Source: Nitrospira sp. (GTDB lineage: Bacteria; Nitrospirota; Nitrospiria; Nitrospirales; Nitrospiraceae). From it: a stretch of 42,034 bases of DNA. The DNA lies in contig JABMDK010000017.1 in the NCBI GenBank assembly GCA_015903995.1, positions 293,052 to 335,085 of the forward strand. Direction: 5' to 3'. The notes under the pieces were generated by a model. That model worked only from the letters and a program-made list of their open reading frames with translations. It did no database searches and was not told where the DNA came from. Below, piece by piece: positions 1-42,034 of the stretch. Both the position numbers and the translations under genes were made by a program. Positions within the stretch are counted from its first letter, which is position 1. Each line of letters begins with the position of its first letter.

Positions 1-190
1 AGTCCGCCAGCGGCGTTCTCGCCTCGCTCAGAGGCTCAACGTACGGCCCAGAGTACGATTCGCCTCTTCGCTCGCTGCGGCCTTGCTGGACGGCCTTTTG
101 CGTATCCTGCGTGGCTGTTCAGCGTTCTCCTAAACCTCGATTTCTATGACGGCTATAGAGGTCACAATGAGTTTTTCCGCAGCCTGCTAG
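1..190. repeat. MITE-like repeat, copy 1 (left end outside window)
   Basis: This stretch matches 41324-41513 at about 88% identity by eye, in the same orientation. It ends with a run of T followed by CCGCAGCCTG and CTAG, the counterpart of the right end of the complete copy. The left inverted end lies before position 1, so only the interior and right end are seen here. The interior is rich in self-complementary stretches (CCAGC near 8 against GCTGG near 90; GAGGC against GCCTC), so it could fold into hairpins. It sits downstream of the alanine racemase gene, whose stop is at 253. No coding potential is evident. Confidence 0.8.
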
Positions 191-252
191 GGTCGTGTAT
201 CTCGTCTTGTTGCTATTCCTGAGCCATCAACGAGTAGATGCAGCGGAAGGAT

Positions 253-1386
253 TCAGGAGGAGACGTAGAGTCTCGGAATCTGAGGGCTGATCGCGCACAG
301 AACTTCATAGGAAATCGTCCCCGTCCATTCGGCAATGTCGCCGGCGGTGATTCGCTCGTTATCTTGTTGGCCGATCAGCATCACGTCGTCACCGACGGCA
401 ACGCCTGGTATCGTGGTGACATCCACCATCACCATGTCCATGCAGACCACCCCCGCGATGGGAGCTCGTTGTCCATGAATCAGAACATAGCCTCGATTCG
501 AGAGGCGTCGACTGAATCCCCCTGCATACCCGATTGGGAGAACGGCAATCCGTGTGGGGCGTCTTGCGGTGAAGGTTCGATTGTAACTGACCGTTTTTCC
601 TGGTTGGATCGTCCGGAGTTGGGCGACACAGGTCTTCAGTGAGAGCACCGGCCTGAGGTCCGGAGTCTCAATGGTGCCGGGAAGGGTGTGGTATCCGTAC
701 AGCATGATACCGGGCCGAACGAGGGAAAAGTGCGCGGATGGGAAACGAACCGCGCCACAGCTATTGGACACATGAATGAGTGGAACCTGGAATCCGCCTT
801 CTTGAACGACTTTCAGCGCGTCCCGGAAGCGACGGAGTTGCTCTTCGGTCGTGTCTGAATTGGATCCATCGGCATCGGCCAGATGGGTCATGAGTCCTTC
901 TAATCGAAGAGAGGGGGGGAACTTGCGGGAGTGAATGAGCGCCACCAGTTCATCCTGTGCCAGACCCAGCCGACCCATGCCGGTTTCAATTTTAAGGTGG
1001 ATTGAGTGGGAGACCTTGCGCAATGCCGCAGCCTGCGCCAGCGTGGTGAGCGTAGAAGGATCGCTTACCACCGGGGTGAGTTGGTGGGCGAAAAGATGAC
1101 CGAATTGTTCTTGGAAGACTGGTCCTAGGATGACGATTGGTACCGTGATGCCGGATTGTCGGAGCGCTACTCCTTCTTCCGTCGAGAAAACAGCCAGGCG
1201 GGTGACCCCATGCTGTATCAGCGTCCGTGACGTTTCGACCGCGCCATGACCATAGGCGTTGGCCTTGACGACCGCCATGACGTCGCATCGAGGGGAGAGA
1301 ATCCGACGAAATTTGGAGAGATTGTGTACAAGTGCCGACAGATCTACCGTGGCGACGGTTGGGAGGAAGGGTGGCGTAATCGGCAC
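253..1386 (-). CDS. alr: Alanine racemase
   Basis: This PLP enzyme interconverts L- and D-alanine for peptidoglycan in the cytoplasm. The 377 residues match the family length. The PLP-binding lysine is K41 in the AVVKANAYGHG motif, and the second catalytic base is probably Y268 in VSYNRTF. The C-terminal domain shows PIGYAGG and CMDMVMVDVT (315-324), with a typical SYEVLCAIS near the end. The start is GTG without a clear Shine-Dalgarno; an in-frame stop lies just upstream (1402-1404) and the next Met is in the PLP motif, so no better start exists. It is the last gene of the rpsB-tsf-pyrH-frr-alr run, 29 bp after frr, and is probably co-transcribed with it. Confidence 0.95.
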   Translation of the reverse strand: MPITPPFLPTVATVDLSALVHNLSKFRRILSPRCDVMAVVKANAYGHGAVETSRTLIQHGVTRLAVFSTEEGVALRQSGITVPIVILGPVFQEQFGHLFAHQLTPVVSDPSTLTTLAQAAALRKVSHSIHLKIETGMGRLGLAQDELVALIHSRKFPPSLRLEGLMTHLADADGSNSDTTEEQLRRFRDALKVVQEGGFQVPLIHVSNSCGAVRFPSAHFSLVRPGIMLYGYHTLPGTIETPDLRPVLSLKTCVAQLRTIQPGKTVSYNRTFTARRPTRIAVLPIGYAGGFSRRLSNRGYVLIHGQRAPIAGVVCMDMVMVDVTTIPGVAVGDDVMLIGQQDNERITAGDIAEWTGTISYEVLCAISPQIPRLYVSS

Positions 1387-1415
1387 GCGAAGACGTGAGA
1401 ATCAGGAAGTCAGAA

Positions 1416-1979
1416 TCAGACCTCCATGATTTCCTGCTCCTTTTTCTTGATCACGTCATCGATCTTCTGCCCATATTGCTCAATCAACTTCTGGGTTTCT
1501 TGCTCGGCCTTACGGAGTTCGTCCTCGGTGAGGGCAGCCTCCTTTTGGAGTTTCTTTAACTCTTCGTTCGCGTCTCGTCGAAACCCTCGAATTTGGACCT
1601 TCGTCTCCTCTCCATGTTTTTTACAGATCTTCGTCAGCTCCTTGCGGCGTTCTTCCGTTAAGGGGGGGAGCGGGACCCGGATCACTTTACCGTCGTTTGA
1701 CGGTGTCACACCCAGCCCTGAATTGGATATGGATTTTTCAATCTCTTTGATCAGCTTCGGTTCCCAAGGTTGAATGGTGATGAGCCGTGCTTCAGGGGTC
1801 GAGACGCTGGCGACCTGTTTCAGCGGGGTCATGGTTCCATAGTAGTCGACGCGAATGCCGTCGAGCAAGGCGACGGAAGCCCGCCCCGTTCGGAGGCCGG
1901 ACAGGTCCTTCCGTAAGTGTTCGAGCGCTTGATCCATGTGGGAGAGAAATAACTGTCGAACCTGGGCTGCGTTGGACAT
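1416..1979 (-). CDS. frr: Ribosome recycling factor
   Basis: RRF splits post-termination ribosomes together with EF-G. The 187 residues are the usual length and are colinear with the family: an N-terminal helix with LRKDLSGLRTGRAS, a middle domain with TPLKQVASVSTPEAR and LITIQPWEPK, and a long charged C-terminal helix ending in DDVIKKKEQEIMEV. A GAGGTG Shine-Dalgarno lies 5 nt before the ATG. It follows pyrH by 20 bp. The tsf-pyrH-frr order is widespread in bacteria, so co-transcription is very likely. Confidence 0.97.
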   Translation of the reverse strand: MSNAAQVRQLFLSHMDQALEHLRKDLSGLRTGRASVALLDGIRVDYYGTMTPLKQVASVSTPEARLITIQPWEPKLIKEIEKSISNSGLGVTPSNDGKVIRVPLPPLTEERRKELTKICKKHGEETKVQIRGFRRDANEELKKLQKEAALTEDELRKAEQETQKLIEQYGQKIDDVIKKKEQEIMEV

Positions 1980-1999
1980 GAAGACACCTCGTGATGGGA

Positions 2000-2725
2000 T
2001 CAGTGATCGATGCTCGTCACCAGGGTTCCGAGCTGTTCGCCTAATGCCACGCGTTTAAAGTTGCCTTTGACTTTCAGGTTGAATACGACGAGAGGCAATT
2101 TATTGTCCATACAGAGGCTGATCGCCGTGGAGTCCATTACCTTGAGCTTCTGATTGAGGATGGACAGAAATGAAATCCTCTCATACTTTTTAGCCGATGG
2201 ATTGGTGACGGGATCGGCATCATAGATGCCGTCCACTTTCGTTCCCTTCATGATCACTTGCGCGCTGATCTCCATCGCACGCAGGACGGCGGCCGTATCG
2301 GTCGAGAAGTAGGGATTACCCGTGCCGGCAGCAAAAATGACCACGCGGTTCTTTTCAAGATGTCGGATTGCCCTTCGACGGATGTACCCCTCTGCGAGCT
2401 GGCGCATTTCGATGGCGGATTGAACGCGGGTGATGATTCCGACCCGCTCCAGCGCATTCTGGAGCGCCAGCGCATTGAGGACGGTCGCCAACATTCCCAT
2501 GTAATCGGCCGAGGCGCGTTCCATACCGGATGCGCTCGCTGCGATACCACGGAAAATATTGCCTCCGCCGATTACGACCGCCACTTGAACGTCAAGGGCG
2601 ACGACGGAGGCAATTTCTTCCGCAAGGTTTTCCAGAACGGATGGCTGGATGCCGTAACCCTGCTCGCCAGCCAACATCTCCCCACTGACTTTGAGAAGGA
2701 GACGTTGGTATTTGGCAGAGCTCAT
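2000..2725 (-). CDS. pyrH: UMP kinase
   Basis: Phosphorylates UMP to UDP in pyrimidine nucleotide synthesis; a hexameric amino-acid-kinase-fold enzyme of the cytosol. The 241 residues show LLKVSGEML (K12, S14, G15, E16), the [11 protein letters not shown] loop, and [12 protein letters not shown] of the UMP/ATP site. The ATG overlaps the tsf stop by four bases (ATGA), so translation is probably coupled to tsf. It lies in the tsf-pyrH-frr operon and no oddities are seen. Confidence 0.97.
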
Positions 2726-3318
2726 GCTTCGCCTAATTGATAACGGGTGAACCGGCGGACGTTCATGTTTTCGCCGATCTTGGCGATCTTCTGAGCGAGG
2801 AGATCCTTGATGGTGACGGCCGGGTCTTTGATGAATGACTGCTCCAACAGGCAGTTTTCCTGGTAGAACTTTTCAAGCTTACCCTCGACGATCTTCGGCC
2901 ATGCGGCGGGAGGCTTGCCCATTTCCTTGGCCTGCCCTTCGTAGATGGTTTTCTCTTTCTCGGCCACCTCAGCCGGAACATCTTCACGCTTCACGAATGC
3001 TGGCTTTCCGGCTGCGACCTGCAGGGCCAGATCGTTGACGAACGCTTTGAATTCCTCATTTCGTGCGACGAAATCGGTTTCGCAATTGACCTCGATCAAA
3101 ACGCCGATCTTACCGCCCATATGAATGTAGGCATGAACCAGCCCTTGGTTGGTTTCCCGCCCGGCTTTCTTGGCCGCCGCCGCGAGTCCTTTTTGTCTCA
3201 GATAGTCTATGGACTTTTCGATATCATTCCCGTTTTCATTGAGGGCCTTCTGACAATCCAGAATGCCGGCGCCTGTTTTCTCACGAAGCTCTTTCACGAG
3301 CTGACTGGATCCTGCCAT
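2722..3318 (-). CDS. tsf: Elongation factor Ts
   Basis: The nucleotide-exchange factor for EF-Tu. At 198 residues it is the short form without the extra C-terminal subdomain of E. coli EF-Ts. It shows the N-terminal UBA-like segment ([16 protein letters not shown], about 10-25) and the EF-Tu contact motif [19 protein letters not shown] Shine-Dalgarno precedes the ATG. It follows rpsB after 62 bp and overlaps pyrH by 4 bp. The rpsB-tsf pairing is near universal in bacteria. Confidence 0.97.
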
Positions 3319-3380
3319 GATGTCGTTATTCCTTCGCTCTGTCGATGAAGATGAGTCGTTGATGGATCAATCAGGTTACG

Positions 3381-4154
3381 TTACGACACGGGAACATTTT
3401 GAACGCGCATGGCAGGTTTTCTGTCGCCGCTGACGGGAGCGGCCTGAAACTCTGCTTCTTCGCGCTGGGCTTTCACATGCGCACCCTCGATGCAAGCATC
3501 GGCAATTTTTGATGTAATCAGCTTGATCGAGCGAATCGCGTCGTCATTTCCAGGAATCGGATAGGTGATGTTGTCCGGGTCGCAGTTGCTGTCCAAAATA
3601 GCGATGACCGGAATATCAAGCCGCTTCGCTTCCTGCACGGCAATTTTCTCGATCCTCGTGTCCAAGACAAAAACTGCTCCGGGAAGGCTGCGCATGTTCT
3701 TGATGCCGGACAGATATTTTTGGAGTTTCGCAATATCCTTCTGCATGAGAAGGATTTCTTTCTTTTTGAGACCGTGCTCGCTGGGGTTGAGGAGCGTCGT
3801 CTCCATCTTCTTCATCTTATCGATGCTTCGTCGAATGGTCTGGAAGTTGGTCAACATCCCACCCAGCCAACGCTGGTTGATGAAATACATGTTGGCTCGC
3901 TTGGCTTCTTCTTCGAGGATTTCGGCGGCTTGCCGCTTCGTGCCGACAAACAAGACGGACTCTCCCGCTGCAACAAGGTCTCGGACGAAGGCATAGGTCT
4001 GCTCCATCCTCAAGAGTGTTTGTTGAAGATCGATGATGTAGATGCCGTTGCGTTCACCGAATAGAAACTTCTTCATCTTGGGATTCCAGCGGTTAGTCTG
4101 GTGCCCGAAATGAACGCCGGCTTCTAATAACTCCTTGATCGCCACTACTCCCAT
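3381..4154 (-). CDS. rpsB: 30S ribosomal protein S2
   Basis: A protein of the small ribosomal subunit. The start at 4154 gives 257 residues beginning [19 protein letters not shown], the family N-terminus. A longer reading to 4193 adds 13 residues with no family counterpart, while GGGAGGTG sits just before the 4154 ATG and settles the choice. Other landmarks are [34 protein letters not shown], and the C-terminal [24 protein letters not shown]. It heads the run into tsf and pyrH. A leader of over 200 bases separates it from argJ. Confidence 0.97.
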
Positions 4155-4382
4155 GCCTTCACCTCCCTTCAAGCTTGCAGAGCGCCCACACATGGGGCGA
4201 GGGAATTGCTTCCCTTAATCTCAAGCTGCGCAGCGTATCGACGCTGATAGGTATTTTAGTAAATGGGGCCGTTCTCGCTTTGTGCCAGACCCAACCCTCT
4301 GTCAGACTCAGACCGGGGACGCTACCATAGTCCTGCTGAGGTTTCAAGCTTCCTTTGCACCAGCCTGCATGAATAATGCGGG
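4155..4382 (-). other. Leader region between argJ and rpsB
   Basis: 228 bases without a convincing gene, upstream of rpsB on the minus strand. The 62-codon open frame here is the out-of-family N-terminal extension of rpsB read further upstream and has no recognisable features. An S2 autoregulatory leader is plausible by position, but I did not find a fold I can defend. Confidence 0.4.
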
Positions 4383-5588
4383 CTAGGATCGATAACTGGC
4401 ATTAATACGGACATAATCATAGGAGAGATCGGTTGTCCATCTGTGAGCATGGGCCTGTCCCTGTCCAAGTTGGACGGTGACCGTAAACTCCTTACGTTTG
4501 AAGACCTGCGCGATCTTCTGTTCCGCCTCCAGCCCCATTCCTACCCCTCGTCGTACCATGACAATGTCGTCGAATCGTACCGTCACGTTGTCCGGGTTGA
4601 TCGCAACGCCCGATCGTCCGATGGCAGCCATGATTCTGCCCCAATTGGCATCCTCCCCAAACAACGCGGTCTTGACCAGGTTTGACGTCGCAATGGTATC
4701 GGCGACTCGTTTGGCCGCTGCCGTCGTGCCGGCTCCCTGCACTTGAATCATGACGACTTTGGTAACCCCTTCTCCGTCTCGACAGATCATAAGAGCCAAT
4801 TCTTGTGCGGCGTCAGTTAACAGTCGTTCAAAGTCGCGATAGGGCTTGGTGCCTTGTTGAATCGGCCTGTTTTTGGCGAGACCGTTCGCCAGGCAGAGAA
4901 CCGTGTCGTTCGTACTGGTATCACCGTCCACCGTAATGCAGTTGAAGGATTGATTGGTTGCCGATCTCAACGCCTGTTGGAGGGCAGCCGGCGCAATTGC
5001 GGCATCGGTCGTCAAATAGGCCAGCATGGTGGCCATATTCGGATGGATCATGCCAGAGCCCTTGGCCATGCCGCCGATGGTAACGACGCGACCGCCGATT
5101 TTTCCTTGTACCATGACGGTTTTGGGCTTCAAGTCCGTGGTTAAAATCGCCTGTGCGGCTTGGTCGCCCCCTGAAATGCTGAGATCTGCGATCAATGTTG
5201 GGACGGCTGTGATGATGCGGTCAATCGGCAACATGCGACCGATCACACCGGTCGAACCGATGAATACCTGGTGAACGGGAATGGAGAGTTGCTGGGCCAC
5301 GGCCGTCGCCATCGCCTTCGCCGCCACCAGACCTTGTTCACCCGTGCAGGCATTGGCGTTCCCGCTGTTGACGATGATTGCCCGCCCGCGACGGGACCGA
5401 AGGTGGCGCCGATCCAGGAGTACCGGTGCGGCCGCAACGCGATTCTGTGTGAACACTCCGGCGATCGGTCCGCTGACGTCGGACACGCAGAGAGCCAAAT
5501 CGAGCAGGCCTGGTTTTTTAATCCCGCAATGGATGCCGGCGGCTTGAAACCCCAGCGGTGCAGTGATACCCACGTTCTTTGACTTCAT
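4383..5588 (-). CDS. argJ: Glutamate N-acetyltransferase / amino-acid acetyltransferase (ArgJ)
   Basis: Transfers the acetyl group from N-acetylornithine to glutamate, and in bifunctional forms also uses acetyl-CoA, in the arginine pathway. The precursor self-cleaves between Ala and Thr; the site is visible in GMIHPNMATML, with T187 as the new N-terminal nucleophile in a 401-residue protein. Other landmarks are SGNANACTG and the C-terminal GEDANWGRIMAAIGRSG. I start it at the ATG 5588; a TTG at 5627 adds 13 residues, and neither has a good Shine-Dalgarno. It follows argC closely, so the two are probably co-transcribed. Whether it is mono- or bifunctional cannot be told from sequence alone. 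Confidence 0.93.
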   Translation of the reverse strand: MKSKNVGITAPLGFQAAGIHCGIKKPGLLDLALCVSDVSGPIAGVFTQNRVAAAPVLLDRRHLRSRRGRAIIVNSGNANACTGEQGLVAAKAMATAVAQQLSIPVHQVFIGSTGVIGRMLPIDRIITAVPTLIADLSISGGDQAAQAILTTDLKPKTVMVQGKIGGRVVTIGGMAKGSGMIHPNMATMLAYLTTDAAIAPAALQQALRSATNQSFNCITVDGDTSTNDTVLCLANGLAKNRPIQQGTKPYRDFERLLTDAAQELALMICRDGEGVTKVVMIQVQGAGTTAAAKRVADTIATSNLVKTALFGEDANWGRIMAAIGRSGVAINPDNVTVRFDDIVMVRRGVGMGLEAEQKIAQVFKRKEFTVTVQLGQGQAHAHRWTTDLSYDYVRINASYRS

Positions 5589-5636
5589 GAGATTGTGTGC
5601 CGCGTGTGGAATGGCGGCTTGAGGCAATGGTTGAAA

Positions 5637-6689
5637 TTATGGATAACTGCCAGGAGCTGTCAGCCCTGTTTCTTCAGGAATGCCGAGCATGAGATTCATG
5701 GCTTGAATGGCCTGACCGGCAGCCCCTTTGACGAGATTGTCGACAGCCGCGACGGTGACGACCCATCCGGCCCGCGAATCCACGTACACACCGATGTCGC
5801 AGTAGTTCGTTCCCTTAATATAACGCGGATTAGGAGTTACGTCTTCGAAGAGCCGAATGAACCGTTCACCCTTATAGTATTCTCGGTACAAGGCGCGAAG
5901 ATCAGACAGCGGTATGTTTTGCGTCAGTTTACAGTATGCCGTACTCAGGATCCCTCGGTTCATCGGTACAAGATGAGGGGTAAATGCCACGGTCACGGAG
6001 CCGATGGTGTCCATGAGTCCGGACAGTTCCTGTTCGATTTCCGGAATATGGCGATGTTGACCGATTTTATAGGGCTCTAAGGATTCATGCGCTTCCGGAA
6101 AATGGTAGGGCAGGGCCGGGCTCCGTCCTGCTCCTGACACTCCGGACTTTGCATCGATCACAATCGTCTCCGGCTGCACGAGCTTCTTCGCGAAGAGAGG
6201 CGCCAACTGGAGGACTGCGGCCGTGGGATAACAGCCGGGCGAAGCAACCAGTTTTGATGCGGCGATCGCGGTCCGATGGAGTTCCGGTAACCCATACACC
6301 GCGTCTCGGAGCAAATGTGGATGGCTATGCGGCGTGTGATACCACTTCTCGTAGGTGCCGACGTCCTTCAGCCGATAATCTGCACTGAGGTCGACGACGG
6401 GCTTGCCTGCCTTGACACAGGCTGCAACGGGGTCCAGCGATTTTGTATGGGGCAGTGCGAGAAAAACGGCATCCGCCCGCTCCGTCAGAGCCTCCGGTGC
6501 CAAGGCTTCAAATTGATGGTCGACGATTCCTTTGAAGCTCGGAAACACGGATGAGACCGACTGGCCCGCTGACTTTTCCGACGTCACGGCAGCGATGGTG
6601 AAATAGGGATGGGCTGCTGCAAGCCGAACAAGCTCCGCACCGGCATATCCGCTGGCTCCGGCAATGGCGATTCGAACTTTTTTATTCAT
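5637..6689 (-). CDS. argC: N-acetyl-gamma-glutamyl-phosphate reductase
   Basis: NADPH-dependent reduction of N-acetylglutamyl phosphate to the semialdehyde, the third step of arginine synthesis. The 350 residues carry a Rossmann GASGYAGAEL at 11-20 and the catalytic cysteine C153 in SPGCYPTAA. FTPHLVPMNRGILSTAY is the substrate-domain signature. GGTGACCC precedes the ATG. It starts below the rpsI terminator, so it needs its own promoter, and it leads into argJ with about 50 bp between coding regions. Confidence 0.96.
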   Translation of the reverse strand: MNKKVRIAIAGASGYAGAELVRLAAAHPYFTIAAVTSEKSAGQSVSSVFPSFKGIVDHQFEALAPEALTERADAVFLALPHTKSLDPVAACVKAGKPVVDLSADYRLKDVGTYEKWYHTPHSHPHLLRDAVYGLPELHRTAIAASKLVASPGCYPTAAVLQLAPLFAKKLVQPETIVIDAKSGVSGAGRSPALPYHFPEAHESLEPYKIGQHRHIPEIEQELSGLMDTIGSVTVAFTPHLVPMNRGILSTAYCKLTQNIPLSDLRALYREYYKGERFIRLFEDVTPNPRYIKGTNYCDIGVYVDSRAGWVVTVAAVDNLVKGAAGQAIQAMNLMLGIPEETGLTAPGSYP

Positions 6690-6748
6690 GGGTCACCATC
6701 CATATCCTGCGCTGTCGTGGACTAACGATCCCATCCCTAAGGAAGACA

Positions 6749-6780
6749 CAAAAAAGGGGAAGGCCTGGAGCCTTCCCCTT
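6749..6780 (-). terminator. Rho-independent terminator after rpsI
   Basis: An 11-bp perfect stem (6754-6764 with 6770-6780; AAGGGGAAGGC on the minus strand) has a 5-nt loop and is followed on the minus strand by a T run. It lies 23 bp below the rpsI stop and ends the rplM-rpsI operon before argC. Confidence 0.9.
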
Positions 6781-6802
6781 GTCGGATCGTCGGCCCCGGC
6801 GC

Positions 6803-7195
6803 TTAGCGCTTGGAGTATTGGAACCGCTTGCGCGCGCCCTTCTGTCCGTACTTCTTTCGTTCCTTCACGCGTGAATCACGCGTGAGCAACCCCTCTTTCT
6901 TCAGGGGGCTGCGGGTTGCGGGAGTCATTGCCACGAGTGCTCGCGCGATAGCATGACGGAGGGCGCCTGCTTGCCCGGTCGGGCCACCGCCATAGACGGT
7001 CGCGCTGATCGAGTACTTCCCCATCATGCCGGCCATTTCAAGCGGGAGCTGGATAATTTGCCGGAGGGTGAGACGAGGGAACGCCTTCTCCAGCGGCTTG
7101 TCGTTCACCGTAATATCACCTGCGGTGCCGGTGACCCAGGCTCTGGCCACTGCGCACTTTCTCCGTCCCGTTGCATATTGTGTCACCACTGCCAT
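6803..7195 (-). CDS. rpsI: 30S ribosomal protein S9
   Basis: A small-subunit protein whose C-terminal tail reaches the P-site tRNA. The start at 7195 gives 130 residues beginning MAVVTQYATGRRK, with AAGGAGACG upstream; the longer frame to 7318 runs into the rplM gene and has no family match. It shows the GGGPTGQAGALRHAIARAL motif and ends RKRFQYSKR, the usual basic tail. It follows rplM by 34 bp, the conserved L13-S9 pair. Confidence 0.97.
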   Translation of the reverse strand: MAVVTQYATGRRKCAVARAWVTGTAGDITVNDKPLEKAFPRLTLRQIIQLPLEMAGMMGKYSISATVYGGGPTGQAGALRHAIARALVAMTPATRSPLKKEGLLTRDSRVKERKKYGQKGARKRFQYSKR

Positions 7196-7229
7196 ACGAC
7201 TCGTCTCCTTCTGGTTTGAGGATATGTCT

Positions 7230-7658
7230 CTAGAGAGAAATAGGTTCAGGACGTTGAGCCTGATGTGGATGATCGGACCCGACATAGACACGGAGCTTCT
7301 TCGCCATGCCGTTGCCAAGCGGAGTCTTGGGAAGCATGCCCTTGATCGCTTTGGTCAAGAGCTGCGTCGGGTCTTTCCGAAAGATGTGCGCGGCGGAGGC
7401 GGTTTTCAACCCTCCCGGATACCCTGTGTGGCGCCGATACAGCTTGGTGTCCATCTTGTCGCCGGTCAATTGAATCTTTTCCGCATTCACGATGACCACA
7501 TGGTCACCCATGTCGACATTCGGCGTGAATGTCGGGCGATGTTTCCCTCGTAAGACGCTCGCGACTCGAGCCGCCAATCGGCCCAGGGTTTTCCCCTCGG
7601 CGTCCACCAGGTGCCAGGTTTCTTTTACTTGAGTTGGATTCTCGAAATACGTCATCAT
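7230..7658 (-). CDS. rplM: 50S ribosomal protein L13
   Basis: An early-assembly protein of the large subunit. The start at 7658 (142 residues, MMTYFENP) has GGTGGAG six bases upstream; a GTG at 7670 would add four residues but lies inside that Shine-Dalgarno. Landmarks are WHLVDAEGKTLGRLA, the segment GDHVVIVNAEKI, and the C-terminal GMLPKTPLGNGMAKKLRVY. It is paired with rpsI and follows two bifunctional-nuclease-family genes. Confidence 0.96.
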   Translation of the reverse strand: MMTYFENPTQVKETWHLVDAEGKTLGRLAARVASVLRGKHRPTFTPNVDMGDHVVIVNAEKIQLTGDKMDTKLYRRHTGYPGGLKTASAAHIFRKDPTQLLTKAIKGMLPKTPLGNGMAKKLRVYVGSDHPHQAQRPEPISL

Positions 7659-7715
7659 TATTTTCTCCACCGTTGCAAATTATGTCGGTCGCTTTTCAGT
7701 CGCTTTGAGGAAGGG

Positions 7716-8204
7716 CTAGACTTCTTGGGCCCCGATATTCTTCGTTTCCAGTTTGGACAGCCACGCATCCAGATTTTGACCGCTGCGTCGTTTCCACACG
7801 TCCTGCGTCACATAAATGGGCGCGTGGCAGCGGAGCGCCAAGGCGAACGCGTCGCTCGGCCTGGAGTCGATGGTGCGGACGACGCCTTTGTTCTCAAGGA
7901 AGACGGTCGCATAGTAGGTGCTGCTCTTGACGTCCGTGAGGACCGCTCGTTCCATCTTGACGCCGAGATGCTCACCGAAACTCTTGATCAGATCATGGCT
8001 CATTGGTCGTGGTGTCGTCGATGTATCCAAGGCACGTCGGATCGCTTCACCTTCCGATGCGCCTACCCATACCATGAACAGGTCCGGCGCGCCATCGGCT
8101 CGTGTCAGCACGACGATCCTGGTATCCGTCGTCGAGTCCTCGACGACTCGATTGACGGTAAGCTCTATCAAGACGTCGGTCGTGTGAGGTTCGTGCTCTT
8201 CCAT
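7716..8204 (-). CDS. Bifunctional nuclease family protein (BFN/DUF151), copy 1
   Basis: A 162-residue member of the BFN (DUF151) family, whose characterised plant and bacterial members are described as having DNase and RNase activity. It shows VWVGASEGEAIRRAL, the RPMSHDLIKSF segment and the family signature TIDSRPSDAFALALR, followed by PIYVTQDVW. It lies 20 bp after a second copy of the same family (8225-8737). The two align throughout but are clearly diverged, indicating an old tandem duplication. Both precede rplM-rpsI on the same strand. Function in this organism is unknown. Confidence 0.85.
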   Translation of the reverse strand: MEEHEPHTTDVLIELTVNRVVEDSTTDTRIVVLTRADGAPDLFMVWVGASEGEAIRRALDTSTTPRPMSHDLIKSFGEHLGVKMERAVLTDVKSSTYYATVFLENKGVVRTIDSRPSDAFALALRCHAPIYVTQDVWKRRSGQNLDAWLSKLETKNIGAQEV

Positions 8205-8224
8205 ACGATAATCACGAGAATGTG

Positions 8225-8737
8225 TCAGGAGTCCAACTTTCCAAAGTCCTCAGGTTTCAGATTTTCAAGCCACTGATCGAGTTCTTCCGAGCTCTGCTTC
8301 CGAATCACGGACTCACTCGCAAAAATTGGAGCTTGAGTCCGGAGCGCGAGGGCAATGGCGTCACTTGGACGGGAATCGACGGTATATTCAGAGTCTGCGT
8401 AGGTCAAATGGATCTTTGAAAAATAGGTATGCTCAGCAAGATCTGTAATCACGACGCTAATGACCTTGGCATTGAACGCATCCAAGTAGGCTTTCATAAA
8501 GTCGTGCGTCATAGGGCGGGGCGGGGCGACATTCTCGATCGCCAGACTGATCGAACTGGCTTCCGATTTTCCGACCCAGATCGGGAGCATTTCGGATTGA
8601 TCATCGTCTCGGAGAATGACGATATAGGCATTGTTGTAGGGGTCAAACATGAGCCCCTTGACCTGCATCTGCGTGATCATCGCCGAACCGATATCCTCTC
8701 GACTCAGTATTAGACCGGGTGAATAGAAAAACGTCAC
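8225..8737 (-). CDS. Bifunctional nuclease family protein (BFN/DUF151), copy 2
   Basis: Up to 170 residues with the BFN layout: MLPIWVGKSEASSISLAIE, PRPMTHDFMKAYLDAF, TVDSRPSDAIALALRTQAPIF, and a short acidic tail. The GTG at 8737 lacks a Shine-Dalgarno. The ATG at 8680 (MITQMQVKGLMFDP) has AGAGGA 14 bases away and fits where family similarity begins, so the shorter 151-residue form is quite possible. It is the more canonical of the two copies. It probably shares a transcript with copy 1, given 20 bp between them. Confidence 0.83.
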   Translation of the reverse strand: MTFFYSPGLILSREDIGSAMITQMQVKGLMFDPYNNAYIVILRDDDQSEMLPIWVGKSEASSISLAIENVAPPRPMTHDFMKAYLDAFNAKVISVVITDLAEHTYFSKIHLTYADSEYTVDSRPSDAIALALRTQAPIFASESVIRKQSSEELDQWLENLKPEDFGKLDS

Positions 8738-8837
8738 AACTTAGCACTTTCTGATTCTTGCTGTCAACGAACCCAGCGACAATGCAAGGAAAAATGTGAA
8801 AGACGCTGGTGAAAACTCGTCCGAAAGAGCTGCGGGA

Positions 8838-9119
8838 TCAGCTGGTCGGCGGGCGATAGTTCTCGGCAACCTTCGACGAATCGACCTGTTCTCCTAGCTT
8901 CAAGAAGGCTTTCATCTGTTTGCGAACGAGTTCACGTCCGCTCTCATCGCCGAGATTCACCTGATATTCATTGATGACCATCACCCGCATGCCTTCCCAC
9001 TTCTTCCAGCAGCCTGCGCAGACCTTGCTTTTCACCTCGGTCTCAAGCTTGCCGAGAAACAACGGGGCTGTGATGGCTTCACCGGTTTGACCGCATGTGA
9101 CACATGAAACGTCGGCCAT
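8838..9119 (-). CDS. YggX-like Fe(II)-trafficking family protein with Cys4 head
   Basis: A 93-residue protein. Its second half resembles the YggX iron-trafficking/oxidative-protection family: WKKWEGMRVMVINEYQVNL, then the ESGRELVRKQMKAFL helix, matching the W..W....M.INE..LN pattern. Its first half differs by carrying CVTCG near residue 6 and CAGCW near 36, four cysteines spaced like a zinc ribbon or rubredoxin-like metal site. The ATG at 9119 has GGAG nine bases upstream; a TTG two codons earlier is too close to it. Family assignment is by motif and its role in iron handling is inferred. Confidence 0.7.
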   Translation of the reverse strand: MADVSCVTCGQTGEAITAPLFLGKLETEVKSKVCAGCWKKWEGMRVMVINEYQVNLGDESGRELVRKQMKAFLKLGEQVDSSKVAENYRPPTS

Positions 9120-9125
9120 ATCCAA

Positions 9126-10206
9126 GGGCTCCTTTGTTCGATGCTACGTGGAAATTAGCGATCAGAAATTGAAATCCAGATTTCGTTGCCGGGAAGGGGT
9201 ATTCTAACAGAGATGTTTCAATGAAGAAAAGATCAGGTTTCACACTCAAGATTTATCAGACGAGAACCTGTGAGCGAATCTAACCCAGCAAGTGCGTGCT
9301 GATCTGAGAATGTCAGGCCACGGTACGATGTTTGTCCCTGTTACGGGGCGTTGTAAAATTCGCGTAAGGAGCACCGTTGGCTTCATACATATGGGATACG
9401 GATTCTATTTGCAGGGAGAAGGTCTACTGTGCGTGGGCCATACCGTATCTATAAGCAGGTCAAAATGCACGATACAAGATTTGACCCCCTTTACATATAG
9501 GCCAAAGCCCACCGCCATTGACCGCTGAGCGAGGCGAAGCGGGCTAGGAACCGCACGAAGTTGAAGGTTCGCGCAAAGGTCGAACATGCGCTCTTGGTAA
9601 TCAATCGCGTCTTCGGGTGGACCAAGGTCCGCTATCGGGGGCTGGTAAAGAGCAACTCACTAAGTGAGGGTATACAGATACCAAAGCCTTTCCTCGTTGC
9701 TGCTTTCCGCTACAGCGATTATTGGTGGTTTGAATCCTTTTTCCACAGAACGGCTCCTAACCAATGGGGGATCCACTCTGGCAAAAGCTCTTACTGGAAG
9801 GCCTGAACGATTGAGGACTAAGCAGGAGGGTGTCTCTTGTGGCATCTACCATGCTGATTTACAAGGCTTCATAGGGGTTCGTAACATAGTTGTCTTGGAC
9901 GATATCGACGTTTGATCTTGTGTTCGAGGTGTGAGTCATTCAGGACACACTAAATGAAGGCAGGCGGCATGAGAATTGATGGCTATCATACTTGTACGGA
10001 GAGGAGCCCGTTTTTGAGCATTGAGTCCATAGGGGGATGGTCAATGGGTGTTTCGAGCTGTGTGATGATAGCTGAATGGGTAGGAATGATAATGGTGTGA
10101 TAACAAAATATATGTATTTCACGAATAGAATTGAGGTGAGGGGGTTGGATCGGAGATTTGCAGAGGTGCGAGGCGGTTCGTTTGTGTTTAAGCGATTGTT
10201 GTCGGG
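9126..10206. other. Decayed, gene-poor stretch
   Basis: About 1.1 kb with no intact gene. It is lower in GC than its surroundings, especially toward 10080-10240. The only recognisable coding trace is an IS5 transposase scrap at 9525-9653. Several open frames of 60-83 codons occur on both strands (for example 9664-9915), but none has a ribosome site, family motif or consistent codon use, so I treat them as chance. Together with the broken gene and second transposase downstream, it looks like a spot that has taken insertions and is degrading. Confidence 0.6.
9525..9653 (+). mobile_element. IS5-group transposase C-terminal fragment
   Basis: A 43-codon piece in frame from the CTG at 9525 shows the IS5 transposase C-terminal motif: RARNRTKLKVRAKVEHALLV, then NRVFGWTKVRYRGLVK. 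In intact enzymes this segment includes part of the DDE catalytic domain and continues for about 20 residues after GLVK; here similarity stops abruptly at 9653. A stop codon lies just upstream (9519-9521), and nothing of the N-terminal half is visible. It is a dead fragment. Confidence 0.8.
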
Positions 10207-11579
10207 TTGTTGTATTTACTAATTAATTTATTGAGAGGAGCTCGCAAATCAGTCTTCGTGCTCATGGCGAGTATCGTCGCTCTGACGGGGGTGGTGACAA
10301 CTCCCGCATCAGCCCAACCGGTTCAAGTCGCCGATTGGCGACAAAGTATTCCTGGGGCCGTGGGTAGCGCGTTAGATCGGGCGCCGAACGGTGATTATGT
10401 CGTAGTCGGCATCGAATCCCTCTCAAAGATCGACCCCACGTATGGCGAGATTATGACGCTGCAACGCTATAGTAGGAGTGGCCAGCCAGTATGGTCGCAC
10501 CCGGTGCGCATCCCCCAAACAGTGGCAGGGCTGAAGCCATCGAGGGTGTTGGTGGATGCCAACGACAATATTGTTGTGCTCGCCAATGAAGCTGATTACA
10601 ATTATAGACTCTGTGCACTCAATGACCCTACCTGCACCCCCGGCAGCATCGATGGGCTTTTCAACGCCTGGTGGATTGTTCAGAAGTATTCGCCTGCCGG
10701 CATACGGCTCTGGGAGCGGCGGACGTTTCAGGTAAAGAGTGCCCCAATACAGGGAGCGTTTGATCCTACCACCGGCGATATCTTCGTTCTGGTTGATGCC
10801 AATAAAGGGGCTGCTCGTACGACCAACATCACGCGCCTCTCGAGTGCAGGGGAACTAGTGTGGTCGATAGAGACGAAGGATATCACCAAGCCTGGAGCGC
10901 TCGCGCTTTCGTCCGAAGGGACAGTACTCGTGGCTGGTGCTAATTCGTTGGGATTGTCTATTAACGAATTTGCGCCTCTATGCCCCTGGGATGGCGGTGG
11001 GGCCACAAGGAGTAATAGCCTTTACCGGGAAATCGGCTACTGGTCTCTTCCTCGGACTTGAATCCGCTGCACGGCAAACCGTATTTACCACGTCACTGTC
11101 AGATAGGCCGGGATCACAGGGACGTCAGGTGGCTGTTGATACACAGGGTAATCTGGTCGTTGCTGGGGTGGAGCCTGGTTCGAGCGGAACCAATTGGTTG
11201 CTGTTGCGCTATGGTCCAACCGGCTTACCGTTACCTAATACGCCGGTGGTGATCGACCGGCATGCTTCTGCTGCTGAGGAACCGTTGGATCTGATCCTTG
11301 GTGGTCAGGAAGTCGCCTATATCACCGGTTCGGCCGGTCCGGCGACGAGCACAAACACGACGCAGGCAGTGACAGTCCGACTGGCATCCAATGGCAATAT
11401 CGATTGGATAGCCAGTGAGTCTGCTGGGGTGCGTGGCGTAGGTGCGGTGTTGGCGTTGGGGTCGGATGACTCGGTGAATGGCGTGGCCGTACTCACGGCC
11501 GGCGACATGTCATTAGTGCATTACCCGACGGTGCCGCTGGCTGTGCCCACGGCGTTGACACTTTCGCCCACGTCGGTGC
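10207..11579 (+). pseudogene. Secreted beta-propeller protein, frameshifted and 3'-truncated
   Basis: An exported repeat protein. The N-terminus has a basic stretch (RGARKS), a hydrophobic core and an ASA|QP signal cleavage site. It is followed by repeated blade-like units (for example LQRYSRSGQPVWSHP, LVDANDNIVVLA, VQKYSPAGIRLWERR, AVDTQGNLVVAGVE, LLRYGPTGLPLP) typical of SBBP/PQQ-like propellers. Reading moves from frame 1 to frame 2 between about 10965 and 10990, around GCGCCTCTATGCCCC; the repeats continue cleanly in the new frame. It ends at PTALTLSPTSVRG, the start of an Ig-like repeat, where a transposase fragment on the other strand begins. The start is unclear: TTG 10207 or 10231, GTG 10258 and ATG 10264 are possible. 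Confidence 0.75.
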
Positions 11580-11834
11580 GAGGTGGCCAAGTCCACACAC
11601 CCGCTTCCAGACACCGCGTTGGCTCCAGCGTGTATGGCGGGTGTGGATGACCCGGAAATCTCCGAACCGCTCCGGCAGATCCCGCCACGGGATCCCAGCC
11701 CGGTACCGGTACAACACCGCCTCGACAAACAGCCGATTATCCCTCGCTGTCACGCCGACAGTCTCTTCACGCCCTGGCAACAGATGCTCGATCTTCTTCC
11801 AGTGGTCATCGCGCAACCCGTATCGTTTCACCAT
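11580..11834 (-). mobile_element. IS5-family transposase N-terminal fragment (DUF4096 type)
   Basis: Starting at ATG 11834 with GAAGGAGG upstream, the frame gives MVKRYGLRDDHWKKIEHLLP, NRLFVEAVLYRYRAGIPWR, and FRVIHTRHTRWSQRGVWKRV. This is the N-terminal domain of the IS427/IS1031-like branch of IS5. Beyond VWKRV the similarity continues in another frame as VDLAT (about 11580-11596), implying a small deletion, and then ends at the junction with the propeller gene. The catalytic domain is gone and I could not define terminal inverted repeats. This branch differs from the scrap at 9525-9653. Confidence 0.85.
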
Positions 11835-12159
11835 CCAAAGGCCCTCCTTCGACCTATGAATAATGAATCATGCCCCATGGTCTGGTGAATCCGCAAAAGT
11901 AATTGATGACACGCCCTAGATACTTATCAGATTTTGAACTGTGCTGTGGGTCTTGGATACGGCATGGTGTGAGAAATAGGTGCCGCATGATCAGGCATTC
12001 CAGTGTTATATGCGGTGTGGGGAAGCCCGATGCGGTCGGTAGAAGACCGCTATGTTCTCGCTGCTCGATCGCGCGATCAATTTCGAGTTTGGCAAGACGG
12101 GGTGGCCACGTTCTGGTCGGCGGTGGTACTCGTGTCATTGGAGGCAGGGTTGTTGCCGA
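11835..12159. other. Non-coding stretch between transposase fragment and tRNA-Leu
   Basis: No supported gene. The first 60 bases are the upstream part of the truncated transposase and may include the lost IS end. A 60-codon open frame at 12003-12185 has no ribosome site or family motif. The long minus-strand frame 11854-12312 runs through the tRNA gene and is an artefact. Confidence 0.5.
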
Positions 12160-12188
12160 TTGACCCTCTGACGGAGGCATGCTAAAAA
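12160..12188 (+). promoter_or_regulatory. Sigma70-type promoter of tRNA-Leu
   Basis: TTGACC at 12160-12165 and TAAAAA at 12183-12188 are separated by 17 bases. Predicted transcription would begin near 12195, about 20 bases before the tRNA. Confidence 0.55.
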
Positions 12189-12215
12189 TGCACCAGCTGT
12201 GAAGCGTAGCCGTGT

Positions 12216-12302
12216 GCCCGGATGGCGGAACTGGCAGACGCGCCGGACTCAAAATCCGGTTCTCGCAAGAGAGTGGGAGTTCGACCCTCCCTCTGGGCAC
12301 CA
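12216..12302 (+). tRNA. tRNA-Leu (CAA)
   Basis: An 87-nt tRNA with acceptor stem GCCCGGA/TCTGGGC, D arm beginning TGGCGGAACTGGCAGACGCG, anticodon stem CCGGA/TCCGG with loop CTCAAAA (anticodon CAA, reading UUG), a long type-II variable arm (about 12261-12276) and T-arm GGGAGTTCGACCCTCCC. The CCA end is encoded (12300-12302). The long variable arm and anticodon agree on leucine. Confidence 0.95.
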
Positions 12303-12411
12303 ACAACACCACGAACCACTCGGAGTGAGTCGCATGGTGTCTTGGTGTCTAAGGATCGTGACGGTTCAGATTGTGCTATCGAACGTCCGGTATGTGCCGT
12401 CAAGTATCTTC

Positions 12412-12440
12412 TTGACAGCGCCGTGCTATTAGCCTAGTTT
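12412..12440 (+). promoter_or_regulatory. Possible promoter of secreted-protein gene
   Basis: TTGACA at 12412-12417, a 17-base spacer and TAGTTT at 12435-12440. The -35 box is perfect but the -10 is poor (3 of 6). It lies about 130 bases before the ATG at 12568. Confidence 0.3.
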
Positions 12441-12567
12441 CTGCATATTTCTCAATGGTGTATGAACCGACTTCGATCTCAATCTGAGCAATGAAGCGTT
12501 TCGGGATCATGATTGGGTTTCTTTCTTGTTAGGACTACCTGTCCATTTTTATTTAAGGAGGCAGCAC

Positions 12568-13329
12568 ATGCGTAACGTGTTGGCGCTTGGAGCCGCAATA
12601 CTTTGTGTCGGCTCGTTGAATGTTGCAGTGGCTCAAGAGCGACTCCAGCAATCAGCTGGTGGGTCATCGCTTGGCGTCGGAACCAGTGTCGGCGATGTAT
12701 CCGGAAGTGCGAACCGTGCCCAGGCATTCGACCGGAATGCCTTTCTTGATCGGCTTTCTCAGCCTGAGACCGTGATGGGGCGTGTCTTCGCGCTTGACTT
12801 GCCGCAGCGTCGGCTCATGGTTGAAACGGGCGGAGCAGGCCGTATGCAAGACGAGGGGCAGGAAGGAAAGGCCGGTTATGGCGCCCGTTCGATCATAACG
12901 CTCTACCTCACTGACCGATCGAACATGCAGGCCATCCGAGAACTTAACGTCGGAGACGAAGTCACGGTTCAGGTCATGGAGGAGACGACTCAGCAGCAGC
13001 CGTTCGGAACCGGAAAGAAATTGGTGTCGGAGGTGTCCGTCACGAATATCGTGGCCACGAGGAAGGGATTCGGCGGACTTGGCCAACGGCCGGATCCAGC
13101 CAATGATCGTGCAATCGTCGTGGAGGGCGGTGGTGTGACCGGTGGAGTTCCCGGTGCGGTCCTTCCCGGCAAGATTACTGGGACGGTGGATACCACTGTC
13201 GGTGAGTATACGGGGTCGGCTCCATGCTGGAATTGTGAGCCTCAACCAGGCTGGGGCTATCAGAATCAAACAAAGTCTGATTACGGAACAGATACGGCGA
13301 AGCCGAATCTTGTGAAGGGGATGCAGTAA
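12568..13329 (+). CDS. Secreted protein of unknown function
   Basis: A 253-residue exported protein. MRNVLALGAAILCVGSLNVAVAQ is a signal peptide of about 23 residues. The mature part is Gly/Ser-rich at first, then has a compact region (QPETVMGRVFALDLPQRRL, SIITLYLTDRSNMQ, LNVGDEVTVQVME) that resembles a small beta-barrel reminiscent of DUF5666/OB-like domains, though I do not claim a family. The C-terminus is Gly/Pro-rich with a CWNC pair. AAGGAGG lies six bases before the ATG, which excludes the upstream in-frame start at 12526. It is monocistronic, with a strong terminator 25 bp downstream. Confidence 0.8.
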   Translation: MRNVLALGAAILCVGSLNVAVAQERLQQSAGGSSLGVGTSVGDVSGSANRAQAFDRNAFLDRLSQPETVMGRVFALDLPQRRLMVETGGAGRMQDEGQEGKAGYGARSIITLYLTDRSNMQAIRELNVGDEVTVQVMEETTQQQPFGTGKKLVSEVSVTNIVATRKGFGGLGQRPDPANDRAIVVEGGGVTGGVPGAVLPGKITGTVDTTVGEYTGSAPCWNCEPQPGWGYQNQTKSDYGTDTAKPNLVKGMQ

Positions 13330-13353
13330 GAGCAGCGGTTTATGTGAGTGCGG

Positions 13354-13382
13354 AAAAGGGGCAGCGTAGGCTGCCCCTTTTT
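13354..13382 (+). terminator. Rho-independent terminator
   Basis: An 8-bp GC stem GGGGCAGC (13358-13365) pairs with GCTGCCCC (13370-13377), with a 4-nt loop, flanking A run and T5 tail. It closes the preceding secreted-protein gene. Confidence 0.92.
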
Positions 13383-13460
13383 CATAAGTGTCGTGCGTGA
13401 TTTGCTGAATCTTCTCCTCCTTGATAGTCTAGACACTCAAGCCTATTTGTTTGTATGTAA

Positions 13461-13730
13461 ATGGATATGACGAACGACCATCACAGTTTGTCGGATACGC
13501 CGGTGTCCGAACTTGATCTTCGCGGCGTGATTTGCCCCTACAACTTCGTGAAGACGAAGCTCAAGCTGGAGACGCTGGAGCAGGGGCAGGTGCTATCGGT
13601 GCTGCTCGATGACGGAGATCCCATCCGCAACGTCCCCCGGAGTGTCGAGAACGAAGGCCATACGGTCTTATCGCAGGAGCGAGTCGATCAGGCTTTTCGG
13701 GTCTTGATCCGTCGAGAAGAGAGCGACTGA
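13461..13730 (+). CDS. TusA/SirA-family sulfur carrier protein
   Basis: An 89-residue TusA-fold protein. It has the family core SELDLRGVICPYNFVKTKLKL with the sulfur-accepting cysteine at C25 in the CPxxxxK pattern (CPYNFVK), then GQVLSVLLDDGDPIRNVPRSVENEGH. Family members relay persulfide sulfur to tRNA modification, molybdenum cofactor or dissimilatory sulfur enzymes; no partner is adjacent, so its pathway is open. No clear Shine-Dalgarno is seen before ATG 13461; the ATG two codons later is an alternative. Its 3' end overlaps the convergent RsmI-like gene by 43 bp. Confidence 0.88.
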   Translation: MDMTNDHHSLSDTPVSELDLRGVICPYNFVKTKLKLETLEQGQVLSVLLDDGDPIRNVPRSVENEGHTVLSQERVDQAFRVLIRREESD

Positions 13731-14497
13731 GCGCGGCCTACGGCTTGGTCATCCAGTTCCGTCTCATCTTTTCCTGCCAGAACGAGTGTCACCTTCCGTC
13801 CCTGAGTAGGGCCTAGTCTGTCGCGCACCGAGCGAGCTGTTCCGCGAATGATGTGCTCATTCGGTTTTGTGAGGTCGTAGGCCACAGCCACGGAGTATTG
13901 AGGAGAGTGATCGCCGAGGATCTTCAGTATGTGTGCGACTGCCGTCTCCGTACAGAAGGCGACAATCGGGCGCTTTCTCTTGAGGGAACCGATAAGAGAT
14001 CTGGTGCTGAGTGAGGGGGGATTCGGCAGCTGTCCAAGAAAAGAGAAGGAGTCGCAGGGAAACCCTGCGGCAGTCAGAGCTGCGATAACTGCAGAAGGGC
14101 CGGGAACTGGAACCACCGGTATACCATGTCTGTGGGCGGCCGTGACGAGAAGATGGCCGGGGTCGGAAATGAGAGGGGAACCACAATCCGATACCAAGGC
14201 GACATGACTGCCTTGTTGTAACCGGTGCAGGAGCACCGCGACTTTTTCGTGAAGATTTTTTGGTCCGTAGCTCGTCACGGTGGCCTGAATGCCGTGATGC
14301 GTCAGGAGTTGTTGCGTCACGTGTGGATCTTCGGATGCGATCAGGTCTGCTTTGCCGAGGATTCGAATGGCGCGCACGGTTACATCGTCGGGATGTCCGA
14401 TGGGGACCGCGACCACGTAGAGCGTTCCGCTCTGATGTGATCGGCTGACCGAAGTCATTGCCGCGCCAGCGTTTTGTTGACTCTGTTTGGTCGGCAT
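13688..14497 (-). CDS. RsmI-like SAM-dependent methyltransferase (divergent)
   Basis: A 269-residue protein of the tetrapyrrole-methylase fold, most like RsmI, which 2'-O-methylates C1402 of 16S rRNA. It shows TLYVVAVPIGHPDDVTVRAI, a Gly-rich SDCGSPLISDPGH, and VPVPGPSAVIAALTAAGFP. It departs from the usual RsmI at several places: EDPHVTQ where EDTRxT is typical, GSPLISDPG for GTPLISDPG, and FCTETAVAHIL where FYESPHR is typical. So it may be a diverged RsmI or a paralogue with a changed substrate. The start is 14497 or 14458 (13 residues shorter), neither with a Shine-Dalgarno. It is convergent with the TusA gene and divergent from the heme block. Confidence 0.75.
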   Translation of the reverse strand: MPTKQSQQNAGAAMTSVSRSHQSGTLYVVAVPIGHPDDVTVRAIRILGKADLIASEDPHVTQQLLTHHGIQATVTSYGPKNLHEKVAVLLHRLQQGSHVALVSDCGSPLISDPGHLLVTAAHRHGIPVVPVPGPSAVIAALTAAGFPCDSFSFLGQLPNPPSLSTRSLIGSLKRKRPIVAFCTETAVAHILKILGDHSPQYSVAVAYDLTKPNEHIIRGTARSVRDRLGPTQGRKVTLVLAGKDETELDDQAVGRAQSLSSRRIKTRKA

Positions 14498-14506
14498 CGA
14501 TATAAT
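14477..14506 (+). promoter_or_regulatory. Strong sigma70-type promoter of the heme block
   Basis: TTGACT (14477-14482), an 18-base spacer and a perfect TATAAT (14501-14506). Transcription would start near 14513, about 46 bases before the ccsA-like ATG. It overlaps the 5' end of the divergent RsmI-like gene, so the two directions may interfere. Confidence 0.8.
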
Positions 14507-14558
14507 TTCACGCTTATCGTGTTGATGCGAGAAGTTTCGTCACCGCAGGGGTATCTCG

Positions 14559-15350
14559 ATGGCAGCGGTTTGTTTCATGGTCACCATGGTGCTGTATTTC
14601 GCGGCCACGGTGTCGTTTCTTGCTTATTTACTGCGACGTTCCGAAGCCTTGTCGAATGTGTCATTGGCGATTACGGCGGCCGGTTTCATCTCTCATACTG
14701 TTGGTCTTGTCGTCCGAATGGTCGAGGTTTCTTCCTCGGCGCCTCCTAGCTTTTCAGACGCCCTGTCGTTTTTCTCCTGGATGATCATTCTTGTGTTTGT
14801 GGTCGTCGAGTTCCGCCATCGGATTTATGTGCTTGGGTCCTTCATGGTGCCCTTAGCGCTAGTCTCCTTGGTTTCGTCTGCAGCCCTTCCGGAAACGGCA
14901 CCCACGCTTCAGCCTGTATTCAAGACCTTGTGGTTCCATGTCACGCTCAGCATGTTGGGAACGGTGGGGTTTACCGTCGCCTTCGTGGCAGGAGTGATGT
15001 ACCTGATTCAGGATCGACTCCTCAAGTCGAAACAGTTCAACGTCCTCTACAGCAAGCTGCCGGCGCTCGACTTTCTCGATCATCTCAATCAGCAATCCAT
15101 CGTCTTAGGGTTTCCCTTGCTGACCTTGGGAATCGTCACGGGAGCCATCTCGGCTGAGTTTGCGCGTGGATCCTATGTCAGTTGGAATTCCGAGCAAATC
15201 TGGGCGTTGGTCACCTGGGTCTTCTATTTCGTCGTCTTGCTTGGACGGCTGACCGTCGGGTGGAGAGCAAAGCGCGCGGCCTATCTGACGGTCATTGGGT
15301 TCGCCTGTGTCATTCTCACATTAGTCGGTGTGGTCCTGAAGGAAACCTAG
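14559..15350 (+). CDS. CcsA/HemX-like cytochrome c assembly membrane protein
   Basis: A 263-residue polytopic membrane protein with about eight hydrophobic segments. It carries the family C-terminal motif in the form SYVSWNSEQIWALVTWVFYF, matching the W..(D/E)....WALITW pattern of CcsA, and the LWFHVTLSMLG segment with a conserved His in the heme-handling core. Relatives are CcsA/ResC of system II cytochrome c biogenesis and HemX, found beside hemA in other bacteria. Here it directly precedes hemA with 31 bp between, so a HemX-like role in controlling or handling heme is attractive but unproven. AGGGGT lies upstream of the ATG, and a strong promoter is 53 bp upstream. Confidence 0.85.
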   Translation: MAAVCFMVTMVLYFAATVSFLAYLLRRSEALSNVSLAITAAGFISHTVGLVVRMVEVSSSAPPSFSDALSFFSWMIILVFVVVEFRHRIYVLGSFMVPLALVSLVSSAALPETAPTLQPVFKTLWFHVTLSMLGTVGFTVAFVAGVMYLIQDRLLKSKQFNVLYSKLPALDFLDHLNQQSIVLGFPLLTLGIVTGAISAEFARGSYVSWNSEQIWALVTWVFYFVVLLGRLTVGWRAKRAAYLTVIGFACVILTLVGVVLKET

Positions 15351-15381
15351 GGCCTGGTCAATCTATGCGGTTGATGGTCAC

Positions 15382-16773
15382 ATGCATCTGATCGTCGTCG
15401 GGTTAAGTCACAAGACGGCTCCGGTCGAAATCCGAGAGAGACTGGCGGTTCCCGAAAGCCGTCTTGGCGAGGCGCTTACTCGCCTCTGTTCCTATCCCGG
15501 TGTCAAAGAAGGCATCCTGCTCTCGACCTGTAATCGCGTCGAGGTCTATTCGGTCGTCGAGGATGTTGAAGTCGGCTATGGACGTATTCAGGAGTTTCTT
15601 GCCGACACCCATCTGTCGTTGTCTTCCGAACAGTTGACCCCTCACCTCTATTGGCATACCGGTGATCGAGCGATTGGTCACTTGTTCAGAGTCGCCGCCA
15701 GTCTCGATTCGATGATCATCGGGGAGTCTCAAATCCTGGGGCAACTGAAAGATGCGTTTGAAGTGGCGCTGGCCCATAAGACCACCGGTGTGATCATGAA
15801 CAAGGTCGTCAAGAAGGCGATCTCGGTGGCCAAGCGGGTGCGAACCGAAACGAAAATTTCAGAAATGGCGGTCTCGGTCAGCTATGCCGCCGTCGAGCTG
15901 GCCAAGAAGATCTTTTCGGATCTTCATGAGAAGACGGTGTTGTTAGTCGGCGCCGGTGAAATGGCGAAGTTGGCCGCGCGCCATTTGATCGCCAATGGTG
16001 TGGGGCATGTGCGCATCACGACGAGAACTCCGCAACATGCGGTCGATCTGGCCTCGAAGTTCGGCGGAACGGCCGTTCCATTCGATCAATTCAAGGATGA
16101 TATGGCGTCGGCGGATATCGTGCTGGTCTCCACGGGCGCGGCCCATTATCTGGTCGGCGCAGAGGATGTGCACCGTGCGGTCAGGGAGCGCATGAACCGT
16201 CCGATGTTCTTGATCGATATTTCGGTTCCGCGGAATATCGACCCGGCCGTTCGCCATGTCGACAATGCGTTTCTCTTCGACATCGATGATCTGAAGCAGC
16301 GAGTCGAACAGAACCGAGCCGAGCGCGTGCAGGAGGCGGAGAAGGCCGAGCGGATGGTGCTGGAAGAAGTGACCACCATGCTGGATTGGATGAAATCCTT
16401 GGAGGTCACGCCGACGATCGTCGCGCTCAGGAGCTACGTCGACGACCTGAAGCGGGCGGAGGTCGACAAGGTGCTCGCGCGCTTGTCGCATCTGTCTCCT
16501 CAAGACCGCGACCTGGTTGAAGGCCTGGCCTCCTCGATCGTCAATAAATTGATTCACCGCACGATGGTCACTCTCAAGGCCGAAGTGAACTCCTCGAGCG
16601 GCCCGGCGTTCGTCGAAGCGGCCCGACGATTTTTTTCTCTCGATCAACCCGCTGCCCCGGGTCAACAGATCGAGCCATCAAGAGAGTCGCCTCGTTATCA
16701 TCCTGAGGGAGTGGCAGAGTCGGGTGCCGAAGATCCGATTTCAGAAACGTCAGTCCGTAAACGAGCCCGCTGA
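15382..16773 (+). CDS. hemA: Glutamyl-tRNA reductase
   Basis: Reduces glutamyl-tRNA(Glu) to glutamate-1-semialdehyde with NADPH, the entry to C5-route tetrapyrrole synthesis. Of 463 residues, the catalytic domain holds C50 in STCNRVEVYSVV, followed by GDRAIGHLFRVAASLDSMIIGESQILGQ. The NADPH domain begins VLLVGAGEMAKLAARHL, and the long dimerisation helix follows. The last 50 or so residues form a polar tail (PSRESPRYHPEG...) beyond the family core. No strong Shine-Dalgarno is seen. It is the second gene of the heme block. Confidence 0.96.
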   Translation: MHLIVVGLSHKTAPVEIRERLAVPESRLGEALTRLCSYPGVKEGILLSTCNRVEVYSVVEDVEVGYGRIQEFLADTHLSLSSEQLTPHLYWHTGDRAIGHLFRVAASLDSMIIGESQILGQLKDAFEVALAHKTTGVIMNKVVKKAISVAKRVRTETKISEMAVSVSYAAVELAKKIFSDLHEKTVLLVGAGEMAKLAARHLIANGVGHVRITTRTPQHAVDLASKFGGTAVPFDQFKDDMASADIVLVSTGAAHYLVGAEDVHRAVRERMNRPMFLIDISVPRNIDPAVRHVDNAFLFDIDDLKQRVEQNRAERVQEAEKAERMVLEEVTTMLDWMKSLEVTPTIVALRSYVDDLKRAEVDKVLARLSHLSPQDRDLVEGLASSIVNKLIHRTMVTLKAEVNSSSGPAFVEAARRFFSLDQPAAPGQQIEPSRESPRYHPEGVAESGAEDPISETSVRKRAR

Positions 16774-16800
16774 TCGGCGGGTAACGAAAAGAGTTTCAAC

Positions 16801-17748
16801 GTGTCGATACAGAACAGCCAGCGCTCAACCTTGGTTCTAGGGACGAGAGGGAGCAAATTGGCGCTTTGTCAAAGTGAGTGGTTCCAGTCCAAGGTGCAGG
16901 AAGTGGTGCCGGAGGTCCGGGTCGTGCTCAAAAAGATTCAGACGTCCGGCGACAAAATCGTCGACGTGCCGTTGGCAAAAATCGGGGGAAAAGGTCTGTT
17001 CGTCAAGGAAATTGAGGACGCGTTGCTCGCCGGCGAGATCGATTTTGCGGTTCACAGCATGAAGGATGTTCCGGCACAATTACCCGAAGGGCTCGACATT
17101 CTCTGTGTGCCTCCGCGTGAAGATGCACGCGACGCGTTGATCAGCCGAGAAGGCTATGCATTCAGCGCGCTCCCCTTGGGGGCGACGATCGGGACGGCGA
17201 GCCTTCGACGCCAGGCGCAACTGTTGCGGGCCAGGCCAGATCTGAAGATCGTGATGCTGCGCGGGAACCTGGATACGCGGCTGAGAAAACTCAAAGAGGG
17301 ACAGTTTGATGCCATTGTGTTGGCTGCTGCCGGCCTGCATCGGTTGGGGTGGGCTCAGACCATCACGGAATATCTCCCTCCCATCCTCAGTTTGCCTGCG
17401 ATCGGGCAGGGAGCCCTTGGCATTGAAGGTCGGACGAGTGATGCATTTGTGCGTTCCGTCTTATCCCGGCTCACTCATCAGCAGACCCATACGACTGTGA
17501 CTGCGGAGCGGGCCTTCCTGTATCGCCTAGAGGGGGGCTGTCAGGTGCCCATTGCAGCCCATGCCACTCTGTCCGGTGAGCAGCTGGTCTTGGATGGTCT
17601 CGTCGCCACGGTCGACGGGAAGACCATCCTTCGCGAACAGATTGAGGGGACAGGTCAGCAGGCGCACGCTCTGGGTGTTCAATTGGCTGAACGGCTGCTG
17701 ACTCGGGGCGGAGACAAAATTCTCCGGGAGATTTACGGATCAGCGTGA
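16801..17748 (+). CDS. hemC: Porphobilinogen deaminase (hydroxymethylbilane synthase)
   Basis: Polymerises four porphobilinogens to hydroxymethylbilane using a covalent dipyrromethane cofactor. The 315 residues show GTRGSKLALCQSEWF, FAVHSMKDVP with the catalytic Asp, GTASLRRQAQLL, and the cofactor cysteine C247 in LEGGCQVPIAAHA. The start is GTG with a weak ribosome site. Its TGA overlaps the start of the cobA-hemD fusion (GTGA), so translation is probably coupled. Confidence 0.96.
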   Translation: MSIQNSQRSTLVLGTRGSKLALCQSEWFQSKVQEVVPEVRVVLKKIQTSGDKIVDVPLAKIGGKGLFVKEIEDALLAGEIDFAVHSMKDVPAQLPEGLDILCVPPREDARDALISREGYAFSALPLGATIGTASLRRQAQLLRARPDLKIVMLRGNLDTRLRKLKEGQFDAIVLAAAGLHRLGWAQTITEYLPPILSLPAIGQGALGIEGRTSDAFVRSVLSRLTHQQTHTTVTAERAFLYRLEGGCQVPIAAHATLSGEQLVLDGLVATVDGKTILREQIEGTGQQAHALGVQLAERLLTRGGDKILREIYGSA

Positions 17749-19316
17749 ACATGGTACGACGAAGCACGGGGAAGGTCTATTTGGTCGGCGCTGGTCCGGG
17801 AGATCCTGGTCTTTTGACCCTTCGAGGCAAAGAGTGTTTGGGGCAGGCTGACGTGGTGCTCTACGATTATCTCGCTAATCCCGCCCTTCTTGCCCACGCC
17901 CGGGACCACGCTGAGCGAGTTTATATCGGACGGAGGGGCAAAGGGAAATATCCTGAGCAGGAGGCCATCAATCGTCTATTGATTGATCGAGCCGGAGAAG
18001 GGAACGTGGTCGTGCGGTTGAAGGGCGGCGATCCGTTTGTCTTTGGGCGGGGAGGAGAAGAAGCGGAAGCGCTTGCCTCGGCCGGGATTGAATTCGAAGT
18101 CGTTCCCGGGGTGACTGCCGCCGTTGCCGCTCCTGCGTATGCCGGTATTCCGGTGACTCATCGAACATTGGCGTCTACGCTGACGATTGTGACCGGACAT
18201 GAGGATCCCCAAAAGCCTTCCACGGCGTTGGATTGGTCACAGCTGGCGGCGAGCCAAGGGACCGTCGTCTTTCTCATGGGGATGAAAAACCTTTCGACGA
18301 TCGCCGCAACCTTAATGGCCGAAGGGCGAGCGGGGTCGACGCCGGTGGCAATCATTCGGTGGGGGACGAGAGTTTCCCAGCAGACCGTCGTCGGCACATT
18401 GGCTGATATTGCAGAGAAAGCGGAGGCAGCACAGATGGAACCGCCGACGATCATTGTCGTCGGGGAGGTCGTTCGACTGAGGTCAAAACTCAACTGGTTT
18501 GAGCAGCGCCCGCTTTTTGGCAAACGGGTGCTCATGACGCGCGCGAAAGAACAGGCTGGTGAGTTGGCTATCCGTTTGGTCGGTTATGGAGCCGAACCGG
18601 TCGAGGCTCCGACGATCAGCATCCTTCCTCCTCTCGACTGGGCGCCTGTGGATCATGCAATCTCCGGGATCGGGACGTACGAGTGGATCATTTTTACCAG
18701 CGTCAATGGCGTGAGCCGTTTCATGACCAGGCTGTTGGCTCGTGGGCTCGACGCACGCTGTTTGGCCGGACGGCAACTGTGTTGCATCGGGCCCCGTACG
18801 GCTCAGGAGTTGGAAAAGTTCGGGGTCAGAGCGGATGTGGTTCCGGCGGACTATCAGGCGGAAGGTGTGTTAGCCGCACTGCATCGGCAGGATATACAAA
18901 ACACCCGTATCCTCATCCCTCGGGCGGAAGTGGCCAGAGAGCTTTTGCCGGACGAACTTCGTGCCGCCGGGGCGCATGTCGACGTCATCTCCGTGTACCG
19001 TACGCTCACACCGGAGCAGGATTTCGGGGGGTGGCGGCAGGAGCTCATGGATCATCGGATTCATGTGATCACGTTTACGAGCTCGTCCACGGTCCGCAAC
19101 TTTGTTGCGATGCTCGGCGGTATGGAAGGGGTGAAGCCGCTCGTGCAATCCGTCACAATCGCCTGCATCGGGCCTATCACAGCCAAGACCGCAGAGGAAT
19201 ATGGTTTGACGGTTTCGATCATGCCGAGTGAGAATACGATTCCCGCATTGGTGGATGCGATCGCCCACCATTATTCCGGAAGCCGTGCGCAGGTTGCCAC
19301 GGGAGCGCTGCAGTAA
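17745..19316 (+). CDS. cobA-hemD: Uroporphyrinogen-III C-methyltransferase / uroporphyrinogen-III synthase fusion
   Basis: A two-domain enzyme of 523 residues. Residues about 10-245 are a SUMT (CobA) domain with VYLVGAGPGDPGLLTLRG, the GGDPFVFGRGGEEAEAL loop and VPGVTAAVAAPAYAGIPVTHR; it methylates uroporphyrinogen III to precorrin-2. Residues about 255-510 are a HemD domain (GKRVLMTRAKEQAGEL, WIIFTSVNGVSRF, ITFTSSSTVRNF) that closes hydroxymethylbilane to uroporphyrinogen III. The fusion joins synthesis of the branch-point compound to its first methylation toward siroheme, cobalamin or heme d1. The start is GTG 17745, overlapping hemC, or ATG 17751. Confidence 0.95.
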   Translation: MNMVRRSTGKVYLVGAGPGDPGLLTLRGKECLGQADVVLYDYLANPALLAHARDHAERVYIGRRGKGKYPEQEAINRLLIDRAGEGNVVVRLKGGDPFVFGRGGEEAEALASAGIEFEVVPGVTAAVAAPAYAGIPVTHRTLASTLTIVTGHEDPQKPSTALDWSQLAASQGTVVFLMGMKNLSTIAATLMAEGRAGSTPVAIIRWGTRVSQQTVVGTLADIAEKAEAAQMEPPTIIVVGEVVRLRSKLNWFEQRPLFGKRVLMTRAKEQAGELAIRLVGYGAEPVEAPTISILPPLDWAPVDHAISGIGTYEWIIFTSVNGVSRFMTRLLARGLDARCLAGRQLCCIGPRTAQELEKFGVRADVVPADYQAEGVLAALHRQDIQNTRILIPRAEVARELLPDELRAAGAHVDVISVYRTLTPEQDFGGWRQELMDHRIHVITFTSSSTVRNFVAMLGGMEGVKPLVQSVTIACIGPITAKTAEEYGLTVSIMPSENTIPALVDAIAHHYSGSRAQVATGALQ

Positions 19317-19365
19317 CACACGCACGTACGATGTATGATGGTTTTTCACAAGGAGGGAGAATGAG

Positions 19366-19758
19366 ATGGTCCCTGTAAAGTCGTTCATGATTCCCCGAGA
19401 AAAGTTCGTGACGGTGCCTCGTGATACCGATACACAGACGGCCGCGCGTATCATGCGCGATCGCGGGATCGGGAGTTTGTTCGTCACCAACGACCGTGAG
19501 ATCATCGGAATCATCACGGATACGGATATGATGCGCCGGGTGGTGGCGGCCGGAGCAGACGCGGTCAAGACCACGGTCGAGCAAATCATGTCGGCTCCCA
19601 TCATGACGATCGAGGAGAGCAAGACCTTGCTGGACGCGAACGATCTCATGGCGCAGTCTCATCTTCGGCATTTGGGAGTCACGCGTGACGGGAAGTTGGT
19701 CGGGGTCATCTCCGTTCGGGATCTCGTCGTGTTTTTGACGAACCTTCCACGAAAGTAA
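19366..19758 (+). CDS. CBS-domain pair protein
   Basis: A 130-residue cytosolic protein made only of two CBS motifs: residues about 7-60 (FMIPREKFVTVPRDTDTQTA, GIGSLFVTNDREIIGIITDTDM) and about 72-128 (IMSAPIMTIEESKTLLDAND, LRHLGVTRDGKLVGVISVRDL). Such Bateman modules bind adenine nucleotides and act as energy or ligand sensors, usually on a partner protein. AAGGAGGGAG precedes the ATG. It lies between the cobA-hemD fusion (49 bp) and hemB (9 bp), so it is inside the heme block; a regulatory link to tetrapyrrole synthesis is possible but not shown. Confidence 0.9.
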   Translation: MVPVKSFMIPREKFVTVPRDTDTQTAARIMRDRGIGSLFVTNDREIIGIITDTDMMRRVVAAGADAVKTTVEQIMSAPIMTIEESKTLLDANDLMAQSHLRHLGVTRDGKLVGVISVRDLVVFLTNLPRK

Positions 19759-19767
19759 GGTTGAGTT

Positions 19768-20739
19768 ATGGGGTTTCCGATCCAGCGGCTCAGACGTTTG
19801 CGGCAACATGAATCGTTGCGTCGAATGGTACGTGAAACGACGCTGTCCCCGTCGGACTTTATCTACCCGTTGTTTGTGGTCGAGGGACAGAATCGTCGTG
19901 AAGAGATTGCGTCGATGCCGGGCCAATTCCGGCTCTCCATCGATCTATTGGTCAAAGAAGCGGCAGAGATTCAGGCCTTGGGGATCCCGGCCATCATTCT
20001 GTTCGGCATTCCGGCGCGCAAAGACGAGCGTGGCAGTTCAGGATGGGACCCGGACGGGATTGTGCAGCGGGCGATCAGAGCCGTCAAGCAACAGGTGCCG
20101 GGATTGCTGGTGATCACGGATGTCTGTATCGATGAGTATACAGACCACGGACATTGCGGAATCGTCAAGAATGGAAAAATTCTCAATGATGAGACGCTCG
20201 AGTGCCTCACGGTGATGGCCCGCACCCATGCTGAGGCCGGAGCCGATATGGTTGCGCCGTCGGATATGATGGATGGTCGTGTCGCTGCGATCAGACGCGA
20301 ATTAGATCGTTCCGGGTTCTCGGAGCTGCCCATTCTGGCCTATGCGGCCAAGTTTTCCTCTTGTTTCTATGCTCCGTTTCGAGACGCGGCCTTTTCCAGT
20401 CCTCAATTCGGCGACCGACAGTCTTATCAGATGGACCCGGCAAATGCGCGAGAAGCGCTTCGCGAGATCGATCTCGACATCGAAGAAGGCGCCGATATCG
20501 TCATGGTCAAACCGGCGATGCCGTATCTGGACATCATTGCGCTGGCCCGTGCTCGCACGCTTCTTCCTCTGGCGGCGTATCAGGTGAGCGGCGAGTACAG
20601 CATGATTAAGGCAGCAGCCAGGGCGGGGTGGCTCGATGAATCACGTGCTATGATGGAATCACTGTTGGCGATCAAACGGGCGGGAGCCGATCTGATCCTG
20701 TCATACTTTGCGAAAGACGCTGTCAAGCTGCTTCGTTGA
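19768..20739 (+). CDS. hemB: Delta-aminolevulinic acid dehydratase (porphobilinogen synthase)
   Basis: Condenses two 5-aminolevulinates to porphobilinogen. Of 323 residues, the two active-site lysines are K195 ([17 protein letters not shown]) and K248 ([14 protein letters not shown]). The metal loop at 119-130 reads [12 protein letters not shown]: cysteines are kept at 120 and 130, but the middle zinc ligand position 122 is Asp, so this is neither the full three-Cys zinc type nor the Cys-free magnesium type. It starts 9 bp after the CBS gene and is followed 6 bp later by ribF, so all three are probably on one transcript. Confidence 0.96.
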
Positions 20740-20745
20740 CCGACG

Positions 20746-21693
20746 ATGAACGTCACCCGCGGATATTCGGACGAGGTCGTGCGGCCGTATCCGGTGGGCA
20801 CCATCGGGAATTTCGACGGGCATCATCTCGGTCATCATGCGCTCTTGAAACGGGTGGTGGAGACGGCGCGCTCTGCCGAGGGAACGGCTGTCGTTCTGAC
20901 GTTCGATCCTCACCCGGTGAAAATCCTTGCGCCTCACGTTGATCTACGGTTCTTGACGAGCGAGGAAGAGAAACGTGCTGGTTTTGAACAAGCGGGCATC
21001 GATGAGGTAGTCTCCCTGGAGTTCACGCACGCGTTTTCGGCATTCTCTCCTGAGCTATTCGCTGAGCAGGTTCTCTCCAAAGGACTCGGGCTAAAAGAAA
21101 TCTTTGTCGGACAGCATTTTGCCTTCGGGCATCGGCGAGCAGGGCAGATCGGCGATTTGATCGCGCTCGGCAAACAATTCGGTTTTGTTGTCCATCCGAT
21201 TCCTCCGATCATGCTTGATGGGGGAGTGGTCAGCTCCACACGAATCAGACGGCTCATCGTCTCCGGACAGGTCGATCACGCGGCTGTCATGCTCGGCCGA
21301 CACTATGGGCTGAGCGGAGTCGTCTCTCCCGGCGAGGGAAGGGGGCGAACGTTAGGATGTCCTACTGCGAATCTTCGACTGCCGCCGGACCGTGTGGTTC
21401 CTGCCGACGGAATTTATGCCTCTGTCGTGATTATGGACCAGGAGCGACATGATGCGGTCGCCTATATCGGGACGAGACCAACCTTTCATGGTGGTGAGCG
21501 GGGATTGGAAGTTTCCATCCTAGATGGGATTCATGAGTTGTATGGACGAACGCTTACGGTTGAGTTTATCGGTCGTATTCGAGGCGACGCACAGTTTGAG
21601 AGCGGGGAAGCGTTGAGCCGACAGATCGCGGACGACGTAGATTCTGCGAGAGGCATCCTCCGTCGATATCATGAAACAGTCGGAAGGCGATGA
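20746..21693 (+). CDS. ribF: Bifunctional riboflavin kinase / FAD synthetase
   Basis: Makes FMN and FAD from riboflavin. Of 315 residues, the N-terminal FAD-synthetase half has GTIGNFDGHHLGHHALL (canonical GNFDGVHxGH) and STRIRRLIVSGQV. The C-terminal kinase half has GVVSPGEGRGRTLGCPTANL and PADGIYASVV. It begins 6 bp after hemB. The downstream tilS start lies at or just after its stop. Confidence 0.95.
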   Translation: MNVTRGYSDEVVRPYPVGTIGNFDGHHLGHHALLKRVVETARSAEGTAVVLTFDPHPVKILAPHVDLRFLTSEEEKRAGFEQAGIDEVVSLEFTHAFSAFSPELFAEQVLSKGLGLKEIFVGQHFAFGHRRAGQIGDLIALGKQFGFVVHPIPPIMLDGGVVSSTRIRRLIVSGQVDHAAVMLGRHYGLSGVVSPGEGRGRTLGCPTANLRLPPDRVVPADGIYASVVIMDQERHDAVAYIGTRPTFHGGERGLEVSILDGIHELYGRTLTVEFIGRIRGDAQFESGEALSRQIADDVDSARGILRRYHETVGRR

Positions 21694-21697
21694 GTCC

Positions 21698-23146
21698 ATG
21701 CACCCGGTCTTCAACAGATCGGTCCATACAGGGGCCTGGCCCCCGCTGGTGCATCGGGTCGTTCGAACGGTTCGATCCAGAGGCCTTTTCCAACGCGGAC
21801 AGCACATCGTGGTCGCCATCTCGGGCGGTCCCGACTCCGTCGCATTGTTATCGATCTTGCACCACCTCCGGTCACGTTGGGCGCTGACCCTCTCAGCCGT
21901 TCATTGTAATTACGGATTACGCGGTGCCGAGTCCGAGAGGGACCAGCAATTTGTGGAGGCCTTTTGCCAAGCGCTTGGAGTTTCTCTCCATGTTCGACGG
22001 GTTGGATTGCAGACCGATGGGCGTAAGACATCACTGCAGGCTGAAGCCCGTGACCTCCGCTACCGGGTGATGCAGGAGATTGCTGAGCACTGTGGAGCCG
22101 ATCGCATTGCCGTAGGCCATACGGCAGACGATCAAGCAGAGACGGTCTTGCTCTGGATGCTTCGTGGTGCGGGACTGACCGGTCTGTCCGGCATGCCGGC
22201 ATTCCGGGATCACAATGTCATTCGGCCGTTGTATGAGACGCCGCGGCAGGAGATTTTGGCATATCTTTGTACGGCGGGCGTATCATTTCGTGAGGACTCC
22301 AGCAATGTCAAGCCGCATTACCTGCGAAACCGCGTGAGAAGAGAGGTCATTCCGATTCTGGCCCAGCTGGTCCCGTCGAGCGTCGATGCACTCTGTAGGC
22401 TCGCAGAGATCTGTCGAGTAGACGATCGCTATCTGGATAGGCAGATGACCACCCTCTCTTCTTCTGCCGTGGAACGAGAATCTGACGGAGGGTGGAAGAT
22501 CGATCGTGTGTGTCTTCTAGAACTTCCAGAGGCTCTTCAACGGCGCTGTATCCGAAACCTCTTTCGGCAGTATGATGACCAATTGCGTTCCCCCAGTCTC
22601 CGAACGGTTGATCGCATCATTCGCCTGGCCTCACGGAGGGGGGCTGGTTCACGTCTCGATGTCCAGGGGGGGCGGGTTGATGTCGATCATCGCTATCTGC
22701 GGTTTGTTCCGCTTCAAGGACGAGTAGTCTCCCATGCCGAACAACCGCACAGCGGATGCCGGGAATTCCTATCTGTACCTGGAGCGCTCATATGGGCTGG
22801 AACGGGTCAACGACTTCAGGTACAACAGCAGGCATGTAGCCAGCTGCGTACTCCTCTCGGAAAGGGTCGGATTGTGGTGGATGCCGAGCGGGTGTCTCAG
22901 CCACTGATGGTACGGAGTTGGTTGCCGGGAGATCGATTTCACCCCGCCGGCATGGGAGGACATTCAAAAAAGATCCAGGATTTTTTCACGGATCTGAAGA
23001 TACCGATTGCAGCTCGATCTCGCATTCCCCTGGTCGTGGCTCCCGAGGGAATCCTGTGGGTCGTCGGCTATCGACAGGATGAACGCTGGGTACCCACTAC
23101 CGCCACAAAACGCTGTCTAGTCTTCACTGCTGAAGATCTAGCCTGA
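21698..23146 (+). CDS. tilS: tRNA(Ile)-lysidine synthetase
   Basis: Adds lysine to C34 of the CAU-anticodon tRNA-Ile so that it reads AUA. The PP-loop SGGPDS is near residue 42 of 482, followed by VHCNYGLRGAESERDQQFVE and IAVGHTADDQAETVLLWMLRGAGLTGLSGMP. The C-terminal domain ends WLPGDRFHPAGM and the TilS_C-type KIQDFFTDLKIP motif. I choose ATG 21698, with GGAAGG ten bases upstream; ATG 21671 adds nine residues and overlaps ribF without a ribosome site. tilS-hpt-ftsH is a conserved neighbourhood. Confidence 0.94.
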   Translation: MHPVFNRSVHTGAWPPLVHRVVRTVRSRGLFQRGQHIVVAISGGPDSVALLSILHHLRSRWALTLSAVHCNYGLRGAESERDQQFVEAFCQALGVSLHVRRVGLQTDGRKTSLQAEARDLRYRVMQEIAEHCGADRIAVGHTADDQAETVLLWMLRGAGLTGLSGMPAFRDHNVIRPLYETPRQEILAYLCTAGVSFREDSSNVKPHYLRNRVRREVIPILAQLVPSSVDALCRLAEICRVDDRYLDRQMTTLSSSAVERESDGGWKIDRVCLLELPEALQRRCIRNLFRQYDDQLRSPSLRTVDRIIRLASRRGAGSRLDVQGGRVDVDHRYLRFVPLQGRVVSHAEQPHSGCREFLSVPGALIWAGTGQRLQVQQQACSQLRTPLGKGRIVVDAERVSQPLMVRSWLPGDRFHPAGMGGHSKKIQDFFTDLKIPIAARSRIPLVVAPEGILWVVGYRQDERWVPTTATKRCLVFTAEDLA

Positions 23147-23165
23147 ACGGAAGGAACTGAGTGAG

Positions 23166-23708
23166 ATGGAACGTATGTTTGGACGCCCGATCGTCACCCA
23201 GGAGCAAATGCGAAGTCGCATCCGTGAGCTGGGACGACAGATCAGCGCCGACTATACCGGTAAGGACCTTGTGCTTGTCGGCGTGCTCAAGGGGGCCTAT
23301 GCGTTTTTTGCCGATTTGGCGCGAGCAATTCGCATTCCCGTGCAGGTTGATTTTATCATCGTGACAAGCTACGGAACGCACACGAAGACGTCCGGGAAGG
23401 TCAAGCTTGTGACCGAGCTGACCGAACAGATCAAGAATAGGGATGTGCTGCTGGTTGAGGATATCGTCGATTCAGGATTAACGGTTCAATATCTCACCAA
23501 GACGTTGGCCAAGCAGAAACCGAGCAGCATCAAGGTCTGTACCTTGTTGAGTAAACCAGAACGCCGCGTCGTCGATGTCCCATTGCAGTATGTCGGGTTC
23601 AAAATTCCGAACCAATACGTCGTAGGGTACGGACTTGATTACCAACAACAGTACCGGAACCTTCCATACCTCGCTGTTCTCGACCAGCTGAGTCAGCACG
23701 AGGAGTAG
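23166..23708 (+). CDS. hpt: Hypoxanthine phosphoribosyltransferase
   Basis: Salvages hypoxanthine (and possibly guanine) to its nucleotide with PRPP. The 180 residues are the usual length. The PRPP-binding motif is DVLLVEDIVDSGLTVQYL; other landmarks are LVLVGVLKGAYAFFADLARA and the C-terminal VGYGLDYQQQYRNLPYLAVL. AAGGAAC precedes the ATG. It sits between tilS and ftsH, as in many Gram-positive and other genomes. Confidence 0.95.
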   Translation: MERMFGRPIVTQEQMRSRIRELGRQISADYTGKDLVLVGVLKGAYAFFADLARAIRIPVQVDFIIVTSYGTHTKTSGKVKLVTELTEQIKNRDVLLVEDIVDSGLTVQYLTKTLAKQKPSSIKVCTLLSKPERRVVDVPLQYVGFKIPNQYVVGYGLDYQQQYRNLPYLAVLDQLSQHEE

Positions 23709-23807
23709 AGTTTTCTCAGGAGCTGTTGGCAATTTGTCTAAGGCTATGCTAACATCATCACGATTTCTACATACGTGGCGTCCAATGCTGTCGCGAAGGA
23801 GAACTGG

Positions 23808-25619
23808 ATGAATTCCCGGGTCAAGAACTTGCTTTTCTGGGTTGTGGTCGGCTTGTTCATGATTCTCCTGTTTAATCTGTTCAGTGTGCCGACTCACGCG
23901 CCTGAAGAGGAAGTAATATTCAGCGATTTCATGGCAAAGCTCGATAAGGGTGATTTTGAAAAGGTCATCATCAAGGGCAATCACATCAGCGGAGTCCTAA
24001 AGGACAAGACGCGTATCCGCACCTATTCAGCTGATTACCCTGACTTTGTGAAGGTCCTTCGTGAAAAAGATGTTCAGATTGAGGTGAAGCCACCGGATGA
24101 GAGTCCGTGGTACATCACCTTTCTGGTTACGTGGGGACCGTTTATTCTGTTCCTTGGCCTCTGGTTTTTCCTGATGCGTCAGATGCAAATTGGGGGGAAT
24201 AAGGCTCTGTCGTTTGGAAAGAGTCGCGCCCGCATGCTGACGGAGGAACGAAAGAAGATCACATTTTCTGATGTCGCCGGTGTCGATGAGGCAAAAGAGG
24301 AAGTTCTTGAAATCATTGAGTTCCTGAAGGACCCTCGTAAATTTCAGAAACTTGGCGGACGCATACCGAAGGGTGTATTGGTCGTCGGCCCTCCAGGGAC
24401 AGGAAAGACCCTGCTGGCAAAGGCAATAGCCGGTGAAGCCGGGGTGCCGTTTTTCAGCATCAGTGGTTCTGATTTCGTGGAGATGTTTGTAGGCGTCGGA
24501 GCCTCGCGGGTCAGGGATTTGTTCGAGCAAGGGAAGAAGCATGCCCCTTGTATTATTTTTATCGATGAAATCGATGCAGTCGGCCGTTTACGGGGTGCAG
24601 GCCTTGGCGGCGGGCATGATGAACGAGAGCAAACGCTCAATCAGTTGCTTGTGGAAATGGATGGTTTTGACACGACCGAGGGAGTCATTTTAGTTGCGGC
24701 GACCAATCGTCCAGACGTCCTTGATCCAGCTTTGCTGCGACCTGGACGCTTTGATCGGCAGGTGGTGGTTAATCGCCCTGACCTCAAGGGCCGGTCGGAA
24801 ATCTTGAAGGTACATACGAAAAAGGTTCCGGTCGCCACGAATGTCGAATTGGAAAAGATCGCCAGAGGAACTCCTGGATTTTCAGGCGCTGACCTGGAAA
24901 ACCTTGTGAATGAAGCGGCGCTGTGGGCGGCTCGCCAGAACAAGAAGGAAGTCGAAAACATCGACTTCGAGATGGCGAAGGATAAGGTCATGATGGGGGC
25001 CGAGCGAAAGAGCATGATCCTCACCGATGAAGAAAAGAGGATTACTGCGTACCACGAAGCCGGCCACGCATTGATGGCGAAGCTTCTGCCTGGAACGGAC
25101 CCTGTACATAAAGTAACGATCATTCCAAGAGGTCGGGCGCTCGGTGTGACCATGCAGTTGCCGACGGATGATCGGCATAACTATTCAAAAGAATTCCTCT
25201 ACAACACCTTGGCGATTCTTATGGGTGGACGTGTTGCCGAAGAGCTTGTGTTTAAGCATGTCACAACCGGAGCCGGTAACGATCTTGAACGCGCGACAGA
25301 CCTCGCCCGCAAGATGGTGTGCGAATGGGGGATGAGCGAGAAGTTGGGCCCACTGACTTTTGGGCAAAAGGAAGACTCGGTGTTTCTTGGGCGAGACTTT
25401 GCCACGAAGCGAGATGTCAGTGATCAGGTGGCGCTTGAAATCGATTTGGAGATCAAACGCTTCGTCACGGAAAATTATGAACGTGCTAAACGTGTGCTGA
25501 CCGAGCAAATGACGAGTCTCAAAGCGTTAGCTGAAGCCCTACTTGAAAAAGAAGTGCTTGACGCACCGGAAATCGATCAGATTCTGTTGCAATCCTCCTC
25601 TCAAACAGTTCCAGCCTAA
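23808..25619 (+). CDS. ftsH: ATP-dependent zinc metalloprotease FtsH
   Basis: A membrane-anchored AAA+ protease that degrades misfolded membrane proteins and some short-lived regulators. The 603 residues run as TM1 ([21 protein letters not shown]), a periplasmic segment, TM2 ([15 protein letters not shown]), Walker A GPPGTGKT, Walker [13 protein letters not shown], the second region of homology ([20 protein letters not shown]) and the zinc site [16 protein letters not shown] lies six bases before ATG 23808; a GTG at 23775 would add 11 residues but has no ribosome site. It is followed by folP and glmM, as in E. coli. Confidence 0.97.
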
Positions 25620-25630
25620 ATATTCAAGGT

Positions 25631-25656
25631 ACCGGTTCCTTTGTTTGGGAACCGGT
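25631..25656 (+). other. Intergenic hairpin after ftsH
   Basis: A perfect 9-bp stem ACCGGTTCC/GGAACCGGT (25631-25639 with 25648-25656) has an 8-nt loop 11 bases after the ftsH stop. No T run follows, so it is not a standard terminator; it might protect the mRNA 3' end or attenuate read-through to folP. Confidence 0.5.
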
Positions 25657-25751
25657 GGCCTTGTGGCGTTGCATCCATGGTTCGCACTGCTTCTGATTTC
25701 TTCAAGGGAACCGGGATGTCGGTTTGTATCTTCATTACGTCGGTGGAATAG

Positions 25752-26651
25752 GTGGATCGCGTATCACTACAGGCAATCACGGCGCAACATCGGTTCTCTG
25801 CGAAAGGCCGTGAGATTCATTACCAAAGTCGTCCGCTCATCATGGGTGTCGTAAACGTGACGCTCGATTCCTTCTATGATGGGGGACGGTATGTCGAGTC
25901 TGAGCGGGCCATTGTCCACGCACTGGAACTGATCGAGCAGGGGGCGGACATCATCGATGTCGGGGGAGAGTCGACTCGGCCAGGCGCCTGTGCTGTTAAC
26001 GAACAGGATGAATTGGCTCGCGTGATCCCTGTTGTGAAAGGCCTGGCCCATCGTGTGGCGATTCCAATTTCGATCGATACCACCAAGTCACGAGTGGCAG
26101 AAGTCGCTCTGGATTGCGGAGCATCGATCATCAACGATGTGAGTGCCTTGCGGCAAGATCCAAAGATGGCATCGGTCATTGCTCGCTCAGATGCGGGAGT
26201 CGTCCTGATGCACATGCAAGGGACTCCACAAACGATGCAACAATCACCGCATTATTCCGATGTGGTCGGTGAAGTCGTGCATTTTCTTGATGAACGTGCG
26301 CAGATGGCTCTCCAGGCAGGAATTGCTCGAAGCAACATCATTCTTGATCCAGGCTTTGGTTTTGGTAAGCTATTGAACCATAACCTTGACCTTCTTCATG
26401 GGTTATCTGCTGTTGCGGCATTGAACTACCCAGTACTGGTCGGCTTGTCACGGAAAGCGTTTGTTGGGCGAGTCGTTGAACGGCCTGTTGCACATCGAGA
26501 ATGGGGGACGGCAGCGGCGGTGGCATTGGCGGTCGATCGGGGTGCTCACATTGTGCGTGTCCATGATGTTGCCATGATGATGGACGTAGTCAAGATGGCG
26601 GCGGCGTTGAATCCACGCTGGTCATCTTGCAGACAGGAGCATGATGCGTAA
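25752..26651 (+). CDS. folP: Dihydropteroate synthase
   Basis: Joins p-aminobenzoate to the pterin pyrophosphate in folate synthesis. Of 299 residues, the first signature reads [15 protein letters not shown], with Leu where nearly all family members have Pro (NVTPDSF). The second is [13 protein letters not shown], followed by [23 protein letters not shown] and DPGFGFGK. The start is GTG 25752 with GGTGGA close upstream. It overlaps glmM by 11 bp. A hairpin at 25631-25656 lies in the gap from ftsH. Confidence 0.95.
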
Positions 26652-27993
26652 ATTATTTGGAACCGACGGTGTTCGAGGGGTCGCCAATCTCGATCCCATG
26701 ACCAGCGAAATGGCGATGCAGCTTGGACGAGCTGCAGCACATATCTTCATGCGACGAGCGGGCCGCCATCAGATCGTCATCGGGAAAGATACCCGTATTT
26801 CAGGGTATATGTTGGAATCTGCGCTGATGGCAGGCATTTGTTCGATGGGGGTGGATGTCCTGTTGGTCGGACCGATGCCGACACCGGCGATCGCGTTTTT
26901 GACCAGGAGCCTCCGAGCAGATGCGGGGGTCGTCATTTCGGCGTCGCACAATCCTTACCAAGACAACGGGATCAAATTCTTTTCAAACAACGGATTCAAG
27001 CTCCCGGACGAAGTCGAAGCGCGCATTGAAGAACTCATCATATCGAATGAAATCAACCACCTTCGACCAACGGCAGACCTCATCGGCAAGGCCTATCGTA
27101 TCGACGATGCAGAGGGGCGCTATATTGAATTTGCCAAGCGGTCATTGCCCAAGGACTTAGACTTTCAGGGGATCAAGCTCGTTGTCGATTGCGCCAACGG
27201 CGCGGCCTACAAACTAGCTCCGACGGTTCTCAGGGAGTTAGGAGCCACGGTCGAAGTCATCGGTAACAAACCGGACGGGATGAATATCAATGCCGGGTGC
27301 GGGGCTGTCCATCCTGAGCTTCTGCAAGAGTCGGTACGTCGGTGCAACGCGGATCTTGGGATCGCGTTGGACGGCGATGCCGATCGAGCCGTCTTTGTCT
27401 GCGAACAAGGAACGGTCATCGATGGCGATCATGTGATGGCAGCGTTGGGCCTGGATCTTCATCAACACGGGCTTCTTGCCAAGCAGACCTTGGTCGGAAC
27501 CGTCATGAGCAACTTTGGCCTTGAGCTGTCGATGTCGAAAGCGGGCGTCAAGCTGATTCGGACGCCGGTCGGTGATCGGTATCTGCTCGAACGGATGTTG
27601 GCGGAAGGTTATAACTTTGGAGGAGAGCAATCGGGACACTTCATATTCCTTGACCATAACACAACGGGAGACGGCCTCATCTCGGCGCTGCAGATCCTGT
27701 CGTTGATAAAACGAACCAAGAAGCCGTTATCCGAGTTGGCCAAGGCCATGACTGCCGTCCCGCAAGTGTTGGTGAATGTGCATGTCACAAAGAAGCCGAG
27801 ATTGGAATCGATTCCCGACATTGATTGCGCCATCCAAGCGAGTGAACGCCGCCTGAACGGGTGTGGGCGAGTCCTCATCAGATATTCAGGGACAGAGCCG
27901 CTGTTGCGGATTATGGTGGAAGGAGAACAGTTCACCATGGTCAAGGAAGTGGCTGAGGATCTTGCCAGGGTCGTACGGCGACATATCGGTTGA
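26641..27993 (+). CDS. glmM: Phosphoglucosamine mutase
   Basis: Converts glucosamine-6-phosphate to glucosamine-1-phosphate for UDP-GlcNAc and the cell wall. Of 450 residues, the phosphorylated serine is S102 in [18 protein letters not shown]. The metal loop is [10 protein letters not shown], the sugar loop [10 protein letters not shown] and the phosphate loop [23 protein letters not shown] precedes two tandem ATGs (26641 and 26644). It overlaps folP by 11 bp, so it is translationally coupled. Confidence 0.97.
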
Positions 27994-28027
27994 GTGTTCC
28001 CTCCGTCCCGGTAGATGAGGGAAGCTC

Positions 28028-30547
28028 ATGCTCCCGTCCCTCACGGCAGCGTTTGTTTTCGGCCTTCTGTGCGGGGCACAGATCTCTTTTTTTCCGCTCT
28101 CCGTTATTGTGCTGTTGGCCTGCCTCGCCGTCGGATTCAGTATTCTCGAGCGAGTCGGTTCTATCGACTCATCCTCCGCCGTGCTGCTGTATTCCAGCCT
28201 TCTCTCCGGAGTCCTGTACTGGTGTCTTACCACCCCGATGCCGGAACCTCCCTGGTTGTCACCGCCGTTGCATGAGACGGTTCATGCCTCGGTCGTCGGT
28301 CGTATTGTCGCTCCTGTCCAGCACGCTGTAGGGCGCCAGACCATCCTGGTTCAAACCGACGGATCGGCTTCGGAATCGAAACGCATACGCCTTGTGTGGC
28401 GCGACCCTGGTCTCACGCTTCATCACGGCGACCGTGTCTCATTTCAGGGAAAGCTTCACCGCCCACGAGGGTCGTTGAACCCCGGTGGATTCGACTATGC
28501 TGCCTATATGGAGCGCCACGGTATCGATCTGATGACCACTGTGACGGGTGCCCAGGCTGTGACGGTGTTGGACGCAGAGATCTCAATGGGATTGTGGAGC
28601 GTATGGAACCGGATCGATCATTGGAGGGCCGCGATCCGTGCAGCAGCCGTCAACACATTGAGCCAACCCTCGCGAGGGCTCTTTCTCGGCATGATCATCG
28701 GTGAACGAGGATATCTTGGACAAGAGCTCCAGGACTGGTTCATGGCGACCGGCACAATTCATCTGCTTTCGATCTCCGGGTCACATCTCGGGCTTGTGGC
28801 CATCGTGGCATTTTGGATCGTGAAGAGACTTGTGCGTGGGCTTCCCTACACACTCTTGTTGACTCTCTCGCGGACCATCACGCCATCGAAGATTGCCATT
28901 CTGTTCACGTGGCCGGCGGTTGCACTGTATGCGGTGCTTGCGGGAGCAGAGGTTGCAACCATGCGCTCGCTCGTGATGATCACGTTGGCAATGATCGCAC
29001 TGTGGCTAGGGCATGACCGCCATCTGGGTCATGCAATGGCGATAGCCATCCTGGCGATTCTCTTGCACGATCCTCGAGCCATCTTCGACATTTCCTTGCA
29101 ACTCTCCTTTCTGTCAGTCCTTGTCATGATCGGGATGATCGCGTTCACGAAATCATGGAACGACGATGCTGTAGAGGCCGATAGTCAGCTGGGAGACCGC
29201 GTTGTGCGCCATGCACGCATAGCGCTGTCGATGAGTGCAGCGGTGACTGTGGCGACGGTGCCCATGGTTGCGTTGTATTTCAATCAGGTTCCCTGGATGG
29301 GCATCTTCACAAACCTGATAGCCGTTCCGTTTACCGGTATTATCTTAGTACCCGTGGGCTTGCTGGTTGCTTTATGGACGATTATGACGGGGGCCGAGTC
29401 TTTGATGCTTGGCCCCGTGATGGAGCACTTGTTCGGATTGATGGTTCTTGGATTGCAATGGTGTGCCCGCCTCCCAGGAGGGGAGTGGTATGTGGCGGCC
29501 CCATCAATCCCCGCAATCGCCCTATTTTACTCAGGGTTACTTGCAGCAAGCTTTCAGGTGATACCCTGGCGCGTTCGAGTTGCCGGCGCCGGTCTGGCGA
29601 TCGTGTTGCTCGGTTGGTGGCTGAGTCCTCCTCTGTCGCAAGCAGACGGCGATCGTTGGCGTGTTACATTCCTTGATGTCGGACAAGGAGACAGTGCCGT
29701 GGTTGAGTTGCCGGATGGTCAGACCGTTCTGATCGACGGCGGCAGCCGATATGAACGATATGACATGGGGAAGAATGTCGTCGCACCGTTTCTGTGGCGC
29801 CGTGGAATTCACCATCTTGACCATGTCATCGGCACACATCAACAACTGGATCACGTCGGTGGATTGATTTGGGTGCTCCGGCATCTGTCAGTCGGACAAT
29901 ACTGGGGTGGAGGGATAGAACGGTCGGAACAATTCGTCGCAGATCTACACGCAGCCCTTCGCGATCACCAGATCGATCAGCATATCGCTGTGCGTGGCCA
30001 AGACCTGTTACGGTCCGGTCAGTGCCGACTCAGTATTCTCAATCCACCTGAAATAGTAGTAGCTCGTGAGTCGACTCAGCCTCCTACGGGGACACTCTTG
30101 AACGATCTGTCTATTGTCTCGAAGCTGCAATGTGGAACCCATTCCATCTTTTTTGCAGCTGATATTGAACGCGCTGGATTGAGACAGTTGAAAGAGGATG
30201 GGTATCAACCAGTGACCGTCCTGAAAGTGCCCCATCATGGGGCGCGTAGTTCGCTGGATGTAGATTGGATTCAGCAACTGCATCCTCAATATGCAGTGGT
30301 CTCAGTCGGCGCGGCCAATCCCTATGGACACCCGGTTGAATCGGTCCTGGAAGCGTATCACGATCAACAGAGTACGGTTTTTCGTACGGACCATGATGGA
30401 GCGATTTGGGTCACAGGTCGGCTCTCAACATCCGAACTCACGGTGACTCGTATGCGAGACCTTCTTGTCCAACCAGTCGACTTTCTACGTTGCCGTTGGC
30501 GTTGCGAGTATCTGAATTGGCATCGGCTGTTCCTCCAATTCTCATAA
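28028..30547 (+). CDS. comEC: ComEC/Rec2-family DNA uptake channel protein
   Basis: The inner-membrane channel thought to carry single-stranded DNA into the cytoplasm during transformation. The 839 residues follow the family order: N-terminal membrane segments with an OB-like DUF4131 region (GRIVAPVQHAVGRQTILVQ), the Competence domain (FLGMIIGERGYL, LLSISGSHLGLVAIVAF, many TM helices), then a beta-lactamase-like domain from about 545 (VTFLDVGQGDSAVVELPDG, THQQLDHVGGL, FFAADIERAG, LKVPHHGARSS). GAGGGAAG precedes the ATG. No other competence gene is in the window, so transformability cannot be judged. Confidence 0.94.
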   Translation: MLPSLTAAFVFGLLCGAQISFFPLSVIVLLACLAVGFSILERVGSIDSSSAVLLYSSLLSGVLYWCLTTPMPEPPWLSPPLHETVHASVVGRIVAPVQHAVGRQTILVQTDGSASESKRIRLVWRDPGLTLHHGDRVSFQGKLHRPRGSLNPGGFDYAAYMERHGIDLMTTVTGAQAVTVLDAEISMGLWSVWNRIDHWRAAIRAAAVNTLSQPSRGLFLGMIIGERGYLGQELQDWFMATGTIHLLSISGSHLGLVAIVAFWIVKRLVRGLPYTLLLTLSRTITPSKIAILFTWPAVALYAVLAGAEVATMRSLVMITLAMIALWLGHDRHLGHAMAIAILAILLHDPRAIFDISLQLSFLSVLVMIGMIAFTKSWNDDAVEADSQLGDRVVRHARIALSMSAAVTVATVPMVALYFNQVPWMGIFTNLIAVPFTGIILVPVGLLVALWTIMTGAESLMLGPVMEHLFGLMVLGLQWCARLPGGEWYVAAPSIPAIALFYSGLLAASFQVIPWRVRVAGAGLAIVLLGWWLSPPLSQADGDRWRVTFLDVGQGDSAVVELPDGQTVLIDGGSRYERYDMGKNVVAPFLWRRGIHHLDHVIGTHQQLDHVGGLIWVLRHLSVGQYWGGGIERSEQFVADLHAALRDHQIDQHIAVRGQDLLRSGQCRLSILNPPEIVVARESTQPPTGTLLNDLSIVSKLQCGTHSIFFAADIERAGLRQLKEDGYQPVTVLKVPHHGARSSLDVDWIQQLHPQYAVVSVGAANPYGHPVESVLEAYHDQQSTVFRTDHDGAIWVTGRLSTSELTVTRMRDLLVQPVDFLRCRWRCEYLNWHRLFLQFS

Positions 30548-30631
30548 CGACACACCGTGTTCTTGTATGGTTTGAGTCGTTCTCTTCCTCTGAGCGCGCT
30601 TCCTTGCAGAGTCACGCAGGTTGTTGGGGAA

Positions 30632-30745
30632 GTTCTACGTAGACGACTTGAACTCAGGTTGAACGATGTGGGCGAGTGGCTTCTGTCGGCGAGCTTGGTT
30701 GCCGCAATAAGTGCCGTGCTGAAAAGTCTGTGGGTGCCGTCGATA
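30632..30745 (+). pseudogene. Possible degraded WecA/MraY-type C-terminal scrap before mtnA copy 1
   Basis: The frame running into mtnA from upstream reads [19 protein letters not shown] and AISAVLKS. This lines up with [15 protein letters not shown]...[14 protein letters not shown] of the fragment before mtnA copy 2. Both lie directly before a shared nucleotide block (GTCGATAGGG-CTTGC) that leads into mtnA. The match is short and gapped, so homology is inferred from position as much as sequence. Confidence 0.35.
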
Positions 30746-30787
30746 GGGGCTTGCACTCCTGCTCCATTCCCGTTAGAAGATTCCTCC

Positions 30788-31822
30788 ATGGTGCCAACCG
30801 TTGAATGGAGAGACGGCGCTGTCCGTCTACTCGATCAAAGCCAACTTCCAGGAGCAGTGGAGTTCCTCGACTGTCGGGACTATCAGACCGTTGTGGACGC
30901 GATCCGTACGTTGAGAGTTCGCGGAGCGCCGGCCATCGGCGTGACGGCAGCGATGGGGGTTGCCTTAGGTGCGCAGGCCATTCCAGTGACCGACTACTCA
31001 ACCTTTGCACGGGCAGTCCTCGCGATCTGTGACGACCTGGCTGCGACTAGGCCGACGGCTGTCAATCTCTTCTGGGCTCTTGAGCGAATGAGGCGGAAAC
31101 TGGAGTCGGTACGAGCTCAGCCGGTCTCGACGATCAAGCAGGTCCTTACTTCGGAATCTCAAGCGATACTTGAAGAAGATATTGCGCTCTGTAAAACCAT
31201 GGGACGTCATGGAGCAGAACTGATTCGGGATGGGCAGACGGTTTTGACGCACTGCAATGCCGGCTCACTCGCAACGGCGGGCTATGGGACCGCACTGGGA
31301 GTGATTCGTGCTGCATGTGAACAAGGTAAGAAAATCAATGTCATTGCGGATGAAACTCGTCCTGTCCTTCAAGGTGCACGCCTCACCGCATGGGAGCTCA
31401 TGCAAGATCACATACCGGTTACGCTGATCACGGATAATATGGCTGGTTCGCTCATGAGACAAGGGAAGATTCATCTTTGTATCGTCGGAGCAGATCGCAT
31501 TGCTGCGAACGGGGATGTGGCCAACAAGATTGGGACCTATTCTGTGGCGGTCTTGGCGAAGGCCCACAATATTCCCTTCTATGTTGCGGCTCCCTATTCG
31601 ACCATCGACCTGAAGACAAAATCTGGAGATGAGATTCCAATTGAACAGCGAAACCCATCGGAAGTAACAACCATCCACGGCGGCCATCCGGTCGCACCGA
31701 AAGATGTCGCGGTCTACAATCCGGCCTTCGATGTGACGCCGGCAGAACTCATTACCGCCATTATCACCGAGCGAGGCGTCTTCAAACCTAGTGAGATCTC
31801 GTCACAGTTTCAGGGAAGGTGA
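30788..31822 (+). CDS. mtnA: S-methyl-5-thioribose-1-phosphate isomerase, copy 1
   Basis: Isomerises methylthioribose-1-phosphate to methylthioribulose-1-phosphate in methionine salvage. The 344 residues include the catalytic cysteine in [19 protein letters not shown] and the catalytic aspartate in [24 protein letters not shown] is the N-terminal signature. I start at ATG 30788, since the frame upstream (to 30557) is not family sequence and the second copy starts at the same point. It differs from copy 2 at about two dozen residues. Its TGA lies 2 bp before an antitoxin-like gene. No other methionine-salvage gene is nearby. Confidence 0.94.
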
Positions 31823-31824
31823 CC

Positions 31825-32088
31825 ATGTACGATGTACAAATAGCGGAATTAAGAAGCAGGTTAGGTCAGCTTCTCCGCAATGTACAGAGTGGGAAGCCTA
31901 TTACGGTCTGGCGTGGGACGACACCCATTGCGCGGATTCTACCTTACGAGGAAGAGGGGACATCACTGACGGTCCGACACCCACGATCGGGGGCTCCCTC
32001 ACTCAAGCAGATCTCTCTACCTCCACCGCTCAAACTCCGTTGAGATATCGTCGCGCTTCTCATGGAAGAACGCCAAGGCAAACGATAA
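31825..32088 (+). pseudogene. Phd/YefM-type antitoxin gene interrupted by in-frame TGA
   Basis: Begins MYDVQIAELRSRLGQLLRNV then GKPITVWRGTTPIARILPY, the DNA-binding half of Phd/YefM antitoxins that often partner VapC toxins. Translation stops at TGA 32041-32043 after LPPPLKLR. The same frame continues DIVALLMEERQGKR to TAA 32086-32088, which is the usual toxin-binding tail of this family (xVxLLLEERRxxR). So a single stop has cut off the last 14 residues. AGGGAAGG precedes the ATG, which is 2 bp after mtnA copy 1. No PIN-domain toxin follows. Confidence 0.75.
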
Positions 32089-32145
32089 TCACATATCATT
32101 GCTGTCCAAGATAGCCGAGACCGGGTGGGAGCCCACGTGATTTGA

Positions 32146-32454
32146 TGCGGGTTTCGGACGGGTGATGACGGGTTTTCCAGTTCGTGCCTCCGGAGTGTCG
32201 TCACAGGTAAGGTCACATCCGTGAAGGAATGGTTGGATTACGTAGGCAAGGATCATCTTCATCACCGCCTTGAGCGAGCGCTCGGTTCCCGTCAGGCCAG
32301 TGTGGCCATGATTTTTTTCTTCACCATCTGTCTTGGGCTCGCAGCACTGGCGCTCCGCCATGCCGGCACGACGGAGGCTGTGCTGCTCCTCATTCAGGCC
32401 GGTTTGATTGCCGCGATGATTACTGTGTTGGAAATCAGCGGTCGTGGTCGATAG
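32146..32454 (+). pseudogene. C-terminal fragment of a WecA/MraY-type phosphosugar transferase
   Basis: The open frame after a TGA at 32143-32145 reads SVVTGKVTSVKEWLDYVGKDHLHHRL, followed by two hydrophobic segments ([18 protein letters not shown] and [19 protein letters not shown]). GKDHLHHRL followed by membrane helices is the C-terminal signature of WecA/TagO-type polyprenyl-phosphate GlcNAc-1-phosphate transferases. Intact enzymes have about 250 more residues before this point, which are absent. A GTG at 32221 could open a 77-residue protein, but it would lack the active site. It lies directly before mtnA copy 2. Confidence 0.65.
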
Positions 32455-32495
32455 GGACTTGCACTCCTGCTCCATTCCCATTAGAAGATTCCTCT

Positions 32496-33530
32496 ATGGT
32501 GCCAACCGTTGAATGGAAAGATGGAGCTGTCCGGCTGCTCGATCAAAGCCAACTTCCAGGAGCAGTGGAGTTCCTCGACTGTCGGGACTACAAGGCCGTC
32601 GCGGACGCGATTCGCACGTTGAAAGTTCGCGGAGCGCCGGCCATCGGCGTGACGGCAGCGATGGGTGTCGCCTTGGGCGCGCAGGCCATCCGTGCGACTG
32701 ACTACCCAACCTTTGCACAGGCAGTCCTCACGATCTGTGACGACTTGGCCGCGACCAGGCCAACGGCGGTCAATCTCTTCTGGGCTCTTGAGCGGATGAG
32801 GCGGAAGCTGGAGTCGGTACGAGCTCAGCCGGTCTCGACGATCAAGCAAGTCCTTATTTCTGAATCTCAAGCTATACTTGAAGAAGACATTACGCTCTGC
32901 AAGACCATGGGGCGCCATGGGGCGGAGCTGATCCGTGATGGACAGACGGTTTTGACTCACTGCAATGCCGGTTCACTCGCGACGGCAGGCTATGGAACGG
33001 CACTTGGGGTCATTCGCGCTGCGTATGAACAGGGCAAGAAAATCAATGTGATTGCGGACGAAACTCGTCCTGTACTTCAAGGTTCTCGCCTCACAGCATG
33101 GGAGCTGATGCAGGATCACATTCCTGTCACGTTGATTACCGACAATATGGCAGGCTCACTCATGAGGCAGGGAAAGATTCATCTCTGCGTCGTCGGAGCC
33201 GATCGCATTGCGGCGAACGGAGATGTGGCCAACAAGATCGGCACCTATTCGGTGGCAGTCTTGGCGAAGGCGCACAATATTCCGTTCTATGTGGCAGCTC
33301 CCTATTCAACCATCGATCTTAAAACGAAGTCCGGTGATCAGATTCCAATTGAGCAGCGAAATCCATCCGAAGTCACGACCATCCATGGCAGCCACCCCGT
33401 CGCACCCAAAGGTGTGGCCGTCTACAATCCTGCCTTCGATGTCACACCGGCTGAACTGATCACGGGCATCATCACCGAGCGAGGTGTCTTCAAGCCTAGT
33501 GAACTTGCGTCGCAGTTTCAATCCAAGTAG
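32496..33530 (+). CDS. mtnA: S-methyl-5-thioribose-1-phosphate isomerase, copy 2
   Basis: A second full-length 344-residue MtnA, about 93% identical to copy 1 by my count. Both catalytic motifs are intact ([15 protein letters not shown] and [11 protein letters not shown]). Differences cluster in the N-terminal third (for example QTVVD to KAVAD, PVTDYS to RATDYP) and at the C-terminus. Nucleotide similarity extends upstream of the ATG at least to the GATAGGG-CTTGC block (about 32449), so the duplication includes the leader. Mostly silent or conservative changes suggest both copies have stayed under selection. Confidence 0.93.
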
Positions 33531-33619
33531 TTTGCTCTTCCCCGTAAGGTACCGTGCGCTGCATAGCTCAATCTTCATCTCGTGCTAGGTTTCTGAAGAC
33601 TCTTGTTTACTGAAGCACC

Positions 33620-33823
33620 ATGAGTGATATGCGGGTAGCGGATTTAAGAGGCAGGTTAGAAGCAGTACCTTCCGAAAAGTTAAGCACTTTTATCTCAGAA
33701 ACCGTTCGGGCGAAGTTGCATTCGGCTGCCAAGACGTTGAAAGCTGCCTATCGGGCTGTGAGCAAGGAGCAGTGGAGGACCAGCTTTGCTGACGATTGGA
33801 AACACATCGGTGGCGAAGGATGA
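33620..33823 (+). CDS. Small antitoxin-like protein, possible chimera
   Basis: A 67-residue protein. Its first 15 residues (MSDMRVADLRGRLEA) match the start of the antitoxin behind mtnA copy 1, including shared nucleotides GCGGA-TTAAGA-GCAGGTTA. The rest (STFISETVRAKLHSAAKTLK, then AAYRAVSKEQWRTSFADDWK) instead resembles the C-terminal part of other small antitoxins, with AAYR and a W near an acidic/glycine end. It therefore looks like a fusion of two antitoxin pieces. No toxin gene follows on this strand. Whether it is expressed is unknown. Confidence 0.5.
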   Translation: MSDMRVADLRGRLEAVPSEKLSTFISETVRAKLHSAAKTLKAAYRAVSKEQWRTSFADDWKHIGGEG

Positions 33824-33863
33824 AACGCTTGAGGCAGACTACTGGCTACGTCAACCGACATTA

Positions 33864-34286
33864 CTACCCCTTCCTACACGCCGCCTCCCACACACCTTGA
33901 TTCAGACTTGCTGGTTCAACAGTGATCCAGTGGCCTTCGCTGGTGTGTCCGCCACCACCAATCACCTCGCCTGTCCCCATGTGGCCGTAGAAATCGGTGG
34001 ATTCCAGATTCTGAACACGTTTTTTGGCGCAATCGAACTGCTTGGTTATCTTGGTGGAATAAAATCGAGTAGGGGACCTGTTGCCCTGCATCCATTTCCA
34101 GTCGATCAACGTGGAAATGGTTACCAGATTGTCTTCTCTGTGTATGGTAGCAGCATCGACGTACACCATTTGCAATGGATGCGACTGATACTGAGCGTCA
34201 ATAGCCACCCATTGAGCATAGAGAGGCGTCGAGCTGAGAATTAGGAATATAGCCAGGAGCCAGACAAATCGACAAGACGTCAGCAT
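33864..34286 (-). CDS. Surface-adhesin-E-like exported protein
   Basis: A 140-residue secreted protein. MLTSCRFVWLLAIFLILSS begins a signal peptide, with cleavage likely at LYA|QW. The mature part (WVAIDAQYQSHPLQMVYVDA, TISTLIDWKWMQG, FDCAKKRVQNLE, GHMGTGEVIGG, VWEAACRKG) follows the surface-adhesin protein E pattern: a YVD strand, a Cys in xDCxxxR, and a final W-x-x-x-C. The two cysteines probably form a disulfide. GGGAGG lies eight bases before ATG 34286, preferred over starts up to 34376. It is convergent with the antitoxin-like gene and lies downstream of pyk on the same strand. Confidence 0.75.
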   Translation of the reverse strand: MLTSCRFVWLLAIFLILSSTPLYAQWVAIDAQYQSHPLQMVYVDAATIHREDNLVTISTLIDWKWMQGNRSPTRFYSTKITKQFDCAKKRVQNLESTDFYGHMGTGEVIGGGGHTSEGHWITVEPASLNQGVWEAACRKG

Positions 34287-34437
34287 CTCTGCGTCCTCCC
34301 GTTCCAACATCATTGTATCACCCGAGGTGTATGAAGAGAACGGGATCTCTCTTGGTCTCCCGTGAGAAAGGATCATTCAGAGAAGAATGTGGGGAGGGGA
34401 AAGTCGTATGGTGATGCAAATCGGGTGGAGAGTGGAG

Positions 34438-35886
34438 TTAGCCGACTTCATGCAGTTTGAGCAGATTGGTTCTGCCCGGTTGCGCCGCAAGCGTGCCGGA
34501 GACGATGACGAGCCTGTCGCCGGCTGTGACCAACCCCTCCGCCTTGAGCACGCGTTCGGCTTCCTTGATCCGCGCATCAGTCTGCTCAACTTGCGGCATG
34601 GTGAATGAACGGACGCCCCAATAGAGTGCCATCCGCTGTCTGACCGCCTCATGAGGAGTCAGGGCCAGAATCGGTGCGGTCGGGCGTTGCTTCGAAACCA
34701 GCCGAGCTGTGGCACCTCGCTCGCTGAACGCCACGATGGCACGTGCATCGATTCCCCTGGCTGCAGATGAGGCCGCAGCGCAGATGGCCTCTGGTATGGA
34801 AAGATTGTCCAGGTCGGCTTGCCGCTTGCGCAGTATGCCAGGTTCGGTGCCCTCTTCTGCCGCGCGAATGATGCGATCCATTACTTCAACTGTCTCGGTA
34901 GGATGGGCACCGACGGCTGTTTCGGCTGAGAGCATCAAGGCGTCGCTCCCGTCGAAGATAGCGTTCGCGACATCGGAAGCCTCCGCTCTTGTCGGGCGCA
35001 GGGCCTGTGTCATTGATTCCAGCATCTGCGTGGCAGTGATGACAATGCGCCGCCGCCGGTTGCCTTCTAGAATAATCCGCTTCTGCAGAACTGGCACCGC
35101 TTCAGGCCCCATCTCGACACCCAGGTCTCCACGGGCGATCATCACCCCGTCCGCTCGTTCTAAGATTTCGTCTAACGTCGTCACGGCTTCAGCCCGTTCG
35201 ATTTTGGCGATGAGTGGGATCGTACTTCCATGCTCGGCCAAGACAGCCCGTGCCGCGTCAATGTCCTGTGGCCCTCGCACAAAGGAGAGGGCGATATAGT
35301 CCACGCCATTCTCGACGCCAAAGCGAATATCTTCCTGATCCTTCTCAGTCAAGGTAGGGGCGCTGACGGCTGTTCCAGGCAGGTTGATCCCTTTGTGTGA
35401 GGTGATCGTGCCCCCGGTCAGGACGGAACAGTCGATCAGATTGTCTGTAATGCGAACGGCTTGTAGCTCGATGAGTCCATCATTGATGAGCACGCGTGAT
35501 CCGACCTGGAGGTCGCGGGTGAGCGAAGCATAGGTGACTGGGATCTCTGGAAGAGGGGCGGGAACAGAGGTGTGGGTATCGCGCAGTTCCGCCGATTGAG
35601 CCGATGTCCGCAACCGCACCACCTGGCGGACTTCAATGCCTTCCTTCGGCAGCAGGCCCACGCGGATCCTGGGGCCTTGCAGATCCTGGATAATCGCCAC
35701 CGCCGCTCCGCGTCGTGCGGCTGCGTCTCGGATGGCGGTGATGGCTGTTGCATGAGATTCATGAGTGCCATGAGAGAAATTCAGCCGAGCAGCATCCATG
35801 CCGTTTTCAATCAATCGGCTTAGGATGGCCGGTGAACAGCTCGCCGGTCCGATGGTGCAAACGATCTTCGCTTTGCGCATGCTCAT
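34438..35886 (-). CDS. pyk: Pyruvate kinase
   Basis: Transfers phosphate from phosphoenolpyruvate to ADP. Of 482 residues, landmarks are the N-terminal RKAKIVCTIGPASCSP, ARLNFSHGTHE, the catalytic lysine and metal ligands in LIAKIERAEAVTTLDEIL followed by DGVMIARGDLGVEMG, and the C-terminal domain with IVAFSERGATARLVSKQRP. GGAG precedes the ATG. It is divergent from the MinD-like gene across a 240-bp gap. Confidence 0.95.
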   Translation of the reverse strand: MSMRKAKIVCTIGPASCSPAILSRLIENGMDAARLNFSHGTHESHATAITAIRDAAARRGAAVAIIQDLQGPRIRVGLLPKEGIEVRQVVRLRTSAQSAELRDTHTSVPAPLPEIPVTYASLTRDLQVGSRVLINDGLIELQAVRITDNLIDCSVLTGGTITSHKGINLPGTAVSAPTLTEKDQEDIRFGVENGVDYIALSFVRGPQDIDAARAVLAEHGSTIPLIAKIERAEAVTTLDEILERADGVMIARGDLGVEMGPEAVPVLQKRIILEGNRRRRIVITATQMLESMTQALRPTRAEASDVANAIFDGSDALMLSAETAVGAHPTETVEVMDRIIRAAEEGTEPGILRKRQADLDNLSIPEAICAAASSAARGIDARAIVAFSERGATARLVSKQRPTAPILALTPHEAVRQRMALYWGVRSFTMPQVEQTDARIKEAERVLKAEGLVTAGDRLVIVSGTLAAQPGRTNLLKLHEVG

Positions 35887-36127
35887 GTGAAAGCAGCTCC
35901 ATACTACTCATCCGGAAGACAGGAACAGGATATCACAGATCCATTTGTACACCTCGTTAATGAAGGATTGATGTAGGGATTTGCGCAGTGAATTGGTTAC
36001 AGCCTGATTCGGTGCTCACGTGTCAGTGACGTGGAGACAAGATGATTCCGGCGTCCGTAGAAGCGCTTTTTCTTCCACAGACTCTAGACTTCGAGGCACC
36101 TCTCCTACAAACGAAACGGCAGGTACC

Positions 36128-37201
36128 ATGGCAACGCTCATTTCAGTGGCATCCGGAAAAGGCGGCGTAGGTAAGAGTGTGGTGTCCGCCAACCTTGCGT
36201 TGGCGCTGGCGAAAAGCGGACGACAAGTCATCCTGGCGGATCTGGACGTGGGTGGGGCTGATGCCCATATCATGTTCGGAGAATTGAATCCGGCGGTGAC
36301 CTTGACGGATTTTCTGAACAAACGAGTCAACCGGCTGGACGAAGCCGCCATTCCTGTCACCGTTCATCCGAACCTCCGTCTCATTGGCGGCACAGGCGAA
36401 ACGTTGGCGACGGCCAACATGGCCTTTGCCCGCAAAAAACGGCTCATGAAACAGTTCCGGGAGCTTGAAGCCGACATCGTGGTCATCGATATCGGCGCCG
36501 GCACCAACTTCCACGCTCTCGACTTTTTTCTGATGGCTGATATCCATTTGGCTGTGGCGACTCCCGAGCCAACATCCGTGCTGGACCTCTACCGATTCAT
36601 TAAGTTGGCGGCGATTCGCCGTGTATTGGCCTGTTTTCTCGCGCGGAGCCCGATGTCGGATGTTCTCTCCAACCGAGACTTTACGAGTGTGGAGGAGGTC
36701 ATAGAAGTTGCGGGAGCCACCGATGCAGGGGGACGTGACGTGGCGGCCGCGGCCTTACAATCGTTTCGGCCAGAGCTCATCATCAATCGTGCCTCAGGAA
36801 GTTCTCAAGTCAATGTTCTGTATCTGCGCAAGATTCTCCATCAGTACGTCGGCGGCGACCTGACGCTGCTCGGTGAAATCCCCGACGACCCAGCTGTGGG
36901 CCAGGCTGTTCGGAAGTTCCTACCGGTCATTGAAGCTGCTCCTCAGTCTTTGGCCGCCAAAAGTCTATTGGCTATTTCTGCTGCCGTTGAGCAATTAGTT
37001 TTGGCATCTGCCGGCAGAAGTAAAGAACAGATGACGGAACTAGAAGAGAAGCAGACAAGAGTCCTGCTTTCCACTTCGGTGTTCTCCCAAGCTCCTCAGG
37101 CCTCGCTATCTATGAACTCTGAGGTTCTGCCTCCTTCAAGTGAACCGGTACAACCTGCTTGTACTGACCGCATCCAAAATACCAGCGGACTCATTGCCTA
37201 A
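36128..37201 (+). CDS. MinD/ParA-family ATPase
   Basis: A P-loop ATPase of 357 residues from ATG 36128. It shows the deviant Walker A SGKGGVGKSVVSANLALAL, then ILADLDVGGADAHIMFG and Walker B DIVVIDIGAGTN. The remainder (LRLIGGTGETLATANMAFAR, ATPEPTSVLDLYRFIKLAA, LLGEIPDDPAVGQAVRKFLP) resembles the FlhG/MinD-like group. A polar tail of about 50 residues follows. An in-frame ATG at 36020 adds 36 residues without family match. No flagellar, division or plasmid-partition partner is adjacent, so its cargo is unknown. Confidence 0.85.
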   Translation: MATLISVASGKGGVGKSVVSANLALALAKSGRQVILADLDVGGADAHIMFGELNPAVTLTDFLNKRVNRLDEAAIPVTVHPNLRLIGGTGETLATANMAFARKKRLMKQFRELEADIVVIDIGAGTNFHALDFFLMADIHLAVATPEPTSVLDLYRFIKLAAIRRVLACFLARSPMSDVLSNRDFTSVEEVIEVAGATDAGGRDVAAAALQSFRPELIINRASGSSQVNVLYLRKILHQYVGGDLTLLGEIPDDPAVGQAVRKFLPVIEAAPQSLAAKSLLAISAAVEQLVLASAGRSKEQMTELEEKQTRVLLSTSVFSQAPQASLSMNSEVLPPSSEPVQPACTDRIQNTSGLIA

Positions 37202-37227
37202 GATCATGGAGGTACGAACGGGGTCGA

Positions 37228-37241
37228 GGCATAGCTATGCC
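37228..37241. other. Perfect 14-bp palindrome
   Basis: GGCATAGCTATGCC lies 27 bases after the MinD-like gene and before the convergent small secreted-protein gene. It could be an operator half-site pair or part of a hairpin; there is no T run. Its meaning is unknown. Confidence 0.4.
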
Positions 37242-37304
37242 CTGCCGTCCGTGTTTGCCGCATGCCCTCAGGGGATATCTAGCCCAAGCTCGGAGTAATC
37301 TTCG

Positions 37305-37670
37305 CTATTCCGGTGCAGCGCTCACCTTTGTCCCTTCTTTAACCGGTGGCTCAATCGTAATATTTGGACCTTGCACCTTTGGAAGTAGTCCGGCTCCAGG
37401 TTTCTCAATGAGACGTTCGTCGTTGTGGTTAAAGAACAGGTTTTGTTTGGAACGATTATCGTCAAACATCGCCGCATTGGTGAGGGCCTCTTGGTTTCTG
37501 GCATTGGCCTGTCCCGGATCATTGGCCAGTGATTGACCAGTTACAGGATCAACGGCCTTGCCCATCGGATATCCGGGGTGTTTGGGTAGCATGGCTGGAT
37601 TGGCGAACGCGAGCGAGACCATCAAGGGCACAACGGCAGTTGCAAACAACATCATGGTTGAGGTTTTCAT
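37305..37670 (-). CDS. Small secreted protein of unknown function
   Basis: A 121-residue exported protein. MKTSTMMLFATAVVPLMVSLAFA is a signal peptide with cleavage at AFA|NP. The mature part is Asn/Pro/Gly-rich and polar (KAVDPVTGQSLANDPGQANA, FDDNRSKQNLFFNHNDERL), with no cysteine and no family I recognise. AGGAGG lies seven bases before ATG 37670, settling the start against 37706. It is the most downstream gene of a minus-strand set of exported proteins, and is separated from the next by about 245 bp that hold no gene. Confidence 0.75.
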   Translation of the reverse strand: MKTSTMMLFATAVVPLMVSLAFANPAMLPKHPGYPMGKAVDPVTGQSLANDPGQANARNQEALTNAAMFDDNRSKQNLFFNHNDERLIEKPGAGLLPKVQGPNITIEPPVKEGTKVSAAPE

Positions 37671-37914
37671 GGCGAAACCTCCTGGATAGGGTGGAAGAGA
37701 CAACAACGTCCTCTCGGATACAAGGCCTCCGAGGGCGTCAGTAGATGGGCAGGCACGGGAGGGATTAAGAACAAAGGCGGCTACCCCGGTTTCATAAAGA
37801 CCTCCGGGACATCATTCAGCATCGCTCTGGAATGGGCCGGAGTCAAGCCGGAGGAAGTCGGCACAGGGTATGGGTTTGCAGAGACCAAAGGCGAGGATTG
37901 GAGAGGGCAGCGTG

Positions 37915-38949
37915 TTAAAATCCAAGTTCTTTTTCGAGGTCGGCTTTCTTCTTATCGAATTGTTTTTGGTCGGCTTCGCTCTTTTGGGTGAACGACTTCT
38001 TCATGCTTTCACCGGCCTTTTCCTGGTCGGCTTCGCTCTTTTGGGTGAACGACTTCTTCATGCTTTCACCGGCCTTTTCCACGACTTGCTGAGACTCCTC
38101 ATTCTTTTTCTTGATTTGAGCAGCCAAACCCTTCGCCTTCGGCGAACCGGAAAATTCGTAATAGACCATGGCTTGACCCTGGGAGAAGGTTGGATCCGGC
38201 CGCTTCATGATGGTATCGCCTCGCTGTTCAGCTCGATCTCTGGCTGGTTTGTCTCCGCCCTGCAGGAATTTCATCCACAGTGACGCGTTCCTGAGTTTCT
38301 CGATCGACTGCATGGTCGACTGACCCAACTCGCCGATATTGCCGGTGAGACCCTGGGCATCTTTCTCCTCTGATTTCATCAGTCGATCGGCATTGACCGA
38401 TGCCACCTTGGTCAGTTCTTGCCGGAATGCCGGTGGAGAGTTGTAAGGCTGCCTTGATCCGGTAGTGCCATCGACCGGGCCATAGCGGCCGTTATCGATG
38501 TTCCAGGCGGCCTCGAACAGGCGCAGGTCCTCAGGCTTGGCTTGAACGGCCTTGATCAGGACCCGGTTGGCGTCCTGGTGGTCGCCGATGGCCTCGTAGT
38601 ACTGAAAGGCTGATGTTTGCCCGTCGGCCCGTACCGGCTCGCCGGAATAAAGAGCGCCTTTCGCTTCAGCTGCCTTGCCGAGGTCCCGCCCCAGTTTGGG
38701 CAGGTTGGCCTTGGCCTTTCCCATGGCATTCTTGTCGTAGCGGTCGATGCACTCGTTTGCTGCCACTCTCATGTACGCGACGAAGAGCGCGGCGGGTTGT
38801 CCGGCTTGTTCCGCCTTTGCAAGCGCGGCCGACTGAGCCAGCGCAGATTTCTTTTCATCGTCGCCCAGGCAAGGATCATCCGCATGAACGGCGGGAGCTG
38901 CGAGGGTCATGAGCATGAGCGAATATCCGGCTACTTTCGACAGGCGCAT
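37915..38949 (-). CDS. Exported protein with 19-residue C-terminal tandem repeat
   Basis: A 344-residue exported protein. MRLSKVAGYSLMLMTLAAPA begins a signal peptide cleaved near VHA|DD. The body is Ala/Lys-rich and helical, with TPR-like spacing (FQYYEAIGDHQDANRVLIKA, RLFEAAWNIDNG), but I do not assign a family. The C-terminus holds two successive copies of a 19-residue unit, KAGESMKKSFTQKSEADQ plus one residue, and ends in a charged coiled-coil-like stretch (KKKADLEKELGF). It starts 15 bp below the DUF4412-like gene and is probably co-transcribed with it. Confidence 0.75.
   Translation of the reverse strand: MRLSKVAGYSLMLMTLAAPAVHADDPCLGDDEKKSALAQSAALAKAEQAGQPAALFVAYMRVAANECIDRYDKNAMGKAKANLPKLGRDLGKAAEAKGALYSGEPVRADGQTSAFQYYEAIGDHQDANRVLIKAVQAKPEDLRLFEAAWNIDNGRYGPVDGTTGSRQPYNSPPAFRQELTKVASVNADRLMKSEEKDAQGLTGNIGELGQSTMQSIEKLRNASLWMKFLQGGDKPARDRAEQRGDTIMKRPDPTFSQGQAMVYYEFSGSPKAKGLAAQIKKKNEESQQVVEKAGESMKKSFTQKSEADQEKAGESMKKSFTQKSEADQKQFDKKKADLEKELGF
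37967..38080 (-). repeat. 57-bp in-frame tandem duplication
   Basis: Two adjacent 57-bp units, beginning CGGCTTCGCTCTTTTGGGTG at 37971 and again at 38028, are identical over at least 53 bases. Because 57 is a multiple of three, the repeat adds exactly 19 residues to the protein. Near-perfect identity indicates a recent duplication or ongoing copy-number change. Confidence 0.9.
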
Positions 38950-38964
38950 GGGCGATGACCTCCG

Positions 38965-39708
38965 TTATTTACCGAACAGCCCTTTCATCATCTTGTTGAC
39001 GTCCGGTATTTGATCGCCGAGGCTTTCTCCGGCCTGGCTATCACGAGGCTGTTTTCCACCGGACTGGCGCTGGCGCGGGTTTTTTTTCATCTCCTCCATA
39101 TTGGGCATGCCGCCCATCCCCATCATGGCGCCCATGTCGTTCTTCGTGTAGCCGGCTGGTATTTCGAAGAGGGCCGGGTTTTGCTTTTCGATTTTTAGAT
39201 TGCTCAGCTCGCTCGTCATGCGCAGCTTCTTGTCGCCTTCTTTCGATAGCATGTCCATCTTGACGGTGATGCCTTCTTTCGTGGTCCAGAAGAAGCCACC
39301 GAATTTTCCGGATCCGTCCTTCTTCACCGCAACGATCTTGGACTTGGTGGCCTTCACTCCGTTGATTGTTTCCTGGCCCACTTCGGTCTGCTCGACGATG
39401 TCGAATCCGTCCATGCCGGAGGCGTTTGAGGCATCCATCGGCATTTCCATGTACATGTCTCCCATCAACTGCCACACCACCTTCTTGTCCTTCCGAACGA
39501 TCGATGTCATGCCGTCCGATCCGCCCATCTCCATCCGGTCCTTGTTCACCGTGTGGTAGATGCGGGATTTCATCGTCATGCCGCCTTCCGTCTCCATCGT
39601 GCTGTCGGCTGAGTAATCTACTTGTACTTCAGGTGGGGGTGCAGCACTCACTGCGAGAGGGACAAGCAGTACGCATGTCAAGAGACCGACGCTACGCAAG
39701 CATTTCAT
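38965..39708 (-). CDS. Exported DUF4412/LolA-like protein
   Basis: A 247-residue exported protein. MKCLRSVGLLTCVLLVPLAVSA is a signal peptide. The body runs VQVDYSADSTMETEGGMTMK, RIYHTVNKDRMEM, SIVRKDKKVVWQLMGD, INGVKATKSKIVAVKK, FFWTTKEGITVKMDML and ALFEIPAGY. This order resembles DUF4412 and outer-membrane lipoprotein-sorting (LolA/LolB-like) folds, which bind lipid in a half-barrel. The tail is Met/Gly-rich (MGAMMGMGGMPNMEEM), then polar, and could bind metal. GTAGGAGG precedes ATG 39708, excluding the start at 39804. It leads into the 344-residue repeat protein. Confidence 0.72.
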   Translation of the reverse strand: MKCLRSVGLLTCVLLVPLAVSAAPPPEVQVDYSADSTMETEGGMTMKSRIYHTVNKDRMEMGGSDGMTSIVRKDKKVVWQLMGDMYMEMPMDASNASGMDGFDIVEQTEVGQETINGVKATKSKIVAVKKDGSGKFGGFFWTTKEGITVKMDMLSKEGDKKLRMTSELSNLKIEKQNPALFEIPAGYTKNDMGAMMGMGGMPNMEEMKKNPRQRQSGGKQPRDSQAGESLGDQIPDVNKMMKGLFGK

Positions 39709-39800
39709 GGATTGTCCTCCTACAGAGAGATGATTTGGGGCGAGGTAGGATATCGAGAATTTCTCGGAACAGTCAATAGGGAGAAGTCCAGGGGATTGAT

Positions 39801-40535
39801 TCATGATAACTGCAGACCGATCGGGAATGTGGCGGCATAGCCGTCGTGTGTTGGGGACGGCTTCACGATCAATTGTTCACCGCCGTCTCGAAAGATGAAA
39901 TCCTGGTGATTACGCACCGGACGTCGTCCTTTCGACGAGTAGGGAAGAGCGGTATGAATCCGATCCGTCACCTCATCGGGAAAGTATAATTGTGAGGTAA
40001 ACTCAAAACCTCTCCGCGTCACCGGTGCCGTACGAATCTTAAAGTGAATGTGCACGGTCCGTATCGGATACCAACCCGGGTAGATGGTCAGGAACCGTGC
40101 AGTGCCTTGCGCGTCAGTCAACTGATACCCCCGTAGAAACTTTTTTCCGAGCGTTGTGAACCCTGGATCTTCTACATCGGAATAGACCCCCCTGGCGTCG
40201 CAGTGCCAGATATCGACTTGGGCATCCGGTAAGGGATGGCACTCCCCGGCATGCACACGAGAGAGGTGAAACGTCAGGGCGAACGGTGTCCCAGGCGTGA
40301 TATGCCCGTTGGTCGGATCGGAGCGAATGTCAAAACGGTGCAATCGTTCATCGACGAAGTATGGACCTTCGGTTTGTTCAGGTCGGACGATACAGGGAGA
40401 TTGCGGCGTATCGGAAGCGGCTTGTGCCGGACTGCGCGTTCCGTTCATCAGCCAGATGGCGCTGGTCGCTCCAAGCAACACCATCGCGTCACGGCGAGAG
40501 AGAAGTGGTCCCTTCTGCCCATCCTGCCCATTCAT
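39801..40535 (-). CDS. Tat-exported intradiol ring-cleavage dioxygenase-like protein
   Basis: A 244-residue protein with a Tat signal (SRRDAMVLLGATSAIWLM, cleavage near AQA|AS) and an intradiol dioxygenase domain. All four non-heme Fe(III) ligands are present in family spacing: Y118 (DARGVYSD), Y156 (YPGWYPIR), H162 and H164 (TVHIHFKI). The usual DIWHCDA core and GPYF segment are also seen. Cytosolic relatives cleave catechol or protocatechuate; exported forms are often of unknown substrate. Folding with iron before Tat export fits. AGAAGGG lies upstream of the ATG. Confidence 0.85.
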   Translation of the reverse strand: MNGQDGQKGPLLSRRDAMVLLGATSAIWLMNGTRSPAQAASDTPQSPCIVRPEQTEGPYFVDERLHRFDIRSDPTNGHITPGTPFALTFHLSRVHAGECHPLPDAQVDIWHCDARGVYSDVEDPGFTTLGKKFLRGYQLTDAQGTARFLTIYPGWYPIRTVHIHFKIRTAPVTRRGFEFTSQLYFPDEVTDRIHTALPYSSKGRRPVRNHQDFIFRDGGEQLIVKPSPTHDGYAATFPIGLQLS

Positions 40536-40575
40536 TTCGTCAGACCCTTCTCGCCGTATTATTAAATGGTGATCC

Positions 40576-41289
40576 CTATCTTCTCCTCAAATTCGGAGGA
40601 ACGTGTGATGGAGGTGGTGGAGGGGGCGAAAAAGATGGTGCCCCTCCCGAAAAGCCACGAGAAGGGCCATAGAACCCTCGCCCTCCATAGTAGCCACCAA
40701 ACGGTCCTCCCCAATAGCCACTACCGTATGGGTACAACCCACTCGGACCATAGGGCGGGTAATAGGCACCGTAATATGGATTTCGATCTCTTCGCCGTTG
40801 TGCCGCGATACTCCTCCAGTCGATAATATGCTTGATCTCAAGGATGGGGTAGGTGTAGTCGCTTTCATCAAGTGGTCTCGTGGTTTCGCCTTTCACAGTA
40901 CCGATCACGGTAATGGGCGTGCCTTGAGGGAGACTGGCAGGGTCGAGAAATTGTTCCCGAACCGCGAGAAAGCGGCCTTCTGATCGAAGACGTTCTTCAG
41001 TCAGCATTCCTTCTTGTTCAGTCGGCAGTTGTAAGATTTCCACTTCGGTTCCGGCTTCCGTCCGTTTCGCCTTAATCACGTTCCCGCCGATCATGACCGT
41101 TCGTCCGATATACTCACCGGGGGCTCTTCTGAGATCGGCAAAGCTGACCGTGCTATCGATCTCCTGTTCCAGCCCAAGAGGAACCCCGAGTAATTCCGTA
41201 TCGCGTTGCACTTGATGGATGGATTCTGCGCAGGCCGGGAGTATCAGGACTGCAGCAATCAAGGGAGCGAGTCTTATCGTGCGAAACAT
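40576..41289 (-). CDS. Slp-family outer-membrane lipoprotein
   Basis: A 237-residue lipoprotein. The signal ends in the lipobox LPAC, with C20 as the lipidated residue. The Slp-like domain has FADLRRAPGEYIGRTVMIGG, ILQLPTEQ, GRFLAVREQFLDPASLPQG and ITVIGTVKGE. After about residue 165 comes a low-complexity tail: RRRDRNPYYG, then Tyr/Gly/Pro-rich YYPPYGPSGLYPYGSGYWGG and a Pro run. E. coli Slp is a starvation-induced lipoprotein, but the role here is unknown. GAGGAG precedes the ATG. The inserted MITE-like element ends 16 bp before the start codon, so its upstream region is the element. Confidence 0.85.
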   Translation of the reverse strand: MFRTIRLAPLIAAVLILPACAESIHQVQRDTELLGVPLGLEQEIDSTVSFADLRRAPGEYIGRTVMIGGNVIKAKRTEAGTEVEILQLPTEQEGMLTEERLRSEGRFLAVREQFLDPASLPQGTPITVIGTVKGETTRPLDESDYTYPILEIKHIIDWRSIAAQRRRDRNPYYGAYYPPYGPSGLYPYGSGYWGGPFGGYYGGRGFYGPSRGFSGGAPSFSPPPPPPSHVPPNLRRR

Positions 41290-41304
41290 GGTCGTGCTCC
41301 TCGC

Positions 41305-41513
41305 TTAGCAGGATGCGGAAAAAGACTGCCAGCGGCGTTCTCGCCTCACTCAGAGGCTCAACGTACAGCCCAGAGTACGCTTCGCCTCTTCGCTTGCTGC
41401 GGCCTTGCTGGACGGCCTTTTTGCGCATCCTGCGTGGTCGTTCAGCGTCGTCCTAAATCTCGATCTTTGCGACGGCTACAGAGGTCTCAGTAAGTTTTTC
41501 CGCAACCTGTTAG
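41305..41513. repeat. MITE-like element, copy 2 (complete)
   Basis: A 201-bp element at 41309-41509 is flanked by TTAG on both sides (41305-41308 and 41510-41513). The left end CAGGATGCGGAAAAA and the reverse complement of the right end CAGGTTGCGGAAAAA match at 14 of 15 positions, giving terminal inverted repeats; similarity extends into the flanks. The 4-bp direct flank fits YTAR, the target duplicated by IS5-group transposases. It has no open frame of note and a GC-rich self-complementary interior. It fills the whole space between the outer-membrane gene's stop and the slp ribosome site. Confidence 0.8.
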
Positions 41514-42034
41514 AAGTGATACGACAGCCCACCAAGGAGAAGCTGTGCCCTGTAGTTGCCGCTAAAGCCACCTAACTCACCAAAGGCTTGATCAAATTTC
41601 AGTGTCGCTCCAGTATGCTTATACTCACCAAAGACGGCGATTTTTGGTGTGATGAATGCACGTAACCCCACCAATACATTCCAGGCGACTGCCACATCCG
41701 TATCGCTTCGGACGGTCGTGGTATCTCCGATGTTCGCGATGGCTGCCCCAACACCAGCCCCCACATATGGCTGAAGTGTGCGGCCTGGATAGCGGGCAAT
41801 GAAGTTAACACCGACCGTAGTCAGTCGAAAATGGATGCCGGGAACTTCATCCAGTGTTGCGGTGCGAGGCAAGCTCTTGACATGAGGGTTTGTGTGCAAG
41901 ACCTCCGCTTCGATCCCGTACCAACTGTGGCCGTGGAAATAGCCTACTTTGCCACCATAACTGATCGAATTTTGGAGATCAAAGTCTTCGAAAGGACCTG
42001 CCGCGCCAACCAGCGGACCTGTTCCTGCAATGCT
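41510..42034 (-). CDS. Outer-membrane beta-barrel protein (N-terminus outside window)
   Basis: At least 174 residues, open to the window edge, so the start lies beyond 42034. It shows alternating amphipathic strands: ISYGGKVGYFHGHSWYGIEA, TLQPYVGAGVGAAIANIG, AVAWNVLVGLRAFITPKIAV, FGEYKHTGATLKF and AQLLLGGLSYHF. The last residue is Phe, with aromatic spacing typical of the BAM recognition signal. It fits the OmpA-like/opacity family of 8-stranded barrels. Its TAA stop (41510-41512) lies within the TTAG flank of the MITE-like element. Confidence 0.8.
   Translation of the reverse strand, partial: SIAGTGPLVGAAGPFEDFDLQNSISYGGKVGYFHGHSWYGIEAEVLHTNPHVKSLPRTATLDEVPGIHFRLTTVGVNFIARYPGRTLQPYVGAGVGAAIANIGDTTTVRSDTDVAVAWNVLVGLRAFITPKIAVFGEYKHTGATLKFDQAFGELGGFSGNYRAQLLLGGLSYHF

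Follow-up and report, generated by a model that had tools for sequence, protein, structure and literature searches.

The window analysed here, a stretch of 42,034 nucleotides from a Nitrospira sp. metagenome-assembled genome (MAG), holds close to its right edge a short non-coding segment that raises two questions: is it a mobile element, and if so, which enzyme moves it? An initial annotation of the letters alone described it as a 201-bp MITE-like element with inverted ends of about 20 bp and TTAG on both sides, and proposed that an IS5-type enzyme mobilises it. The proposal has a basis in known biology, as members of the IS5 family duplicate a YTAR target (PMC10359306).

The element and its internal anatomy

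The segment at 41305-41513 consists of TTAG, 201 bp and TTAG again, and its features are collected in Table 1. The imperfect inverted ends of about 20 bp (CAGGATGCGGAAAAA / TTTTTCCGCAACCTG) contain an 18-nt inverted repeat that is 89% complementary, in agreement with the initial annotation. The absence of coding capacity and the structured interior described there also hold: the element encodes nothing of note, the open reading frames that cross it enter from the flanks, and it folds more strongly than shuffled sequences (z of -6.5 as RNA and -3.2 as DNA). On the minus strand, an outer-membrane-protein ORF (41510-42034) ends in a TAA stop codon that lies within the right TTAG, and the duplication of the target tetranucleotide leaves this stop intact. 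Just past the right end of the window lies a second outer-membrane-protein region (L289:2736-3388), a tandem paralogue (71% to this ORF and 78% to the stretch upstream). The second copy that had been noticed at the left edge of the window is real; its right end is intact (CCTG followed by CTAG), and its left end is lost to an assembly gap, the contig reading N just upstream of the window.

Table 1 Features of the MITE and of its second copy in the window.
Feature	Position	Strand	Remark
Left target-site copy TTAG (YTAR)	41305..41308	.	16 orthologous junctions hold a single YTAR here
201-bp MITE	41309..41509	+	
Left terminal inverted repeat CAGGATGCGGAAAAAGACTG	41309..41328	+	column conservation 0.97
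Conserved core interior with AGAGGC/GCCTCT and CGTAC/GTACG stems	41329..41416	+	column conservation 0.92-0.96, weak covariation
Internal third end copy CTTTTTGCGCATCCTGC	41417..41433	-	
Variable tail, near-constant length in the common 207-210-bp form	41434..41490	+	column conservation 0.63
Right terminal inverted repeat AGTTTTTCCGCAACCTG	41491..41509	-	
Right target-site copy TTAG	41510..41513	.	
Second MITE copy, right flank CTAG	1..190	+	C55:293057-293241

Conservation is uneven along the element. In an alignment of 64 elements from several genera, conservation across genera is 92-97% over the left 129 bp, falls to 63% over the following 57 bp and reaches 94% at the right end. Forms of 131-132 bp in other genomes end at the internal third copy and have YTAR on both sides, so this third end can probably function as a transposon end. 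Neither the third end nor the stop codon at the target had been noted in the initial annotation. The two outer ends also differ in a nearly constant way: their fifth bases (columns 9 and 224 of alignment A1) are unpaired in 63 of the 64 elements, with A at the left end and C or T at the right end read inwards; this fixed difference could serve to mark orientation.

Longer forms can be found as well. Three copies (L023:1500-1807, L034:1497-1784 and L054:1497-1771) measure 275-308 bp because parts of the element are directly duplicated inside them, and these may be real rearrangements or assembly errors. In other species, longer forms carry extra GC-rich modules in the core, e.g., CAAGAGCCTGTCTTGGCAGGCTCGGGGTGGGCGGGTAAGAA (L114:414-733, L125:5304-5588, L140:6494-6814 and L156:2013-2331), and these modules resemble other repeats that have become nested in the MITE.

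Target-site duplication and empty sites

Among 100 distinct elements, the flanks are CTAG/CTAG in 55, CTAA/CTAA in 17, TTAG/TTAG in 13 and unequal in 15, which gives identical 4-bp flanks in 85. Since these loci were preselected for YTAR on both sides, the informative number is the orientation of the flanks. Where the tetranucleotide is asymmetric (CTAA or TTAG), the two copies are direct in each of the 30 pairs and never inverted, and therefore represent a duplication and not a longer inverted end. This bears on the idea that the repeat belongs to the REP/BIME type and depends on a Y1 (RAYT) transposase for its movement, in which case YTAR would be part of the inverted end. Such elements share with ours the end hairpins preceded by a tetranucleotide, the high copy number and the frequent location at gene ends. 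However, the inverted tetranucleotide is found in 0 of 30 elements, the empty site holds a single YTAR, and DDE transposases are encoded by insertion sequences that share these ends, which together make the REP/BIME reading extremely unlikely.

The empty sites themselves can be read in relatives. With the left flank as a query, 52 of the 79 genomes of the genus match, and at all 19 of the orthologous loci fetched from other Nitrospira genomes the flanks are contiguous and the element is absent. Each of the 16 readable junctions holds one YTAR (CTAG in 11, CTAA in 3, TTAG in 1 and TTAA in 1). A second empty site comes from another host copy, L005 (C102, CTAA flanks), which is absent in the close relative L326; there, the empty site (CTAAGACATC) reads CTTCC CTAA GACATC where the host has CTAA, the element, and then CTAA GACATC. 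This second comparison rests on one relative, the others being too diverged beyond the stop codon to judge.

On a different account, the segment would have been kept at orthologous positions as a conserved RNA structure or as a fixed element of regulation, such as an attenuator or terminator. In favour of this account are the strong fold relative to shuffles, the core columns at 92-97% conservation and, in the AGAGGC/GCCTCT stem, a few compensatory changes. Yet the element is absent from 19 of 19 orthologous loci and is therefore not an RNA conserved in position. Further, the element matches no Rfam family, the covariation term of RNAalifold is close to zero, and a simple scan of the element found no promoter and no terminator-like site. 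The slight covariation is compatible with recent common descent of the copies and equally with structural constraint. As an explanation of the element's presence the structural-RNA account is refuted, and as a whole it is very unlikely; a function may have been acquired later.

Copy number and distribution

The 3.55-Mb host genome has at least 45 places that match the element by BLAST, a lower bound taken from a scored subset of candidates. Searching for YTAR followed by the end CAGGNTGCGGAAAAA with at most one mismatch gives 99 sites in the same genome and none in the reversed control. Beyond the host, 167 of 175 Nitrospiraceae genomes and 21 of 22 genera match the MITE, and almost every named match to the core comes from Nitrospira or Nitrospiraceae. 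Collections of plasmid, phage and viral sequences returned no match to the MITE. The element is also present on contigs filed as Planctomycetaceae, Opitutaceae and Nitrosospira (L132, L207 and L184, respectively), which may reflect misbinning or transfer.

The element thus has the attributes of a MITE: it is short, lacks a transposase, and has terminal inverted repeats, a target duplication with an empty site and many dispersed copies. An autonomous counterpart that shares its ends and target also exists, though outside the host MAG. Neither of the findings that would have refuted the initial reading appeared: the copies show consistent inverted ends and direct 4-bp YTAR flanks, and the repeat is missing from the orthologous positions. 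The element represents a genuine MITE family of Nitrospiraceae.

Full-length elements that share the MITE ends

Clues to the mobilising enzyme come from other Nitrospiraceae, where insertion sequences (ISs) of 1.32 kb that carry CAGGCTGCGGAAAAAC at either end and are flanked by YTAR were found (L258, L260, L261 and L263-L269), the route to this clade being a relative of one host PF01609 transposase. The transposases in L260, L261 and L263-L269 are 83-89% identical to the L257 query; some frames are broken and several are open (e.g., G037, G088, G118 and G153). The flanks are CTAG/CTAG in several copies, CTAA/CTAA in L261 and TTAG/TTAG in L266, with unequal YTAR in L263, L267 and L268. With DUF772 and DDE_Tnp_1 as its Pfam domains, the transposase scores 282.5 bits against the NCBIfam IS5-family model NF033581 (cut-off 140) and 200.9 bits against the IS1182 model (cut-off 270). 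By these profile cut-offs it is classed as IS5 family with IS1182 similarity.

Counting YTAR, the ends of MITE copies other than the one in the window share up to 26-27 nt with the ends of the IS. The MITE interior has no similarity to the IS beyond the ends, so the MITE did not arise from the IS by simple internal deletion. MITE matches and 1.32-kb ISs co-occur in the same genomes (e.g., G017, G035, G088 and G118). The full-length partners thus have the same ends and target, occur in the same bacterial family and often reside in the same genome. The end sequence also tracks the enzyme. Sister transposase clades carry other ends (CAGGNTGTTGAAAAA and CAGNNTGTTGACAAA), and in a tree of 20 transposases each of the three end types lies on one side of a supported branch, so that end type follows clade; a fourth end type, CAGTCTGCTGAAAAA, is not represented in this tree.

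A source of transposase within the host genome was also considered. A matching-clade transposase was not found in the host MAG, which is 90% complete. None of the host PF01609 transposases lies between MITE ends; L208 has GGAAGGTCTGATT, and L215 and L229 have CAGGCTGTTGACAAA on the left only. For example, L229 (G000 C46, from 1422 onward) carries an intact 405-aa frame of a sister transposase clade with the left end CAGGCTGTTGACAAA and CTAG; its right end was not found, and its relatives carry both ends. IS701-type transposases (PF13546) occur in 7 of 175 genomes only and in none of the host's sequence. Two host segments of 2.1-2.2 kb bounded by partial MITEs (L061:1577-3707 and L062:1559-3788) were rejected as mobilisers, as they hold ordinary genes and no transposase. 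Named by eye from their translations, these genes are a MATE-like transporter, a carbonic-anhydrase-like gene and a MurJ-like start, and the arrangement may reflect composite mobilisation, deletion or an assembly join.

The remaining host candidate relates to a feature noted in the initial annotation, an IS5-group transposase scrap at 9525-9653 of the window. The window at 9525-9662 reads LSEAKRARNRTKLKVRAKVEHALLVINRVFGWTKVRYRGLVKSNSL and resembles the transposase of L208, which is IS5 but of another clade. An L208-type element as the mobiliser would have several points in its favour, as it belongs to the IS5 family with a score above the NF033581 cut-off, is present in the host genome and has YTAA-type flanks. 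However, its ends begin GGAAGGTCTGATT, unlike CAGGATGCGGAAAAA, and in the related set end type follows transposase clade. It is most improbable that this element mobilises the MITE, and the scrap belongs to a different IS5 element from the one sought.

The proposed role of an IS5-type enzyme fares much better, as full-length ISs share the ends, the YTAR target and an IS5-family transposase. In the mechanism we favour, a related full-length IS would supply an IS5-family DDE transposase, which would bind the two ends of the MITE and excise or copy it; the MITE would then insert at a YTAR tetranucleotide that is duplicated on repair. We infer from sequence comparison that the matching transposase acts on the MITE, that strand transfer follows this route and that it acted in the host lineage. 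With high confidence, then, the MITE family appears to be mobilised in trans by the IS5-type transposase of a related full-length IS.

Relation to known elements

The 1.32-kb IS resembles the IS5 family (E. coli IS5 group) in its NF033581 DDE transposase, its length (about 1.2-1.3 kb) and its YTAR duplication. IS5 ends are of the GGAAGG type, whereas those of the 1.32-kb IS are CAGGCTGCGGAAAAAC. Similarity to the IS1182 family extends over much of the transposase, and the paralogous clade of L215 and L229 scores best with the IS1182 model, but the transposase of the 1.32-kb IS itself falls below that cut-off (200.9 of 270). In the IS1182 family, ISPse1 is 1653 bp long with 16/16 IR and a 4-bp DR (PMC3281130), and IS1272 uses stem-loop replacement (PMC5678879), in contrast to the canonical 4-bp duplication seen here. 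Bacterial MITEs such as MITEAba12 (PMC6382973) are likewise short and non-coding, with inverted ends and a spread across one bacterial family; our MITE differs in host (Nitrospiraceae) and sequence. A search of the open-access literature, a weak test, found no description of a Nitrospira MITE. The kind of mobile element is ordinary and the family apparently undescribed.

Insertion at stop codons and implications

The position of the element at a stop codon is not peculiar to this locus. Flanking sequence was long enough to assess 90 elements; in 32 of these, the TAR of the target forms the stop of an adjoining open frame of 150 codons or more (open frames serving as gene proxies). In comparable DNA, the same holds for 13% of all YTAR sites (binomial p about 7e-8, a value to be taken as a guide, the copies being partly related by descent). 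The simplest cause would be selection against gene disruption. Alternatively, the host may have co-opted the core: the structured 129-bp core would end or stabilise a transcript, and selection would retain copies at stop codons. This second idea is speculative and rather unlikely; if true, it would account for the far stronger conservation of the core than of the tail between genera.

Almost all sequenced Nitrospiraceae, nitrite oxidisers and their relatives, carry this mobile repeat, and it now has a probable source of transposase. It is a clear example of covariation between transposase clade and end sequence, and of overrepresented insertion at stop codons. It accounts for a large class of intergenic repeats in Nitrospiraceae genomes, and may account for some of the contig breaks in them.
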